A stretch of 64,000 bases of DNA, taken from assembly GCA_900552525.1 (NCBI GenBank), contig UNSK01000005.1:15081-79080 (forward strand), given 5' to 3'. The number at the start of each line of letters is the position of its first letter. Positions within the stretch are counted from its first letter, which is position 1. The position numbers and the translations under genes are program-made. This stretch comes from Candidatus Gastranaerophilales bacterium (GTDB lineage Bacteria; Cyanobacteriota; Vampirovibrionia; Gastranaerophilales; Gastranaerophilaceae). Shown here piece after piece: positions 1 to 64,000 of the stretch. Under the pieces are notes generated by a model, which made no database searches, was not told where the DNA came from, and was given only the letters and a program-made list of their open reading frames with translations.

Positions 1-1394
1 CTGATGGCGCCTGTTATTTTACCGCACCTACTGCTAATCTGTTTGTACTACAGGCAGTTGGTGCAGGCGGAGGCGGAGCTGTAGGAATGACAGGAGCTCC
101 ATCTTATACAAATGCTACAAAAACAATTAGCGGCAGTATTCCTACCGGTACCGGATTTCTTGCTGCAATAAATGACACCAAAAATGTTCCTGACTGGGTG
201 AGAAAAGAATGGAATAAACAATGGACAAGTGAATCAAAATGGATTAAATATACACTAGAATCTCCTATTGGAGGTTCCGGCAGGGCATATTGCGAACCAA
301 GACGTGTCGACTGGAATGACGGCTCTGGTTATAATAAATGTGCTGATTACTGTACAACAAACCTTGCAGAAACCTGTCCTCCAGAATGTCTAAGTAATTT
401 AGTTGCAGATGGGGGAAACTCAGGATATGGTGCCAAATATGTAGTTAAAACAAAATTAGAATATGATCCGGAAGGGCAGCAGGATAGTGTTGTTTTCAAC
501 CCTACATATGACGAAACAACACTGACAATAGGAACTAAAGAGGCCAAGCTTTTAGCCAGTGGTGCAGGAAAAAATGGTCAAGGTAATTATCCCTATGAAG
601 GCGTTGCAACTCCTGGCTCAAAAGGTGATGATATTCCTTTAACTACAGGCTCTAATAAGTATTTCTCTCTATCAGGGATGAAAGTTTACGGAACGCCTAC
701 AAAAACCTCTTTTCAGGCAGGTGGTACAGCTACAGAACATGATTGTTCCAATATGGCTGGTTCTTTCGCAAAACGAGGTTCAATCTCCGGCGGTAATCCA
801 AGTTCTATTTCATTCTATACCCAATCTCTTGCAATAAACGCAAACTATGGTGTAGCCGGTTCTCCGGGAAGTGCAGAGATGAGAATTCTTGAAAAACTAC
901 CTGCTGAAACACAGTTCAAATTAGTACCTGCCCAAAGTAACAGCGGGTCTAATACAGAATCTACAATTTATATAAAAAACAAACAAACCGGTGCCTGGGA
1001 AGTATTTATGCGTGTTTCCTCCGGAGCAGACGGCTGGGGCGGAAAAGAAATAATTGCTGTTGAAGAAGGCGATTTACCATTCCCTAAAGCATACTATCCA
1101 GATGCATTTAGACCATCTACACCTGAGCTGTCGATTTCATCAGGAGCTGGATACACCAGTTATCTTGCTAAAAACAATTTTTCACCGGGAGCATCAGGAG
1201 CCGGAGCACATCCTATAGTTACACATGTTAGCGGTAATGCATCACACATTATTAATGGCGTTACAACAGGTAATGAGAGTTTAGCGCCAATATCAGGTGC
1301 AAGTGCTTGCTATGACGGTTCAGAAAGTACTACCGGAACCTGTGGCAGCGGTAATACAAGCGGTAATCCAGGAGCAGTGATAATATCATGGTAA
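1..1394 (+). CDS. Glycine-rich pilin-like surface protein, 5' end missing
   Basis: The reading frame is already open at base 3, so the start lies before the window. The visible part begins with a C-Y-F-T-A-P segment followed by a stretch ending G-A-G-G-G-G-A. This matches the point in the gene at 1929 where the N-terminal region passes into a glycine-rich body (C-K-F-T-P-P ... G-G-G-A-G-G). The body is rich in Gly, Ser, Thr and Asn, with scattered Cys, and the protein ends G-N-P-G-A-V-I-I-S-W. A start such as F-x-x-P with a glycine block, and an end of G-x-x-x-I-I-x-W, are typical of the glycine-rich domain of phage tail fibres and bacterial surface proteins. By analogy with its neighbours the missing N-terminus is probably a type IV pilin helix (inference). 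The stop overlaps the next start by 7 bases, so the genes are probably co-translated. Confidence 0.75.
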   Translation, partial: DGACYFTAPTANLFVLQAVGAGGGGAVGMTGAPSYTNATKTISGSIPTGTGFLAAINDTKNVPDWVRKEWNKQWTSESKWIKYTLESPIGGSGRAYCEPRRVDWNDGSGYNKCADYCTTNLAETCPPECLSNLVADGGNSGYGAKYVVKTKLEYDPEGQQDSVVFNPTYDETTLTIGTKEAKLLASGAGKNGQGNYPYEGVATPGSKGDDIPLTTGSNKYFSLSGMKVYGTPTKTSFQAGGTATEHDCSNMAGSFAKRGSISGGNPSSISFYTQSLAINANYGVAGSPGSAEMRILEKLPAETQFKLVPAQSNSGSNTESTIYIKNKQTGAWEVFMRVSSGADGWGGKEIIAVEEGDLPFPKAYYPDAFRPSTPELSISSGAGYTSYLAKNNFSPGASGAGAHPIVTHVSGNASHIINGVTTGNESLAPISGASACYDGSESTTGTCGSGNTSGNPGAVIISW

Positions 1395-1909
1395 AAAAAG
1401 GTTTTTCTTTAGCAGAAGCACTTGTTGTAATGGCGATTATATCAATATTCTTCGCTGCTGCGTCTAAAATTATAACAACAAGACCAAAACCGCCAAAACA
1501 GGTTAACCAGCACGGCTATTACGAATGTTACTTAAATGTTTATCAGACTATAAATGCAGCCGGACAACAAGTAACAGTCAGCCGTCCGACACAGAGATAT
1601 GTTAGAAATAATGTTGCAACCGCTGCTGAAGAAGTTTCTTGTTCCTTTGAACCGCCAAATGGAATTGCATTCTATAACATCAATTCATATGGTCCGGTAT
1701 TCCACTCAAGTTTTGAACCTAATATTAAAAATACAATACAAATTACATTCACCGGTGCAGGTATAATACTTAAATCAGACACCGGAACATTAGACTTGCA
1801 GAGTAATTCTACACAAGAGAATGTAAAAATGTTTCTTAATACTTTATATCCTGATTCTCATATTTATAACAATGGAAATATAAGAGCAGGCGTAATAATT
1901 AGTTGGTAA
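1388..1909 (+). CDS. Short type IV pilin-like protein with IISW tail
   Basis: 173 residues. Residues 3-10 (K-K-G-F-S-L-A-E) form a class III prepilin peptidase site: cleavage after Gly5, Phe at +1 and Glu at +5. A hydrophobic helix of about 20 residues follows, as in type IV pilins and pseudopilins. After the helix come H-G-Y-Y-E-C-Y and then C-S-F-E-P-P, matching the equivalent segments of the gene at 1929. The long glycine-rich body is absent, but the protein still ends A-G-V-I-I-S-W. It may be a minor pilin or a shortened family member. The ATG overlaps the upstream stop codon, and an AGGAG lies about 13 bases upstream inside the previous gene. Confidence 0.8.
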   Translation: MVKKGFSLAEALVVMAIISIFFAAASKIITTRPKPPKQVNQHGYYECYLNVYQTINAAGQQVTVSRPTQRYVRNNVATAAEEVSCSFEPPNGIAFYNINSYGPVFHSSFEPNIKNTIQITFTGAGIILKSDTGTLDLQSNSTQENVKMFLNTLYPDSHIYNNGNIRAGVIISW

Positions 1910-1928
1910 GCATTATAAGAGGACTCAA

Positions 1929-3914
1929 ATGAAAAAACTTAAATTAAAATCCGGTTTTACATTAGTAGAGTTAATGGTATTTTTTATATTCATATCATTA
2001 CTTATGGCAGCTGCAACACCTATCATAACAAAGCGTGTTAAAAATCTGCCTATAAAAATTCACCACGGCAAGTTTGTATGCTATGGCGACAGGTATGAAT
2101 ATTACAATGCAACCAAACTGATTTCATCCGGAGCTGGATGCAAATTTACACCACCCAAAAGAGCTACTTTATTTAAAATAGAATTAGTTGGCGGCGGTGC
2201 CGGCGGTTACAGTTATACTCAGTTTTGGGAAGATAATGATACAAGAACCGGCGGATATGATTTAAAAAGCGGACATTATGGAGATGGCTATACTGACCCT
2301 ACTGATGGTCAGCTTCGTTATATATTAGAAAATGCTCCATTTACATGGGCTACAAAATCTACAGGCGGCACTTCCGGGGAAAGCGTTACCATGAGTTATG
2401 TTGGTATCGGAAGCCCTCATATTTCAATACAGGGTTCTTGCCAGGGAGATTGCTGGTCTGATCACTACGGCCCTTGGTATGATTGTATTAAGACAAGAAA
2501 AGTAAAAAAACAAACAGGCACAGATGAAGAAGGTAACCCTATATATACAGAAGTAGAAGAACAATATGAGTCTACTTGTCGTGATTGGCTTACTGATAAT
2601 CCGGATAATTTAATTTTATGCTCAACTTGCAGCAACTATCGTTCAGAAGCAAATAGCCTTGCATCTGAGATAAGCAGCCAGAGAACTTGCAGTGCAGGAG
2701 ATGAATGGTGCTATACTATTGCAACTTCCGGTTTTATTTCAGGTTATCAATCTCAAGCAGCTGCTATAGGCGGTTCTGACAACACCGGAGTTCTAGCCGA
2801 CTTCGGGGCAGGAACTTCTGAGTCAGGAGATGCTGAAAGAGGCGGTTATGGCCTTGGAATGTATATCGAGGGAAAAGTTGATTTCAAAGATTATAAAAAT
2901 GGCGGTAAAAAAGTTGAGAATTCAGAAGTTCGCAGCTATTTGAGCCAATTATTCGGTACTAGTTATCAAAAAGGTACAACAAGTGCCAGTGGAAGCTGCG
3001 GCGGCTGGGGATACAACGAAACTAAAAAAAGCACAGTTTCATTCGGCTCACATGACTTAATGGGTGAGAATGGTAACGATGTGCTCCATTATAATGCCCT
3101 CAAAGGCTGGGAAGCTTGTGCTACTAACTGTAGAAGAGCTAAAGGCGGCAGAGGCGGCTGGATTGATGATAATTACAGTACTATAACAGGAAGCTACTCT
3201 GATAGTTCGCCGATTCAGAGTGATAAAGATGCACAAGGTATTTGCGGACATGTTAATGGGCCTTACGCAGTAAAAGAAGGTAACGCAAGCGATAGAATAC
3301 CTAGCGTTACAACAAAAACAGAGCTTAATGTAAGACACCATCAGGTTGGAAACGGCGGCGGTTCAGCTTCTTATAAAGTTGCCTATGTTTCAAGCCTTGC
3401 TGATGATTGCGTATTCAATGTTTCCAGCGGCGGTCCGGCCATTAATGAAAGCATTTCTGACTCACAGCTTGATGATTTACATAACAGCCTGACAACATCG
3501 CTTGTATGTAATGAGGGAACGCTGCGTTTGGATGCTGAAGGCGGTTATTATAACAAATCGTTTACTCAAAAAGATTACGCAGGATTTGACTATCTAACAC
3601 CGGATGGTGAATCTACAGCACCGGGCTCATTTACAACATCTGCAGAAGGAGGCACATCTCCATACAGCCCTAAAGATGTATTTACAAAATACATTCTAGG
3701 CAGCAGCGGATTTGGTGCCGGCGGAAGCGGAAGTAAAATCGTAGACGGTTGTACAAAACCTTGGGGCGAATACTGGATTAATAGAGTATACGGCTCAAGC
3801 GTTGATAAAACATCGCATCACCAAATTCCGCGTACTGAATGCGATGAAAAGGCACAAATTAGTACAACTGGAGGCAGCAGCGGCTCTGCCGGTGTAATTA
3901 TAATCTCATGGTAA
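1929..3914 (+). CDS. Type IV pilin with tail-fibre-like glycine-rich body
   Basis: 661 residues, far longer than ordinary type IV pilins (about 150-200). The N-terminus has a prepilin site (S-G-F-T-L-V-E, Glu at +5) and a hydrophobic helix to about residue 30. Next come H-H-G-K-F-V-C-Y and C-K-F-T-P-P-K-R-A-T-L-F-K-I, then a very Gly/Ser-rich body of about 600 residues with many cysteines, often paired (C-S-T-C, C-A-T-N-C). It ends A-G-V-I-I-I-S-W. The body resembles the glycine-rich domain found at the ends of phage tail fibres. The expected product is an inner-membrane-anchored, processed pilin carrying a large, possibly disulfide-stabilised adhesive domain at a fibre tip (inference). AGAGGA lies upstream of the ATG. 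It is co-directional with its pilin neighbours. Confidence 0.85.
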   Translation: MKKLKLKSGFTLVELMVFFIFISLLMAAATPIITKRVKNLPIKIHHGKFVCYGDRYEYYNATKLISSGAGCKFTPPKRATLFKIELVGGGAGGYSYTQFWEDNDTRTGGYDLKSGHYGDGYTDPTDGQLRYILENAPFTWATKSTGGTSGESVTMSYVGIGSPHISIQGSCQGDCWSDHYGPWYDCIKTRKVKKQTGTDEEGNPIYTEVEEQYESTCRDWLTDNPDNLILCSTCSNYRSEANSLASEISSQRTCSAGDEWCYTIATSGFISGYQSQAAAIGGSDNTGVLADFGAGTSESGDAERGGYGLGMYIEGKVDFKDYKNGGKKVENSEVRSYLSQLFGTSYQKGTTSASGSCGGWGYNETKKSTVSFGSHDLMGENGNDVLHYNALKGWEACATNCRRAKGGRGGWIDDNYSTITGSYSDSSPIQSDKDAQGICGHVNGPYAVKEGNASDRIPSVTTKTELNVRHHQVGNGGGSASYKVAYVSSLADDCVFNVSSGGPAINESISDSQLDDLHNSLTTSLVCNEGTLRLDAEGGYYNKSFTQKDYAGFDYLTPDGESTAPGSFTTSAEGGTSPYSPKDVFTKYILGSSGFGAGGSGSKIVDGCTKPWGEYWINRVYGSSVDKTSHHQIPRTECDEKAQISTTGGSSGSAGVIIISW

Positions 3915-3933
3915 AAAAGAAAGGTAATAATTT

Positions 3934-4590
3934 ATGAATAATAAACAGGGTTTTACTTTAGGTGAAATTGCAATCACAATTGCAGTAGTCGGGTTTCTGG
4001 CAGCAATGTTTCTGCCGATGATTAAAAATGCAATACCAAATCAGGAACAGTTAATGTTTAAAAAAGCTTATTACCTGACAGAAAGAAGCGTTTCGGAATT
4101 GGTTAACGATGAAGATTATTATCCTGAAATTGACGATGATGTTGACGCAAAACAATACTTCGGCAATACTGTAAAAGTTGTATCACAGGGCAGACAATAC
4201 GAAGGAACTACAAAGTTTTGCGAATTGTTTGCTATGAGGCTTAATAAAGCATCTGACGTTGACTGTAAAGCAAAAACATTTACCAACGGTGCTAATCCTG
4301 TAGGAACATTGACCGCTGCTGATGGTATTGTTTGGATACTTCCGGTAAGCAACTTTGCAAACGAAACTACTGCAGAAAAGATTTATCTGGATGTTAATGG
4401 CAACAAAAAGCCAAACTGTTTCTATGACAAGGATAAATGTAAAACTCCTGACAGATTTACTATAAAAGTTTATCAGGACGGCAGGGTTGAAGCTGACGGA
4501 ACTATGGAAATAGAATATCTTAATAAGATTAATATCAGCAAAGATAGTAAGGCTGAAACATCAAAAGTCAAACAAGATTTAGGATACTAA
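3934..4590 (+). CDS. Type IV pilin / type II secretion pseudopilin-like protein
   Basis: 218 residues. The site Q-G-F-T-L-G-E at residues 5-11 is a prepilin cleavage motif with Glu at +5, followed by a helix rich in Ala, Ile and Val. The C-terminal part contains D-G-I-V-W-I-L-P and, further on, L-D-V-N-G-N-K-K-P-N. The second block recurs in the next gene as V-D-I-N-G-S-K-K-P-N, so the two are paralogues. It lacks the glycine-rich body and the IISW tail of the three genes before it, and may be a core or minor pilin of the same fibre. AAAGGT precedes the ATG, and the gap to the previous gene is 19 bases. Confidence 0.82.
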   Translation: MNNKQGFTLGEIAITIAVVGFLAAMFLPMIKNAIPNQEQLMFKKAYYLTERSVSELVNDEDYYPEIDDDVDAKQYFGNTVKVVSQGRQYEGTTKFCELFAMRLNKASDVDCKAKTFTNGANPVGTLTAADGIVWILPVSNFANETTAEKIYLDVNGNKKPNCFYDKDKCKTPDRFTIKVYQDGRVEADGTMEIEYLNKINISKDSKAETSKVKQDLGY

Positions 4591-4594
4591 TAAT

Positions 4595-5575
4595 ATGAAA
4601 AATATAAAATTCGGATTCACTCTGGGAGAAGTGTTGTGCGCACTGGGCATTATCGGAATATGTACTGCTCTTGCACTTACAACAATGAAACCTGCGGAGA
4701 AAAAAGCCACTAAATATCTGTATATGAATGCTTATAACTCGTTAGAAAAAGCATATTATAACTCTGTACTTATTGGTAAAAATCCATTCAGGGAAGAACC
4801 GGATGAAACCGGAAATGTGCTGATTCACTCAGATACAGAAGATACGGGTACACAGCTTCTATGTGAAGGTCTTACGACTTATATTAACACTGCTACTAAT
4901 AAAAAAGATGCGGACGACGATTTCAGTACAACCTGCTCGTCTACCAAGCTTACAAGCGAGATGGCTGAGCCGGAAGATTTTACTGATGATAATGTGCAAT
5001 TTATAGCATCAAATGGTATGAAATTTTATATCAGTAAATTAATAACAAAAGATGACTTAAAATTCTACCTTGTATTTGTTGATATAAACGGTTCTAAAAA
5101 ACCTAATTCAATTGAATATACCTACAAATTTACTCATATAGAAAGTGAAAAAAAGGCAGAAAAGAACAGAATAGAACCGGATATTTACGCATTTGCAATT
5201 CTTGACACAGGAAGAATATGTCCGATTGGTATTCCTGAATATGATTCAAATGTATTAACGGCAAGATTTGCATATTTTACGGATTCCGGCGATCCTCTCT
5301 ACACGCATAAATCTATGGCATATTATCAGGCTAAAGGCGCTGCGTGGGGATATTACAGCGGAACAAAACCTGATCCGATGGAATACAATCCTGATGAACC
5401 GTTTACAATGAACGATGCTATAAGAGCTGCTATAAATTCCGGAAGCAAAATTGTTAGTGATTTCCCTGACTTAAAATCTCTTGAACCGTCGTCGCTTTCA
5501 GGCTCAGCACCTTATCACTGCTCTAATGAAGACCTCGAATCATGTTATATATTCCTTGATGAATACAGACAGTAA
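4595..5575 (+). CDS. Type IV pilin / pseudopilin-like protein
   Basis: 326 residues, last of the five-gene pilin cluster. The N-terminus contains F-G-F-T-L-G-E (cleavage after Gly, Glu at +5) and a hydrophobic helix to about residue 27. A region rich in Asp, Glu and Lys follows. It carries F-V-D-I-N-G-S-K-K-P-N, the motif shared with the gene at 3934, and a C-terminal part with two cysteines near the end. No pilus ATPase, platform protein or prepilin peptidase lies in the window, so the assembly machine must be encoded elsewhere. The gap to the previous gene is 4 bases and the gene ends just before a large palindrome. Confidence 0.8.
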   Translation: MKNIKFGFTLGEVLCALGIIGICTALALTTMKPAEKKATKYLYMNAYNSLEKAYYNSVLIGKNPFREEPDETGNVLIHSDTEDTGTQLLCEGLTTYINTATNKKDADDDFSTTCSSTKLTSEMAEPEDFTDDNVQFIASNGMKFYISKLITKDDLKFYLVFVDINGSKKPNSIEYTYKFTHIESEKKAEKNRIEPDIYAFAILDTGRICPIGIPEYDSNVLTARFAYFTDSGDPLYTHKSMAYYQAKGAAWGYYSGTKPDPMEYNPDEPFTMNDAIRAAINSGSKIVSDFPDLKSLEPSSLSGSAPYHCSNEDLESCYIFLDEYRQ

Positions 5576-5583
5576 AGTAGCAA

Positions 5584-5633
5584 ATTCATAATTACGCACC
5601 TTTCTATATATAGAAAGGTGCGTAATTATGAAT
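5584..5633. repeat. Perfect 50-bp palindrome over RBS and start codon
   Basis: Two 25-nt arms meet at 5608/5609 with no spacer; every position I checked pairs. The centre is CTATATATAG. The right arm contains GAAAGGTG, the only Shine-Dalgarno candidate for the next gene, and the ATG at 5628. As RNA the hairpin would bury both. It also follows the pilin cluster directly and could end that transcript, although no clear T-run follows. Confidence 0.9.
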
Positions 5634-5981
5634 ATAAACCCGATTAATAATACACAGACTAATTTTAATGGATATCTTAAGTTTAAAACCGGAAGATATG
5701 TTAACACAAAAAACATAACAACTGTTTTATATGATTATCCTGATCTTGTCGCAAACGATAAATTTCATTCCTCAGCATTCTTAATGTCAGATGGACTCAA
5801 ATATATTATTAAATATTTGAGCAAACCAAAAGCTACACTTATAGAGAACATTATTAACGCCGACAAAGACCATAAAACAATTGTGGAGATTGATGCGCAA
5901 ATCGTAGCAATGGACCATAAAGCCCAGTTGTTTGAAGAAATGCAGAATCAAAATATGAACCCGTATATTCCCCAAAAGTAG
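5628..5981 (+). CDS. Small lineage-specific protein of unknown function
   Basis: 117 residues, not recognised as a known family. No signal peptide or membrane segment is visible. The N-terminus contains T-N-F-N-G-Y, one of several x-F-x-G-like motifs near protein ends in this window. The rest is mixed alpha/beta with a charged C-terminal half. The ATG and its likely ribosome site lie inside the palindrome at 5584-5633, so translation could be controlled by RNA folding. It is followed directly by the uvrA promoter. Confidence 0.6.
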   Translation: MNINPINNTQTNFNGYLKFKTGRYVNTKNITTVLYDYPDLVANDKFHSSAFLMSDGLKYIIKYLSKPKATLIENIINADKDHKTIVEIDAQIVAMDHKAQLFEEMQNQNMNPYIPQK

Positions 5982-5998
5982 TCCAACTTAAAATGTTA

Positions 5999-6008
5999 AT
6001 GCTATAAT
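5999..6008 (+). promoter_or_regulatory. uvrA promoter, predicted leaderless
   Basis: TG-C-TATAAT is an extended -10 element, with the hexamer at 6003-6008. The ATG at 6015 starts 6 nt after it, which is where transcription should begin. No Shine-Dalgarno precedes the ATG. Confidence 0.6.
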
Positions 6009-6014
6009 CATGCT

Positions 6015-8840
6015 ATGACAGACAAAATCGTTATTAAAGGAGCAAGAGAACATAACCTGAAAAACGTTTCTCTGGAAATTCCTAAAAACGAATTAGTAGT
6101 TTTTACCGGTGTTTCCGGCTCGGGGAAGAGTTCACTAGCTTTTGATACAATTTTCGCAGAAGGACAGAGAAGGTATATTGAGAGCCTCTCTACTTATGCC
6201 CGCCAATTTTTAGGACAGATGGATAAGCCGGATGTTGATTACATCGACGGGCTTACTCCTGCTATTTCTATTGACCAGAAATCAACAAGCAACAACCCGC
6301 GCTCAACAGTAGGAACTGTTACTGAAATTTATGATTATTTAAGGCTTTTATATGCCAGAATCGGAACGCCTTACTGTCCAAAGTGCGGCAAACCCATACG
6401 GCCACAGACAATTGACGAAATTGTCGACAGTATTCTTAAACTGGAAACGGGAACTAAAATACAAATCCTTGCTCCTATAGTTAAAGGTAAAAAAGGTGAA
6501 TTTCAATCTCTGTTTGAAGAATTGAGGCAGGAAGGTTTTGTTAGAATTAAGGCTGACGGAGAGGTTTACAATCTTGATGAGGATGAAATTAAGCTTGCAA
6601 AGACAAAAGCACATACAATATCCGTTGTTGTAGACCGCGTTGTAGTCAAACCGGAAGCACGCTCAAGAATTGCTGACAGCGTTCAAATAGCACTCCAAAA
6701 AGCTGACGGACTCTGTCTTATTGATGTAATCGGTGCAGAAGAATTAATATACAGTGAAAAGCTTGCATGTCCGGATTGTAACCTAAGTTTTGAGGAATTA
6801 ACTCCGCGTATTTTCTCTTTCAATGCTCCTTACGGCGCCTGCGATAAATGCGGCGGGATTGGTGTCGATTTCAAAATCGACCCTGATTTGGTTATACCCG
6901 ATAGGAATAAATCAATAAAAGAAGGTGCTATTTATCCGTGGAGTAAATCTTCAACCGGATACTACGATGATGTCCTTAAAGCTGTACAGGAAGCGTATAA
7001 AATGGATTTTGACATCCCGTTTAAAGAACTTCCGCAAGAACATCAAGACATTATCTTATACGGCTCTGATGAGCGTATACCAATGCGTATTAGAGAGTTT
7101 GGGAGCAAAAGATACAGAACAAGTCTGCAAAAATTCATAGGTGTTATTCCATTCCTCAGGAAACATTACAATGTTGACAGCGAATACTGGAAAGCCGAAA
7201 TAGAAAAATATATGGTTACAACACCTTGTGAAAAATGCGGCGGAGCAAGGCTTAAACCATTCCCCCTAGCGGTTAGAATTAACGGTATTAATATTTACGA
7301 ATTCTGCCTCATGCCGGTTGATAAAGCTTATGAATTTGTAACAGATTTATACTTAACACTTTCTGATTTTCAGATGAAAATCGGAAAACAGATTTTAGAT
7401 GAGGTGCGCGCAAGGTTAAAATTCCTCTGCGATGTCGGACTTAATTACCTGAACCTTGCGCGCACCTCTGGAACACTTTCCGGAGGAGAAGCTCAGAGAA
7501 TCAGGCTCGCTACACAAATCGGAAGCGGACTGTCTGGTGTTCTTTACGTTCTGGACGAACCTTCAATAGGACTGCACCAGCGTGATAATGACAGGCTTAT
7601 CAAAACCTTACTGAAACTCCGAAATATGGGAAACTCGCTTATTGTAGTCGAACACGATGAAGATACAATAAGAAATGCAGATTACATTGTAGATATCGGC
7701 CCTAAAGCAGGAGTCAACGGCGGAAATATTATTGCTCAAGGATGTGTAGAAGATATTATTAAAGCGTCTGACTCCATCACCGGACAATATTTGAGCGGTG
7801 AACGAAATATTCCTGTACCTAAAAAAACAAGAGAAGGTAATGGAAATTATCTGCAGGTTAGAAACGCACATCTCAACAACCTCAAAAATATAGATATTGA
7901 TATTCCTCTCGGAAAAATCGTTGTATTAACAGGGGTTTCTGGTTCTGGTAAATCCACACTTATGCAGGATTTGATTTATGAATACGCTGTTCACAAGCTC
8001 AGAAAGAACCGGCCGAAACCTCAGGGCGTTGACGAAATATTAGGATTTGAGAATCTTGATAAAATAATCGATATTGACCAGTCGCCAATCGGAAGAACTC
8101 CGCGTTCAAATCCGGCAACTTACACAGATGTTTTCACTCCTATAAGAGAACTTTATGCAAAAACAAATGAAGCTAAAATGCGAGGCTATAAACCCGGCAG
8201 ATTCAGCTTTAACGTAAAAGGCGGAAGGTGCGAAGCCTGTTCCGGCGACGGTGTATTAAAAATCGAAATGAACTTCCTCTCTGATGTTTACGTCAAATGC
8301 GATGTCTGCAAAGGAAAACGCTATAACAATGAAACATTAGAAGTTAAGTACAAAGGTAAAACTATTGCAGATGTTTTGGAAATGAGCGTAAAAGAAGCTT
8401 ACGAATTTTTCGAAAATATACCGCAGATTGCTAACAAATTAAAAACACTTGTTGATGTCGGTCTGGATTATATTAAGCTCGGGCAAAGCGCCACAACACT
8501 CTCTGGCGGAGAAGCACAACGAATTAAGCTGGCTTCTGAGCTCAATAAACGAGCAACCGGAAAGACTCTTTACCTTCTTGACGAGCCTTCTGTAGGATTG
8601 CACTGGTATGATTTGGATAAATTAATTAAAATTATCCAGCAGCTTGCTGATAATGGAAATACAATTTTAATCATTGAACACAACCTTGATTTAATAAAAA
8701 TTGCAGACTATATAATTGATCTCGGGCCTGAAGGCGGTGATATGGGCGGAAATATTGTTGCCTGCGGAACACCGAGAGAAGTTGCCAAAAATCCAAACTC
8801 TTATACAGGACAATATTTGAAGCAGTTTTTTCAGAAATAA
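6015..8840 (+). CDS. uvrA: Excinuclease ABC subunit A
   Basis: 941 residues, the usual UvrA length. UvrA is the damage-recognition ATPase of nucleotide excision repair and loads UvrB. Two ABC ATPase modules are visible: Walker [10 protein letters not shown] near residue 33 and again G-V-S-G-S-G-K-S-T in the second half. Each half has an L-S-G-G-E-A-Q-R-I signature and a Walker B ending L-D-E-P-S. Zinc modules appear as C-P-K-C-G, C-D-K-C-G-G and C-E-A-C-S-G-D-G with C-D-V-C-K-G. uvrC follows 15 bases downstream but has its own -10 box, so the two can be transcribed separately. Confidence 0.98.
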
Positions 8841-8848
8841 TGTATAAT
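8841..8848 (+). promoter_or_regulatory. uvrC promoter, predicted near-leaderless
   Basis: TG-TATAAT lies between uvrA and uvrC with the hexamer at 8843-8848. The uvrC ATG starts 7 nt after the hexamer and lacks a ribosome-binding site. Confidence 0.55.
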
Positions 8849-8855
8849 AATATCA

Positions 8856-10532
8856 ATGAACGAAACTTTAAAAGAAACAATCAAGCTTGTTCCCGACCAG
8901 CCGGGCTGCTATCTTTATTATGATAAAGAAGGTGAAATTATTTATGTCGGAAAAGCTAAAAACCTTAAGCGGCGCGTTTACAGCTATTTCCATAAACAGC
9001 ATGACAGCGTAAAAACAACTGTGCTTGTTTCACAAATTGAAAAGCTTGAATACATTATTACTGATTCAGAAGTAGAAGCGCTGATTTTAGAATCACATCT
9101 GATTAAGAAGCATAAGCCAAGATATAACGTACTATTAAAAGATGATAAGAAATATCCGTACTTTCTTATTACAGATGAAGATTTCCCGCGCATTCAAGTT
9201 GTGCGAAAAAAGAATTTAAATCCAGATAAGGGAAGATTCTACGGGCCTTACACTGATGTGGGTGCAATGTACGCAACACTTGATTTCTTAAAAAAACTTT
9301 TTCCCTTAAAACAATGCAAAACTCCTAAATTCTCAAACCGCCCATGCCTGTACTACCATATTGGAAAGTGTCTTGCTCCCTGTCAGGGAAAAGTTACACC
9401 GGAGGAGTATCAGAAACTTATACATCAGGTTGAGTTGTTCCTAAGCGGTAAACAGACAGAGTTATTAAAACAAATTCAGGAACAAATGCAGAAATATGCA
9501 GATAGCGAACAGTTTGAAAAGGCTGCAAAAATGCGTGACAGCTATCTTGATTTGCAAAAAACGCTTGAAAGGCAGAAAGTTGTATACGAGAACACGAAAC
9601 TTAATGAAGATATTATTGCTGTTCTTTATGAAGACGGAATTCTCGCAATCGTAATAATGATGATTAGAGAAGGAAGACTTATTGATAAAAAAGACTTTAC
9701 TTATTTTGTTGATAATATTGACAAGACAGAATACTTTGAAACATTTTTCAGGGATTATTATACCGGACTCAAGCTGGGATTTCCGGACAAAATCGTTTCT
9801 AAAGAACTTGAAGAAATCGGAGATAAATCACTCTACGAAGACTGGTTGAAAATCATTTCCGGTAAAAAAGTTACAATTAATTATGCCAAGACAGGTAAAT
9901 ACAGAGAGCTTGCAGAGCTGGCAATAAAAAATGCAGGAAATTTATTAGAAACAGCAAAACTCAAAAAGATGGCACAAATAAGGGATGATTTTAACGAAGT
10001 CGGCTCTTATCTTGCCGAAAAACTGCACCTTTCAAATTTTCCCAACAGAATTGAATGCTATGATATTTCTCACATTCAAGGTACAAACACAGTCGCTTCA
10101 ATGGTAGTATTTCAGAACGGACTGCCGAAAAAAACTGCATACAGGAAGTTTAAAGTACGCTCAACAGAAGGTAAACCGGATGACTTTTTATCAATGAAAG
10201 AAGTTTTATCACGCAGACTTGCAAGATTAGGAGAGCCTAAGTGGGAAAAGCCTGATTTGATTATTATTGACGGAGGAAAAGGCCAGCTTTCAAGCGTTAT
10301 GCAAATTGTTGAAGGCTTGGGAATTAAAGTTGGAAAGGACGGAATTGACTTTGTATCGCTTGCAAAACGGGAAGAAGAAGTGTTTCTCCCGCATCAGTCA
10401 GAATCAATCCTGCTTCCGCGCGACTCAAACGCACTTTACCTTATCCAAAGGATAAGGGATGAAGCACATAGATTCGCAATAACTTTCCACAGAGAACGCA
10501 GAAGTAAAAGCGCTGTAGGTAAGAAAGATTAA
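8856..10532 (+). CDS. uvrC: Excinuclease ABC subunit C, lacking C-terminal HhH domain
   Basis: 558 residues. UvrC makes both incisions in nucleotide excision repair. The N-terminal GIY-YIG nuclease is visible (P-G-C-Y-L-Y-Y and I-I-Y-V-G-K-A-K-N-L near residues 15-35). A UVR helix pair follows around residues 200-220, and then the C-terminal RNase H-like nuclease with E-C-Y-D-I-S-H-I-Q-G and I-I-I-D-G-G-K-G-Q-L. The protein stops soon after R-D-E-A-H-R-F-A-I-T-F-H. In Escherichia coli the same point is followed by about 60 residues forming a tandem helix-hairpin-helix domain. The downstream sequence shows no frameshifted HhH remnant, so the short form looks natural. The start is fixed by the -10 box just upstream. 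Confidence 0.95.
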   Translation: MNETLKETIKLVPDQPGCYLYYDKEGEIIYVGKAKNLKRRVYSYFHKQHDSVKTTVLVSQIEKLEYIITDSEVEALILESHLIKKHKPRYNVLLKDDKKYPYFLITDEDFPRIQVVRKKNLNPDKGRFYGPYTDVGAMYATLDFLKKLFPLKQCKTPKFSNRPCLYYHIGKCLAPCQGKVTPEEYQKLIHQVELFLSGKQTELLKQIQEQMQKYADSEQFEKAAKMRDSYLDLQKTLERQKVVYENTKLNEDIIAVLYEDGILAIVIMMIREGRLIDKKDFTYFVDNIDKTEYFETFFRDYYTGLKLGFPDKIVSKELEEIGDKSLYEDWLKIISGKKVTINYAKTGKYRELAELAIKNAGNLLETAKLKKMAQIRDDFNEVGSYLAEKLHLSNFPNRIECYDISHIQGTNTVASMVVFQNGLPKKTAYRKFKVRSTEGKPDDFLSMKEVLSRRLARLGEPKWEKPDLIIIDGGKGQLSSVMQIVEGLGIKVGKDGIDFVSLAKREEEVFLPHQSESILLPRDSNALYLIQRIRDEAHRFAITFHRERRSKSAVGKKD

Positions 10533-10598
10533 TAATCTTTTCTTACAGGGATATAACAAAACTCCGGAGTTAGTAAGCTGTAAATAAATTTTATAAAA

Positions 10599-10967
10599 TT
10601 AAGCATAATAATCTAATCCTTTATTATTTTTATTTTGTAATCTCTGAGCTTGCGCTTTAATAGTTTTAGCCTGCGCAGCAACCCTGTAGTCCTGCGGCGA
10701 TGGATCTGCCGGCGCCATTGCAGAATTTATAACAGTGTTTGCATTGTCAATAGTACGTTTTGGATTTTTTGGATTTAAAACCGGCATTTTGATTGAAACA
10801 TGTCCTCCCACAGGAATTCCCTGTGCGTTTTTTTCAATAACTATAGCACCTGCTAAAGCTCCTCCTGCTCTTTTATGAGCTGCTTCGTGCGCATAAATTT
10901 TATCGAAGTTCCTCTTGATTAAAGTCTGTTGTTGGTTTTTTATAGCCGGAATATTCATGAAATTCAT
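10599..10967 (-). CDS. Minimal SprA-related putative zinc metallopeptidase
   Basis: 122 residues. The segment Y-A-H-E-A-A-H-K-R-A-G-G holds an HExxH-type zinc motif (H-E-A-A-H). It continues A-L-A-G-A, V-G-G-H-V-S-I, then P-x-x-T-I-x-x-A and A-P-A-D-P-S-P-Q-D-Y-R-V-A-A. These blocks in this order are typical of the SprA-related family, whose members are usually longer and often carry N-terminal export or disordered regions. Here only the core remains, with no signal peptide. I chose the ATG with AAGGAG about 10 bases upstream over a longer reading that starts inside the promoter palindrome. The physiological substrate is unknown. Confidence 0.7.
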   Translation of the reverse strand: MNFMNIPAIKNQQQTLIKRNFDKIYAHEAAHKRAGGALAGAIVIEKNAQGIPVGGHVSIKMPVLNPKNPKRTIDNANTVINSAMAPADPSPQDYRVAAQAKTIKAQAQRLQNKNNKGLDYYA

Positions 10968-10991
10968 AAATACACATCTCCTTACTACATA

Positions 10992-11006
10992 GTGTATATT
11001 ATACAC
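10992..11006 (-). promoter_or_regulatory. Palindromic operator over -10 box of SprA-like gene
   Basis: GTGTATAATATACAC is a perfect 15-bp palindrome about a central base. It contains TATAAT on the minus strand, about 25 bases before the chosen ATG. A repressor dimer bound here would block transcription (inference). Confidence 0.45.
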
Positions 11007-11012
11007 GTTTTT

Positions 11013-11945
11013 TTATACTTTGCAAGTACTATTTTTTAAATCCATCTCTGCAAGCATTTCCAAATCTTCCGCGGCATCTGCGCCTTTAGTTGTAAGGTAA
11101 TCTCCCGACAGCATTCCGTTAATTCCAGCTCTAAACCCGAGCTCCTGCATTTCTTTTGAAAGTCTTGAAGTCCTTCCGCCGGCATAACGTAAAATCACTT
11201 TGGGAAGCAGTATTCTAAAAACACAAATAGTCCTTATAATCTCTTCTTCAGTAATCTTATCCTCATAACTTTCCAGAGGTGTTCCTTTAATAGGATTAAG
11301 AATATTTATCGGTACTGTTTTGGGATTAAGCTCTGCTAAAGAAAGTGCCATCTCTAATCTGTCTTCCCTTGTTTCCCCCATGCCGAGAATTACGCCGGTG
11401 CAGGCTTCAATACCATTTTTCATAAGTAATTTTACAGTATTTATTCTATCCTCGTAATTATGCGTTGTACAAATTTCTTTATGATAATTTTTTGAAGTAT
11501 TTATATTGTGATTAAATCTTTCTACACCAGCCTTTTTAATTTGCTTTATCTGCTCTTCAGTAAGAAGCCCCAGTGAAGCGCAGCAATGTATACCATCAAT
11601 AGAAGCTACTGCTCTTACCATTTCTAAGATTTTCTCAAAATCCCTGCCGGACTCACTTCTCCCAGAAGTCACGATGCAGAATCTTGAAGCCCCGTTTTCT
11701 TTTGCTCTGAGTGCCGCAGATTTGACATCTTCTACATCCAGAAGAGGATGACACTTGATTTCAGCATGATTATGAATACTTTGAGAGCAGTACTTGCAGT
11801 TCTCTCCGCATTTGCCGGTTCTTGCGCTTATGATTGAACAAACTTCAACCTCATTTGTAAAATTTGATTTTGTCACTTGCTCTGCCATCTCTACGAGTTC
11901 GTTCAAATCCATATCATATAATTTTAATAATTCCTGTTTATTCAT
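11013..11945 (-). CDS. bioB: Biotin synthase
   Basis: 310 residues. BioB is a radical-SAM enzyme that inserts sulfur into dethiobiotin, using a [4Fe-4S] and a [2Fe-2S] cluster. The radical-SAM motif C-G-E-N-C-K-Y-C-S-Q-S is at about residues 46-56. Other family blocks are F-C-I-V-T-S-G, Y-E-D-R-I-N-T, I-L-G-M-G-E-T-R-E-D-R, P-I-K-G-T-P-L and R-Y-A-G-G-R. The start overlaps the mnmA stop as ATGA, so it is the last gene of a nadA-mnmA-bioB operon. No other biotin genes lie in the window. Confidence 0.96.
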   Translation of the reverse strand: MNKQELLKLYDMDLNELVEMAEQVTKSNFTNEVEVCSIISARTGKCGENCKYCSQSIHNHAEIKCHPLLDVEDVKSAALRAKENGASRFCIVTSGRSESGRDFEKILEMVRAVASIDGIHCCASLGLLTEEQIKQIKKAGVERFNHNINTSKNYHKEICTTHNYEDRINTVKLLMKNGIEACTGVILGMGETREDRLEMALSLAELNPKTVPINILNPIKGTPLESYEDKITEEEIIRTICVFRILLPKVILRYAGGRTSRLSKEMQELGFRAGINGMLSGDYLTTKGADAAEDLEMLAEMDLKNSTCKV

Positions 11946-13006
11946 AATATAATTCCTCCACCTAATACAATATCTCCGTCATAAAGCACAACTGACTGCC
12001 CCGGTGCAATAGATTTCTGCATATTTTCAAATAAAACTTCTATATTACCTGAATCTAAAGGCTTTACTCTCACATTTGCCGGACTTTGAGTCGAACGAAT
12101 CTTCGCCTGACAAGATATTTCTTTTTCTAATTTATCAATCGCAATCCAGTTTAAATCAACTGCTGTAAGCCTGTCAGAAAAAATTTTATCTTTGAACCCT
12201 ACTACAACTTCGTTGGTGTCCTTCCGTAATTCAATGACATAAAGAGCTTCTGAAGAAGAAATTCCAAGCCCTTTTCTCTGCCCTATTGTATAATTCCATA
12301 TTCCCTGATGCTCACCCAAAACTTTACCGTCTGTGTCAACGATGTTTCCGGGCTTTGGGTCAACTCCGAGTAGTTCATTGTAATCACCTTCATAAAAGTC
12401 CTGCGAATCCGGCTTGTCAGCAACCGCCAATCCACACTTCTCTGCTCTTTTTCTGATTTCTTCCTTTGTATAATCTCCTAGAGGAAGCAAAATATTTTTA
12501 AGCTGTTCCTGCTTCAGGCGATAAAGAAAATAAGATTGGTCTTTTTTAGGATTTTTTCCGCGCTTCAGAATATAACGCCCGTCTTCTTCTTCAATCCTTG
12601 CATAATGACCGGTTGCAAACTTATCAAACTCAATACCGTTAAGTCTTGCTATCCGGGGCAATACATCAAACTTTATCAGAGAATTACACCATACACAAGG
12701 GTTTGGCGTACGTCCTGAAAGGTATTCTTTCTTAAATTTTTCTAGCACAATTTCATTATATTTTTCTACACAGTCGAAAACATAATAATCTATTCCGATT
12801 TGATTGCAAATATTTCTTGCTGCCTCAATATCTTCTTTCTCGTCCGGACCGTAACAAGCTCCTCCGCACTTGTAACTTGTAGTTGTATTCAATTTACCCC
12901 TGTATATAGCCATTGTTACGCCAATTACTTTGTGCCCTTGTTCTTTAAGCATTAAAGCTGCCGTTGAAGAGTCTACTCCGCCGGACATTCCTACAAGTAT
13001 ATTCAA
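11942..13006 (-). CDS. mnmA: tRNA-specific 2-thiouridylase, CxxC variant
   Basis: 354 residues. MnmA thiolates U34 of tRNA-Lys, tRNA-Glu and tRNA-Gln. The P-loop G-M-S-G-G-V-D-S-S is at the N-terminus. The start is taken as TTG overlapping the nadA stop (TTGA), with GGAAGGAG just upstream; this places the P-loop at the usual distance. The protein has C-V-W-C at residues 104-107, where E. coli has D-x-x-C. At the position of the E. coli persulfide cysteine (I-C-F-I) it reads D-S-Q-D-F-Y-E-G, with no cysteine. A CxxC form is associated with iron-sulfur-dependent thiolases of the TtuA kind, which would fit its iron-sulfur neighbours. Confidence 0.9.
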   Translation of the reverse strand: MNILVGMSGGVDSSTAALMLKEQGHKVIGVTMAIYRGKLNTTTSYKCGGACYGPDEKEDIEAARNICNQIGIDYYVFDCVEKYNEIVLEKFKKEYLSGRTPNPCVWCNSLIKFDVLPRIARLNGIEFDKFATGHYARIEEEDGRYILKRGKNPKKDQSYFLYRLKQEQLKNILLPLGDYTKEEIRKRAEKCGLAVADKPDSQDFYEGDYNELLGVDPKPGNIVDTDGKVLGEHQGIWNYTIGQRKGLGISSSEALYVIELRKDTNEVVVGFKDKIFSDRLTAVDLNWIAIDKLEKEISCQAKIRSTQSPANVRVKPLDSGNIEVLFENMQKSIAPGQSVVLYDGDIVLGGGIIL

Positions 13007-13911
13007 ACCTTTGCTCCTTCCATCATTCGATTTATACATTTATATGCTTTTTCTTGAATTGACCGCTCTATTTCAATTTCATTCTGTTCCGTTTTTAAAA
13101 CATTATAAATATCTTCCAGAGAATTCCATTTCATATTTGTACAAATAATGTCATCACGAATCATATAAAATTCTTTTTCGGGCAAATCTCGTTTAAGTCT
13201 GTCATAAACACCTTTTTCCGTAGCAATTACAAACCGCGTATTGCTTGACTTGCTTGCATATTCCATAATCTCTTTGGTTGAACCGACAAAGTCTGCCAGC
13301 ATTGATACCGCGGTGTGACATTCAGGATGAGCTAGAATCTTAGCTTCCGGATATTTGATACGCGCGGTTTCAATATCCTCCGGCCGAATACGTAAATGCG
13401 TAGGGCAGAAGCCGTTATATGTAATAACTTTTAAATTACCAATCTTCCTCTCAATCCATTTGCCAAGATAAGCGTCAGGAAGAAACAAAATCTTTTCTGC
13501 CTTAAGACTTCTAACTACATCTAGCGCATTTGAACTTGTACAGCAAATATCGCATTCTGCCTTGACTTCAGCTGTTGAGTTAATATAGCATACAGCAGGA
13601 ACACCAGGATATTTTGCTCTAAATTCTCTTAATTGACTTAACCCGATCATATCAGACATAAAACATCCAGAATTCATATTCGGAAGCAAAACCTTCTTAT
13701 CCGGATTAAGAAGTTTTGCTGACTGCGCCATAAAATATACTCCCGCAAAAACTATAATATCAGCATTTGTTGTAGTTGCCTTTTTACTCAAATAAAAAGA
13801 ATCTCCTACAAAATCCGAAACCTCATCAAGTTCTACAGGCTGGTAGCAATGAGTAAGAATTACCACGTTTTTCCTTCTTTTTAATTCATTTATTTTCTGT
13901 ATATAATCCAT
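13003..13911 (-). CDS. nadA: Quinolinate synthase A
   Basis: 302 residues. NadA condenses iminoaspartate with dihydroxyacetone phosphate to quinolinate in NAD synthesis and needs a [4Fe-4S] cluster. Family blocks are T-H-C-Y-Q (substrate site), D-F-V-G-D-S, N-S-G-C-F-M, C-Y-I-N-S-T-A-E-V-K, H-P-E-C-H-T-A-V and the C-terminal C-T-N-M-K. Cysteines for the cluster are present. I chose the ATG preceded by CGAGG; a longer reading begins inside the operator. nadB and nadC are not in the window. It is divergent from the DtxR-type regulator and shares its control region. Confidence 0.95.
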   Translation of the reverse strand: MDYIQKINELKRRKNVVILTHCYQPVELDEVSDFVGDSFYLSKKATTTNADIIVFAGVYFMAQSAKLLNPDKKVLLPNMNSGCFMSDMIGLSQLREFRAKYPGVPAVCYINSTAEVKAECDICCTSSNALDVVRSLKAEKILFLPDAYLGKWIERKIGNLKVITYNGFCPTHLRIRPEDIETARIKYPEAKILAHPECHTAVSMLADFVGSTKEIMEYASKSSNTRFVIATEKGVYDRLKRDLPEKEFYMIRDDIICTNMKWNSLEDIYNVLKTEQNEIEIERSIQEKAYKCINRMMEGAKV

Positions 13912-13924
13912 TCTTCGCCTCGTG

Positions 13925-13978
13925 TTATGGTATACCATAAAATTTATTATATACCAGAAATAATTTTATGGTATATTA
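13925..13978. promoter_or_regulatory. Divergent promoter and operators, nadA operon / DtxR-type gene
   Basis: Half-sites TGGTATA or TATACCA occur four times. TTATGGTATACCATAA at 13925-13940 is a perfect 16-bp palindrome. A second inverted pair runs from the TATACCA near 13950 to TGGTATA at 13969-13975. The nadA -10 box is TATAAT on the minus strand at 13946-13951. The regulator's own -10 box is TATATT at 13972-13977, 6 nt before its ATG. Both promoters are therefore covered by operator half-sites, probably for the DtxR-type protein itself. Confidence 0.6.
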
Positions 13979-13983
13979 TTCTT

Positions 13984-14472
13984 ATGAAAGAATTAACAAA
14001 AAGTCTTGGAAATTATCTTCTTGCAATATATGAACTCGTGGAAGAAAATAATGCAGCACGGGTTCGTGATGTTTCCCAAAAGATGAATATCGGAGCTGCG
14101 TCTACCTCAGAAGCAGTTAAGCTGCTAGCTAAAAAGGAATACATAAATTACAGACCTTACGGCTTAATAACTCTTACATCTAAGGGCAGTCTGGCTGCAA
14201 GAAAAAAAATAGAACGCCATAAAACAATAGAAAACTTTTTAACTAGTGTTCTTTTGCTAGATAAAAATTATGCAGATGAACTTGAATATTCGATGCCAGA
14301 CGAAGTTCTGGAAAAATTTGTCGGCTATCTGACATTTATGCAAAACTGTTCCTGCAAAGAACCTAAATGGATAAAAAGTTTTCAGCATTACATAAAAGAG
14401 GGTAAAATGCAGAGTAAGTGCATTGAATGTATGAGAAATGGCAGCAGCTGCTGCAGCGGATGTAAAACTTAA
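13984..14472 (+). CDS. DtxR/MntR-family metal-dependent regulator, Cys-rich tail
   Basis: 162 residues. The N-terminus has the family layout: Y-L-L-A-I-Y-E-L followed by a winged helix (V-R-D-V-S-Q-K-M with A-S-T-S-E-A-V-K-L-L), then the basic wing and a dimerisation helix. The start is the ATG 6 nt after the -10 box TATATT; a longer reading would run through the operator. The C-terminus is unusual. It has N-C-S-C near residue 120 and then Cys146, Cys149, Cys156, Cys157 and Cys160. DtxR family members sense Fe or Mn; the cysteine cluster could sense iron-sulfur status or another thiophilic metal (inference). It is divergent from an iron-sulfur enzyme operon, its likely target. Confidence 0.8.
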   Translation: MKELTKSLGNYLLAIYELVEENNAARVRDVSQKMNIGAASTSEAVKLLAKKEYINYRPYGLITLTSKGSLAARKKIERHKTIENFLTSVLLLDKNYADELEYSMPDEVLEKFVGYLTFMQNCSCKEPKWIKSFQHYIKEGKMQSKCIECMRNGSSCCSGCKT

Positions 14473-14525
14473 TAAAATCTTAATAAATGTTGTATAAACA
14501 ACTGTACCATATTTTATTTACGGGG

Positions 14526-14531
14526 TATAAT
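14526..14531 (+). promoter_or_regulatory. pflB -10 box
   Basis: TATAAT preceded by CGGGG. The ATG is about 60 nt downstream with AAGGAG before it, so this gene has a normal leader, unlike the leaderless genes of the window. Confidence 0.5.
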
Positions 14532-14591
14532 AGAATTAAAGATAGTAATAGTATGCTGTCTGACATGACAGCAAAGGATAAGGAGATTAAA

Positions 14592-16673
14592 ATGTCAGAA
14601 TTAACATTAGAAAAACAATCTTCTACAACAGATTTCGTAGGCGGCAAATGGCAGTCAGAAATCAATGTAAGAGATTTTATCCAAAAAAACTACACACCTT
14701 ATGATGGTGATTCTAGCTTCCTGGCAGGTCCTACTGAAGCTACAACTAAATTGTGGCAGGAATGCTGCGAATTGTTCAAAAAAGAACGCGAAAACGGCGG
14801 TGTACTTGATATGGATACAAAAATTGTTTCTACAATCACTTCACACGGTGCCGGCTATATTGACAAGAGCTTAGAAAAGATTGTCGGCGTTCAGACTGAT
14901 AAACCTCTAAAACGTTCTCTTCAACCGTTTGGCGGTATTAGAATGGCTGAAACTTCTTGCAAATCATATGGTTATGAAGTAGATCCAGAAGTTACAGAAA
15001 TTTTTACAAAATACAGAAAAACTCATAACCAGGGCGTATTCGATGTTTACACCCCTGAAATGAGAAAAGCCCGTCACGCAGCTATCCTTACAGGTCTTCC
15101 TGATGCTTACGGACGCGGACGTATCATCGGTGACTACAGAAGAGTTGCACTCTATGGTATTGATAGATTAATCGAAGATAAAAAAGAACAACACGCTTCT
15201 TTAGACGGCGAAATGACTCCTGATAAAATTCAATTAAAAGAAGAAATTTCTGAACAAATCAGAGCTCTTCAAGAAATGAAAGAATTAGGACAAGCTTATG
15301 GTTTTGATATTTCTCAACCAGCTAAAAATGCTCAAGAAGCTATCCAGTGGTTGTACTTCGGTTACTTATCAGCAGTAAAAGAACAAAACGGCGCTGCTAT
15401 GAGTATCGGTAGAACTTCTACTTTCTTAGACATCTTTATTGAAAGAGATTTAAGAAACGGTGTTATTACTGAAGAACAAGCTCAAGAAATGATTGACCAC
15501 TTCATCATGAAGTTAAGATTAGTTAAATTCGCTAGAACCCCTGAATACAATTCATTGTTCTCCGGCGACCCTACCTGGGTAACTGAATCTATCGGCGGTG
15601 TTGGTATTGATGGACGTCACATGGTTACTAAGAACTCTTTTAGATACCTTCATACTCTTGAAAACTTAGGTACTGCTCCTGAACCAAACTTAACAGTATT
15701 ATGGTCTAAGAGATTACCTCACAACTTCAAACAATACGCTGCTCACATCTCTATCACAACTTCATCTATCCAGTATGAAAATGATGATATGATGAGAGTT
15801 ACACACGGTGATGATTATGCAATTGCTTGCTGCGTATCTTCTATGGTTGTCGGCAAAGAAATGCAGTTCTTCGGAGCTCGTGCTAACCTTGCTAAATGCT
15901 TATTATACGCTATTAACGGCGGTGTAGATGAAAGATTAAAAGAACAAATCGGACCTAAATACAGACCAATCACTTCTGAATACCTTGATTTCGATGAAGT
16001 TATGTCAAGATATGAAGATATGATGGAATGGTTGGCTGGTTTATATGTTAATACATTAAACTGCATTCACTATATGCATGACAAATACTGCTACGAAAGA
16101 TCTCAAATGGCTCTTCATGACAGAGATGTTAAGAGATACTTCGCAACAGGTATTGCTGGTCTTTCAGTTGTAGCTGACTCACTTTCTGCTATTAAGTATG
16201 CAAAAGTTAAAGCTATCAGAGATGAAGACGGCATCGTAGTTGATTACGAAGTTGAAGGCGATTATCCAAAATACGGTAACAACGATGACAGAGTTGACCA
16301 ATTTGCAGTAGATATCGTTAAGAAATTCATGAATATGATTAGAAAACACTATACTTATAGAAATTCTATTCCTACAATGTCTATCTTAACAATTACTTCA
16401 AACGTTGTTTACGGTAAAAAAACAGGTAATACTCCTGATGGCAGAAAAGCAGGAGTACCTCTTGCTCCAGGTGCTAACCCAATGCACGGACGTGATTCTC
16501 ACGGTGCAGTTGCTTCATTAGCTTCAGTTGCTAAACTTCCGTTCAACGATGCTCAAGATGGTATCTCAAATACTTTCTCTATCATACCTAATGCTTTAGG
16601 TAAAGATGAAGTATTCATGGGCGATTTGGATATCCAACTCGACTGCGGATGCTGCGAAGGTACTTGCCAATAA
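14592..16673 (+). CDS. pflB: Pyruvate formate-lyase catalytic subunit, radical domain missing
   Basis: 693 residues. It cleaves pyruvate with CoA to acetyl-CoA and formate in anaerobic metabolism. The catalytic pair is in I-A-C-C-V-S-S-M (Cys413-Cys414). Other PFL blocks are [22 protein letters not shown] and G-N-T-P-D-G-R. The sequence follows E. coli PflB to [10 protein letters not shown], then ends in a novel tail with four cysteines (C-G-C-C-E-G-T-C). The glycyl-radical domain is absent here and is encoded by the next gene. The start is set by AAGGAG 7 bases upstream. Codon use is strongly biased, with repeated GCT, GAA and AAA, as for an abundant protein. Confidence 0.95.
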
Positions 16674-16689
16674 GGGTAAATATAATTTT

Positions 16690-16714
16690 AGCTGGTAGGT
16701 TTATCCTACCAGCT
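16690..16714 (+). terminator. Stem-loop between the two pyruvate formate-lyase genes
   Basis: AGCTGGTAGG pairs with CCTACCAGCT around a 5-nt loop. There is no T-run, so it may tune mRNA stability or readthrough between the two parts rather than stop transcription. Confidence 0.55.
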
Positions 16715-16740
16715 TGAATATAATAGAAAGGAACAATAAA

Positions 16741-16998
16741 ATGACAACTCAACAAGAAGAAAATTTAATAAATCTTTTAGACGGTTATGTTGAAAAAGGC
16801 GGACATCACCTTAACGTAAACGTATTTAACAGAGAAACATTACTTGATGCACAAGCACACCCAGAAAAATATCCTCAACTTACAGTAAGAGTGTCAGGAT
16901 ATGCAGTAAACTTCATCAAATTAACAAAAGAACAACAAGATGATGTTATTTCAAGAACATTCCATTCACAACTTAGTGGAAATTCTTGCGGCTGCTAG
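16741..16998 (+). CDS. Stand-alone glycyl-radical domain of pyruvate formate-lyase
   Basis: 85 residues. It matches the C-terminal part of Pfl[26 protein letters not shown] and R-V-S-G-Y-A-V, with Gly53 the radical glycine, then [13 protein letters not shown]. It adds a tail G-N-S-C-G-C. It resembles GrcA/YfiD-type radical cofactors in size, but here it must replace a domain missing from the large subunit rather than rescue a damaged one. It has its own AAAGGA and ATG and is in a different frame from the large gene, so this is not a simple frameshift. Radical installation would need PflA (25705-26454). Confidence 0.92.
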
Positions 16999-17022
16999 TC
17001 ATGGGTAAATAAGAAAGAATAG

Positions 17023-17059
17023 AAAAATGCGATTGAACATTCTGTTCAATCGCATTTTT
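17023..17059. terminator. Bidirectional intrinsic terminator
   Basis: A 17-nt perfect stem with a 3-nt loop, flanked by A5 and T5. It ends the pfl transcript and, on the minus strand, the MBL hydrolase gene whose stop is at 17061. Confidence 0.9.
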
Positions 17060-17060
17060 C

Positions 17061-17669
17061 TTACATAAATCTATTGTGTTCTTTTTCCCATTCTACCGAC
17101 GTCATGCGCCCGTGGCCAGGATAAATCAATGTTTCTGGAGGTAAAGTAAAAATCTTATTTTTTATACTTTCTACTATTTGTTCAAAATCTCCACCTTCTA
17201 AATCACAGCGTCCTACACTTTCTCTAAAGATTGTATCACCGGAGAAAAGTTTACCATCTGTAAGATAACATACACCGCCTTGAGTATGCCCCGGAGTATG
17301 AATGACCTTAATTTCTGTGTCACCTAGTTTAATTATGCCCCCATCTGTTACAAAGATATCAATATTTGGAATAGTCATCTGCGGCATGCCAAACATTGGT
17401 AAATACTGATTTGCTTTATTAAGCCAAGCCATATCATTTTTGTGCATAACAACCTTTACGTCAGGATTATTTCTAATCCCTGCAATATGATCAAAATGTC
17501 CATGTGTTAACAAAATGTATTTAAGTTCTGCTCCGGCTTCGCTTAAAGCATCATTAATTTTGCTGTCTACAGCAGAACAATCCACAAGAGCAGCCTCTTT
17601 GGATTGTTCATCTATTAATAAATAATTATTATTATCTATTGGCGGTTCTATAAATGTTTTTATAATCAT
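17061..17669 (-). CDS. MBL-fold metallohydrolase (glyoxalase II-like)
   Basis: 202 residues. The metal motif T-H-G-H-F-D-H is at about residues 54-60, with later ligands in H-T-P-G-H-T (about 125-130), S-G-D-T-I-F and the final P-G-H-G. This size and layout match the small cytosolic glyoxalase II-like/YcbL group, zinc or iron hydrolases acting on thioesters. The exact substrate cannot be read from sequence. A -10 box lies 6 nt before the ATG. Confidence 0.9.
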   Translation of the reverse strand: MIIKTFIEPPIDNNNYLLIDEQSKEAALVDCSAVDSKINDALSEAGAELKYILLTHGHFDHIAGIRNNPDVKVVMHKNDMAWLNKANQYLPMFGMPQMTIPNIDIFVTDGGIIKLGDTEIKVIHTPGHTQGGVCYLTDGKLFSGDTIFRESVGRCDLEGGDFEQIVESIKNKIFTLPPETLIYPGHGRMTSVEWEKEHNRFM

Positions 17670-17675
17670 ATATTA

Positions 17676-17681
17676 ATTCTA
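17676..17681 (-). promoter_or_regulatory. Promoter of MBL hydrolase gene, predicted leaderless
   Basis: On the minus strand TAGAAT ends exactly 6 nt before the ATG at 17669. No Shine-Dalgarno is visible between them. Confidence 0.5.
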
Positions 17682-17708
17682 TAATAAAAACATTCAATCT
17701 CCAAGATA

Positions 17709-20414
17709 TTAACCTACACAGGAAAGATGTCCGTGTTTTTTCTCTTCAGCAAATTTAGGAGATAACCACCCGCATTTATATCCGGTAATCCCAAGCCCAG
17801 TCAAAGCCGCAAGCCCTAGAGCAACTGCTGCAATTTTCTTAGTCTTACCGTTGAAGTGAATAGAATTACCACCGCTTCCACCAGTAATACCATGTCTTAA
17901 ACCTGAAAAATCAAGTTTTATCAAATCATTTTTAGATATATTCTTACCTTTATTATTGAAATGATAGTCGAAATATAATTGACCAGAAGATTTACCGGTC
18001 GCGCTCAACCAGGCGTTACCGAACCATGTTGTATCAGCTTTAATTTGGTTAGCTAGAATTGTTTCTGCATTCTTGCTGTTTCTATCTCTGATTAATGCTC
18101 TTTCCAAACATTCTGCCATTTCATCAGAAATTACAGAATCTCTCAATTTTCTGAGAGCTTTTTTATATTCTTCATCAGCTTCCAAAGTTTCTTTCAATAA
18201 TTCTGCCGGTATATCTTCATTTATTTGTCCTTTATACTTCTTGGTTATATCGCTAACAAGCTTGTCTTTTATTTTATTAAATGCCGTCTTTGCATCTTCG
18301 TTTGCAGCTTTCAAAGCAGTTTCTTCTGACATAAAGTATTCGTGTTTGCCCTTGTATGCATCCATTAACTTTGCATCTGCAGCAATATCTGGATCAAAGT
18401 TCTTTTGTGCCATACCCTGAACATTTGGTGTAATAGGAGTACATAAAGCCTTTTTAGCCTCCAAGTCAGTAAGTTCACAAGGAGCAAATCTTGACGGCAA
18501 GAGAGCTGCATCACCTGCCATTGCCCAATCTTTACCAGGAGTCCAGCCGTCTGTCATTATCATACGACCTTTTAACTTAGGTTTTGAAGCTGCAAGTTCA
18601 AATTTTTCTACTGTTTCTGGTTCATACTTCATATCTCCGCCGAAAATAAGAATTGCATTCGGATCTTTTTCGGCATATTTTTCAAAAGTATCGATTACAG
18701 TATCCATACTTTTTTGGAAATCACCACGTCCCCAGCTGACAATTAATTTGACATCCTCACCTTTTTTCAGTTTTGCAAGGTATTCATCAGCAATATTACC
18801 ATAAATTTTAAGATTTCTATCAGATTTTCCGGCTAGAATATGCATTCTGCCTTGATTTGGTTTACTAATCTCTTTACCGGTTTCATCTAGCAAAACAGAA
18901 TCTACAAACTTCTGGCTAAATCTTTCAAGCAAGTTGATTTTATTTTGACGTTTTACATCTCTAACAGTCTTTAAGTCAGCTTTATTTTTATCAAACACCT
19001 GAAATTTATTTACTGTAACAACAGAACCGTCTTTTAATTTTAGTTTAACATCAGACTTATATCCCGGCTGTAAGATGCCTTCGCTGAATGGTGATACATT
19101 AGGATCCATAAGCGGATTTGTAAGTCCTTTAAAGCGGCCAAGTTTATCCAATTCAACAAGGTCATTATACATTGCAGAAACTAAGTCATTAGTTATCAAA
19201 GAGTCATGATAACCTTCAGATACGGTTGTTAACATTGGAGAGTATCCTGTTTTTGCATAATGGATTGCAACATTAAACGCATTCATTCCACTCTTTGGAC
19301 GTACGAAATTCTTTAAAACGGTTTCTCTCAGGAAATCTTCTTCTCGTCCCAACTTCACAGCTTCAATATATTCTTTGCTGTTCAAAAGTTTTGTTAAATC
19401 TTCTTTTGTAGCACCAAGGTTAACAATCGCTTGTCTAGCCCCCATTGGCTGATCGTAACCTGCATTCATATTATGTCCGACACCACCTAAGAATTTATCC
19501 ATCCAGTATGCATCCCCAGCGGCATTCTTCTGTGCTGCATAATGCATCGTAAACATGGTCTGACCGTCTGAACATAAAATATATTTAGGATCAATATTAT
19601 ACTTTTCTTTCAAAGCAGGCATAAGCTCTACTGTCGCTCTTGCTTCTTTTGGATAAGGCTGCCCCTGCCAGCCGGAAGAAAATTTCTTGGCTAAAGCATC
19701 ACCGCTTGCAGAAGCATAACTGTCATCTGCATATTGTTTTGCCATACTCGCAGTCGAATCAACATATGTAAATACAAATTCCAGTTTATTTTGAGTTTCT
19801 TTACTGATTTTTTTTGCATCCATTGCCTTAATAAGATTTTCATCTTTTTGAGCTCTAAACATTTTTATTGGAACATTCTCTTCCATACCCCAGTTCATTT
19901 TTGAAGATTTTACTTCCTCTAAAAGAAATACGTTTCCTTTCTTCTCTTCTAAAAATTTCACTAAATCAGTTGCGTTATCAATAGACTGAGCTGTGACAAA
20001 AGGAGTTCCTTCTTTTCCTTTAAACGGATGGTTTGCCGGTAAATTATCAGGAATGTATCTTACTTTGACCCCTTGTCCAATCGGATGTCTTACCTTACCA
20101 GTTTTTGGATCAATATCTTTTTTGTAATCAACTTGCTGGTTATACAATGGTATAAATTTTACAATCTTATCCACATCTTTGTTATCAAGATAATTATAAT
20201 CATTAACAACTGTACCAACACCGCCGCCATTAAAACCAAATAATGGTTCTTCGGCAACCATATGAGCTATATGGCGAGGATTACCGCTTTTAAAAGATAT
20301 CATTGACATTCCTTTTGGAACACCTGCAATATCTTTTGGTGCTTCCGCCTCCTTCACATTTCTGTTTTTCGCTCTCAAAACTGAATAGTCAACACCAACT
20401 GCGTTAATCTTCAT
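17709..20414 (-). CDS. Glycogen/starch synthase-like GT5 protein with C-terminal membrane anchor
   Basis: 901 residues, nearly twice the length of a bacterial GlgA. The N-terminus starts M-K-I-N-A-V and has I-S-F-K-S-G near residue 40, then F-G-F-N-G-G-G-V-G-T. The GT5 signal is clearest in the second half: R-M-H-I-L-A-G-K, I-V-S-W-G-R-G-D-F-Q-K, I-L-I-F-G-G-D and L-L-P-S-R-F-A-P-C-E-L-T, equivalent to the P-S-R-F-E-P-C-G-L-T motif of glycogen synthases. The C-terminus has H-F-N-G-K, then a hydrophobic helix (about residues 865-885) and a short tail. This suggests a membrane-tethered glucan synthase or a related non-canonical enzyme. GGAG lies 8 bases before the ATG. Confidence 0.7.
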   Translation of the reverse strand: MKINAVGVDYSVLRAKNRNVKEAEAPKDIAGVPKGMSMISFKSGNPRHIAHMVAEEPLFGFNGGGVGTVVNDYNYLDNKDVDKIVKFIPLYNQQVDYKKDIDPKTGKVRHPIGQGVKVRYIPDNLPANHPFKGKEGTPFVTAQSIDNATDLVKFLEEKKGNVFLLEEVKSSKMNWGMEENVPIKMFRAQKDENLIKAMDAKKISKETQNKLEFVFTYVDSTASMAKQYADDSYASASGDALAKKFSSGWQGQPYPKEARATVELMPALKEKYNIDPKYILCSDGQTMFTMHYAAQKNAAGDAYWMDKFLGGVGHNMNAGYDQPMGARQAIVNLGATKEDLTKLLNSKEYIEAVKLGREEDFLRETVLKNFVRPKSGMNAFNVAIHYAKTGYSPMLTTVSEGYHDSLITNDLVSAMYNDLVELDKLGRFKGLTNPLMDPNVSPFSEGILQPGYKSDVKLKLKDGSVVTVNKFQVFDKNKADLKTVRDVKRQNKINLLERFSQKFVDSVLLDETGKEISKPNQGRMHILAGKSDRNLKIYGNIADEYLAKLKKGEDVKLIVSWGRGDFQKSMDTVIDTFEKYAEKDPNAILIFGGDMKYEPETVEKFELAASKPKLKGRMIMTDGWTPGKDWAMAGDAALLPSRFAPCELTDLEAKKALCTPITPNVQGMAQKNFDPDIAADAKLMDAYKGKHEYFMSEETALKAANEDAKTAFNKIKDKLVSDITKKYKGQINEDIPAELLKETLEADEEYKKALRKLRDSVISDEMAECLERALIRDRNSKNAETILANQIKADTTWFGNAWLSATGKSSGQLYFDYHFNNKGKNISKNDLIKLDFSGLRHGITGGSGGNSIHFNGKTKKIAAVALGLAALTGLGITGYKCGWLSPKFAEEKKHGHLSCVG

Positions 20415-20684
20415 AAGACAAACTCCTTACACACATAACTACTATATATATAAAAAACCACACACAAAAAAATTTAACCTTTTATCCCCAAATTATTAAG
20501 AATTATTAAGTAAATTTTTGTTAAGTAATTTCTTATTAAAGAGTAACAAAAAGAAAGTTTATTTTCAATAGCCACAAATGGGCAAATTTTTATCTTTTGT
20601 GTAAACTTTTATTACAAAAAGGCAATTTTTAGGAAAAACAATACTTTATATAAGTAAGGTTAGATAAATATAGGTTAGGTAGGT
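20415..20684. promoter_or_regulatory. Divergent intergenic region with shared bipartite promoter element
   Basis: 270 bases with no gene. The minus-strand end holds TATATATA and AAGGAG for the GT5-like gene. On the plus strand GCAATTT at 20622-20628 is followed after exactly 14 nt by ACTTTATA at 20643-20650. Three other genes in the window have the same element (46046, 53943, 54950). Confidence 0.6.
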
Positions 20685-21308
20685 ATGATTAACAATATTG
20701 CAACTATGGACTTACGTCCACAGATGGCAGTTGCTAAGCCGATGGCTTCAGTATCGAGCTTCAGTATGCCGCCAATTTTAGGATTTAAAACTCCGCCTCT
20801 AAAAGAAAAGGCTATTATTAAAGTCAAAAAAGTTAAAAGAGGGGATAATATTATTATCCCTGGTGAGATAGAAGATGATTATGTTGATATTGTAGAAGAA
20901 ATTCTGCCGCAGAATAATAGTAACTTCTTCACGTCACAAGAATTTGTATCCCCGCCAATAAAACGGCAAATAAAATACTTAAAAAATTGTTATATTATTG
21001 ATTATATTCAATCACCTAAAGCTCGATGCGGATTAGGCACAGAAGCGATTAAAAATCTTGCAGAAAAAGCCATGTTTGACTCTAAAGCTGATGGAAGAAT
21101 TGTCACTTTTTCAGCACCGATGACAAAAGAGTCTTCGCCAGCATTGTTCTTTTACAAACTTGGGTTTAGATTTACAAGTCCGGAGGCAAATCAATATATG
21201 GAGGAATGTATTATCAAGAAAATACCCGACATTCCGGCTCAGGTTGGAATGATGTACCTTCCCAAAAGCCGGCTGCACAAACTTTTAAGATACGGAGAAC
21301 TATTCTAA
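20685..21308 (+). CDS. GNAT-like acetyltransferase domain protein
   Basis: 207 residues. The first 50 look disordered and include S-S-F-S-M-P-P and L-G-F-K-T-P. The rest resembles a GNAT fold: a beta strand around I-I-D-Y-I, then G-L-G-T-E-A-I-K-N-L-A-E-K-A, which fits the acetyl-CoA pyrophosphate loop and helix, and F-F-Y-K-L-G-F-R-F, the usual end of the fold. The family's R-x-x-G-x-G/A reads R-C-G-L-G-T here. The target is unknown. AGGTAGGT lies before the ATG. It is probably co-transcribed with the gene at 21309, which starts one base after this stop. Confidence 0.65.
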   Translation: MINNIATMDLRPQMAVAKPMASVSSFSMPPILGFKTPPLKEKAIIKVKKVKRGDNIIIPGEIEDDYVDIVEEILPQNNSNFFTSQEFVSPPIKRQIKYLKNCYIIDYIQSPKARCGLGTEAIKNLAEKAMFDSKADGRIVTFSAPMTKESSPALFFYKLGFRFTSPEANQYMEECIIKKIPDIPAQVGMMYLPKSRLHKLLRYGELF

Positions 21309-21611
21309 ATGACTGAGATTAACAAAAACATTTTAGAAGGGCATTATTCGACAGAAACAAAAGTCAAACGCCCCAAAATAACCGTAGCAGAAGCACCTGC
21401 AGCGCTTCCTAAGCATACTCTTTTTTCTGAAAAAGAAGCAAAGCAAAAGATTAATGCAATCAATACTGACATTTACCAAGGTACAAAAAAGGAGAAAGCA
21501 AAAAATGACTTTAATAAATCACTTTATTTTAAAATTTTTGGAGGCGTTGCTCTTGCAACCGCAGGCATTGCCGGTATTAATAAAATCAGAGATTTCTTTA
21601 GAAAATCTTAA
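21309..21611 (+). CDS. Small tail-anchored protein of unknown function
   Basis: 100 residues, not recognised. About 70 charged residues are followed by a hydrophobic Ala/Gly/Ile helix (about residues 78-94) and a basic end F-R-K-S, which suggests a C-terminal membrane anchor with the N-terminal part in the cytoplasm. The anchor resembles the C-terminal helix of the GT5-like protein next door. The ATG directly follows the upstream TAA, so translation is probably coupled to the GNAT-like gene. Confidence 0.6.
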   Translation: MTEINKNILEGHYSTETKVKRPKITVAEAPAALPKHTLFSEKEAKQKINAINTDIYQGTKKEKAKNDFNKSLYFKIFGGVALATAGIAGINKIRDFFRKS

Positions 21612-21697
21612 TTAGGCAATTTATAATTTTATGCTAGAATGAGTTGGTAGTGGTTGAATATCCACTTAATACTGAAAATAATAGGAGAGTATGATAT

Positions 21698-23539
21698 ATG
21701 TGCGGAATTGTAGGATATGTTGGCAGTAAAAAAGCTATTGATATATTGCTTGAAGGACTTACAAATCTTGAATATAGAGGTTACGATTCAGCTGGTATTG
21801 CTGTTAATGTTGATGGTAAAGTTCAGCTCTACAAAGCAGAAGGCAAGCTTCAAAACTTAAAAGATATTGTTGAAAAAAATTATGCAGAGATTTCTAAATC
21901 TACTATTGGTATAGGTCATATCCGCTGGGCTACACACGGGGCTCCGACTGTTGCGAATGCTCACCCGCACACATGCAATTGTGGAAGAGTTGCAATTGTT
22001 CACAACGGAATTATTGAAAACTTTAAGGAACTTCGTGAAAAACTTGAGAAAAAAGGATGCACTTTCCGCTCACAAACTGATACAGAAACTGTTGCACACC
22101 TAATTGCTACAAAATTTGCAGAAACAAATGATTTAACTGAAGCTGTAAGACTTGCTACAAAAGAAATAGAAGGGGCCTATGCTCTTTGTGTTATACATCA
22201 GGATGTTAAGGATACAATTGTTGCTACCAGGAGAAATGCTCCTCTGCTGGTTGGTTTAGGTGAAAATGAATATTATATCGCGTCTGATGTACCGGCAATT
22301 ATTCAGCATACTAAAAAAGCTATGTACATTGATGATAATCAAATCGTTACAGTAACACCAAATTCAATGAAATTAATTGATATTGATAATAATTCTATAC
22401 AGGGAAAAGTTGAAACTTTACCCTGGGAACCGGTTGCTCTGAGTAAAATGGGATACAAACATTTTATGCTCAAAGAAATTCACGAACAGCCTGACGTTGT
22501 AAGAAATGTTCTTTCCGGTAAACTCAGAGCAATGGATGAGCCTATACACTTAAAAGAAGTAACTCTTGACAGAGATAAATTAAAGAACTTAAACCGTATT
22601 CAAATCGTTGCATGCGGAACATCGCTCCATGCAGCAATGGTTGGTAAGTACATCATTGAAGATTTTTGTGGAATTTCTGTTGATGTAGAGCCATCAAGTG
22701 AATATATCTACAGAAAAACAATTACAGATCAAAATACTTTAGTGATAGGGGTTTCGCAGTCAGGAGAAACTGCTGACACTATTACAGCTGTAAGACAGGC
22801 TAAAGCAAAAGGCTCACACATCCTAATTGTTACTAATAGACCGGATTCGACTATGGCACGTGAAGCCGACAGCCTTGTTCCTGTTTATGCAGGTATTGAA
22901 GTTTCTGTTGCTGCGACAAAATCTTATATGGCACAATTAATTTCTTTCTACCTGCTTGCAATCTATATGGCTGAGGTTAAAGGGGTAAATGAAGAAGAAT
23001 TGAGGGATTTAAAACACGAACTTATTGTTCTGCCGCAAAAAATAGAAAAGGTACTTTCCCATAAAGAAGATATACAAAAATGCGCACGTGCATTTTCTAG
23101 TTCAAAAGATTTCATTTTTATTGCTAGAGGTATCAATTATCCGACGGCATTGGAAGGCGCCTTAAAATTAAAAGAAATAAGCTACATTAATGCAACAGGT
23201 TATACTGCCGGCGAATTAAAACACGGCCCGATTGCAATGCTTGATGAAACAATGCCGGTACTTTCAATATTAATGAAAGGCAAAGTTTATGACAAAATTT
23301 TATCTAACTCAGAAGAAGCAAGAGCACGTAATGCAAGAATGATAGCATTAACAGATTCTGATGATACAAAGTTAAATGAATTATTTGATTACATAATTAG
23401 AATTCCTGAGATTTCCGAAATCTTATCACCTGCTCTTGCAGTAGTTCCATTACAACTATTAGCTTATTACATTGCAGAATTTTTAGGTAAGGATGTTGAC
23501 CAGCCGAGAAACCTCGCAAAATCAGTTACAGTGGAATAA
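21698..23539 (+). CDS. glmS: Glutamine--fructose-6-phosphate aminotransferase
   Basis: 613 residues, the standard length. GlmS makes glucosamine-6-phosphate for peptidoglycan and LPS. The class II glutaminase begins M-C-G-I-V-G-Y-V-G with Cys2 as nucleophile, followed by G-Y-D-S-A-G and T-R-W-A-T-H-G-type blocks. Two SIS sugar-isomerase domains follow, with C-G-T-S-L-H-A, S-Q-S-G-E-T-A-D-T and the C-terminal A-K-S-V-T-V-E. AGGAGAG precedes the ATG. The 86-base leader has a TAGAAT box and a small AGTGG/CCACT hairpin. There is no room for a glmS ribozyme. Confidence 0.98.
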   Translation: MCGIVGYVGSKKAIDILLEGLTNLEYRGYDSAGIAVNVDGKVQLYKAEGKLQNLKDIVEKNYAEISKSTIGIGHIRWATHGAPTVANAHPHTCNCGRVAIVHNGIIENFKELREKLEKKGCTFRSQTDTETVAHLIATKFAETNDLTEAVRLATKEIEGAYALCVIHQDVKDTIVATRRNAPLLVGLGENEYYIASDVPAIIQHTKKAMYIDDNQIVTVTPNSMKLIDIDNNSIQGKVETLPWEPVALSKMGYKHFMLKEIHEQPDVVRNVLSGKLRAMDEPIHLKEVTLDRDKLKNLNRIQIVACGTSLHAAMVGKYIIEDFCGISVDVEPSSEYIYRKTITDQNTLVIGVSQSGETADTITAVRQAKAKGSHILIVTNRPDSTMAREADSLVPVYAGIEVSVAATKSYMAQLISFYLLAIYMAEVKGVNEEELRDLKHELIVLPQKIEKVLSHKEDIQKCARAFSSSKDFIFIARGINYPTALEGALKLKEISYINATGYTAGELKHGPIAMLDETMPVLSILMKGKVYDKILSNSEEARARNARMIALTDSDDTKLNELFDYIIRIPEISEILSPALAVVPLQLLAYYIAEFLGKDVDQPRNLAKSVTVE

Positions 23540-24200
23540 AATTAATGGATTACTCCAATTAAAAAATAGTTGAAATGGTTGAGCAAAGTTAAATTTAGGG
23601 AATTGGAACTGAGAAAAATTCCAAAATTGAGGAATGTTCCAAAATGTTGTTAAATTCTTCGATGTTGGTACCTCATAAGTATTTGTTGCTTTTTTCTTTT
23701 CCGCTTCAAGCTCTTTACCATCTATAATTCTAGTATCATCTAGCACTGTTCCATAATCTTCGCTATTAAGCCAGGTTATGTATTCTTTAGCATCAATTTT
23801 ATCATCAACTGCATATTTTTTAGCAGCTTCTACTGCCCTTTGGTAATAATCACCCTCATATTTCTTTAAGAACTCTAAACCTTCAGTAAATTCTTCAACA
23901 GTTACAATACCGTCTTTGTTTTTATCATCACGCTGAAGGAGTATTTTTTCTGTTTCTTCCATATATGCTTTATCACTTAATAAATTTTGTAAATGTTCTT
24001 TTGAGATTCCACTCTTATATGTACCATTATTGCGCTGTTCTTGAATATCTTTTCCACTGCGAATTTTATTCTCCTCTAACAGTTTGTCATAGTCACTACT
24101 TCCCAGCCAGCTTGCATATTCAGCTGTCGATAAATTCAGTTACAGTTGTTTTACTGTCCTTATTTGTATCCCACTTAGATAATATATTGTTACGATTTTT
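23522..24200 (-). pseudogene. Broken EF-hand calcium-binding protein gene
   Basis: The intact 3' part (stop at 23522, first ATG at 23962) encodes an EF-hand loop D-K-N-K-D-G-I-V-T-V-E-E, then K-E-Y-I-T-W-L-N-S-E-D-Y, and a C-terminus rich in Phe, Pro and Trp. The same frame stays open upstream without an ATG through A-E-Y-A-S-W-L-G-S-S-D-Y-D, a second copy of that unit. At about 24123-24135 the frame shifts by one base. Beyond it another frame gives a second EF-hand loop, D-T-N-K-D-S-K-T-T-V-T-E, which then meets a stop. A single indel would rejoin the two. No N-terminus or promoter is visible, so this looks like a decaying multi-EF-hand protein. It overlaps the glmS end by 18 bases. Confidence 0.7.
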
Positions 24201-24248
24201 TTACATTTACTTTTTTGAATTGTTATTCTTGCTAAACTATTATCAATT

Positions 24249-25689
<1,441 letters not shown>

Positions 25690-25692
25690 ACT

Positions 25693-25720
25693 AAAAGAGG
25701 AGGGTTAAACCTCCTCTTTT
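25693..25720. terminator. Bidirectional intrinsic terminator
   Basis: AAAAGAGGAGG pairs with CCTCCTCTTTT around a 6-nt loop and runs into a T-tract. It ends ahcY and, from the other side, overlaps the last codons of pflA. Confidence 0.9.
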
Positions 25721-26454
25721 TTTGCTTTATAAGCTTTCATAATAATATTTCTTGCCTCCATTGCCTGTTCATGAGATAAAGGCGGAACACCTTTAAGCGG
25801 GTATTCAATACCTAGATTTTCATATTTTGGCACAGCCATATCGTGATATGGCAGCACATCAAGCGCGGCAATATTATGAAGTCCTGCAAGGAAAACTCCT
25901 AGACGCGTCAAATATTCTTCTTTAAAAGTAATACCTGGTACAACAACATGTCTTACCCACATTGGTTTTTTAATATCTGAAAGATATTTTGCAAAAGCTA
26001 AAATATTCTTATTAGAATGTTTGGTAAGTTTTTTATGTTCTTCGTCATCTATATGCTTGATGTCCAGAAGTACAATACTTGTATATTTTAATAATTCATC
26101 TATTTTTTCAGTGTTATCCCTATTAAAGAAAATACCTGAAGTATCAAGTGCTGTATTAATTCCTTTTGCATTTGCTTGTTTGAAAAGCTCTGTAACAAAT
26201 TCAATCTGACAAAGCGGTTCACCGCCGGTTACCGTAATTCCGCCGGAACAAAATTCCTTAACACCTTCATATTGTTTTAAAATATCGCCAACACTCATAT
26301 GATTTGCCTGTTTATTAATATCCCAGGTATCAGGATTATGGCAGTACTGGCATCTTAGAGGACAGCCCTGCGTAAATACTACAAATCTTATTCCCGGGCC
26401 GTCAACCGTGCCGCAGCTTTCTATTGAATGAATATTTCCAAAAATTTCTGACAT
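25705..26454 (-). CDS. pflA: Pyruvate formate-lyase activating enzyme
   Basis: 249 residues. This radical-SAM enzyme puts the glycyl radical on PFL. The N-terminus has C-G-T-V-D-G-P-G-I-R-F and the cluster motif C-P-L-R-C-Q-Y-C-H-N-P-D-T-W, both hallmarks of PflA. Further blocks are V-T-G-G-E-P-L, L-L-D-I-K-H and V-R-H-V-V-V-P-G. The substrate here is presumably the split enzyme at 14592-16998, 9 kb away. The start overlaps the plsY stop by one base (TAATG), giving a plsY-pflA operon. Confidence 0.97.
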   Translation of the reverse strand: MSEIFGNIHSIESCGTVDGPGIRFVVFTQGCPLRCQYCHNPDTWDINKQANHMSVGDILKQYEGVKEFCSGGITVTGGEPLCQIEFVTELFKQANAKGINTALDTSGIFFNRDNTEKIDELLKYTSIVLLDIKHIDDEEHKKLTKHSNKNILAFAKYLSDIKKPMWVRHVVVPGITFKEEYLTRLGVFLAGLHNIAALDVLPYHDMAVPKYENLGIEYPLKGVPPLSHEQAMEARNIIMKAYKAKKEEV

Positions 26455-27062
26455 TATCTCACCTTATTTTCATTTCCCTGTATCAAACGTTTTATATTCT
26501 CTCTATGCAAGTAAACAATGTAAAGTGCACCTATTGCGCAGTATCCAGCATAAGCAGCAGGAGCATTCAAGAAATACATTACAAACGGAGATATCAGCAA
26601 TGCAATAATCGACCCGACTGAAACGTATTTTGTAGTGTAGGTTATAATTCCCCATACAACTGCAATTATTAAACCTGCCATCCAGTTTAATGCAATAATA
26701 GTTCCTACACCTGAAGCAACTGATTTGCCGCCTTTAAACTGTAAAAAGATTGACTTGCTGTGCCCGATAATAACAGCTACTGCTGCAATGACCGGAGCCA
26801 GACCAATCGAAAGAGCTACAGTTACAAACATTTTTGCTAATATTACAGGAAGAGCCCCTTTAATAGCATCAAGAAGCATAACAAGGAAAAAATAGTTTTT
26901 TCCCAGAACCCTTTTTACATTTGTTGCTCCGGTTGAGCCTGAACCTACTGTCCTTATATCTTTTCCGGTTTTAGCTTTTACTATTAAGTAGCCGGTAGGT
27001 ATTGAGCCGATTAAATAAGCTATTATAGCCGTTAATCCCAGCTGCAAACATATATGAAACAT
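26454..27062 (-). CDS. plsY: Glycerol-3-phosphate acyltransferase PlsY
   Basis: 202 residues, an integral membrane enzyme that transfers acyl groups from acyl-phosphate to glycerol-3-phosphate in phospholipid synthesis. The N-terminal Y-L-I-G-S-I-P-T-G-Y is the first family motif, followed by G-S-G-S-T-G-A-T-N-V-K-R, then G-H-S-K-S-I-F-L-Q-F-K-G-G-K-S-V-A. About six hydrophobic segments are visible. A TATAAT box and GGAGGTG precede the ATG on the minus strand, so it leads the operon with pflA. Confidence 0.97.
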   Translation of the reverse strand: MFHICLQLGLTAIIAYLIGSIPTGYLIVKAKTGKDIRTVGSGSTGATNVKRVLGKNYFFLVMLLDAIKGALPVILAKMFVTVALSIGLAPVIAAVAVIIGHSKSIFLQFKGGKSVASGVGTIIALNWMAGLIIAVVWGIITYTTKYVSVGSIIALLISPFVMYFLNAPAAYAGYCAIGALYIVYLHRENIKRLIQGNENKVR

Positions 27063-27129
27063 TTTACACCTCCTAATTTATCCGCTATTCTATTATACCA
27101 AAATATTTGCAAATTACATAAATATCATT

Positions 27130-27135
27130 TAAAAT
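27130..27135 (+). promoter_or_regulatory. Predicted leaderless promoter
   Basis: TAAAAT ends exactly 6 nt before the ATG at 27142. There is no Shine-Dalgarno in the short gap. Confidence 0.45.
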
Positions 27136-27141
27136 CGTGTT

Positions 27142-29385
27142 ATGGAATATAATTTTTTGGATAGCTCAGTTGATACAGAAAATATTAATTTACCGGAAGC
27201 GGGCTGCATTAATAAATTTCTCTTAAAGAATAATTACGCTGAAATTATCAAAGCTGTAGATTTTTTCAATTCGGACGATATACTTCTATACGTTCACGGT
27301 TTTTTAGGAACAGGTAAGAGGCAGTTTATAAATTATGTTTCTGAATTTATTAATAAAGATGTAATAAAATTAGAATATTATTGCAAAGCATCTACTGTAT
27401 GCGATGATATTCTAATTTCATTTATTGATGTTATTGAAAAAACCACACTTTCTAAAGCCGTTAATATTAACGCAAAAGTAACAACACTTTCTGTAAAATT
27501 ACAGCAGTACATTTCTTCTATAAAAAAGCCTTTTGTAATAATACTTCATTCTTACGACGATATTAGTGCTGAAAATAATGGATTGGTAATTGACTTCCTT
27601 GAAAAACTATCTCAGCTGACAAACGTCAAAATAATAGCATCTACAAGAGCGATGACACCTGGTATTTTTGGAAGCATAAAGGTCGGTAAAAAAGTATTTC
27701 TTAAAGCTTTTTCTAAAGATATATTTCGCGAATTTATTTCTTCTTACCAGATAACCGGTACTGATACGGTTTTAGAAGATTTTTATAAATATACAAGAGG
27801 ATATTACTACTACACAGCACTATCACTCAAAATTGTACAGGCAATGAAAGCTCAGCTCGGAGATTTTCTGGGGAAATTTGCACAGTCTGGAATGAGCTTT
27901 GATTCGTATCTCGGGCTAACTTACATCAATATGGTTCCTGCAACTATTCGGAACTTTTTCTGGTTTCTTAGAACTGTAAGACACGGATTAACATTAAATG
28001 CTCTTGCTGTTTTTGAACTGTATGACGAGTTTTCGCTTGAGTACCTGAAAAATAATTTAATGATATTTCAGGTTGGCGAAACTGTTTACGTTCAAGATTA
28101 TTTCCAGCAGAATATTGATATTTCAATCCCGGCAAAGACAGAAATAAAACTGCATAAATATATTATAAATATTTATGAAAAGCAGCTTAAAGAGCCGCTT
28201 CAAACTCGTGAAATTATGATTTCAAGACATGCTTTGAGAGCAGAAATCGAATATCATAATAAACGAATTGGTGAAATAGAAAGCGGAAAAAATCCACAGC
28301 CGCAGATTGTAGAAACAGTAACCCCAAGAATAAAAACTGAAACAATTGAAAAATCTCCAACTATTGATGAAAAATTTAAACGAGCAAAAAAACTTGCTGA
28401 AGAAAAGAAAAATACAGAAGCCATTGAAACATTTATTGAAATTATAAATTCCCCGGAAGTTGATATACACACCCTTATTGAAACAAGAATGCTTCTAGCA
28501 CGTTTATACAAAGAAATTGGCGATTATCAAACGGCACAGCATTATTATGAGCTGGTTGAACTTTTCTACAAAAAAAATAATGAGGTTATAAACTTAAATT
28601 ATTTGTATTATGAACTCACTGACCTGTATTTTCTGATGTACAAAAATGAAAGAGCAATTGAAACTATAAAAAAAGTAATTTATTCAGTTGATACACCTCA
28701 ATCACTTATGGTTTCATCTTGCACACTGCTGGGTAATATTTATTCTGCGATGAACAATCCAGATGAAGCATATTCTTATTATCAGAAAGCACTTGAGTCA
28801 CTTGATGATAATACTACAAATGAAACCCGTGCAGAGCTTTATTTTAAATACGCTCTTGCAAATGATGACAGGCAGGATGAAAAAAATGCATTCGAATATT
28901 ATGCAAAATGCATAACTATAGGCGGAAGAAATCCTTACAAAGTTCTTGCATATTCCAACATGGGCTCCTGTTACTTTGATAATGAAAATCTTTCAGATGC
29001 CAGAGATTGTTTTACAAAAGCTTATGATATAGAAAAGTCAAATAACAATTATGACGGAATTTATTATAATGCATCATATCTTGCAAAAATCTGCATAAAA
29101 GAAAAAGACAAAAAGGCTCTTGAATACCTGATTGAAGCAAAACAAAGCGCCGAGTTTATAAATGAAGATTTCTATCTGCTTGAAGCAACGCTGGCTCTGG
29201 GGGATTATTATTACAATAACATCTCACTTAACAAGAAAGCACTTATTGAATACTTTAAGGCAAGAAGAATAGCACAAACTTTAGGCGATTCTATTAACAT
29301 ATCCAAAATAGAGGCTAGAGTAAAAGATATGAAACTGCGTATGGATAAGGATGTTTTTAGTGATTTAGAAAGAAAATATGGATAA
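27142..29385 (+). CDS. P-loop ATPase with C-terminal TPR repeats
   Basis: 747 residues. The N-terminal third looks like a STAND/AAA-type NTPase: Walker A G-F-L-G-T-G-K-R near residue 54, a Walker B-like V-I-I-L-H-S-Y-D-D and a sensor-like I-I-A-S-T-R. A charged linker follows around residues 375-415. The second half is a series of TPR helices, for example A-Y-S-Y-Y-Q-K-A-L-E and Y-S-N-M-G-S-C-Y-F-D with D-A-R-D-C-F-T-K-A. Such proteins are usually signal-transducing regulators or scaffolds. No output domain is visible. It overlaps rsmG by 8 bases, so the two are co-expressed. Confidence 0.75.
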   Translation: MEYNFLDSSVDTENINLPEAGCINKFLLKNNYAEIIKAVDFFNSDDILLYVHGFLGTGKRQFINYVSEFINKDVIKLEYYCKASTVCDDILISFIDVIEKTTLSKAVNINAKVTTLSVKLQQYISSIKKPFVIILHSYDDISAENNGLVIDFLEKLSQLTNVKIIASTRAMTPGIFGSIKVGKKVFLKAFSKDIFREFISSYQITGTDTVLEDFYKYTRGYYYYTALSLKIVQAMKAQLGDFLGKFAQSGMSFDSYLGLTYINMVPATIRNFFWFLRTVRHGLTLNALAVFELYDEFSLEYLKNNLMIFQVGETVYVQDYFQQNIDISIPAKTEIKLHKYIINIYEKQLKEPLQTREIMISRHALRAEIEYHNKRIGEIESGKNPQPQIVETVTPRIKTETIEKSPTIDEKFKRAKKLAEEKKNTEAIETFIEIINSPEVDIHTLIETRMLLARLYKEIGDYQTAQHYYELVELFYKKNNEVINLNYLYYELTDLYFLMYKNERAIETIKKVIYSVDTPQSLMVSSCTLLGNIYSAMNNPDEAYSYYQKALESLDDNTTNETRAELYFKYALANDDRQDEKNAFEYYAKCITIGGRNPYKVLAYSNMGSCYFDNENLSDARDCFTKAYDIEKSNNNYDGIYYNASYLAKICIKEKDKKALEYLIEAKQSAEFINEDFYLLEATLALGDYYYNNISLNKKALIEYFKARRIAQTLGDSINISKIEARVKDMKLRMDKDVFSDLERKYG

Positions 29386-29986
29386 ACTTAAGATTAAAGC
29401 TGATTTTACAAAATATATCGAAGTGTTTTTGCAGAAGAACGCAAAACTTAACCTAATTTCAAAAAATGATGAAAAATTACTTTTTGAAAAACATATTTAT
29501 GACTCTCTTGGAATAAAATTATTTTTTGAAAAATATAATATTACCGCCGGAGATATTCTTGATATTGGCTGCGGAGGTGGATTTCCCTGCGTTCCTATTG
29601 CAATTGAATTCCCTGAATTTAATGTTACTGGACTTGACAGCATAAGAAAAAAAATTAACGCAATCAATGAAATAAAAGAAGAATTGATGTTAACAAACTT
29701 AACAACTATATGTGACAGGGTTGAAAATATAAAAAATAAAAAATTCGATGTAATTACAAGCCGTGCGGTAGCAGATTTAAGTAAAATTTGTGAATATGCA
29801 CTACCGCTTTTGAAAGCCGGCGGGTATTTTGCTGCTTACAAATCTAGAAAAGCACAGGAAGAAATTAGAAATGCAATAAAAGTTCTCGCAAAAAATAATG
29901 CAAAAATTGATGAAATTATTACGTATACTTTGCCATTAGATGAAGTTTTTGAAAGAAATTTAATTATTATTTCAAAACAGCCTTAA
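29378..29986 (+). CDS. rsmG: 16S rRNA (guanine-527 N7)-methyltransferase
   Basis: 202 residues. RsmG (GidB) methylates G527 of 16S rRNA. Visible are N-L-I-S-K and H-I-Y-D-S-L in the N-terminal part, the SAM motif D-I-G-C-G-G-G-F-P-C-V-P, G-L-D-S-I-R-K-K, and T-S-R-A-V-A-D-L. Its start lies inside the end of the ATPase-TPR gene, and its 3' end overlaps waaA on the other strand by about 20 bases. Confidence 0.95.
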   Translation: MDKLKIKADFTKYIEVFLQKNAKLNLISKNDEKLLFEKHIYDSLGIKLFFEKYNITAGDILDIGCGGGFPCVPIAIEFPEFNVTGLDSIRKKINAINEIKEELMLTNLTTICDRVENIKNKKFDVITSRAVADLSKICEYALPLLKAGGYFAAYKSRKAQEEIRNAIKVLAKNNAKIDEIITYTLPLDEVFERNLIIISKQP

Positions 29987-31217
29987 GTTTATCAATCACA
30001 AAATTTATTGCACCGCGTTGAGCCTCAAACACTTTCTGAGAAGCCTCTTTTGTTCTGTCATACTCCGCCTGGTTTTCCAAAAGATTTTTAAGATACTCAA
30101 ACATTTCTTCCGGAGTTTTGATGACCTTGCCTGCACCGGATTTACATAAAATATCATAAATGTCTTTAAAATTAAAAATAGACGGGCCTGACACAACCGG
30201 CTTTTCATAAATTGCAGCCTCAAGCGGATTGTGACCGCCTGTTTTGTTAAAGCTTCCTCCAATAAATGCAAGATGACATATTGAATACATTTTCTTTAAT
30301 TCACCCAGTGTATCAAGAATTATTACATCAATTTCACAGCTAAATTTATCATTGCAGGAACGAAGACCGTAAGAAAGGTTATATTTTTCTAACAGGTTTT
30401 TAATATCAGGAACCCGTTCCATGTGTCTTGGAGCTATTAATAATTTTAAATCCCCGAATTTTTCTTTAAGTTTTTTATAATTATTTATAACTATTTCATT
30501 TTCCGGTTTATGCGTACTTCCTGCAAGAAGAATACGGAAATTTTCCTGCCCTATATCGACATTTTCATCTGTTCTTTTGACATCAAATTTCAGATTTCCC
30601 ATCATTTCAACATTTTCACGTTTCATCCCAATAGAAACAAATTTATCCATATCCTCAATACTTTGTGCATATACAGCACAATAGTTCTGCAATATTTTCT
30701 TAAAGAAAAATTTCATTCGTCTATACTGACCATATGATTTATCTGAAATTCTTGCATTTATGATAAACAGAGGAATACCGCGTTTTTTACAACTATAGGC
30801 AAAATACGGCCAGATTTCCGTTTCTACTATAATCGAAACCTGAGGTTTTATTCTTGCCAAGAACCTGTTTACCGAAACCGGCATATCAAAAGGGAAGTAA
30901 GTAATATAATCTGCCAGTTCCGCATATTTTTTCTGTGCAATCTGCTGGCCAGCGTATGTAAATGTCGTTACTACAATTTTATTTTCCGGAAAGTTTGCAC
31001 GAATCGATTTAAGCAGATTTTCTATTGCTAAAGCTTCACCTACAGAGCAGCAATGAATGTGTATTACTTTATCCTCTTTTGTAAATTCTTTGACGTAAGC
31101 AAATTTTTCCTTCCATCCATGTGACTTTTTGTGAATAACACGTTCAACAAAATAAAAGGGAAGAAATAAATAAAATAAAATTGTAATTATAATTTCTAAA
31201 AGAAGCATTTTCAGCAC
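29967..31217 (-). CDS. waaA: 3-deoxy-D-manno-octulosonic acid transferase
   Basis: 416 residues. WaaA (KdtA) adds Kdo to lipid A at the inner membrane, evidence for an LPS-bearing outer membrane. An N-terminal hydrophobic anchor is followed by H-I-H-C-C-S-V-G-E-A, then V-E-T-E-I-W-P-Y and N-A-R-I-S-D-K-S, and in the second domain L-A-G-S-T-H-K-P-E and F-I-G-G-S-F-N-K-T-G-G-H-N-P-L-E, all family motifs. The upstream glycosyltransferase gene stops at the base before this start, so they form one unit. Confidence 0.96.
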   Translation of the reverse strand: MLKMLLLEIIITILFYLFLPFYFVERVIHKKSHGWKEKFAYVKEFTKEDKVIHIHCCSVGEALAIENLLKSIRANFPENKIVVTTFTYAGQQIAQKKYAELADYITYFPFDMPVSVNRFLARIKPQVSIIVETEIWPYFAYSCKKRGIPLFIINARISDKSYGQYRRMKFFFKKILQNYCAVYAQSIEDMDKFVSIGMKRENVEMMGNLKFDVKRTDENVDIGQENFRILLAGSTHKPENEIVINNYKKLKEKFGDLKLLIAPRHMERVPDIKNLLEKYNLSYGLRSCNDKFSCEIDVIILDTLGELKKMYSICHLAFIGGSFNKTGGHNPLEAAIYEKPVVSGPSIFNFKDIYDILCKSGAGKVIKTPEEMFEYLKNLLENQAEYDRTKEASQKVFEAQRGAINFVIDKLKAVLK

Positions 31218-31943
31218 CTACTGATAATATTTATCAAGCCATTTAGTAGGTTTAACGTACCTTAATCCGCCTTTTCCCATAAAACCTTTATAAGCCTGTT
31301 CCGGAGTTGGTCTGCCGTGGAATACTATAATTTTAGCATTCTCAGGGTCTTTTGGCATCAAGAAAAAATTAAGCGGGAATGGCTGCAGGCAATTTCGTTT
31401 AAAACTTACACACCAATCAGAACCCCAATATTTAAGAATACCTTTTCTATCCATTTCGTAAGAAAGGAATGCCTGTTCATTTTTATAATCGTGTCTTATT
31501 TCATTACCTAGTTTATAAAAGTTTTCCAAAACATCCGGATGTTTTCCCACTTCAAATCTAAAAACAGACGAGTTGCCAATAATATCATCCGGGAAATCCC
31601 AATCTTTTACAATAAGAAATTCTCCTTCAGCCTCGAAGAAAGGAGTTAAATCAGACCGAATTACAATATCCAAATCAAGGAAAAGAGCTGTCCCTTCTAA
31701 ATCAGCAAGCTTTTCATTAAATAAAGAAAGCTTTCTCCAGCCTTTATCACCGATATTAGGATTATCTTCATACGGAGGCAGTTCTCTTGTTTCAATACCT
31801 TCTGCAAGACCTTCGCTGTTGTCAGTAAAACACACGAATCTATGCGGAATCGATAGATTTTTCTCAACCATGTGATACAATCTGTTCACATATTCCGGAC
31901 CGAATTTTGTACCCCATTTGATGCAAATAACGTTTTTTGTCAT
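31218..31943 (-). CDS. GT-A glycosyltransferase-like protein
   Basis: 241 residues. The N-terminus V-I-C-I-K-W-G-T-K-F is followed by L-F-L-D-L-D-I-V-I, a D-x-D metal and sugar-nucleotide motif near residue 95. Later W-G-S-D-W-C-V-S-F and I-I-V-F-H-G-R-P-x-P are typical of a small group of surface-sugar glycosyltransferases. It is likely cytoplasmic and, given its coupling to waaA, probably acts in LPS core or another surface glycan. GGAGGGAG precedes the ATG. Confidence 0.75.
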   Translation of the reverse strand: MTKNVICIKWGTKFGPEYVNRLYHMVEKNLSIPHRFVCFTDNSEGLAEGIETRELPPYEDNPNIGDKGWRKLSLFNEKLADLEGTALFLDLDIVIRSDLTPFFEAEGEFLIVKDWDFPDDIIGNSSVFRFEVGKHPDVLENFYKLGNEIRHDYKNEQAFLSYEMDRKGILKYWGSDWCVSFKRNCLQPFPLNFFLMPKDPENAKIIVFHGRPTPEQAYKGFMGKGGLRYVKPTKWLDKYYQ

Positions 31944-32068
31944 ACTCCCTCCGATAAACTTATGGTTCTAATTATATTACAAAAAAATAAAAAGGACAAT
32001 GAATGTCCTTAAAAATGGTAAGTATATTAAAATTGTAGACTATATAATATTTATTTTTTTATAATTTA

Positions 32069-32098
32069 CTTCCGCTCTTCATCCGTGAGGAACGGAAG
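32069..32098 (-). terminator. Terminator of the flg operon
   Basis: CTTCCG pairs with CGGAAG, with further pairs inward around a 6-nt loop and one mismatch. On the minus strand it is followed by AT-rich sequence with a T7 run. It lies just after the flgL stop. Confidence 0.7.
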
Positions 32099-32105
32099 CT
32101 TATTT

Positions 32106-33218
32106 TTACATGTAATTCAACAAACTCATACCCATTGAGGCAGAGGTTACCTGCAAGCTTGCCTGATATGCATACTGAGCCTGCATCCATTCTGTTATCG
32201 CTGTTGTAATATCAATATCTTTTATTTGTGAAAGATAAGCTGTCAAATTATCACCATTTGTTTCAAGAGTTGAAGTAGACATTTCCATACGGTTGTATAC
32301 TCCGCCGAATTTGGTCTGCTCTGTTGTAATAGTATTTAGAGAATCCGAGAACATATCCAGAGTTGAATTCATTTCTGCATAACCCTCTTGAACCATAGCA
32401 TCATCTCCAGCTTCGAGCCCTTCAACAACAGTCCCCAGAGAATTACTAAGTTTTCTCAATGCACCCATAACCCCTACAGCTTCTTCTTCCGCGCCGTCAG
32501 TTAAATCTGCAACATCACCGGTATATTCTACCCCGTTTTCATATTTATAAACCTTTTGCCCAGTACCTGCATCTGTTGATTCTATTACACGCTTGCCGTT
32601 AGCATCAGTATAAACACCGTTACCTGGTTCTACAGCTGATTTATAATAACCAAAAACCTTATCTCCTGTAGTGTTTATTACTTCAAAAACCCCGTCTGCA
32701 ACTTCTGTTTGTCTTATATAATCTTTGTTATCATAAGGTGTTCCATTATAAATAATATCACCATTTTCAGCCTGCTCATACGGCAAAATCTTAGTATTCG
32801 TTCCGCCAAAAATATAATTATCATTATATTCAGTATTCGCAAGATCTACCATTGTCTTTGTAATTTCATCAATCTCAACCTTCAAAGCTTCAAGAGAAGA
32901 TTTACCGTACGTCTGGTTGTTTGCCTGTACTGCCTTATCCCATGCAGTAGAAAGATAACCGGTTGCTAAATCCATCAAATCATCAAGAGTGCTTAGCTCT
33001 GTCATAGCCATTTCTACGTTTTTAGAAAAAATATCAATTTGACCTAGCTGTCTATTTGTATTCAAAATATTTACAGCAGCAATCGGGTTGTCTGTAATAT
33101 TATTAACCTTGCTGCCGGAAGCTAATTGCTGGGTTAACTTATTATAGTTGCTAAGCTGCTTTTGCATATCAGCTATAAGCTGTGAATATCTGCCTGATGT
33201 AGAAATTCTGTTTACCAT
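32106..33218 (-). CDS. flgL: Flagellar hook-filament junction protein FlgL
   Basis: 370 residues. FlgL (HAP3) joins the hook cap FlgK to the filament. The N-terminal R-I-S-T-S-G-R-Y-S and Q-L-A-S-G-S-K-V-N resemble flagellin-type D0 helices. The N-terminal half continues with I-F-G-G-T-N-T-K, a known FlgL block, and the C-terminal helix ends A-S-M-G-M-S-L-L-N-Y-M. AGGAGG precedes the ATG. It is the last gene of the minus-strand flagellar operon. No flagellin gene lies in the window. Confidence 0.93.
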   Translation of the reverse strand: MVNRISTSGRYSQLIADMQKQLSNYNKLTQQLASGSKVNNITDNPIAAVNILNTNRQLGQIDIFSKNVEMAMTELSTLDDLMDLATGYLSTAWDKAVQANNQTYGKSSLEALKVEIDEITKTMVDLANTEYNDNYIFGGTNTKILPYEQAENGDIIYNGTPYDNKDYIRQTEVADGVFEVINTTGDKVFGYYKSAVEPGNGVYTDANGKRVIESTDAGTGQKVYKYENGVEYTGDVADLTDGAEEEAVGVMGALRKLSNSLGTVVEGLEAGDDAMVQEGYAEMNSTLDMFSDSLNTITTEQTKFGGVYNRMEMSTSTLETNGDNLTAYLSQIKDIDITTAITEWMQAQYAYQASLQVTSASMGMSLLNYM

Positions 33219-33223
33219 ATCAA

Positions 33224-34831
33224 TTAACCTCCTAAGCTCATAAGCACATCAAGACAGCTATTGCAGGTATTAAACACCTGAGCAGCTGCAGAATATGCGG
33301 TTTGATACTTTACTAAATCTACCAGCTCTTCATTCAAATCAACACCTGTTGCATCTTTAATCTTGCTTTCGATAGAGTTAATCACTTCTGACTGTGTGTC
33401 GTATAAAGACTGAATATTGCTTCCTGCTGATGCTACTTTACCAACAAGTCCAGTATAAAAGTCTTCAAGCGACATACCATCAAGGTCTGCAATTTTTTGA
33501 GTTCTTGTTCCAAGCATATCAACTACGTTTTGAGCATTACCAATAGCATTTTCATCAAAGTTAGTTGCAGGGTCGCCAAAATATGCACAGGCAATCTTCC
33601 AGCAGCCGTCATCTGTAAGCAAATCTGAGTTAATCTGTATGTTTCCTGCAGTAATTCCCTGTCCTGTACCGTCTGCCCCGACAAAAATTAGATTATCCGC
33701 TGTTGTTGCCTGCAGTTTTGTCGTATCATCAGGATTAATGCAATAAGCGCCGTTTCTGGTATTCAAGTCATTGAAGATATCTGCAATTGACTGTGCCAGC
33801 TTGTCCAGTCCTTTCATAACTGTTCCGGCATTAATTCCATTCTCACCATCCCCGTTATCTGTTGCAAAGTGAAGCAGTCCTCCAAGTGCACCTGAGGTTA
33901 TATCTGCATTAGCATTTTTATTAATTACCTCGCCTGTTTCAGGATTTACAATACTAATAACTGCATTTTCGCCATCCCAGTCATCAGGATAAGCTATTGG
34001 AGGATTTTGAGAATCGCAATATGATTTTGCGGTCTGGATTTCAAGTTTTCCGGTAACTTCTGCGCATTTTACAACAGCAGTATCTCCTATATAAAGATTT
34101 ACCGCACCATTATGTTTTTCAACGACTTTGATATCTGTAAATTCTGCAATTTCATTCAAAATCAAGTCACGTTTATCAAGAAGGTTATTTGCCTCAAGAG
34201 TACCTGTCTGCGTTGTAATAAGGGCTTTATTTACGCTTGCAAGTTCTTCAAGCTTATTATTAAGCTCTCTATATTGAACGTAAATTTTTGAATTTTCAAG
34301 ACTTTCCTGACTTACGCCGTCACCAAGAGCCTTCGTAGTATTTTCCTGAAGCTGCTGGTATTTTGAATTCATTGTTGAAGTCAAAGTCTTTGCCGTTTCT
34401 ATGAAGTTTATTCTGGCAGTAGAACTTGCAGGATATTCATTAAGGTTATTCAAAGCTTCATAAAAATCAGAAAGTGCTCCGTCTATACCGGTTCCTTCTA
34501 AATCATTTAAAATTGATGCAAGGTCTCCAAGCCCGTCAAGCTGCTGTCCAAGCTTACTTTGCTCTGACAGCTGGGTTCTGTAATAGTTATTTAGATACTC
34601 ATCATTGTATCGTATAACATTTGCAATCTTTACACCGCCATTAGCCTTTATCTGGTTATTAACATTGTTACCTATAGCACCTGCAATATTTCTTGTCTGC
34701 AAATTTACACGCTGTTTATGATACCCTTCGGTATTCATATTCGCAACGTTATGCGATACAACGCTTATTGCTTTTTCGTTTACTGAAAGCGTATTTGCTG
34801 TCATATTCAGTGATGATAACAAGCTAACCAT
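33224..34831 (-). CDS. flgK: Flagellar hook-associated protein FlgK
   Basis: 535 residues. The N-terminus has N-V-A-N-M-N-T-E-G-Y-H-K-Q-R, the rod/hook-family motif in FlgK form. The C-terminus contains L-N-E-E-L-V-D-L-V-K-Y-Q-T-A-Y-S-A-A-A-Q-V, the second FlgK motif. The central domain differs and includes a cysteine or two. It caps the hook and pairs with FlgL, whose gene follows 5 bases later. Confidence 0.96.
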   Translation of the reverse strand: MVSLLSSLNMTANTLSVNEKAISVVSHNVANMNTEGYHKQRVNLQTRNIAGAIGNNVNNQIKANGGVKIANVIRYNDEYLNNYYRTQLSEQSKLGQQLDGLGDLASILNDLEGTGIDGALSDFYEALNNLNEYPASSTARINFIETAKTLTSTMNSKYQQLQENTTKALGDGVSQESLENSKIYVQYRELNNKLEELASVNKALITTQTGTLEANNLLDKRDLILNEIAEFTDIKVVEKHNGAVNLYIGDTAVVKCAEVTGKLEIQTAKSYCDSQNPPIAYPDDWDGENAVISIVNPETGEVINKNANADITSGALGGLLHFATDNGDGENGINAGTVMKGLDKLAQSIADIFNDLNTRNGAYCINPDDTTKLQATTADNLIFVGADGTGQGITAGNIQINSDLLTDDGCWKIACAYFGDPATNFDENAIGNAQNVVDMLGTRTQKIADLDGMSLEDFYTGLVGKVASAGSNIQSLYDTQSEVINSIESKIKDATGVDLNEELVDLVKYQTAYSAAAQVFNTCNSCLDVLMSLGG

Positions 34832-34890
34832 GATTTACCTCATTTTATTTTGTTTCATGCAACTCAGATTTAATAAAGGCTGTTATGCCT

Positions 34891-35388
34891 CTATATTTCT
34901 TCGTTTATGGTCCACAAGTCGTATTCTTGTGAGTCTGTTTTGCCTGCTCCGTTATAATTACATCCTTGAGGAGCAAATGCATCAATTATTGTTTCCAACA
35001 TCTTGTTAGAGATTATGATGCCATGCTTTAATAATTCCACATTTTGATTATTTAATAACATTAATTCAGGAATAAGTTTACAAATCTTTACTTTTCTTTC
35101 TGATAACGCATCAACATATTCCGGAGCTTCCTTCTCTGCAACAGCGATAAAACCTGACATATTGGTATCTTCACCGTTGATTTGAACAGCCAATTCTTTT
35201 CGGGAATTATTTAATTTCACAATTTGATTGTTCAGTGCAATAATTTTATTATCCAGAACTCCTAAATCGTCAGGCTTTGCTTTTTTTAGAATTTCTTTCT
35301 TTTCGGAAAAATATTCTTTCATTTTTGAATAAGCATTAATCTCTTCGTCCAAAATATCTATTAAATTTTGAAATAATTTTTTATCCAT
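34891..35388 (-). CDS. FlgN-like flagellar export chaperone
   Basis: 165 residues, mostly long charged helices with heptad-like leucines (coiled coil), no signal peptide and no membrane segment. Size, predicted helices and a place directly before flgK and flgL fit FlgN, which chaperones these two hook-associated proteins. Sequence identity alone is too weak to be certain. Confidence 0.6.
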   Translation of the reverse strand: MDKKLFQNLIDILDEEINAYSKMKEYFSEKKEILKKAKPDDLGVLDNKIIALNNQIVKLNNSRKELAVQINGEDTNMSGFIAVAEKEAPEYVDALSERKVKICKLIPELMLLNNQNVELLKHGIIISNKMLETIIDAFAPQGCNYNGAGKTDSQEYDLWTINEEI

Positions 35389-35414
35389 TTTACGTTAATC
35401 CTGTAACCTCTACC

Positions 35415-36023
35415 CTAGAATAAGTACTTAACAAATCTGTTGAATATACCTTCGTTCTGGTTTCTAGAAATAGCACCACGTCCTGAAAGTGCAAACTGTA
35501 GATTCGATACATTATATGAATATATTTCGCCGTCTACATTAAGCCATCTAGGGTCAACAACACCGGTTACGATGAAATCCATTCTTTCGTTGCCGTTAAC
35601 AAGAGTTTTCTTTCCCTGCACAGCAAGATTTCCATTCGGAAGCTGCTGCACAACCTGAACTGCAATCTTGTCGCCGAAAGTCATTGAACGTCCGCCGGCA
35701 GCAGAGTTAGAAACTTCATTAGAACCACCGTAGCCGTTAGAATCTTTGAGCGAAAGTCCCAGCCATTTATTCAGAAAAGTTGTAAAAGTATCAACTGTGT
35801 TAGATGATTTTTCAGAAGAATAGGTTAAGTTATCACTTACCGTAATATTTTCCTGCATTATTATTGATAACAAGTCGCCGATTTGATGCGCTTGAACACC
35901 GCCGAACAATGAGCGCGGAACGCCTGCATAATTCTGAGTTGCACCCAGAGTAAACAGAGATTCTGCGTTTACAGTCATTGTTGTCATTGTTAATATAGCA
36001 ATAGATATTAATACTCTTTTCAT
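35415..36023 (-). CDS. flgH: Flagellar L-ring protein FlgH
   Basis: 202 residues. A signal peptide ends near A-E-S-L at residue 22. FlgH blocks follow: S-L-F-G, Q-I-G-D-L-L-S-I, N-G-N-L-A-V-Q-G-K-K, and G-V-V-D-P-R-W-L-N-V-D-G. FlgH forms the L ring in the outer membrane, so this flagellum belongs to a diderm. The usual lipoprotein cysteine after the signal peptide is not visible. Confidence 0.93.
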   Translation of the reverse strand: MKRVLISIAILTMTTMTVNAESLFTLGATQNYAGVPRSLFGGVQAHQIGDLLSIIMQENITVSDNLTYSSEKSSNTVDTFTTFLNKWLGLSLKDSNGYGGSNEVSNSAAGGRSMTFGDKIAVQVVQQLPNGNLAVQGKKTLVNGNERMDFIVTGVVDPRWLNVDGEIYSYNVSNLQFALSGRGAISRNQNEGIFNRFVKYLF

Positions 36024-36063
36024 TTCCTCTTCCTCATTTAGCCGGTTTAAATCCCCAACATCC

Positions 36064-36336
36064 CTAGCATAAGTATTCTGCTATAACACTTCTACCATAC
36101 AGCAGACCATATTTTATGTCATCGTCTGAAATATTGAATTCTCCAACAGTTTTTGCACATTCTCTCACTTCATTTACATCAATTCTATCCAGAAGTGTCT
36201 GCGCAGATGTTGTCTCAGTACCTCTTGATACTTCTACATTTTCTGTTTCTTCCTGTTTCGGAAGTGTTCTTGCAGATTTAAACGCATTTAATGCGCTGAA
36301 CTGTTGTACTGAATTTTGTTCTATTCTTGGTAACAT
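36064..36336 (-). CDS. Small unknown protein of the flagellar operon
   Basis: 90 residues, not recognised. It has a polar N-terminal half with several Thr and Glu. The C-terminal helix contains F-N-I-S-D-D-D-I-K-Y-G-L-L-Y-G-R-S-V-I and ends with a cysteine. It lies between the rod-binding gene and flgH and is surely co-transcribed. An anti-sigma FlgM role is possible by size, but the sequence does not show the FlgM C-terminal motif. Confidence 0.6.
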   Translation of the reverse strand: MLPRIEQNSVQQFSALNAFKSARTLPKQEETENVEVSRGTETTSAQTLLDRIDVNEVRECAKTVGEFNISDDDIKYGLLYGRSVIAEYLC

Positions 36337-36353
36337 TTATAATTTCCTTTACC

Positions 36354-36704
36354 CTAATTTGCGTATTTTTCCATTTGTCTGTAAATCTGATCTGCAAATC
36401 CGAAACTTGTCCTAGGATTATTTGCAATATCACGTCCCATCTGCTGATATACAATTGACTTAAAAGTATCAACATACTGACTTTCTTTGCCAAAAAGCCC
36501 GTTCTCATGATCAACCGTTTTATCCATTTCAGAAAGCATTTTGGTTACAAATATGGACTCAAATTCTGTTGCAGCTTTTCTTAACTGTTCTTTAGAATCG
36601 CCGGATTCTTTAATTCTGTTATAAAGAACCTGATCTGAATTTACAGTTTGTGCGTTATTAAGTCCGCTTTTTATTAAATCTATTGTAGGTGTTGAAAAGT
36701 CCAT
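36354..36704 (-). CDS. flgJ: FlgJ-like rod-binding protein (N-terminal domain only)
   Basis: 116 residues. A-A-T-E-F-E-S-I-F-V-T-K-M-L-S-E-M matches the rod-binding domain of FlgJ, which caps the growing rod in the periplasm. Further on is F-K-S-I-V-Y-Q-Q-M. The muramidase domain fused to FlgJ in enterobacteria is absent; a separate transglycosylase gene at 40293 in the same operon may replace it. Confidence 0.85.
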   Translation of the reverse strand: MDFSTPTIDLIKSGLNNAQTVNSDQVLYNRIKESGDSKEQLRKAATEFESIFVTKMLSEMDKTVDHENGLFGKESQYVDTFKSIVYQQMGRDIANNPRTSFGFADQIYRQMEKYAN

Positions 36705-36756
36705 TTATTCCTCTTTTAACTTGTAGTACCAATTCCAATAAAATTAACATTTACCC

Positions 36757-37860
36757 CTAAATAATTACTAAATCCGCCTGCAGGCTTCCTGATTTTTTGA
36801 GCGCCTGCAATATTGAGATTAAATCAACCGGTGCTACCCCGATAGAGTTCAATGCTCTGACTAAATCATTAAGATTACTATTAGCCGGCATTGTTACTAA
36901 GCTTCCCGGAGCTTTATTAATCTGAATATCAGAGTTTTCAAATCCGACGGTTGCACCGTTGGAGAAACCGTTCGGCTGAGAAACATCATTTGTCGTAGAA
37001 ACCGTAACTGTTATATTACCGTGCGCAACAGCAGCTGGTAGAAGTTTTACATCAGCTCCTATTACTACCGTTCCGGTTCTTTCATTAACAACTACTTTCG
37101 CCTTATCCATAGTAGGAGAAACTTCAAGATTTTCTATAATTGAAAGGAAATTAACCCTGTCATTTATAAATCTTGCCGGAATTTCTACTCTTACAGAGCT
37201 TCCGTCAATTGCCTGCGCCGGAGCGACCTGAGATACTGTTTTTGCAATTCTTGAAACCAGTGTATAATCAGAGCGGTCAATAGAAAGTGTTATTGAATTT
37301 TCATCTCCGATTTCTGTATAAATATCACGTTCAATAATTGCCCCCCCCGGAATTCTGCCGGTTGTAGTAATTGCAGTTCTAGCCGAAGACCCGCCTGCAA
37401 TTTTATTAATACCGCCTACTGATAAAGGACCTTGTGCAACTGCAACCGCTTCACCGTTAGGTGCTTTTAATATTGTCTGAACAAGAACACCGCCTTCTAA
37501 ACTTTTACAGTCTGCCATTGCAGAAACTGTTACATCGATTTTATCACCGTTTTTAGAAAACGGAGGAACTGTAGCTGTTACGATTACAGCAGCAGAAGCA
37601 CCTTTTTGAATATAGTTTTCCTGCTCAATTACAGTTCCTAAATTTCTTAAGAGCATTTTATTTGTAATCTGAGTTGAACGAGAGTTATCACCGGTTCCAG
37701 GCAGACCGACAACGACACCGTAGCCCACGAGCTGGTTTTCTCTCACACCTTTAATATGGGTTAAATCCATAATTCTTACTTTCGCATCAATTGCGCAAGC
37801 TGGTAATAATCCCCCTAACATCAACATCATTATTAATAAAATTGATACAACTTTCTTCAT
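36757..37860 (-). CDS. flgI: Flagellar P-ring protein FlgI
   Basis: 367 residues, standard length. A signal peptide ends around A-C-A-I. Family blocks are R-E-N-Q-L-V-G-Y-G-V-V-V-G-L-P-G-T-G-D, K-N-G-D-K-I-D-V-T-V-S-A and the C-terminal L-N-D-L-V-R-A-L-N-S-I-G-V. FlgI forms the periplasmic P ring around the rod. The start follows flgA by 14 bases. Confidence 0.97.
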   Translation of the reverse strand: MKKVVSILLIMMLMLGGLLPACAIDAKVRIMDLTHIKGVRENQLVGYGVVVGLPGTGDNSRSTQITNKMLLRNLGTVIEQENYIQKGASAAVIVTATVPPFSKNGDKIDVTVSAMADCKSLEGGVLVQTILKAPNGEAVAVAQGPLSVGGINKIAGGSSARTAITTTGRIPGGAIIERDIYTEIGDENSITLSIDRSDYTLVSRIAKTVSQVAPAQAIDGSSVRVEIPARFINDRVNFLSIIENLEVSPTMDKAKVVVNERTGTVVIGADVKLLPAAVAHGNITVTVSTTNDVSQPNGFSNGATVGFENSDIQINKAPGSLVTMPANSNLNDLVRALNSIGVAPVDLISILQALKKSGSLQADLVII

Positions 37861-37874
37861 AATACTTACCTTGT

Positions 37875-38579
37875 TTAAATATTTACTAAAACTTTGTTTT
37901 CCCCGATTACTTTTCCGTTATAAACTTTTTTGTAATTTTTATTTTCTACATTAATATAATCACCAGTCATTCCGTCCATCATTGCTGTACCGTCAATTGT
38001 TACCATTACTGCACCGTTTGAAACAAAGAAAATTCTTACATCTCCGTTTCTTATAACATCCGGCCGCATTTTTACAAATCTTTTATCAATTATTTCACCT
38101 TTTTGGAATGCCTTTTTGGTTGTTATTTCTTTTTCAAGCATTTTGTCAGTAAGAACATAATCCATTCTCATTGAAACATCTACTTTTTTTACTGTAGTAC
38201 AATCTTTCGTAAGTGCCTGTTCTCTGTTAATAAAATCGCTTGCAACAAGAACTTCTTTATATACAACTGTTTGAACAGGAAGATTGAGAGTTTTTACAAA
38301 AGCTCCATTCACATAAACATCAACCCTTTTAATATCTCTCGGAACAATTTTATCTCCGCCTGAAACAATCTTATAATTTACTCTGCCGTCAGGCAGCTGC
38401 AGCTGAGCAAAAGGCGTAGCTGAAACTTTAACCTCAACATCTCCGTTTGTCATTTTTCTGTAGTTAGTTTCAAGAATACTGGCAACAGCAGTTTTTACAT
38501 CAGAAGAAGAAACCATCTGAGCATTTGCACCCAGTGCCCCTATCATCATTATTAATACTATTGTCAAAAATTTGTTCAT
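37875..38579 (-). CDS. flgA: Flagellar P-ring assembly chaperone FlgA
   Basis: 234 residues with an N-terminal signal peptide (cleavage near A-N-A-Q). The SAF-type C-terminal domain is visible from V-L-V-A-S-D-F-I-N onward, with K-K-A-F-Q-K-G-E-I-I, and ends K-N-Y-K-K-V-Y-N-G-K-V-I-G. FlgA is the periplasmic chaperone for FlgI, encoded next. Confidence 0.9.
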   Translation of the reverse strand: MNKFLTIVLIMMIGALGANAQMVSSSDVKTAVASILETNYRKMTNGDVEVKVSATPFAQLQLPDGRVNYKIVSGGDKIVPRDIKRVDVYVNGAFVKTLNLPVQTVVYKEVLVASDFINREQALTKDCTTVKKVDVSMRMDYVLTDKMLEKEITTKKAFQKGEIIDKRFVKMRPDVIRNGDVRIFFVSNGAVMVTIDGTAMMDGMTGDYINVENKNYKKVYNGKVIGENKVLVNI

Positions 38580-38615
38580 TACTTACCTTTTTGTCTTTGT
38601 TAGACTGTTATTCCC

Positions 38616-39401
38616 CTAGCCCATCTGGTTAGTTAATTGAAGAATGTTGCTTGAAGAGTTAATTATTTTTGAATTTGATTCAAATGCACGTTCTGCCTTA
38701 ATCAATCCTACAAGTTCATCAACAATCTGAACGTTAGAACCTTCCAGCATACACTGTTGGATTAAGCCGAGACCATTCTGCCCCGGAGTATCCTGAACAG
38801 GATTTCCTGACGCCTGTGTTTCTTTGTACAGGTTATGCCCGATTGACAAAAGTCCGGAAGGGTTCTGGAATTTTACCAGTTGAAGCGAGCCAACAATTGA
38901 CTGTTGTGTCTGTCCAGGAAGCGTTACAGAAATATTACCGTCTTGAGTAATCGTGATTTCTGTAGCATCACGCGGAATTGATACAGAAGGTTGGATTAAC
39001 AACCCATCGTTTGTACAAAGCTGGCCTAATGAGTCTACTTGCAAACAACCGTCACGTGTGTAAGCAAGAGAACCATCTTCCTTCATAACCTGCAAGAAAC
39101 CTTCACCTTCAATTTCAATATCAAGCTGGCGGCCTGTTGAGATTGCAACACCCTGCGTAAATACACGGGTTGTTGCGGCAGTCTTAACACCAAGCCCGAT
39201 TTCAATACCAACCGGCTGATATGTACCCTGATTCATCAACGCACCCGGAGTTCTGGTTGCTTGAGATAACAAATCCTGAAATTCTATTCTTGATTGCTTA
39301 AATGCAGTAGTGTTAACGTTTGCTACGTTATTTGCAATTACGTCAAGATAGTTTTGCTGTGCTATCATGCCTGTTGCTGCTGTTGTTAAAGCTCTTAACA
39401 T
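38616..39401 (-). CDS. flgG: Flagellar distal rod protein FlgG
   Basis: 261 residues, near the usual 260. N-terminal N-N-V-A-N-V-N-T-T-A-F-K and L-S-Q-A-T-R-T-P-G, then the FlgG block V-G-I-E-I-G-L-G-V-K-T-A and E-G-E-G-F-L-Q-V. The C-terminus holds L-V-G-L-I-K-A-E-R-A-F-E-S-N-S-K. It forms the distal rod. Confidence 0.97.
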   Translation of the reverse strand: MLRALTTAATGMIAQQNYLDVIANNVANVNTTAFKQSRIEFQDLLSQATRTPGALMNQGTYQPVGIEIGLGVKTAATTRVFTQGVAISTGRQLDIEIEGEGFLQVMKEDGSLAYTRDGCLQVDSLGQLCTNDGLLIQPSVSIPRDATEITITQDGNISVTLPGQTQQSIVGSLQLVKFQNPSGLLSIGHNLYKETQASGNPVQDTPGQNGLGLIQQCMLEGSNVQIVDELVGLIKAERAFESNSKIINSSSNILQLTNQMG

Positions 39402-39462
39402 TTTATTTCTTCTCTCCTAATTTAGTCTGGTAACCGTTACTCCGCTGACGATTATTTATACC

Positions 39463-40293
39463 CTAAGCCGTTCTTATCCTTCCCACTGATACTGCTGTTG
39501 TAAGCATATCGCTATTAGTGCTTACAACTTTGGTTAAACTTTCATAATTCCTTGATGTGTTGATTGTATTAATCATTTCTTGTATAACGTTTGAATTTGA
39601 AAGTTCAAGCATTCCCTGCTGTATTGAAAATTTTTCAGAGCGTAATTCTGGATTATTGATTGTATCACGCGGAATGAATTTTGCGTCGCCGATTTCAAAC
39701 AAATCATCTTTATCTGCAAAATCATAGACACCGATTGTTTGAAGCGGAATTTTCTGGTTATAAGAATTTATTTCAATATTCCCGTTTTCTGCAATAATTA
39801 TATCTTTTCTATCTCTGAAAACTGTCTCGTCTTCCATATCCTCAGGAAGCATTCTAATTCTTCTATTGTTAACATCCAGAACAAACTCGCCCTGTTTTGT
39901 CTTCAGCCAGTAACCTCTATCAACTACAAAAGAACCGTTTCTGGTGTATGAAATATTTCCATCAATATCCTGTATTTTGAAAAACCCATCGCCTTCAATT
40001 GCAACATCATACGGATTGGATGTTTTGGTAAGCGCTCCCTGAGAAAAATCATGAGTGTACTGCATACTTTGACTGCCTACACTTAAACTGCCGAGGTAAT
40101 TATTTTCATTCATATTTCTAATAATAGAACCTTCTTGTGAATACACAGCAGACTGCATTACATCCTTAAATCTTAAAGAACCTTTTTTATAGCCGATTGT
40201 ATTAACGTTAGCAAGATTATTGGCTGTATTATCATTCATATCCATAAGAGCAAGCATACCGTTTGCGGCTGATTCAAAACTTCTTACAATCAT
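39463..40293 (-). CDS. flgF: Flagellar proximal rod protein FlgF
   Basis: 276 residues. It has the same rod-family ends as FlgG: N-L-A-N-V-N-T-I-G-Y-K-K near residue 26 and M-I-N-T-I-N-T-S-R-N-Y-E-S near the C-terminus. It is more divergent and lies upstream of flgG. The internal V-A-I-E-G-D-G-F-F-K-I-Q is also typical. The start overlaps the transglycosylase stop by one base. Confidence 0.88.
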   Translation of the reverse strand: MIVRSFESAANGMLALMDMNDNTANNLANVNTIGYKKGSLRFKDVMQSAVYSQEGSIIRNMNENNYLGSLSVGSQSMQYTHDFSQGALTKTSNPYDVAIEGDGFFKIQDIDGNISYTRNGSFVVDRGYWLKTKQGEFVLDVNNRRIRMLPEDMEDETVFRDRKDIIIAENGNIEINSYNQKIPLQTIGVYDFADKDDLFEIGDAKFIPRDTINNPELRSEKFSIQQGMLELSNSNVIQEMINTINTSRNYESLTKVVSTNSDMLTTAVSVGRIRTA

Positions 40294-40841
40294 TAGTTTG
40301 CTCCTTTCATGTTGTCATAATTACTTAAAACTTTTTTTACATAATTTTGTGTTTCTGCATAAGGAGGTATTCCGCCGTATTTTTTCACTGCATTAGGCCC
40401 TGCATTATACGCGGCCAGAGCTAAAGACTTGTTATTGTCAAATCTGTCCATAAGCCCTTTCAGATATTTTGTCCCGCCCATAATATTCTGCTCTGCATCA
40501 TAAGCATTTGTAACCCCAAGTCCCTGTGCTGTAGAAGGCATTAACTGCATTAAGCCCATTGCTCCGCAATGAGAAGTAGCATTTGGATTAAATCCTGATT
40601 CCTGCTTAATTACTGCCTTTACAAAATCAGAGTCAAGTCCGTTTTTATCAGCATATTTTTCTATTAAGTTTTCAATTTCGCTTCTGGAAGCATCGCTCGG
40701 ATTTTTGCTGTGAGAAATTGAAGAGTCCAGAATTTTCTGAAAATCCTCATCAGGCTGTACACCATAAGACATAAGCGACTGAAAGCGATTTTCAATCGTA
40801 TTTATACGCTGTAAAGTTATGTCTAATCCCGTAAGATTCAT
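40293..40841 (-). CDS. Lytic transglycosylase of the flagellar operon
   Basis: 182 residues. The SLT domain has I-K-Q-E-S-G-F-N-P with the catalytic Glu, then G-A-M-G-L-M-Q-L-M-P-S-T-A and L-A-A-Y-N-A-G-P-N-A-V. The first 65 residues carry no clear signal peptide, so it may leave through the flagellar export gate, as FlgJ does (inference). It would open peptidoglycan for the rod. It is the first gene of the operon, with AGGAAGG before the ATG. Confidence 0.9.
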   Translation of the reverse strand: MNLTGLDITLQRINTIENRFQSLMSYGVQPDEDFQKILDSSISHSKNPSDASRSEIENLIEKYADKNGLDSDFVKAVIKQESGFNPNATSHCGAMGLMQLMPSTAQGLGVTNAYDAEQNIMGGTKYLKGLMDRFDNNKSLALAAYNAGPNAVKKYGGIPPYAETQNYVKKVLSNYDNMKGAN

Positions 40842-40870
40842 CTTACGCCTTCCTCACCATTTAAATTACA

Positions 40871-40982
40871 GGGGTACAATTTACCCCTCCCTTAGTCTAC
40901 ATTAACAGTGTATTATATAAGGGCATGGATAACATCAATCCAAGGGTTAAACTTGCAAAATTTATATAGACCATATGGTCTA
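40871..40982 (-). promoter_or_regulatory. Control region of the flg operon
   Basis: On the minus strand a TATAAT lies at 40912-40917. Downstream in the leader GGGGTA and TACCCC (40871-40887) can form a small hairpin. Upstream TAGACCATATGGTCTA (40967-40982) is a perfect 16-bp palindrome, a possible operator. I see no clear sigma-54 or sigma-28 promoter. Confidence 0.45.
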
Positions 40983-40994
40983 CAACAGGGTAAC

Positions 40995-41774
40995 TTACTC
41001 AATAAGAGTAAGAGAATTGTCTTTTGAAAAATATTCAGCCCTCAATTCATTAATTCTATTTCTGGCAAAAATTGCATCCTCAGAAAACTGCTTTAATTCA
41101 AGGAATTTTTTATAATACCTGATGGCATCCTTGTATTTTGCCATCTTGTCAAAACTCATTGCTATTCCAAGATATGCTTTATAGTAATCAGGGTTACGCT
41201 TTATAAGCTGGAAGAATGTTCTTGATGCTTCCATAAAATCACCCATACCCATAAGCATTGCAGCTTTATTGTAATATGCTTTCAAAAATTCAGGATTAGT
41301 TTCTATAAGCTTATTATAAATCATTAAAGATAAATCAGCCTCGTCAACCAGTTCGTGTGCAATTGCGAGCTGTATTTGAGCTTCAAGATTATCTCTATTT
41401 ATTAATATAGCCTTGATTAAATGCTCAATTGCACCGGCAGGGTTGCCATCTAAAAGATGACATACACCCAATTCAAAAAAGTAATCATCATTGCTGTCAT
41501 CAATCTTTATAAGTTTAAGAAGTGTAGCTATTGCTTTTTTATAATCCTGTAAATATTTATAAGACATAGCAAGCCCGAAATAAGGTTTCGTTTCGTTCCT
41601 GTCTATCATTATTGCTTGAAGATATGCTTGTACAGACTCTTTATACATCTTGGCAAACCTTAAAGCATCTGCCTTGACGCACAAATTATAAGAACGTGAG
41701 CGAGCCGGTACAGTAACCTTTTCGCTCACCTTTGCCAAATTATCTTTTCTATCTATGCCTGCATCAATTTGCAT
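40995..41774 (-). CDS. TPR-repeat protein
   Basis: 259 residues with about six consecutive tetratricopeptide repeats from residue 28 on, each with the pattern W/Y-x-x-L-G/A-x-x-x-x-x-x-x-x-A. Examples are P-Y-F-G-L-A-M-S-Y-K-Y and A-Y-Y-N-K-A-A-M-L-M. No signal peptide is seen. TPRs act as protein-binding scaffolds; the partner is unknown. It lies upstream of the flg operon on the same strand and may belong to motility control. Confidence 0.85.
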   Translation of the reverse strand: MQIDAGIDRKDNLAKVSEKVTVPARSRSYNLCVKADALRFAKMYKESVQAYLQAIMIDRNETKPYFGLAMSYKYLQDYKKAIATLLKLIKIDDSNDDYFFELGVCHLLDGNPAGAIEHLIKAILINRDNLEAQIQLAIAHELVDEADLSLMIYNKLIETNPEFLKAYYNKAAMLMGMGDFMEASRTFFQLIKRNPDYYKAYLGIAMSFDKMAKYKDAIRYYKKFLELKQFSEDAIFARNRINELRAEYFSKDNSLTLIE

Positions 41775-41782
41775 AAATCTCT

Positions 41783-41807
41783 CCCAATTGTATATTACAC
41801 AATCGGG
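41783..41807 (-). promoter_or_regulatory. Inverted repeat in promoter of the TPR gene
   Basis: On the minus strand CCCGATTGTG and TACAATTGGG face each other around TAATA, with TAATAT as a possible -10. A regulator could bind this near-palindrome just before the ATG. Confidence 0.35.
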
Positions 41808-41918
41808 TAAAACATTTTAACGACCAAAAGATTTAAAAGTTTAGTCCGATGGATTAGTTTTTAGATGGCAAAAAAAATTTTTTTCAGGTATTATGTTATA
41901 AAAAAAGGGAAGTAAGAA

Positions 41919-43355
41919 GTGGCTAAAAATATCAAACAAGATAATAAACTTAATGAAACAACCAAAATTAAAGCACCAATTGTAGATGCTTTAAAAACAG
42001 CATATGAAAATCCGACTTACCAATTCCACATTCCTGGACACACAAAAGGTAAAGCCATTTTCAAAGACTTTAGAAAACTAATCGGTGAAAAAGCATTAAA
42101 TATAGATACCACCGATGAATTTGATAATCTTGGAACACTTCATCCTGCAACAGGGCCTATAAAAGAAGCTCAGGAACTTGCTGCAGAAGCTTTTGGCGCA
42201 AAGAAAACCTTTTTCCTGCTTAACGGTTCAACAGCAGGAAATCTTGCTCTTGCTATGTCACTTACTAAAAAAGGACAAAAAGTTATTGTTAACAGAAACT
42301 GCCACAGATCTATCTTAACAGGTTTGATAATCTCCGGTGCTGAGCCAATATGGGTATGCCCGAACAGAATTGAAGACTGGTCTGTATGGGGAAATATTGA
42401 TGGTGGCAAAATAGAAGAACTTCTCAAACAAAACCCTGACACCTCAATGGTATGGATTACAAACCCGACTTATGAAGGTGTTGTATCAGATATTAAATCA
42501 ATAAGCAATGTTTGTAAAAAGTACGGAGTTCCGCTTCTTGTTGATGAAGCTCACGGATGCTTATGGAATTTTAACAAACATCTTCCTGAAACAGCTCTCA
42601 AACTAGGCGCAGATGCTGTTGTTCATTCACTTCATAAAACTGGCGGAAGTATGAGTCAGAGCTCTATGCTCCATATAGCCAAAGACTCCTGCTTGGATGT
42701 TTCTGCAGTTGAAAAAGCCTTGAAACTTTTACATACAACCAGCCCGTCACTGATGCTTCTGGCTAGCCTTGATGCAGCAAGGGCAAATCTTCAATCCAAT
42801 AACGGACAAAAACTCCTTGATAGAGCAATTAAAAATGCTAAATATTTAAGAACAAGGCTTGATTCTATACCTAATCTGCATCAGCTTAAAGGTGATTTCG
42901 GATACAAAACAGATGTTACAAAAGTTTTTATTAAAATAGACGGACTCTCAGGAAAAAGGCTTGAATCAATACTGGAAATTGATTTTGGTATTGAAGTAGA
43001 ATCCGCTTCGGACATTGGAGTTTTAATCCTTTGTAATATAGGCAACAAACGTTCTGATTTTAAATATCTTGCAGACTGCTTAGAAAAAATTGCCTCAACA
43101 AATTATCAAGATATTTATTATCTTGAAAAACGTAAGCATATGCCTATGCTTGAACCTCAAATAAAAATGAGCCTGAGAGATGCATTCTATGCAGAAAAAG
43201 AAACAATAAGAAAAGAAGAAGCCATTGGAAGGATTTCTGCCGAAGTTGTTGCAGAATGTCCTCCAGGGATTTCTATTCTGCTTCCGGGTGAATTAATCAC
43301 AGAACAACACCTGCCATATCTTAATGATTACGAAACACTTGATGTGGTTAGATAA
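41919..43355 (+). CDS. Orn/Lys/Arg decarboxylase family protein
   Basis: 478 residues, the short form of the fold-type I PLP decarboxylases (about 480 versus 660-750). The N-terminal F-H-I-P-G-H-T-K-G, then L-L-N-G-S-T-A-G-N, V-D-E-A-H-G and V-H-S-L-H-K-T-G-G with the PLP lysine are all present. The C-terminal E-C-P-P-G-I-S-I-L-L-P-G-E is characteristic. The substrate (arginine, lysine or ornithine) cannot be decided. The start is GTG, with GGGAAG upstream. Confidence 0.92.
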   Translation: MAKNIKQDNKLNETTKIKAPIVDALKTAYENPTYQFHIPGHTKGKAIFKDFRKLIGEKALNIDTTDEFDNLGTLHPATGPIKEAQELAAEAFGAKKTFFLLNGSTAGNLALAMSLTKKGQKVIVNRNCHRSILTGLIISGAEPIWVCPNRIEDWSVWGNIDGGKIEELLKQNPDTSMVWITNPTYEGVVSDIKSISNVCKKYGVPLLVDEAHGCLWNFNKHLPETALKLGADAVVHSLHKTGGSMSQSSMLHIAKDSCLDVSAVEKALKLLHTTSPSLMLLASLDAARANLQSNNGQKLLDRAIKNAKYLRTRLDSIPNLHQLKGDFGYKTDVTKVFIKIDGLSGKRLESILEIDFGIEVESASDIGVLILCNIGNKRSDFKYLADCLEKIASTNYQDIYYLEKRKHMPMLEPQIKMSLRDAFYAEKETIRKEEAIGRISAEVVAECPPGISILLPGELITEQHLPYLNDYETLDVVR

Positions 43356-43783
43356 TGGCTCGAAAAAAGAAGGCTTCAAATAAAATAACACACTTTCTGA
43401 TTACATTTTTATTAATGGCAACAGGCATTTATTATTTTGGCTTAAGTTATGTTCCTCAAAAATGGTACGAAACACAGGCAATGATGCCAAATCAAGTTGA
43501 AGCTTATTATGTTAATCAATGGTGCACACCTGATTTTGGCAGAAAAGAAGCTATCTTATGGGACATGACAAGAGTTGATTGTCTTGCTAAAGATTACGCA
43601 ATCGAATTTGACTTTGCTAAAAAATGGGCTGAATCCGCAGGGCAGTCACTTTACTATGCAAAAATGACTGGCAAAGCTCCGGCTGTCGTTTTAATACTTA
43701 CAAATATAACCGACTATAGATATGTTAAACGCATAGAAAGACTTGATAAGGGAATTAGAATATTTCTTGTAAAAGCATATTAA
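43355..43783 (+). CDS. Membrane-anchored PD-(D/E)xK-like protein
   Basis: 142 residues. One N-terminal membrane segment (about 12-30) is followed by a small domain with W-C-T-P, then R-V-D-C-L, A-I-E-F-D-F-A-K-K-W and A-G-Q-S-L-Y-Y-A. This D ... E-x-D ... K ... Q-x-x-x-Y order is that of PD-(D/E)xK nuclease-fold proteins of a family often annotated as exported hypotheticals. Enzymatic activity is unproven. It starts inside the decarboxylase stop (TAATG), so it is co-translated. Confidence 0.65.
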   Translation: MARKKKASNKITHFLITFLLMATGIYYFGLSYVPQKWYETQAMMPNQVEAYYVNQWCTPDFGRKEAILWDMTRVDCLAKDYAIEFDFAKKWAESAGQSLYYAKMTGKAPAVVLILTNITDYRYVKRIERLDKGIRIFLVKAY

Positions 43784-43789
43784 AAAAAA

Positions 43790-43891
43790 CACTGCTGAGA
43801 GAAGCAAAGAAAGAGTGCTTAGTAGCAGTGCCTAAAATCTATAGCTATAATTACTGATATGCCATCTATAGATGGTATATTTGTAATTATA
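43790..43891. promoter_or_regulatory. Two long hairpins upstream of the XRE gene
   Basis: The first pairs CACTGCT (43790) with AGCAGTG (43824), with an inner AAGCA/TGCTT stem. The second runs 43846-43891 as a nearly perfect 21-bp-arm hairpin with a TATA loop and outer arms TATAATTAC/GTAATTATA. A third copy of GTAATTATA is at 43918-43926 near the start codon. These look like operators for the XRE regulator or a structured leader. Confidence 0.55.
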
Positions 43892-43931
43892 ACGGGTGGC
43901 TAGTAAAGTGTCAATATGTAATTATATTGAT

Positions 43932-44159
43932 ATGGAAAAAAATGAAATCTTGAAAATATTTGGTAAGAATTTGAGAGCGGAAAGAAACCGTGCCGGATAT
44001 TCTCAAGACGAACTTGCTGAAAGAATGGGGATTTGTGCAGGAAAGCACATCGGAACTATTGAGCGAGGAGAAACCAACCCGTCGCTCACCACTATAGTAG
44101 CAATCTTAAAAGCATTAAATATTGATTTTGATAAATTATTTGAAATAAAAAATCAGTAA
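43932..44159 (+). CDS. XRE-family transcriptional regulator
   Basis: 75 residues, a Cro/C1-type helix-turn-helix domain and little else. It shows F-G-K-N-L-R-A-E-R, Y-S-Q-D-E-L-A-E-R-M, I-G-T-I-E-R-G-E-T-N-P-S and I-V-A-I-L-K-A-L-N. I take the ATG before E-K-N-E-I rather than the GTG 36 bases upstream. Autoregulation through the GTAATTATA repeats is likely (inference). Confidence 0.85.
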   Translation: MEKNEILKIFGKNLRAERNRAGYSQDELAERMGICAGKHIGTIERGETNPSLTTIVAILKALNIDFDKLFEIKNQ

Positions 44160-44173
44160 TGTAATAATGTCCA

Positions 44174-44629
44174 TTACTTTTTAGCTTGTTTATTGCAATC
44201 AACTAATTTTGAAGTGATACACATTATAGCTGCGCCGGTAATCGATGCTATTCCATACCATTTTTTAGCCATTTTTTTCTCACCAATCCTCGCCCAATTA
44301 TCAACAAGAAGAGCTAAAGGGAGAGTAACAGCCCCAATTAAAGCCTTGCAAGCAATCTTTTTAAAATAACTTTCATTATCAAATTTATTCTTCAATATAA
44401 GATTTGAGGCAGTAAAAAAACCTCCTACCGCAGCCATACCTGTTACATATTTAGCAACATTTCTATTTTTGTAAGTTTCTTTTAAGCCATCGCCATCTAT
44501 TAATGGAATTAGAGGAGTCAGCATAGCTCCACAGGCAGCGTAAGCTAAGAGTTCGCGATTTTGTCGCTTTTGCGCAGTTGAATTTTGCTGAAAATTTAAT
44601 GGTACACTTGAACCTGTGGTAATCATCAT
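44174..44629 (-). CDS. Small membrane protein of unknown function
   Basis: 151 residues from the ATG that follows GAGGTG. It has an N-terminal polar part with P-L-N-F-Q-Q-N, then three or four hydrophobic segments (around residues 28-43, 62-80, 96-110 and 125-140). The N-x-F element near the start resembles the motif of other lineage-specific proteins here. It is not recognised. Confidence 0.6.
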   Translation of the reverse strand: MMITTGSSVPLNFQQNSTAQKRQNRELLAYAACGAMLTPLIPLIDGDGLKETYKNRNVAKYVTGMAAVGGFFTASNLILKNKFDNESYFKKIACKALIGAVTLPLALLVDNWARIGEKKMAKKWYGIASITGAAIMCITSKLVDCNKQAKK

Positions 44630-44670
44630 GTTCACCTCTACAATAATAAAACCTTTTTAAGAAATATATG

Positions 44671-44700
44671 AAAATGGTGCAGTTATTACCGCACCATTTT
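44671..44700. terminator. Terminator of serS
   Basis: AAAATGGTGC pairs perfectly with GCACCATTTT around a 10-nt loop, just past the serS stop. Confidence 0.8.
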
Positions 44701-44703
44701 CTT

Positions 44704-45966
44704 TTATATTTTATCAAATCCGGTATATTTTCTTAAGACTTCAGGTATTATTACTGTTCCGTCCTCTTGCTGGAAGTTCTCAAGAATTGCAGCAAATGTT
44801 CTGCCGACTGCCAATCCAGATCCGTTAATTGTATGAACAAACCTAATTTGCCCGTCTTTTGTACGGTATCTTGTATTAGCTCTTCTTGCCTGATAATCGC
44901 CATAGTTAGAACAGCTTGAAATTTCTTTATATGTGTTATAAGAAGGGAGCCATACTTCTAAATCAAAGCATTTATTTGCGCTGAACCCGATATCAGCCGT
45001 ACAAAGAGCTACTCTTCTGTATGGAAGTCCTATTTTTTCTAAACAAATTTCTGCATCTCTTGTTAATTTTTCGTGTTCCGCAGGGCTTGCTTCCGGAGTA
45101 GTTAATTTAACCATTTCTACTTTATTAAACTGGTGGACTCGGATTAACCCCCTTGTATCTTTTCCGGCTGAGCCTGCTTCACGTCTAAAGCAAGGAGTAT
45201 AAGCCGTCATATATTTAGGCAAATCGTCTTCCGATAAAATTTCACCGGAATATATATTTGTAACAGGAACTTCTGCAGTAGGTATTAAATATAAATCTTC
45301 ATCAACGCATTTGTACATATCTTCTGCGAATTTAGGAAGCTGGCCTGTTCCTGTCATTGTTGCAGCATTTGCCATAAACGGCGGTAAAATTTCCTCATAT
45401 CCGTGTTCTTCTGTATGAATATCAAGGAAGAATTGAATGATTGCACGCTCTAATCTTGCTCCTTTGCCTCTGTACAAAGTAAATCTTGATTGAGAAATCT
45501 TTACACCGCGTTCAAAATCAACAATACCTTTATCTTCGCAAATGTCCCAGTGAGCTTTTGGGGCAAAAGAAAATTTTGTTGGTTCACCCCAGAATTTTAC
45601 AGGAATATTATCATCTTCAGATGTGCCTACCGGAGTAGTTTCATCAGGAATATTCGGAGTTCTAAGTAACATATCTCTTTGAATATTATCTAAATCAACT
45701 TGTTTTTCCTCTAATTCTTTTATTTCATCACCGAGTTTACGGACTTCTTCCTGAATGGCATCTGTATTTTCGCCATTCTTTTTCATCATACCAATTTTCT
45801 GTGATTCAGATTTTCTTTTTGCTCTGAGTTCATCAGCCTGTGCCTGAACTTTTCTTCTATCTGCATCAATTGCAATAATTGTATCAATTGATAAGTCAGG
45901 ATTTCTTCTTTTTAAAAGCTCATTAATCTTTTCCGGATTCTCTCTAATTAATTTAATGTCTAACAT
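44704..45966 (-). CDS. serS: Seryl-tRNA synthetase
   Basis: 420 residues. An N-terminal coiled-coil tRNA-binding arm (about 25-110) is followed by the class II core: T-A-E-V-P-V-T, C-F-R-R-E-A-G (motif 2 with S-A-G), and [10 protein letters not shown] (motif 3). It charges tRNA-Ser, and tRNA-Sec where present. GAGGTAG precedes the ATG. Confidence 0.97.
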
Positions 45967-46045
45967 TTATACTACCTCAACTATTAATTTCAAATATCTA
46001 AATCAAGTTTAGCATAAAAATAAGTTTAAAATTTGTAACAGTAAA

Positions 46046-46074
46046 GCAATTTTTTAACACTTTTGTACTTTATA
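46046..46074 (+). promoter_or_regulatory. Bipartite promoter element GCAATTT-N14-ACTTTATA
   Basis: GCAATTT at 46046-46052 and ACTTTATA at 46067-46074, separated by 14 nt, with GTAACA just upstream. It lies 32 bases before the TTG start of the HExxH protein. Confidence 0.6.
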
Positions 46075-46105
46075 TTATTGTAAGAGATTTTCAAGGGGAT
46101 GGATT

Positions 46106-47161
46106 TTGAAAGCTAAGTTATTTACCAGAATAATGAATGCACCAATGGAATGGCTGCCTGAAACCATAAGAGGTTCAAAAAAAGCTGTCACTTATAATTT
46201 TATTAACGGAACCGGGAAAAAAGGGAATTTTGAAATATATTCCTTCTTTGACAGCAATAGGAAATTAGTAAAACGAAATATTACATATAACAATGCCGGA
46301 AATACCACACGGGAAATAAAATGGTATACTCCTGAGCAGGTAAAAACTGCAAAAAGTATAGATGGTAAGATGAAATCTTTTACTAGCAGAAATTTATATC
46401 AGAACTGTTTTATTGAAACAAATATCTTGGCGGAAAAAGGGTATGATATACATAGGTTTGTTAAACTCAAAGCAGGTCAAAAGCCTCAGGAAATAAGTTA
46501 TAAAACAGCCTGGGACGGCAATGCTCCAGAAATCGAATATAAAAACTGCGACAGGATTTTAGACGGATTTGAAGGTGCAGAGTTTCTGCCCGTTCTAACC
46601 GCAGAAAGCTCAACAAAGAGGATTAACCACATATTCCTTAATCAGGTAAAAAAACAAGAATTAGAAGGAATTGTCCCCCCAATAAAAATAGTTAACAGAA
46701 AAGAAGCTTATAAACATTCAAGGGAACTGAAAGCAATTGAAGAACAGTATCCAAATGACCCTAAAATCGCAGGTTTTTGCGACCAAGATGGACAGGTTTA
46801 TTTTATAAATGATGTAAAAAGTAACGGTTCAGAAATAAATAATATTGCCCATGAAGTTCAGCACGCAAAAGACCGCTCCGATATCGAAAGATTAGAACAT
46901 AATACATTTTTCAACACCGGAACTTTCGGACACCGTTCAAGAGCTAAAGGGATTATTAAAGAAAAAGAAAATCCTGCAGAGTACAAAAGAATTTCAGAAC
47001 TAGAAAAATCTTATAATGATGGAAACTATTTATCTGAATGCTTAAATGGGAAGCACGATGATGTTCTGTGCGAATACTATGCAAATAAAAAAGGCGATGA
47101 AGAATTCTATAAGGCATTGAACATTTTTAACAAACTAAACAGCTTCCTATTTGGGAGTTAA
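46106..47161 (+). CDS. Putative zinc metallopeptidase (HExxH), lineage-specific
   Basis: 351 residues. Near residue 250 is N-N-I-A-H-E-V-Q-H-A-K-D, an HExxH zinc motif. About 60 residues later D-V-L-C-E-Y-Y-A-N could supply a third ligand. The first 200 residues are basic and not recognised, and there is no signal peptide. The start is TTG with AAGGGG upstream; the nearby ATG leads to an immediate stop. The protease role is inferred from one motif. It shares its promoter element with the GNAT-like, HEAT and Rel-like genes. Confidence 0.65.
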   Translation: MKAKLFTRIMNAPMEWLPETIRGSKKAVTYNFINGTGKKGNFEIYSFFDSNRKLVKRNITYNNAGNTTREIKWYTPEQVKTAKSIDGKMKSFTSRNLYQNCFIETNILAEKGYDIHRFVKLKAGQKPQEISYKTAWDGNAPEIEYKNCDRILDGFEGAEFLPVLTAESSTKRINHIFLNQVKKQELEGIVPPIKIVNRKEAYKHSRELKAIEEQYPNDPKIAGFCDQDGQVYFINDVKSNGSEINNIAHEVQHAKDRSDIERLEHNTFFNTGTFGHRSRAKGIIKEKENPAEYKRISELEKSYNDGNYLSECLNGKHDDVLCEYYANKKGDEEFYKALNIFNKLNSFLFGS

Positions 47162-48201
47162 TTTATAAACATGCAATCGCCATAACTGTAGAAGCGGTAT
47201 TTTTCATTTATAGCTTCTGCATAAGCTTCAAAAATAAAATCTTTTCCTGCTAAAGCACTAACTAACATAAGAAGTGTTGATTTTGGCAGATGGAAATTCG
47301 TTATCAGTTTGTCTACTACCCCAAATTTATAAGGGGGATAAATAAACAACTCTGATGCGCCCTTACATGCTTGAATTTTCCCAAACATTTTATAAGCGCT
47401 CTCTAAGGTTCTTACAGTTGTTGTGCCAACAGCAACAAGCTTTTTGCCATCAGCCTTTGCCCGGTTAATCAAATCCGCTGTTTCCTGTCTTATTTCAAAC
47501 ACCTCGGAATCCATATGATGATCTAAAATATTATCACACTTTACAGGACGAAATGTTCCAATCCCGACATTTAAAGTTACATAACCAACCTGAACACCTT
47601 TATCTTCAAGTTTTTTCAGGATTTCCTGTGTAAAATGCAAACCCGCTGTTGGAGCTGCTACAGAGCCTTCTTCTTTCGCATAAACGGTCTGGTATCTTTC
47701 AAAATCAAGTTTTTTAAGATCTTCATTAGACATTTTACGTTCGATATATGGTGGAAGCGGAATATTCCCGACTCTGTGGAGAATTTCAAAAATATCTCCT
47801 TCATAAATCATTTGAACAAGCCACTTTCCATCATCAGGGAGAGGCATTATTACTTCACAAGAAAGTTCTCCGGAGATTTTTATTACAGTACCGACTCTGA
47901 CGCGCTTAGAAGGTTTTATCAAAACTTCCCAGTTTTTATTCTCTCTTTCTTTAAGCAAAAAAACTTCTATTTTTGCACCAGTATCTTTATAACCGTACAA
48001 TCTTGCCGGAATAACTTTTGTATCATTCAAAATCAGAACGTGATTTTCGTCAAGCAAATCAACGATATCATAAAAATGTTTGTTTAGAATTTTATGTTCA
48101 TCACGATTAAGAACCATCATTCGGGAATTTTCACGCTTATCACTCGGACGCTGCGCGATTAATTCTTCCGGTAATTCATAATCAAATTCTGATAATAACA
48201 T
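47158..48201 (-). CDS. queA: S-adenosylmethionine:tRNA ribosyltransferase-isomerase
   Basis: 347 residues. QueA makes epoxyqueuosine in tRNA. Family blocks are F-D-Y-E-L-P-E-E-L-I-A-Q-R-P, L-N-D-T-K-V-I-P-A-R-L-Y-G, G-S-V-A-A-P-T-A-G-L-H-F-T, V-G-I-G-T-F-R-P-V and T-N-F-H-L-P-K-S-T-L. I chose the ATG one base after the yidC stop; a start 15 bases further up would lie within yidC. The 3' end overlaps the HExxH gene on the other strand by 4 bases. Confidence 0.97.
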   Translation of the reverse strand: MLLSEFDYELPEELIAQRPSDKRENSRMMVLNRDEHKILNKHFYDIVDLLDENHVLILNDTKVIPARLYGYKDTGAKIEVFLLKERENKNWEVLIKPSKRVRVGTVIKISGELSCEVIMPLPDDGKWLVQMIYEGDIFEILHRVGNIPLPPYIERKMSNEDLKKLDFERYQTVYAKEEGSVAAPTAGLHFTQEILKKLEDKGVQVGYVTLNVGIGTFRPVKCDNILDHHMDSEVFEIRQETADLINRAKADGKKLVAVGTTTVRTLESAYKMFGKIQACKGASELFIYPPYKFGVVDKLITNFHLPKSTLLMLVSALAGKDFIFEAYAEAINEKYRFYSYGDCMFIN

Positions 48202-48202
48202 A

Positions 48203-49288
48203 CTAGTCCTTAGCATCTATCTTTTTTGCATTAGCCAAATCCACATCATCAACTTTTGCTTCTTTTTTTGCATCTTCTGCTTCCAGCTGTTTATTAATGA
48301 TTAAAGTCTGAACAACCTGGAAAACATTGCTTGAAATCAGATAAAGAAGAACACCTGCCGGAATTGGAATGATTACAAAAGTAAATGTAAGCATTATCGG
48401 CATAAAAGTATTCATTGATTTTTGCATTTGCTGCTGTGCTGGATCCTGTGGCGTATTTTTATTCATAGCCATCATTGCTCTTTGTGAGAATACCATTGTT
48501 ACAGCAAACAGAAGTATTAAGAATAATACATCATAGTGGAACGCTGTCTTAACTTCTTTTGTAGGAATAGTACTGATTAAAATACCATCTTTTCTTACAA
48601 AAGTCATTTTTTCAGTTTCTTTTGTCTGAATATCTGTTACATCAATTTCAGCTTTCTCAATCTGATCAAGCTGGCTGAATTTTAAATTTAAATTATCAAG
48701 ACTGATTTTGAAATCAACAGGCTGGCCTGGAGTAAGTTCGCCTTGAACCTCAACAGCCTTGTTAGGTTTTACGATTTTTACATTTAATAATGGTTCTTCT
48801 TCACCTGTTAGATAAACTTTTGCAGTTTTACCTGTCATAAATGTATCATATTTTGAAACCCCGAGAGTACCATCGTGAGAAACTCCCGCAGAAGTTTTTA
48901 ATGTTGCATCCAATCTTTTGATAAATAAAAACTGAGAATCGCCCGCCATTTGGATAAATTGCGGACTCATTAATGTTGAATACAATAATATAAATATCGG
49001 CATTTGGATTAAAAGAGGAAAACAGCCTGCCATAGGATTAAATTTATGTTCTTTGTAGAACTCCATCATCTTTTGCTGCATCATTTGAGGATTGCTCTTG
49101 TAGCGTTCCTGAATTGCTTTCATTTTAGGCTGAAGCATTTGCATTGTTCTCATAGAACGCTGCTGAGATAAGCCTAAAGGCCACATTAGAGCCCTTACTA
49201 TAATTGTCAGTAAAATTATACCAATACCGTAGCTTCCCGCAACAGAAAGCATTTTTAAAACTTTAATGGTTAGTGTAGTAAAATCCAT
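48203..49288 (-). CDS. yidC: Membrane protein insertase YidC
   Basis: 361 residues. YidC inserts inner-membrane proteins. The first core helix lies at residues 16-36 (G-I-G-I-I-L-L-T-I-I-V-R with the groove Arg), followed by the cytoplasmic hairpin and N-P-M-A-G-C-F-P-L-L-I-Q-M-P. A polar domain of about 130 residues then comes before the last helices (P-I-P-A-G-V-L-L-Y). In E. coli the large extra domain lies earlier, before the core. An insertion at this later place is known from cyanobacterial YidC, which supports the proposed lineage. The tail is charged. Confidence 0.93.
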   Translation of the reverse strand: MDFTTLTIKVLKMLSVAGSYGIGIILLTIIVRALMWPLGLSQQRSMRTMQMLQPKMKAIQERYKSNPQMMQQKMMEFYKEHKFNPMAGCFPLLIQMPIFILLYSTLMSPQFIQMAGDSQFLFIKRLDATLKTSAGVSHDGTLGVSKYDTFMTGKTAKVYLTGEEEPLLNVKIVKPNKAVEVQGELTPGQPVDFKISLDNLNLKFSQLDQIEKAEIDVTDIQTKETEKMTFVRKDGILISTIPTKEVKTAFHYDVLFLILLFAVTMVFSQRAMMAMNKNTPQDPAQQQMQKSMNTFMPIMLTFTFVIIPIPAGVLLYLISSNVFQVVQTLIINKQLEAEDAKKEAKVDDVDLANAKKIDAKD

Positions 49289-49311
49289 GTCCTCTTCCCT
49301 AAGTTATTCTA

Positions 49312-49341
49312 ATATCAAAAAAGTGTACGTAAGTACACTTT
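49312..49341 (-). terminator. Terminator of the fliLMN operon
   Basis: On the minus strand AAAGTGTAC pairs with GTACACTTT around a 4-nt loop and continues into a T6 run. Confidence 0.75.
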
Positions 49342-49381
49342 CAAAATACTTTAAATATACCCGTCAGTCAAGAGGTGCTTA

Positions 49382-49846
49382 TTACCCCTCATTCTCTTTG
49401 TTAGCATTTGAGCTTATTGTATTCAAACGTCTTGCAGGGTCTGTGATATGAGTAATTCTTAATCCAAAGTTATCTTCTATAACTACAACTTCACCATAAG
49501 CAATCAGCTTGCCGTTTGCATACAATTCTACAGGTTCACCCGCAGCTTTATTTAAGGTTACAATAGAACCCTTTGTGAGCTCCAAAACTTTCTTAATAGG
49601 AAGTTCTGTTTTTCCAAGCTCAACAGTAAGCTGTAATTTTACATCAAGCAGAATGTTCAAATTCTGGTTAGGCGGTCCCTGCACCTGATCTAAGTCTTCA
49701 AAAGAAGCAAACTGAACAGGCTGCACTGTTACTGTCTTATCCTCATGCTTTTCTTCGGGTTCAAATGCTTCGGGTGTAAAATCAGCCTCTGCATCATCTG
49801 CGCCTTGACTTAGTTCCGTATCTTTTATATCGTCATCATCCAGCAT
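49382..49846 (-). CDS. fliN: Flagellar motor switch protein FliN
   Basis: 154 residues. An acidic N-terminal half is followed by the SpoA/FliN domain: L-N-I-L-L-D-V-K-L-Q-L-T-V-E-L-G-K-T, G-S-I-V-T-L-N-K-A-A-G-E-P-V-E-L-Y and G-E-V-V-V-I-E-D-N-F-G-L-R-I. It is part of the C ring. The acidic extension resembles FliY/FliN forms but lacks a CheC domain. Confidence 0.93.
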   Translation of the reverse strand: MLDDDDIKDTELSQGADDAEADFTPEAFEPEEKHEDKTVTVQPVQFASFEDLDQVQGPPNQNLNILLDVKLQLTVELGKTELPIKKVLELTKGSIVTLNKAAGEPVELYANGKLIAYGEVVVIEDNFGLRITHITDPARRLNTISSNANKENEG

Positions 49847-49857
49847 CTAAAACCTCT

Positions 49858-50838
49858 CTAAAAATAGTTCCTTAGTAACTCATGCATTTCATCATATACA
49901 TCTGTTATTTTAACACAAATTTTATCTTTTAATGTTCCGGGTCTGGCAAAGAACTTTTTCTCTCCATTTACCTTAACAATTAAATCATCTTGAACTTTAT
50001 TATCAAGCTTAATGATATCACCTTCTGACAATTGCAGAAAATCATCAAGAGTTATGCTGCACTGTCCGAATTGAACCCTTAAATCAACATTTGAAGTATT
50101 GATTTTAGAAATCATTTTCAATCTTTCATCATTAGAAGCAACAAGCCCCTTTGTCTGGAAAATATGCTGTGTGCTCAAATGTCCAAGAACTGTTTCTAAT
50201 ACAGGATAAGGGAAGCATAGACTAAATAAGCCGAAATGCTTGCCTGATATCTGAACTTCGAAAGTTAAAAGAGCAACAATTTCACCGGCTGTTGCAACCT
50301 GAATTGACTGGTAATTATCATCAAGACTTATAAATTTTCCTGTTACAGGAATAATTGTATTCCAGGAATCTTCAAGAGATTTAATAATAATATTAATAAC
50401 TTTTTTTGCAAGAGCTTTTTCAATATCAGTAAGTTCGCGGGTCTGATTTTCAATATTACCGACACCGCCCAGCATTCTGTTTACAATACAGGATATTACC
50501 TCAAAACTTATACCCAGCAATACCTGACCGGAAAGAGGCTCAAACTCAAAAACCCCTACGCTAATTGGAGATGGCATTGATCTTACAAACTCTTCATATG
50601 TAAGCTGGTCAACAGATACAATCTCAATTTCCACACGCATACGGAGATAACCGCTCAAAACAAGAGAAATCGCCTTAGAAAACTCTCTATGTATATCTCT
50701 TAAAGCCCTGAGGTTATCCTTCGAAAATTTATCCGGACGTCTGAAGTTATATAGTTTATAACTCTTGTGTTCCGAATCAGAAAATTCATCTTCAAAGAAA
50801 TTTGTATCTGTTAAGTTGTTATTAATACTTTCTGCCAT
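49858..50838 (-). CDS. fliM: Flagellar motor switch protein FliM
   Basis: 326 residues. Middle domain with F-V-R-S-M-P-S-P-I-S-V-G-V-F and M-L-G-G-V-G as in FliM, then a C-terminal SpoA domain ending K-I-C-V-K-I-T-D-V. The N-terminal segment that usually binds CheY-P is acidic here and only partly like the consensus. It forms the C ring with FliN and FliG. Confidence 0.94.
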   Translation of the reverse strand: MAESINNNLTDTNFFEDEFSDSEHKSYKLYNFRRPDKFSKDNLRALRDIHREFSKAISLVLSGYLRMRVEIEIVSVDQLTYEEFVRSMPSPISVGVFEFEPLSGQVLLGISFEVISCIVNRMLGGVGNIENQTRELTDIEKALAKKVINIIIKSLEDSWNTIIPVTGKFISLDDNYQSIQVATAGEIVALLTFEVQISGKHFGLFSLCFPYPVLETVLGHLSTQHIFQTKGLVASNDERLKMISKINTSNVDLRVQFGQCSITLDDFLQLSEGDIIKLDNKVQDDLIVKVNGEKKFFARPGTLKDKICVKITDVYDEMHELLRNYF

Positions 50839-50857
50839 TTGTCCCTGTTTTTATCCC

Positions 50858-51460
50858 TTACTGGATAATAAATTGTCCAAAACTTACTCTTAAAACTTCT
50901 CTCTCGCCGCCTAGAATTGAATTAATGTCATTTGTAATTTGTTCTTTAGCAAGTTCTTTTCCGGCTGCAGTTGCAAGCTCTGTAGAAGTCTTACTTGAAA
51001 GATTTGTTATAACAGCATCTCTTATTGCCGGTTTAAACTGATTCATTTCTTTTTGTATTGCTTCCATCGGATCAACCGGAGCAGCAGCTTCTCCATGACC
51101 ACCATGCCCGCCGCCTTTTGCCGGCTCAGCTTCCGGAAAATCAGTATCCTTCTTTGTAACTTCTATTGCTACATTGACTTTCAAATATTTCTTCTGGCTT
51201 TCGTCGCAAAGGTTTAAAATAAAATCGCCTAAATCAACAATAATACCTTTTTGTATCTGGTCTTCATCCCCGCCTTCTTCCCCTAGCTCTTCTTGAGATG
51301 TATTAAGAGAACCTATTTTCTGGGTTATAAGATTTTCCATTACTACATAGTTAACACCGGCAAATACCACAAACATTATTACAATTGATGATATTGTTAA
51401 GATTAAAAACTTTGTAAAGTCTTGTTGACCGTTATTTCCAGCCTTTTCGTTTTCAGCCAT
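50858..51460 (-). CDS. fliL: Flagellar basal body protein FliL
   Basis: 200 residues. One membrane helix (about 16-38) is followed by a periplasmic domain with G-I-I-V-D-L-G-D-F-I-L-N-L, K-Y-L-K-V-N-V-A-I-E-V and a C-terminal L-R-V-S-F-G-Q-F-I-I-Q, as in FliL, which supports the stator. An insert rich in His, Gly and Ala (G-G-H-G-G-H-G) sits near the middle. I chose the ATG after GGAG, one base after the upstream stop. Confidence 0.85.
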   Translation of the reverse strand: MAENEKAGNNGQQDFTKFLILTISSIVIMFVVFAGVNYVVMENLITQKIGSLNTSQEELGEEGGDEDQIQKGIIVDLGDFILNLCDESQKKYLKVNVAIEVTKKDTDFPEAEPAKGGGHGGHGEAAAPVDPMEAIQKEMNQFKPAIRDAVITNLSSKTSTELATAAGKELAKEQITNDINSILGGEREVLRVSFGQFIIQ

Positions 51461-51461
51461 A

Positions 51462-51989
51462 CTATTCTCCACTTATACTACATAGTATTATTATATCAAT
51501 GCGGTTATCAGATTTACCACCATTATTTGATGTATTTATATCCGGCATATATTCCCCGTAACCAACCGTATAAATTCTATCCACTGGCAGCTTTGGTTCT
51601 GATTTTACAAATTCCTCTCCAATATTGCCTGCAATAACAGATGCAAATTCCCAATTTTTCATATTTATGCCTTCAGGAATTTTTTCTGTATGCACCTCTA
51701 TTATAACAGGATTTTTTATTTTTGCCAAAAAATATTCAATACATAAAAGTTTTTCATACAACTGCGGAGTGATTTTTTGAAAATTGTATTCAGGATTTTC
51801 AAAAGGAATACGTATAATAATCCCTCTAATATCTCTCTTAATTGCAACACCATCACAATGCGACAGCGCTGCTACAGCAGAAGAATAAATATTGTTTGTG
51901 CAGTATTCGTTTAATATATATAAAGGTTCTGCCTGTACAAGACAAATCTGAAATATAATACTAAAAAATATTAATAAACATTTCTTCAT
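51462..51989 (-). CDS. Secreted OmpA/MotB-like domain protein
   Basis: 175 residues. A signal peptide ends at V-Q-A-E near residue 20. The C-terminal part shows I-I-E-V-H-T-E, N-W-E-F-A-S-V-I-A-G-N-I, V-G-Y-G-E-Y-M-P and N-R-I-D-I-I-I-L, the peptidoglycan-binding layout of OmpA/MotB. Unlike MotB it has no N-terminal membrane helix, so it cannot be the proton-channel subunit itself. It leads the fliL-fliM-fliN operon and may be a stator or ring anchor. Confidence 0.75.
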   Translation of the reverse strand: MKKCLLIFFSIIFQICLVQAEPLYILNEYCTNNIYSSAVAALSHCDGVAIKRDIRGIIIRIPFENPEYNFQKITPQLYEKLLCIEYFLAKIKNPVIIEVHTEKIPEGINMKNWEFASVIAGNIGEEFVKSEPKLPVDRIYTVGYGEYMPDINTSNNGGKSDNRIDIIILCSISGE

Positions 51990-52070
51990 CCTAACATAAT
52001 TAATAAATTATTTGAGAAATTAAATTGCTGCTCTGGGGAATAGTCTGTTGCTTCTATATCCGGATGTATA

Positions 52071-52076
52071 TATAAT
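52071..52076 (+). promoter_or_regulatory. Histidine kinase promoter, predicted leaderless
   Basis: TATAAT ends exactly 6 nt before the ATG at 52083, with no Shine-Dalgarno between. Confidence 0.55.
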
Positions 52077-52082
52077 ATTGTT

Positions 52083-53729
52083 ATGGGGAAGTTTGATTTA
52101 TTTAACAAATTTAACAGTGCCGTTATCGTCATTAATAACAACAAAGAAGCTGTTTTCAGAAATAATGTCTTTAAACGGATATTTCCTGATTACAAAAATC
52201 TTGAAAAGTTTTCTCATAAACTTAATTATAATGTTTGCGCACTTGTAAGTAACGATGTTAGTGTGCATTCGCCTATAGTTCAGGCTCTAGCCTCAATTGA
52301 AGATTTTTCGGCATATATTACATATCAGACTTCAGGAAACGAACTTTTTTACTATGATATGAATTCGACACGCAAAGGACAATATAATATAATAGTGTTT
52401 ACAGATGTAACTGCAAAGACCAAATTTGAAACCCTTTTAATAAAAAATCAAAACTTCCAGAAAAAAATATCACTGCTTGAAGACGATAACCGGAATTTAT
52501 CAAAAGTTAAACTTCAAGCACAGTCACAGGCTATGAAGCTTCTTTTACTTAATAATATTTCCAATATTATAAGGGAGTCTATCGATACATCAGTAATATT
52601 GAAATCTGCTCTTGAAGAACTTGCGCAAATGTTTGGCGCATTTAGAGGATATTACGCTGAAGCAGACGGTTCTAAATTTATCATAAGAGAATCTTTAGAC
52701 AAAAAAGAAACTGGATTAGAAATATCTTTTGACAACGATGTTAATAATTTTATAAAACAAGGGCGGGTTTCTTGCCTTACGTGTATGAAAGAATTTAAGG
52801 AAGCCAAACCTTTCAGAGAAATTGTCCAGAGAGTTGTTCTTCCAATCTATCATCTTAATAAATTATTAGGAATAATTGTTCTTTCTACAAAACAAAAAAC
52901 AAAACTTGATGACACACTTGAAGTTTTAAACGGTGTATCTTCCCAGCTTGGAAATGCAATAATTCAGGCAGAACTTTATAAAAAGAACGAAAAAATGGTC
53001 AAAGATTTGACCAAAACACTGGAAGAATTAAAAGATACCCAGCTTAAACTTATTAACTCGGAAAAAATGGCCTCTTTAGGCCAGCTGGTGGCCGGAGTTG
53101 CACATGAAATTAATACACCTGTAGCTTCAATAAAATCTAACAATGAAATTACAAAAAAAATAATCGCGCAAATTAAAGATGCAGACATCTGCGAATTATT
53201 GCAAGAAATAAATGAAATTGATACAGAAGCAATCGCAAGAATTAACCGCCTTGTGGTTTCATTAAGAAAATTCGTAAGACTTGATGAAGCTGAACTTCAG
53301 GAAGCAGATATAAATAAGGAAATTGATTTAACCTTAGATTTAATCAGACACGAAACTAAAAACAGAATAGAAATTATTAAAAATTATTCAAAGCTTCCGC
53401 CGATAAAATGTTATCCAAATATGTTAAATCAAGTCTTTATGAATATTCTGGTAAATGCAACGCATGCAATAAAAGAGAAGGGAACTATCACTATTGACAC
53501 AAATTATAAAAATAATAATCTTTTGGTTAAAATTAAAGATACCGGATGCGGAATAAAAGAACCTGACAAAATATTCTTTGCCGGATATACGACAAAGGGA
53601 GTTGGAGTTGGAACAGGCTTAGGGCTTGCAATTTCACAAAAGATCATTGAAAAACACAACGGAAAAATAACAGTAAAAACTAAATTAAATGAAGGAAGTG
53701 AATTCACTATTACTATCCCGAGTAAGTAG
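52083..53729 (+). CDS. Cytosolic sensor histidine kinase (PAS-GAF-HisKA-HATPase)
   Basis: 548 residues without membrane segments. A PAS-like region covers about 1-120, a coiled coil 120-160 and a GAF-like domain 165-300. The H-box G-V-A-H-E-I-N-T-P follows near residue 340, then the N-box N-I-L-V-N-A-T-H-A-I, D-T-G-C-G-I and G-T-G-L-G-L-A-I-S. No response regulator is adjacent, so it is an orphan kinase. It could serve chemotaxis or motility, given the divergent fliLMN operon, but that is a guess. Confidence 0.93.
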   Translation: MGKFDLFNKFNSAVIVINNNKEAVFRNNVFKRIFPDYKNLEKFSHKLNYNVCALVSNDVSVHSPIVQALASIEDFSAYITYQTSGNELFYYDMNSTRKGQYNIIVFTDVTAKTKFETLLIKNQNFQKKISLLEDDNRNLSKVKLQAQSQAMKLLLLNNISNIIRESIDTSVILKSALEELAQMFGAFRGYYAEADGSKFIIRESLDKKETGLEISFDNDVNNFIKQGRVSCLTCMKEFKEAKPFREIVQRVVLPIYHLNKLLGIIVLSTKQKTKLDDTLEVLNGVSSQLGNAIIQAELYKKNEKMVKDLTKTLEELKDTQLKLINSEKMASLGQLVAGVAHEINTPVASIKSNNEITKKIIAQIKDADICELLQEINEIDTEAIARINRLVVSLRKFVRLDEAELQEADINKEIDLTLDLIRHETKNRIEIIKNYSKLPPIKCYPNMLNQVFMNILVNATHAIKEKGTITIDTNYKNNNLLVKIKDTGCGIKEPDKIFFAGYTTKGVGVGTGLGLAISQKIIEKHNGKITVKTKLNEGSEFTITIPSK

Positions 53730-54018
53730 TATTCTTTACAAAATGTAAAGAGCAGTTTTTCAATCTATTATTAACTTTCAAGAATATAGTAATTATAATA
53801 ATAATTAATTTTTGTAAAAATATCTGGTAGAGTAGTTATAAAAATGTCAAAATATGGTATATTAATACTACCGAGATTAAGTGTAAATTTTACCCTAAAT
53901 AGTAGGGAATGTAACAAAAATTTAACAAATCAAAAGATAAAGGCAATTTAAAATAAAAACAATACTTTATATTACTGTGTAGAAGTAAAAATATGTTTGC
54001 ATATCGGAGGTAACGTGT
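53730..54018 (+). promoter_or_regulatory. Leader region of HEAT gene with bipartite promoter element
   Basis: 289 bases with no gene. CTTTACA/TGTAAAG at 53734-53750 may weakly end the kinase transcript. CCCTA/TAGGG forms a small inverted repeat near 53892. GCAATTT at 53943-53949 and ACTTTATA at 53964-53971 are 14 nt apart. CGGAGG lies before the ATG. Confidence 0.6.
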
Positions 54019-54876
54019 ATGGCAATTACAGTGAACAGCAAAAAGAAACAAGTCAAAAAAACTTTTCAGGAATTGATTAATGACTTGATGACATCAAGTT
54101 CTGAAAAAGTTAGATATAATGCTGCCCGTGTATTAGGAGAAATGGGCGATTCTAAAGCTGTTGAACCGTTGATAGATGTATTAAAAAATGATAAAAATGG
54201 TTCTGTTCGTTTATATGCCGCTCGTGCATTGGGCGAATTGGGTGATTCTAAAGCTACCGAACATTTAATTGAGTCTTTAAGAGAAGACCGTAACGTTGAT
54301 GTTAGAGTTCGTGCAGCACGTGCTTTAGGACGTTTGGGCGGCAAAATCGTTGTTGAACCGCTTGTAGAAGCTCTTAATGATGAAAACTCTCAAGTTTGTA
54401 TTACAGCAACTGACGCACTTATTGAAATCGGAGATGTTGCTACTGACGCATTAATTAAATCTCTTGATCACGAAAAAGTTAATGTAAGATGCGATGCTAC
54501 TCGTGCTTTGGGCGAAATCGGCAATAAAAAATGCGTTGATAAAATTATTAATATGTTATATGACGAATGGGTTAACGTTAGAATTTATGCAGTAACTTCT
54601 TTGGGTAAATTGAATGATAAAAAAGCTGTTCCTGCATTAATTGATGTTATGAAAAACCGTTCTGAAAACGATTTGGTTAGAGCTGGTGCAGCTGCTGCAT
54701 TAGGTGTTCTTCGCGATCAAAGAGCTCTTCTACCATTGAGAGAATTAATTATGGAAGCTGAAGAGTTAGGTGAATTAGAAGATACTGCTCTTAAATCTTT
54801 CAAAAAGATTATGGCTGCAAACTGGCAGGCTATTCCTGGTGCTACTCAGCAAAAGAAACCTGCTAATTCATTCTAA
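54019..54876 (+). CDS. PBS-lyase-type HEAT-repeat protein
   Basis: 285 residues. Seven or eight HEAT units of the PBS-lyase kind follow a basic N-terminus, each like V-R-x-x-A-A-R-A-L-G-E-L-G-D-x-x-A-x-x-x-L-I. It resembles the scaffold of phycobilin lyases (CpcE) and many regulators, but no bilin genes are here. Codon use is strongly biased, so it is probably abundant. A terminator follows. It is a protein-binding scaffold of unknown partner. Confidence 0.85.
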   Translation: MAITVNSKKKQVKKTFQELINDLMTSSSEKVRYNAARVLGEMGDSKAVEPLIDVLKNDKNGSVRLYAARALGELGDSKATEHLIESLREDRNVDVRVRAARALGRLGGKIVVEPLVEALNDENSQVCITATDALIEIGDVATDALIKSLDHEKVNVRCDATRALGEIGNKKCVDKIINMLYDEWVNVRIYAVTSLGKLNDKKAVPALIDVMKNRSENDLVRAGAAAALGVLRDQRALLPLRELIMEAEELGELEDTALKSFKKIMAANWQAIPGATQQKKPANSF

Positions 54877-54889
54877 TAAATAGTTAACA

Positions 54890-54927
54890 ACAAAAACGGC
54901 CTTGATTAAAATCAAGGCCGTTTTTGT
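54890..54927 (+). terminator. Terminator of HEAT-repeat gene
   Basis: A perfect 17-nt stem (outer ACAAAAACGG, inner CCTTGAT) with a 4-nt loop and T5 in the 3' arm. Confidence 0.92.
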
Positions 54928-54949
54928 TATGTTACATTGTAACAAAAAG

Positions 54950-54982
54950 GCAATTTTTTAACTCATAAATACTTTTTATAAT
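54950..54982 (+). promoter_or_regulatory. Bipartite promoter element before Rel-like gene
   Basis: GCAATTT at 54950-54956 and ACTTTTTATAAT from 54971, with the same 14-nt gap and an upstream GTAACA. The second half has two extra T bases relative to the other three copies. Confidence 0.55.
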
Positions 54983-54996
54983 AAGAATGGGGATTT

Positions 54997-56313
54997 ATGG
55001 GATATCAATTTATAATAAAAAAATTCATACAAAAGCCGGAACTTGGACTCAATGTTAACTTTACAAGATTAACAAGCGGTTCTAAAGATATGAGTATTGC
55101 TCTTGCAGAACAAAGTTCAAGGGCAATGCGCAAAGCTGATTTAGGAACAACAGCTTATCAAATAGGAGAGGAATTAACCTCAAAGTTTCCACATGCCAAA
55201 ACTCAGGTTGATAATATATTTGGACATTTGAATAGCGTTGAAAAAATTACAAATCGTCCGAAAGGTCCCGTATCAATAATAACTAAACTTGAAAGAGGAA
55301 TAAAACAGGGCAAGATTAACTCTTATGATACAGCTCTTAAATATATAGGAGATGGAGTTGGGTCAAGAATTATTACCAAACCGCTACCTAAATTATCAAA
55401 AAATCAGATTAAAGCGATGATGAATGACATGAGAATAAATGGAAGCCCATTGAGTTCTTCCGAGAAAAAATTACTTCAAAAATATATTTACAATCAGCCA
55501 ATGCCACAGCAAGATGCAGACAAAGCTTTTCCTTTATTTGAAAAATTTGCACAGCCGCTAATTGAACAGCGTTCTAAGCAGGTTGTTGATGATTTATCTA
55601 TTTCTATAGCTGCAAACAGAATTAAAAAGGGAGAGCTTTCTATACATCAAATTAAAGAACAGGGCCTTCTCAAAGAAGAGCTAATAAACCGTTTAGAAAC
55701 CGAAACTATTGAAGATTTAGAAGTTCTGCTTATAAATAATTACAGGGGCGGACATGGCTTGCCGGAATTTAGCAGCAGACAGATACAAGCGTTGAGAAAA
55801 ATTTGCGGAAATAATGTTATAATAAATTCCAGACCGGATTTAGCCGGTTACAGCAAGTTTCCTAACTATAAGTATACAAAAGAGGAAGTGAAAAAATTTG
55901 CAGTAAAAGCTTCCGGATATAGAACTGCACAAATGAATATAATACACTCCAACGGTGTAAGAGGAGAGCTTCAGTTCAGAGGGCCTCTTACAAACTACTT
56001 TGGAGAATATGAACATATTGCATATGATTTAAGACAGGGTAAAAATACATTAGGACCGCTGTTTAATGATTACAAACGTGAAATTTCAAAACTGCCAGAT
56101 TGGAAATATGAAAAATATAATGCTTATCTTGAAGGATGTTATAATTATTATTACCGTCTTGAATTGGGCTTACCCGCAGCAAAACCAAAACTTCCTAAAG
56201 GTTTTAACAAAGTTTTATCTGAAGAAAATATGAAAAAACTTCACGAAGCCAATGAAAAAAGACTAAGCGAATTAAAAACAGGATTTAAAGCGCACTTTGA
56301 AGAAGTTGCATAA
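54997..56313 (+). CDS. RelA/SpoT synthetase-domain protein (alarmone synthetase-like)
   Basis: 438 residues. The (p)ppGpp synthetase motifs are all present: R-P-K-G-P-V-S-I-I-T-K (Arg87, Lys89, Ser93, Lys97, i.e. R-x-K-x-x-x-S-x-x-x-K), D-G-V-G-S-R (Asp119), G-Y-R at 307-309 and E-L-Q-F-R (Glu324), then E-H-I-A-Y-D. About 180 residues separate the first half from G-Y-R, a far larger insert than in ordinary synthetases. There is no hydrolase (HD) or TGS domain. It may be a small alarmone synthetase, a toxic one, or a tRNA/nucleotide pyrophosphotransferase. GGGGAT precedes the ATG. A small gene follows 12 bases later. Confidence 0.75.
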   Translation: MGYQFIIKKFIQKPELGLNVNFTRLTSGSKDMSIALAEQSSRAMRKADLGTTAYQIGEELTSKFPHAKTQVDNIFGHLNSVEKITNRPKGPVSIITKLERGIKQGKINSYDTALKYIGDGVGSRIITKPLPKLSKNQIKAMMNDMRINGSPLSSSEKKLLQKYIYNQPMPQQDADKAFPLFEKFAQPLIEQRSKQVVDDLSISIAANRIKKGELSIHQIKEQGLLKEELINRLETETIEDLEVLLINNYRGGHGLPEFSSRQIQALRKICGNNVIINSRPDLAGYSKFPNYKYTKEEVKKFAVKASGYRTAQMNIIHSNGVRGELQFRGPLTNYFGEYEHIAYDLRQGKNTLGPLFNDYKREISKLPDWKYEKYNAYLEGCYNYYYRLELGLPAAKPKLPKGFNKVLSEENMKKLHEANEKRLSELKTGFKAHFEEVA

Positions 56314-56325
56314 CCGGAGTTATAT

Positions 56326-56736
56326 ATGATAAAATACGATATTAAAAAGATTAGTGAAAAAAATATAAGGATGATACCAAGAAAAATGGTAGAAATTTCT
56401 GAACAAATAAATCAAATTACCGCAAAAATGAAAGGCCGGATTGAGAAAGAAATACCTGATACTGGCTATTTTAGAAACTTTGCGGAAGATTTTGAAAACA
56501 AAAATAAAAATATATATGCAAGAGCAATATCAATGAGCATTGAGAAAGATGAAAATATTGACGGTCACGCACTGCTTCTGCTTTCTGCACTTCATCCGTC
56601 TATGAATATTGATGCTTCATCAATGCTTGTCTGCGGAAAACGCGATGACATTTTAAGCTTTATGAATAAAGAAAATTTTACAAAAAAAGTTGAGGAAGAA
56701 ATTATCAAACTTTCAAATTCTTTAAAAAGGATTTAA
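56326..56736 (+). CDS. Small partner protein of the Rel-like gene
   Basis: 136 residues, not recognised. It is helical and charged, with D-G-H-A-L-L-L-L-S-A-L-H-P in the middle and V-C-G-K-R-D-D-I-L-S-F-M later. No membrane segment or signal peptide. It is co-transcribed with the Rel-like gene (12-base gap, shared terminator). In known toxic alarmone synthetase modules a small neighbour neutralises the enzyme; this gene is in the right place and of the right size, but no antitoxin family is recognisable. Confidence 0.65.
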   Translation: MIKYDIKKISEKNIRMIPRKMVEISEQINQITAKMKGRIEKEIPDTGYFRNFAEDFENKNKNIYARAISMSIEKDENIDGHALLLLSALHPSMNIDASSMLVCGKRDDILSFMNKENFTKKVEEEIIKLSNSLKRI

Positions 56737-56767
56737 AAAAAAAGAGGGTAAATACCCTCTTTTTTTT
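56736..56767. terminator. Bidirectional terminator
   Basis: A run of A with GAGGGTA pairs with TACCCTC and a T-run around a 2-nt loop. It ends the Rel-like operon and, from the other side, the dehydrogenase gene. Confidence 0.88.
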
Positions 56768-56770
56768 ATA

Positions 56771-57736
56771 TTACATCTTTATCAAAATTTTTATACTCTC
56801 TTTATCTTTATTTGCTTCAAAGGCTTCTATTGCATCATCTATACTATAAATTCCGCTTATAAACGGTGTAAAGTCAATTCTTTTATTCTTTAAAAGCCGC
56901 AAAGCCGGCGGGAATTGACCGCAGCGGGAGCCAAGTACAGTTATTTCATCTATTACTATTGGTGCAAGGTTAAGTTCTTTTCCAGATGCAACAGTACTTT
57001 TTAAAACCAGAACTCCTCTCGGTTTTGTAAGTGACATTGAAGTTTCAAACCCGGATGCTGTTCCTGTTGCTTCAACAACAACATCATATTTTTTCTCCGG
57101 AGTAAATGAGTTTAAAAGTTGTGTTTTTACTCCTTGCGCAGAGGCAATGTCTAATTTATTCCGGTGTTTGCCGACAAGAAGCACATCAAGATTCTGTGCA
57201 TTCAGCGTCAGAGCTGTAGTCAGCCCTAATTTTCCATCCCCTAAAACAACAACTTTTTGCATTGGCTGTATATGAAGCTGTTCTGTAATTTCACATGCAG
57301 CAGCAAGAGGTTCTACAAAAACAGCCTGCTCATCTGTCACATTATCCGGAACTTCAAATAAAACATTAACAGGCATTGTCATGTATTCTGCAAAACACCC
57401 GTCTTTTCTCCAGATACCAAGGGTATGTCTATTCGGACAATGGCGGTAATTCTTTTGAGCACACCATTCACACTCAGGGTCATTACATCCATAGCTTATT
57501 TCTGCTACAACCCTTTTGCCAACCCATGATTGGTCAGCTCCATTTACTTCTTCTACAATCCCGACAAACTCGTGTCCAAGTATGCCAACATATCCCATAT
57601 AGCCTTTTGTAATTTCAAAATCTGTATTACAAATTCCGGCCAGAGTTACCCTTATAAGAGCTTCACCTTCTGCTGGAACAGGCTTCTCGTAATTCTTATC
57701 AAGTTTCAATTCATTATCAAATACAATTGCTTTCAT
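56771..57736 (-). CDS. Zinc-dependent alcohol dehydrogenase (MDR family)
   Basis: 321 residues. Catalytic zinc ligands are in G-I-C-N-T-D and G-H-E-F-V-G. The structural zinc segment is C-N-D-P-E-C-E-W-C with C-P-N-R. The NAD(P) motif is V-V-L-G-D-G-K-L-G. E-P-L-A-A-A matches medium-chain dehydrogenases of the sorbitol/threonine type. The substrate is unknown. I chose the ATG after GAGGGG over one 33 bases upstream. It reads towards the Rel-like operon. Confidence 0.88.
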   Translation of the reverse strand: MKAIVFDNELKLDKNYEKPVPAEGEALIRVTLAGICNTDFEITKGYMGYVGILGHEFVGIVEEVNGADQSWVGKRVVAEISYGCNDPECEWCAQKNYRHCPNRHTLGIWRKDGCFAEYMTMPVNVLFEVPDNVTDEQAVFVEPLAAACEITEQLHIQPMQKVVVLGDGKLGLTTALTLNAQNLDVLLVGKHRNKLDIASAQGVKTQLLNSFTPEKKYDVVVEATGTASGFETSMSLTKPRGVLVLKSTVASGKELNLAPIVIDEITVLGSRCGQFPPALRLLKNKRIDFTPFISGIYSIDDAIEAFEANKDKESIKILIKM

Positions 57737-57908
57737 AAACCAACCCCCCTCGTATTTTAAACATAGCATAAATATTGCACTCTGGGTTTAGATGTAAAAA
57801 ACTCTTTACAATTCTTAGGTTAGTTTTAAAAATGGTGTAATATATTCTTGTACTCGATTTTGAAACAAGGCTGTAAGGCTGCGTAGGAGAAATCTTCCAA
57901 GGGTATGA

Positions 57909-57922
57909 GGGATTATAATCCC
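57909..57922. promoter_or_regulatory. Palindrome GGGATTATAATCCC
   Basis: A perfect 14-bp palindrome holding TATAAT, about 30 bases before the zinc-ribbon gene at 57951. It could be an operator over a -10 box at the edge of the prophage-like region. Confidence 0.4.
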
Positions 57923-57950
57923 CTATGGATAATAGTTTAGGAGGTTAGAG

Positions 57951-58322
57951 ATGCGGCATTGCTGTCAATTTAACCCTGATGATGTTTATTATCTCAGGGA
58001 AAATAATTTGTTTTCTTCAAGAAAACTTTCAATAGGTTTTTGTCCAATCTGTTCAAAGCCGGTTTGTGAGCTTGTTGAATGGAGATTTGACGGAATTATG
58101 CATAAAACTTCTGTATCAGGAATTAAAGCAAACGATTTGATGATTAAACATAAGGACGAAATTGTTTATTCACTAAGAGAGTATAATTATTCAAAAATCA
58201 AGTCAAAACCTTTCGGCTGGATATTTGGAATTAATAAATCTGTAAAATCAGGAAATGGAGAAAAAATTAAACAGTATGCTTCTGATTTTTACGGGAACAA
58301 AGAATTGATAAAAAGTTTTTAA
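57951..58322 (+). CDS. Small zinc-ribbon-like protein, prophage-associated
   Basis: 123 residues. C-C near the start and F-C-P-I-C-S-K-P-V-C give a probable zinc site. A basic C-terminal half contains G-W-I-F-G-I-N-K-S. AGGAGG precedes the ATG. It lies at the left edge of the prophage-like region. Function unknown. Confidence 0.6.
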   Translation: MRHCCQFNPDDVYYLRENNLFSSRKLSIGFCPICSKPVCELVEWRFDGIMHKTSVSGIKANDLMIKHKDEIVYSLREYNYSKIKSKPFGWIFGINKSVKSGNGEKIKQYASDFYGNKELIKSF

Positions 58323-58330
58323 TATTTTTC

Positions 58331-58404
58331 GACCGGAGACTCTCGTTTCACCTTTCTCTCTCTCGTTATACTCCTGTACATTTAACCCTTTCTCCGGTCT
58401 TTTT
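58331..58404 (+). ncRNA. Candidate structured RNA or long-loop terminator
   Basis: GACCGGAGA (58331-58339) pairs with TCTCCGGTC (58391-58399), which is followed by a T5 run. The 51-nt loop is pyrimidine-rich. A second pair, GGGAGAC/GTCTCCC, follows at 58416-58465. The region has no open frame I trust. Confidence 0.35.
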
Positions 58405-58529
58405 CTTTGTGCTACGGGAGACAAAAGTATAACTACAAGCTTCATCATAAACTAAAAGTCTCCCTCTTTTGTAAAACTACAAATATAACGCGAGATTACA
58501 CATGTAAAAGAACTCAGGCAACGGAGATT

Positions 58530-58823
58530 ATGGCTAAAAAAACTAAAAAACAAATTGTAAATGAAAAGCACATAGAACTTTATGACAAAACTTTGTCTGT
58601 TTTGGATTTCTTATTGACTGAATTTGCACATGACATTAAATATGCAGAATTTGAATATCTTGATATCCCCAAAAATACACTTGCTACAATGGATTTTATT
58701 ATTTCCTCAATTACGAAAGTACAGAAGGGCCAAAGACTTGCACTCGGATTAGATAACGAAATGGCTGAAAATGAAGAACCGCAAATTAACATCATTGAAG
58801 GGCTTTCTGAGGAAAAAATATGA
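58530..58823 (+). CDS. Small-terminase-like phage protein
   Basis: 97 residues from the ATG after GGAG. A lysine-rich start is followed by helices, then I-I-S-S-I-T-K-V-Q-K-G-Q-R-L-A-L-G. This last block resembles small terminase or packaging regulators of some phages; the call rests on it and on the portal gene downstream. The stop overlaps the next start (ATGA). Confidence 0.45.
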   Translation: MAKKTKKQIVNEKHIELYDKTLSVLDFLLTEFAHDIKYAEFEYLDIPKNTLATMDFIISSITKVQKGQRLALGLDNEMAENEEPQINIIEGLSEEKI

Positions 58824-59239
58824 TACGTGTATTAATACCTTCTGATAAAGAATTTTTATCTTATAAAGATGAGTGCAAAAAGTTATATACAAAAGTTCAG
58901 GATAAAATTTGCGACCCAAACTCTTTTGAATTTATTTCTACAAAGACTCTCTTTTATATGTTTATTGATGATACAGTTCTCGTAGGTGCTATTTATTATT
59001 TTATTGATGAAGACGAAAAACTCTTTCTAAACGGATTTTCAAAAAGAAAAATGTTTCGACAAAACCTTGAATGTCTTAAGCTTTCTACCACCTGGTTTAA
59101 TTGTGATATCTATGCAGAAGCCCAGAATCGTGCGTCTGCACTATGTCTTTTAAAATGCGGATTTATAAGATTAAATAATAATACTTTTAGGAAAACTACC
59201 ATCGATACCAGCGGCCTAAAAGGCAGACTTCTTTCTTAG
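58820..59239 (+). CDS. GNAT-like protein of prophage region
   Basis: 139 residues. V-G-A-I-Y-Y-F-I-D-E-D and N-R-A-S-A-L-C-L-L-K-C-G-F fit the central strand and the last helix of a GNAT fold, as in small phage acetyltransferase-like proteins. The acetyl-CoA loop is not clear. It is coupled to the previous gene and overlaps the rhamnan-type gene on the other strand by 44 bases. Confidence 0.5.
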   Translation: MIRVLIPSDKEFLSYKDECKKLYTKVQDKICDPNSFEFISTKTLFYMFIDDTVLVGAIYYFIDEDEKLFLNGFSKRKMFRQNLECLKLSTTWFNCDIYAEAQNRASALCLLKCGFIRLNNNTFRKTTIDTSGLKGRLLS

Positions 59240-60035
59240 CCAGATGCATACGAAACAACACTTTACGCAAGCTTGTAAGATTGTCAAATAAAGAAACCTT
59301 CTCTTTATACTTTTTAGCATAATCTAAGATAAGGTTTTTAGGATAATCAATTTCAAAATTATTATACCAGCTTGATAAAAGCATTCCCAGAAACCAGCCG
59401 CTTTGACGTACGACACGTGTTTTTACCAGAGGATTTAATTTATCTTGAAAGAATAAGCTTCCATTAATCCTTGCTTGACAGGGTTTATCTATAAAAGCCG
59501 CAACTCTATAACCGTTCTTCAATAAAAGTTGAGATAATCCAATCTCATAATTTAATATTATGTCATCCTTATGTTTTTGTTTTTCGATACTTGATATAAA
59601 GTTCTTAAATAAATCGGATCTAAACACCTCTTTTTTAAACACCATAAAAAAGCTTTGTATGTGGAAATCAACATCAATACAATGACTGTTCATTCCCCAG
59701 AAATCACATTGTTTATCCTGCATCTCATCAAAAACTTTGTCTAATGAATATAATGGTCCCAGGCAGCTGTCGTTTGCAAAGATTAATTCATCGGTATCAT
59801 CTGGTATATGGCTAAACCCGCGTTTATATGATCCAAAATCATATTCACCATGCGGAGTTGCAATAACAAGTTTAACCAGAGGCTGTACCTTTGAAATTTC
59901 TGACTCAGGAAGATTTGAATCTGACACAAAGATTATTGTATCAGCAACCTTTCTCAATTCTTTCAGATAATATAATACATATTCTTGAATCGAATTATAT
60001 TTATCATAATGAGCAAATACTACTGCTCTATGCAT
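59196..60035 (-). CDS. Rhamnan synthesis F (RgpF)-like glycosyltransferase
   Basis: 279 residues. The N-terminal V-V-F-A-H-Y-D, F-V-S-D-S-N-L, G-E-Y-D-F-G-S-Y-K-R-G and F-A-N-D-S-C-L-G-P-L are RgpF hallmarks. RgpF-type enzymes build rhamnose-containing cell-surface polysaccharides. It is the second gene of a two-gene unit with the GT2 gene and lies against the direction of the phage genes. Confidence 0.85.
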   Translation of the reverse strand: MHRAVVFAHYDKYNSIQEYVLYYLKELRKVADTIIFVSDSNLPESEISKVQPLVKLVIATPHGEYDFGSYKRGFSHIPDDTDELIFANDSCLGPLYSLDKVFDEMQDKQCDFWGMNSHCIDVDFHIQSFFMVFKKEVFRSDLFKNFISSIEKQKHKDDIILNYEIGLSQLLLKNGYRVAAFIDKPCQARINGSLFFQDKLNPLVKTRVVRQSGWFLGMLLSSWYNNFEIDYPKNLILDYAKKYKEKVSLFDNLTSLRKVLFRMHLAKKEVCLLGRWYRW

Positions 60036-60804
60036 ATCTTTTTCCCCATGGTTTTTTCTTTTTTATCTTTAAAGTCATACCTAATAGTCTATACTTATGA
60101 CAATCCCAGATTTCTTCATATGAGAATAAACGATGATACCACTTTACAGTTAATTTTTTATAAATCTTAGCATCAACCTTTGCAATTGGATTAAACTCAA
60201 TTTGACTTGATGACAAACTGCCATAATGATAAATAGTACATCCGCAAATTCTATAATTTTGCCTTTTCATTCTCTGACAGTGAGTAAAAATCCAACTGTC
60301 GCCGTATACTATCTTTATTTCATCAGGAATCCTGTTATAAGCCTCTTTAAAGAAAAACATTGCTATCCCGTAATAATCATCCATAAAATTAGTCGGTTCT
60401 AAGTAAATATTCTCCTTTTGAGGATGACAAAATGTTTCAGGAAGCGGTTCAATCCCCATCCCGTTTACCCCAACTATCCCCATTTCACTACTCATACTGG
60501 ACGCAACATCTCCGCAATAGTTTTCAGGAAGAATTATATCGTCATTTAATAATGCCACGATTTCTGTTTTGGCTTTTGCGACACCTAAATTCCACGATGG
60601 ATTTACAAATAAGTTTTCTTCTGGAGTTATAACTGTAAGCTTATTGCTGGAGTGTTTGAAACCTATCAAAGAATTATCTATAAGGAGAATTTCAGTAACA
60701 GCTGTATCACGTTCAAGTGCTTCTATGAGTTTTGTTAGTATCTCCTTATTTTTCTGAAGCGTAGGAATAACTGCTGTAACTCCTGCTATTTTTTTTTCAG
60801 TCAT
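60028..60804 (-). CDS. Family 2 glycosyltransferase
   Basis: 258 residues. G-V-T-A-V-I-P-T-L at the start, then N-P-S-W-N-L-G-V-A-K-A, and L-L-N-D-D-I-I as the metal motif. A short lysine-rich C-terminus follows. It adds sugars to a surface glycan. It overlaps the RgpF-like gene by 8 bases. Confidence 0.85.
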   Translation of the reverse strand: MTEKKIAGVTAVIPTLQKNKEILTKLIEALERDTAVTEILLIDNSLIGFKHSSNKLTVITPEENLFVNPSWNLGVAKAKTEIVALLNDDIILPENYCGDVASSMSSEMGIVGVNGMGIEPLPETFCHPQKENIYLEPTNFMDDYYGIAMFFFKEAYNRIPDEIKIVYGDSWIFTHCQRMKRQNYRICGCTIYHYGSLSSSQIEFNPIAKVDAKIYKKLTVKWYHRLFSYEEIWDCHKYRLLGMTLKIKKKKPWGKRYA

Positions 60805-60909
60805 TATTTTACTCCGTTTTTATTACTTTTGTACAACATGTTATCACAAACAATCATTTTATAATCGTTTTTGACACTTATCGGCTATTCTTATCGCATA
60901 GGAGGTTAA

Positions 60910-60969
60910 ATGGTAACTAGAATTAGGATAATCTACAAAAAGTATGAAGGACGACACAATGATATTTGA
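60910..60969 (+). CDS. Possible 19-residue leader peptide
   Basis: A strong GGAGG lies before ATG. The frame encodes a short basic peptide (M-V-T-R-I-R-I-I-Y-K-K) and stops inside the first codons of the XRE gene. Translation here could be coupled to that regulator. It may be chance. Confidence 0.3.
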   Translation: MVTRIRIIYKKYEGRHNDI

Positions 60970-61297
60970 TGATAAATATTTTATAGGACGTAAAATTAAA
61001 AGTTTTAGAAAGAAAAGAGGGCTTACTCAGGCAGAGTTAGCAGAAAAGATTGACCTGAGTGAAAAACATATTAGCAAAATTGAAGCCAGTATTCACGTAC
61101 CATCATTATCAGCGTTCTTTAAAATTGCAGAAGCACTTGAAATTGGTATGGAAGAGTTCGGATTTGAACTAAAGACTGATGGCAATCCTGATAGAGAAGA
61201 ATTAATTAAATGCATCTTTGATTCAACGGACGAAGAAATAAAACTTCTTTTGTCTGTTGTGAAATGCTTAAAAGAAAATTTACATAAGTTTAACTAA
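60959..61297 (+). CDS. XRE-family regulator of the prophage region
   Basis: 112 residues. Helix-turn-helix: K-R-G-L-T-Q-A-E-L-A-E-K-I, then L-S-E-K-H-I-S-K-I-E and P-S-L-S-A-F-F-K-I-A-E-A-L. A C-terminal helical part may dimerise. I chose the ATG with GAAGGA 8 bases upstream; another ATG lies 15 bases earlier. Likely a phage-type repressor. Confidence 0.8.
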   Translation: MIFDDKYFIGRKIKSFRKKRGLTQAELAEKIDLSEKHISKIEASIHVPSLSAFFKIAEALEIGMEEFGFELKTDGNPDREELIKCIFDSTDEEIKLLLSVVKCLKENLHKFN

Positions 61298-61405
61298 TAT
61301 TAAGAGAAATTTTTATAAGCAGCTATTTGTCGTATAAATTACGGCTTTATTTTTACATAGCTTTACGTATGATTTAACAGGAGCGCAGCTCCAGAAAGGA
61401 TTATT

Positions 61406-63193
61406 ATGTCTTTTGAGTACATTATTGAAAAAGATAACTCTACAAAAAAATTAAGCACAGAAGAAGAATCAATTCTTATAAAAAAGATTTCATCAAAATT
61501 TTCAGCACTAAATTCAGAACGCGCACATAACCTCGAGATGGCATCCAATCTGGCAAATGAAATCTTTTTTAAAAACGATTTCAAATCTATTTCGGATAAA
61601 TCTCAAAAATGGAAAGCAAAAGTCAAAATGTGCAAAACATTTATGTTTTACCAAACGCTCAAAGCCTTTATCTGGAGAAATACTTATGCAAATGTTAATT
61701 CTATGTTTGACGTGTCGGGAGAAAATCACGACTCAAATAACGCCTCAAACAAACAAAAAGCAATGCTGGTTGACATTCTTGAAAAAATGGGTTATCAGAG
61801 AACCTGCGACCAGATTATCGATCACGCTTTACTTTATGGTGAATTAATCTCTTTTACTGCCTGGAAAAAGAACTATGAAGAATACAGAAGACCTATAGAT
61901 TTCTTTAAAAATTTGTTCTCTTCCGATGTACAGAAACTTCCGCTTATTCTTGATGCAATTGCAAAAGGTAAAAATTTCTGGGTTGATACAAAAAAAATCT
62001 ATGACAATCCATACATTTATCCAGTAGATCCGGCAGATTTAGTTTTCGATACTTCACAGAGAGACAATTGGGACAGCTGTCCTAAAATTTACAGAACTTA
62101 CAAAACTCCTTCAGAAATTATTAATAACAAGTATTACTCTTTTTCAGAAGAAGAAATTGAAGAGATAAAAAAACTTGTAAATGATAACAGTTCTAAATAT
62201 TTAAAAACTCAGGATCAAATTGTTAAAGGCTCTACTGTAGAAGTACTTGAGCACTGGGGAGATTTAAAACTCTCTGACGGTACGCTGCTTAAAAATTGGC
62301 ATGCCGTCGTTATTGGGCGAAAATATCTGGCACTTTTCGGTAAAAATGAAGGGATTATAAATCCGTTCTCATACGGGGCATTTATAGTTGACCCTGAAAC
62401 TAAGCGAGGTATTAGCCCACTATATTCTGTTTTATCGCTTGCTCATTTTCAGGAAGAGCTTTTGAATAGAACATGCAACCTTCAAGCCTTAAGCGAAAAT
62501 CCTCCGCTTCTTGCTCCAGAAGGTTTCTTTGATGAAGATGAAATTAACCTGTATCCTGGGAAAATTATTGAATACGGAGATAACCTTTCCCCAGCCGCAG
62601 CATTTCAACAGTTTACGTTTAACCCGGGAGTTTTCCTTCAGGATATATCTTTCTTAAATGACTTAATGGCAGAAGTTTCAGGTATTTTCCCTAACATGGT
62701 GGGGGCAGTGGAAACAACTTCATCCAAAACAGCCACTGAAATTAATACTAAAACACAAGGTCAGATGACAAGACTTTCTATGATTGTTGATACTATTAAC
62801 CAGGATTTGATTATTCCAAATGTAGAAAAGGTTGCAAAGCTCTGCGCCGATTTCAAATCAGGAGTTGAAACAATATTTGTAAACCACGAAAACCAGCAGG
62901 AAGTTATAGAAGTTGATGACTTTACGCGTCAAGGTGAATATAAATATATGTACGCAGATTCGTCTATGACAACACAAAAATCAGAACAAGCTGATTTAGT
63001 TGTACAAGCTATAGAAAAATTTGCATCACTAATCCCCCTTAATCTGCAAGAAATATTTGTCTGGTATTTTGAACAAAAAGGTGTAGATAATCCAGAACGA
63101 TTCCTTGGAGGGGTAAATGCTGAGATAAATAGTACTTTGCCTGTCAATGAAATAACAAACGTTCCTCAAAAAAAAGGAGTATACTATGGCTAA
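61406..63193 (+). CDS. Phage portal protein
   Basis: 595 residues. Features are those of a podovirus-type portal: an N-terminal helical part, K-A-F-I-W-R-N, L-L-Y-G-E-L-I, then P-V-D-P-A-D-L-V-F-D, S-P-L-Y-S-V-L, N-P-P-L-L-A-P-E-G, a clip region, and a long C-terminal helix with S-K-T-A-T-E-I-N-T-K-T-Q-G-Q. The portal is the dodecameric DNA gate of the head. No large terminase lies before it. GGAGCGCAGCTCC, a small palindrome, sits at 61380-61392 just before the ribosome site. Confidence 0.82.
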   Translation: MSFEYIIEKDNSTKKLSTEEESILIKKISSKFSALNSERAHNLEMASNLANEIFFKNDFKSISDKSQKWKAKVKMCKTFMFYQTLKAFIWRNTYANVNSMFDVSGENHDSNNASNKQKAMLVDILEKMGYQRTCDQIIDHALLYGELISFTAWKKNYEEYRRPIDFFKNLFSSDVQKLPLILDAIAKGKNFWVDTKKIYDNPYIYPVDPADLVFDTSQRDNWDSCPKIYRTYKTPSEIINNKYYSFSEEEIEEIKKLVNDNSSKYLKTQDQIVKGSTVEVLEHWGDLKLSDGTLLKNWHAVVIGRKYLALFGKNEGIINPFSYGAFIVDPETKRGISPLYSVLSLAHFQEELLNRTCNLQALSENPPLLAPEGFFDEDEINLYPGKIIEYGDNLSPAAAFQQFTFNPGVFLQDISFLNDLMAEVSGIFPNMVGAVETTSSKTATEINTKTQGQMTRLSMIVDTINQDLIIPNVEKVAKLCADFKSGVETIFVNHENQQEVIEVDDFTRQGEYKYMYADSSMTTQKSEQADLVVQAIEKFASLIPLNLQEIFVWYFEQKGVDNPERFLGGVNAEINSTLPVNEITNVPQKKGVYYG

Positions 63194-63461
63194 TAAAATT
63201 CTAAAAGGCGGTATAAGTAATTACATATATAGGTGGGATACTAATGCCGGTGCGTGTGATAGTTGTCAAGAACTAAATAACACTATTTATAATTCTGAAA
63301 ATGACATACCGGAAAAACCACATCCAAACTGCAAATGTTCTGTTGAAATGATTGAAGAATATGTATACCACGGAACAAATGCGAAAATACCAAAAGGATA
63401 CAAAGAAATAGACAATAATTATAGTGAATTTAAACATGCCAGACAAAAATCAAATTATTAA
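63186..63461 (+). CDS. Minor head protein (C-terminal domain type)
   Basis: 91 residues. W-D-T-N-A-G-A-C-D-S-C-Q-E-L-N and P-H-P-N-C-K-C match the end of phage Mu gpF-like head morphogenesis proteins. The N-terminal domain of that family is missing, so this is a short or truncated form. It overlaps the portal stop by 8 bases. Confidence 0.75.
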   Translation: MANKILKGGISNYIYRWDTNAGACDSCQELNNTIYNSENDIPEKPHPNCKCSVEMIEEYVYHGTNAKIPKGYKEIDNNYSEFKHARQKSNY

Positions 63462-64000
63462 TAAAATAAACAGCCCGAATGCAAATGGAATATATAATAT
63501 CCAAAAATAACAATAAAATACCCGAACAAATAATTTGTAGTTTTTGTTGTTTATAAGCAAAGTATTTTTTATTGGGAAACGAATTTTATTATCAATGACG
63601 ATAAAAATTATCAAACTTAAAAATATCAAAAATAAAACTGCATTGTAATGAACATAAATTGATAAAAGCCCGACAAAAGCAGAAAAATCAGTAATTTTAT
63701 TAGTAAAACAATACAAGATCACAATAAAAATTATTATATAAACAATTCCTGCAATTAAGGTAGTTTTCTCTCTTTGGCTTTCTAACAATAAAAAAAATGG
63801 GATTGATAAGAAACAAATTACTAAAAGGGTTGTCAAACCGAAAGCCACAATACTAAAAAATAACACTGCTAAAATATCACCAAACAATAACTCTTTAATG
63901 CCTGGGATTAAGATAAGCAGCATACACATAAAATTTACAAATCCTATGAGTGCCAGAAAATTAGCGCTCAAGCGATTTGGCAAGTCTGAAAAATATTCTT
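63450..64000 (-). CDS. Multi-spanning membrane protein, 5' end likely cut off
   Basis: At least 177 residues in five or more hydrophobic segments with a hydrophilic end. The frame stays open beyond the first TTG (63983) to the window edge, so the start probably lies outside. It overlaps the head gene's 3' end. Not recognised. Confidence 0.5.
   Translation of the reverse strand, partial: EYFSDLPNRLSANFLALIGFVNFMCMLLILIPGIKELLFGDILAVLFFSIVAFGLTTLLVICFLSIPFFLLLESQREKTTLIAGIVYIIIFIVILYCFTNKITDFSAFVGLLSIYVHYNAVLFLIFLSLIIFIVIDNKIRFPIKNTLLINNKNYKLFVRVFYCYFWILYIPFAFGLFILLII

Follow-up and report, generated by a model that had tools for sequence, protein, structure and literature searches.

Modular pilins of Streptococcus sanguinis, for which a place at pilus tips has been proposed, bind host ligands, and three of its minor pilins, PilA, PilB and PilC (PilABC), have been modelled as a ligand-binding pilus cap, as set out in two reports (PMC8179133, PMC9934059). 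The locus described here encodes three adjacent pilins, A, B and C, which resemble PilABC in number and, like PilB and PilC, join a prepilin helix to a large extra module. In PilABC a vWA domain and a lectin domain serve as extra modules, with none in PilA, whereas A, B and C each have a related body, which is glycine-rich in two of them (A and C), and close with a common end. The four-minor-pilin tip complex GspHIJK likewise consists of neighbouring minor pilins with an assumed position at the tip; by comparison, Glu5 is retained in A (as read from homologues), B and C, and where B and C match Gsp and Com models, the matches are confined to their first 57 residues.

Further likenesses lie outside pili. 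Gly_rich_2 (PF21722) and the phage families PHROG 863, 416 and 6202 are similar in an F-x-P start, a glycine-rich turn and a terminal G-x-V-I-x-W/Y strand, and same-family pilins from related genomes match them significantly, but the window's proteins fall below detection, C has large cysteine-containing stretches, and the carrier is a pilin rather than a phage tail. Gp38 of T2-type phages, a polyglycine II sandwich, places variable loops on a glycine-rich scaffold at an adhesive tip, according to PMC12892980; we draw this likeness as an analogy only, from a comparison limited to general fold searches.

We analysed a stretch of 64,000 nucleotides (the window), in which positions 1–5575 hold a run of five pilin genes, A to E (Table 1). 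The source organism is a relative of the non-photosynthetic gut cyanobacteria, bacteria known mostly from gut metagenomes. The A-B-C trio, a variation on the known modular-pilin kind, is not described in the titles and abstracts searched; its domain may be among the modular pilins that the supplement of PMC8179133 lists.

Pilin identity and pilus machinery

We looked for prepilin sites as G/A-F-x-x-x-E followed by about 20 hydrophobic residues. The two sites reported in the original prediction are confirmed as those of B (KKG↓FSLAE) and C (KSG↓FTLVE). The window edge cuts A, leaving its N-terminal helix outside, so that the frame opens at base 3 (DGACYFTAP...GAGGGG); its site is found in a complete A homologue of 553 aa, P0079, which starts with a prepilin site and helix (22.3 bits). 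Against TIGR02532, B scores 23.9 bits, above the cut-off of 16.3, and C 12.2 bits, below it. AlphaFold2 places N-terminal helices at residues 8–29 of B and 12–34 of C, with residues 1–7 and 31–41 of C at low confidence. A PilT ATPase above cut-off and one secretin were found in all 12 relatives' genomes searched, and PilM_2 in none of these 12.

Table 1. Features of the pilin gene run (window positions)
Feature	Position	Strand	Evidence
Gene A, large modular pilin, 463 aa in the window	3..1394	+	94% identical complete homologue P0079 has a prepilin site
A shared module, remaining part, CYFTAPTANLFVLQAVGAGGGGA	12..80	+	sequence
A tail GAVIISW	1371..1391	+	sequence and homologues
Gene B, small pilin, 173 aa	1388..1909	+	N_methyl 27.3 bits, above cut-off 21.2
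B shared module HGYYECY...CSFEPP	1511..1657	+	Cys47 and Cys85 in 62/62 A2 rows
B tail GVIISW	1889..1906	+	predicted last beta strand, residues 168–172
Gene C, large modular pilin, 661 aa	1929..3914	+	
C prepilin site and hydrophobic helix	1950..2030	+	N_methyl 14.8 bits, below cut-off 21.2
C shared module HGKFVCY...CKFTPPKRATLFKIELVGGGAGG	2061..2207	+	alignment and profile matches
C residues 151–300, stretch of peak variability in close relatives	2379..2828	+	56/127 variable sites; hot window residues 187–216
C tail GVIIISW	3891..3911	+	predicted last beta strand, residues 656–660
Gene D, pilin of another family, without module or tail	3934..4590	+	
Gene E, D-related pilin, without module or tail	4595..5575	+	

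A common module and C-terminal end

The three proteins had been predicted to end in one block and to share motifs behind the helix, and both observations hold: the ends are AVIISW in A, AGVIISW in B and AGVIIISW in C, and the motifs are HGYYECY and CSFEPP in B, HGKFVCY and CKFTPP in C. Behind the helix A, B and C have a module in common, HGxxxC...CxFxPP, and all three end in G-hydrophobic-x-W; neither feature occurs in D and E, which form a separate family. A terminal W is present in 76 of the 78 homologues of C, in 28 of the 31 of A and in 63 of the 66 of B. We aligned the window's C with 67 of the 78 C homologues, omitting eleven (A1, 68 rows), and its B with 61 of the 66 B homologues, omitting five (A2, 62 rows). 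The invariant tail residues, which speak against a chance likeness, are G655, I659 and W661 in A1 and G168 and W173 in A2. C had also been described as full of cysteine pairs; it does hold 18 cysteines, of which only six (51, 71, 494, 527, 608 and 638) are invariant in A1 (68/68 rows).

Among ORFs of at least 100 aa in 63 loci, a hydrophobic-hydrophobic-x-W end closes 129 of 188 pilins found by pattern, compared with 7 of 449 other ORFs. Two of these seven, including A of the window, are truncated where the available sequence stops, and by our reading the other five start in a pilin-like helix missed by the search pattern. The 63 loci were chosen for having such pilins, and the contrast with D and E within the operon is therefore the fairer control. 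The 7-base overlap of the end of A with the start of B (TCATGGTAA) was considered as a cause of the common W and is rejected, because B and C have like ends with no overlap of this kind.

Relationship to Gly_rich_2 and phage tail fibre proteins

In the original prediction a glycine-rich domain like that of phage tail fibres was joined to a pilin helix. This is partly supported, by way of the pilins of relatives and not by the window's proteins alone: PF21722 (cut-off 24.3 bits) finds nothing at E ≤ 1 in the window's A, B and C, and all 68 rows of A1 are likewise without a match. The accompanying claim of glycine-rich bodies in all three holds for A and C, and not for B of the window's clade (173 aa, 5.7% Gly). 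Pilins of the same family elsewhere in the order carry Gly_rich_2 above its curated cut-off. Such matches occur in 17 of the order's 146 genomes, among them G042 (A of the trio), G027 (B) and G066 (C), and the seven pilins picked for them score 40.7–63.5 bits. Relatives' pilins also match PHROG 863, annotated 'tail fiber assembly', at E = 4e-16, and pilin L117 matches PHROG 6202, 'tail fiber protein', at E = 2.6e-5. The latter match ends at the last residue of both (residue 457, profile position 636 of 636), and the Gly_rich_2 match of pilin L119 similarly reaches its last residue, 603, at profile position 225 of 226.

Profile comparisons connect the window's clade to these relatives. Helix-free window-clade bodies of C, A and B (Cw, Aw and Bw) match a set R of 15 pilins at E = 1.3e-10, 1.6e-8 and 1.1e-6, respectively, and the Bw–B comparison gives 2.3e-18, with controls at 0.08 or worse over ten pairs. 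Since five members of R (L122, L123) do not have PF21722 above cut-off, we repeated the comparison with the ten that do, which gave E values of 2.3e-10, 6.2e-7 and 7.4e-6 for Cw, Aw and Bw, compared with 0.052 to 0.98 for reversed and column-shuffled controls and with 0.78 and 0.83 for D and E. These matches arise mainly through the module, the tail alone being weak; separate local C-terminal matches link Cw 439–627 with R 316–478 (E = 1.7e-5) and Aw 489–499 with R (E = 0.0012). In a further comparison, in which alignments ran across both ends of most profiles, so that match strengths are taken from the other two, D and E matched one another, at E = 1.4e-11 one way and 5.2e-14 the other, and neither matched A–C or R (E ≥ 0.25). 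The structural check by Foldseek gave nothing significant, with weak glycine-rich viral proteins at ranks 5–6 of the viral library (prob 0.41 and 0.30, E = 0.13). The extra non-pilus domain typical of modular pilins is found in relatives of the same family, and would be present in the window by homology only.

Lineages of the trio and variation along C

The helix-free module matches 71 of 386 genomes of the phylum, with exactly three copies in 40 of the 71, and related loci contain 28 runs of three adjacent such pilins. Mapping position within the trio onto the tree takes 6 changes, compared with a shuffled mean of 41.8; judged from these sequences, the trio positions are old paralogous lineages. 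Across the order, A and C proteins are about 350–1200 aa long.

Variation along C is uneven. Residues 1–145 are near-constant in close relatives and residues 151–300 vary most; among C and its eight closest homologues, residues 1–118 are invariant and 19 of the 30 residues at 187–216 vary, a concentration that none of 2,000 permutations reached. This is the pattern that an exposed binding surface would be expected to show.

A proposed pilus tip complex

We consider it probable that A, B and C, three paralogous modular pilins, make up a tip complex of the type IV pilus that serves attachment. The observations behind this proposal are the gene order, the pilin N-termini, the common module and tail, the homology to Gly_rich_2-bearing pilins, the clustering of positions on the tree and the uneven variation of C. 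One modular pilin would have given rise to all three by old tandem duplication. As minor type IV pilins, they would be exported, cleaved and incorporated into the pilus by means of the N-terminal helix. Behind the helix, a beta module with two invariant cysteines, and a putative disulfide, would include the strand CxFxPP..A..F, which together with the C-terminal strand (G-hydrophobic-x-W) would flank a body of Gly_rich_2 type. The three would most likely assemble, in contact with one another, as a complex at the tip, where C (and A) may display variable loops binding gut surfaces and B may act as a reduced, small connecting subunit in the window's clade. By analogy with known modular pilins, an adhesive pilus tip is plausible.

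An alternative that we regard as unlikely is that the trio is mainly an assembly primer that starts the filament, a counterpart of the GspIJK pseudopilin tip, with the bodies as ligand-free caps or spacers. A trio of adjacent minor pilins with further pilins behind it does resemble the assembly-priming tip sets of PMC9934059, and B is kept despite its small size in the window's clade, but the size of A and C and the strong, uneven variation of C seem beyond the needs of a primer. Less likely still, the tips could serve DNA uptake or contact between bacteria instead of attachment to host or mucin: PMC8179133 names the Thermus protein ComZ, a large minor pilin that carries an extra domain, as a presumed DNA binder, and PilT with one secretin is compatible with any retractile pilus. 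That the pilus machinery reads the common IISW end as a tag for sorting or export, and that the end is no fold element, is very improbable: it is terminal and almost invariant in A, B and C, but D and E have the same type of helix signal without it, similar strands in relatives are not terminal (L134 ...GFVKVEYQIRCQ, L136 ...GYVKIEWGNI, L062 ...YLYWTEYN), and the Gly_rich_2 and PHROG 6202 matches of L119 and L117 reach the same place, the last residue of the pilin.

Beyond the tip complex itself, we tentatively suggest, with some doubt, that the Gastranaerophilales tip is a three-subunit adhesin that arose when one pilin, fused to a glycine-rich domain of phage-tail-fibre type, was triplicated, with variable loops on a constant scaffold, and that pili and phage fibres have this binding module in common. 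A phage fibre module would in this way be linked to pilus tips, and these sister pilins with their tail-fibre-type body, widespread and usually three in number, would be a concrete candidate for how these bacteria hold on to their habitat.

The size of B differs by clade, being large in some and small, yet retained, in that of the window; such a natural series may help to work out the role of each tip subunit.

Body homology to glycine-rich pilins

The pilins A, B and C at the left end of the window share a post-helix module and a C-terminal end, and D and E form a separate pilin family. We aligned the bodies without the helix, as window-clade A, B and C, the same positions in the rest of the order Gastranaerophilales, D and E, and fifteen relatives' pilins (loci L116-L127; genomes G109, G078, G102, G134, G084, G141). 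In local profile comparisons the window-clade bodies matched the relatives' pilins at E values of 1.3e-10 (C), 1.6e-8 (A) and 1.1e-6 (B), and A from the rest of the order did so at 3e-22; reversed (ten) and column-shuffled (thirty) controls gave 0.08 to 0.98. Restricting the relatives to the ten pilins over the cut-off of Gly_rich_2 (Pfam PF21722, 24.3 bits) gave 2.3e-10 (C), 6.2e-7 (A) and 7.4e-6 (B), with controls at 0.052 to 0.98; D and E did not match these ten (E 0.78, 0.83) and among all aligned sets matched only each other. Window-clade C and B matched their counterparts (2.3e-20, 2.3e-18), window-clade C also matched A from elsewhere (9.1e-11), and the window-clade bodies matched one another (B-C 2.8e-8, A-B 7.4e-6, A-C 3.9e-5). 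The matches draw most of their strength from the opening 40-80 residues (HGxxxC...CxFxPPxxAxxFxIxxVGGGGGG), where H, G, two C and F are invariant in 20/20 fragments. Further, weaker local matches join the C-terminal parts; tails by themselves gave E 0.0026 and 0.011, and the B tail 0.22.

Link to phage tail fibres

The Gly_rich_2 profile matched at E<=0.001 in 22/146 genomes of the order and exceeded the cut-off in 17. Seven pilins picked for this match scored 40.7 to 63.5 bits; against PHROG 863 ('tail fiber assembly') five of them gave E<=2.4e-5 and the remaining pair 0.0021 and 0.02. Trios outside the window clade scored either side of the cut-off (C of G066 27.9, B of G027 25.7, A of G042 25.0 bits), and the search found no match in the window clade. 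Judged by these scores, the resemblance forms a gradient whose divergent end is the window, since scores straddle the cut-off elsewhere and the window clade has none. Outside the window clade the match can start inside the module (C of L050, residues 81-106 on profile 7-32; B of L056, residues 88-174 on profile 12-98). The original prediction of a tail-fibre-like domain on these pilins is borne out for the family through Gly_rich_2 and PHROG 863 in relatives, but reaches A, B and C of the window indirectly, through body homology to such pilins.

In a separate scan of ten proteins, six matched Gly_rich_2 at E<=1 and one, a lone pilin, exceeded the cut-off (28.1 bits). Its 806-residue frame (L062, 5328-7748) also has a below-threshold match (25.9 of 34.9 bits) to Lcl_C, a domain also described from an adhesin.

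Shared C-terminal end

The terminal W is present in 76/78 C, 28/31 A and 63/66 B homologues. Of the proteins without it, seven (two C, two A, three B) finish in unrelated sequence, like broken or cut proteins; the eighth, an A, ends in IAY. A stricter pattern (hydrophobic-hydrophobic-any-W) fits 76/78, 27/31 and 47/66; most B misfits have F or some other residue at the pattern's start. In 63 loci, 129/188 pattern-found pilins carry the tailed end versus 7/449 other ORFs, a descriptive contrast because loci were selected for C-family matches or proximity to them; we read the seven as overlooked or cut pilins. In AlphaFold2 models of B (pLDDT 88.4, pTM 0.70) and C (85.3, 0.59), both good, the shared end is the last beta strand. 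Fold-library searches gave no significant match.

Variation and proposed function

Residues 1-118 are invariant among window C and the eight homologues closest to it, residues 151-300 hold 56/127 variable sites (19/30 positions within 187-216), and 361-450 and 541-570 also vary. On sequence grounds this looks like a constant frame with variable stretches, as in a binding surface; relaxed constraint is a possible explanation of the same variability. The binding-surface pattern resembles the building principle described for gp38 of T2-type phages (PMC12892980). For Streptococcus sanguinis, published models place three minor pilins, of which two are modular, in a tip complex binding host ligands (PMC9934059, PMC8179133). 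Because of the variable stretches, the gp38 principle and this three-pilin likeness, we moderately favour A, B and C forming a three-part adhesive pilus tip.

All 12 relatives' genomes examined carry the PilT family and one secretin; PilM_2 was found in none of the 12. Partial pilus gene sets are reported for Gastranaerophilales, with pilA, B, C, D and T in one termite-gut genome (PMC5877343). Titles and abstracts on pilin tips, Gastranaerophilales pili and glycine-rich domains yielded no description of the trio.

Operon neighbourhood and distribution

Pilin genes of the window
Gene	Position	Prepilin site and helix	C-terminal end
A	3-1394	start outside window	AVIISW
B	1388-1909	present	AGVIISW
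C	1929-3914	present	AGVIIISW
D	3934-4590		
E	4595-5575		

For A, prepilin site and helix were seen in P0079, a complete homologue with 94% identity. All five genes keep their order in L001 (Candidatus Gastranaerophilales), and L002 (Cyanobacteria bacterium SIG28) has a similar arrangement with two additional D-like genes; the window is assigned to this group through these relatives. Downstream lie a 117-aa ORF and two genes that we take, from sequence, to be uvrA (6015-8840) and uvrC. A presumed uvrA likewise lies close behind the operon in L050, L051 and L057, loci of another clade, so this neighbourhood may be old. At the end of C, TCATGGTAAAAAAGAAAGG (3908-3930) resembles the A/B junction TCATGGTAAAAAAAGG at the B start and may be a remnant of the duplication behind the trio.

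The C-family profile matched 96/146 order genomes at E<=1e-5, many weak matches spanning little beyond the helix. The helix-free module matched 71/386 phylum genomes, all 71 sized 1.5-2.5 Mb; among 20 listed of the 315 without a match, genomes of 2.8-6.5 Mb had no module. Forty of the 71 carry exactly three copies, the others one to nine, and 28 runs of three adjacent tailed pilins occur besides the window's own. In a tree built from 87 fragments, trio positions cluster (6 changes; shuffled mean 41.8; minimum 2), broken by long-branch rows from G132 and G134; in bootstrap trees, from few alignment columns, no position forms one clade.

In G145 two divergent trio operons adjoin (L047, L048), and an adjacent A-C pair lacking B lies elsewhere in that genome. 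G090, G092 and G137 each have seven or eight scattered pilin matches, and one L063 pilin has about 1000 residues with 56 Cys.
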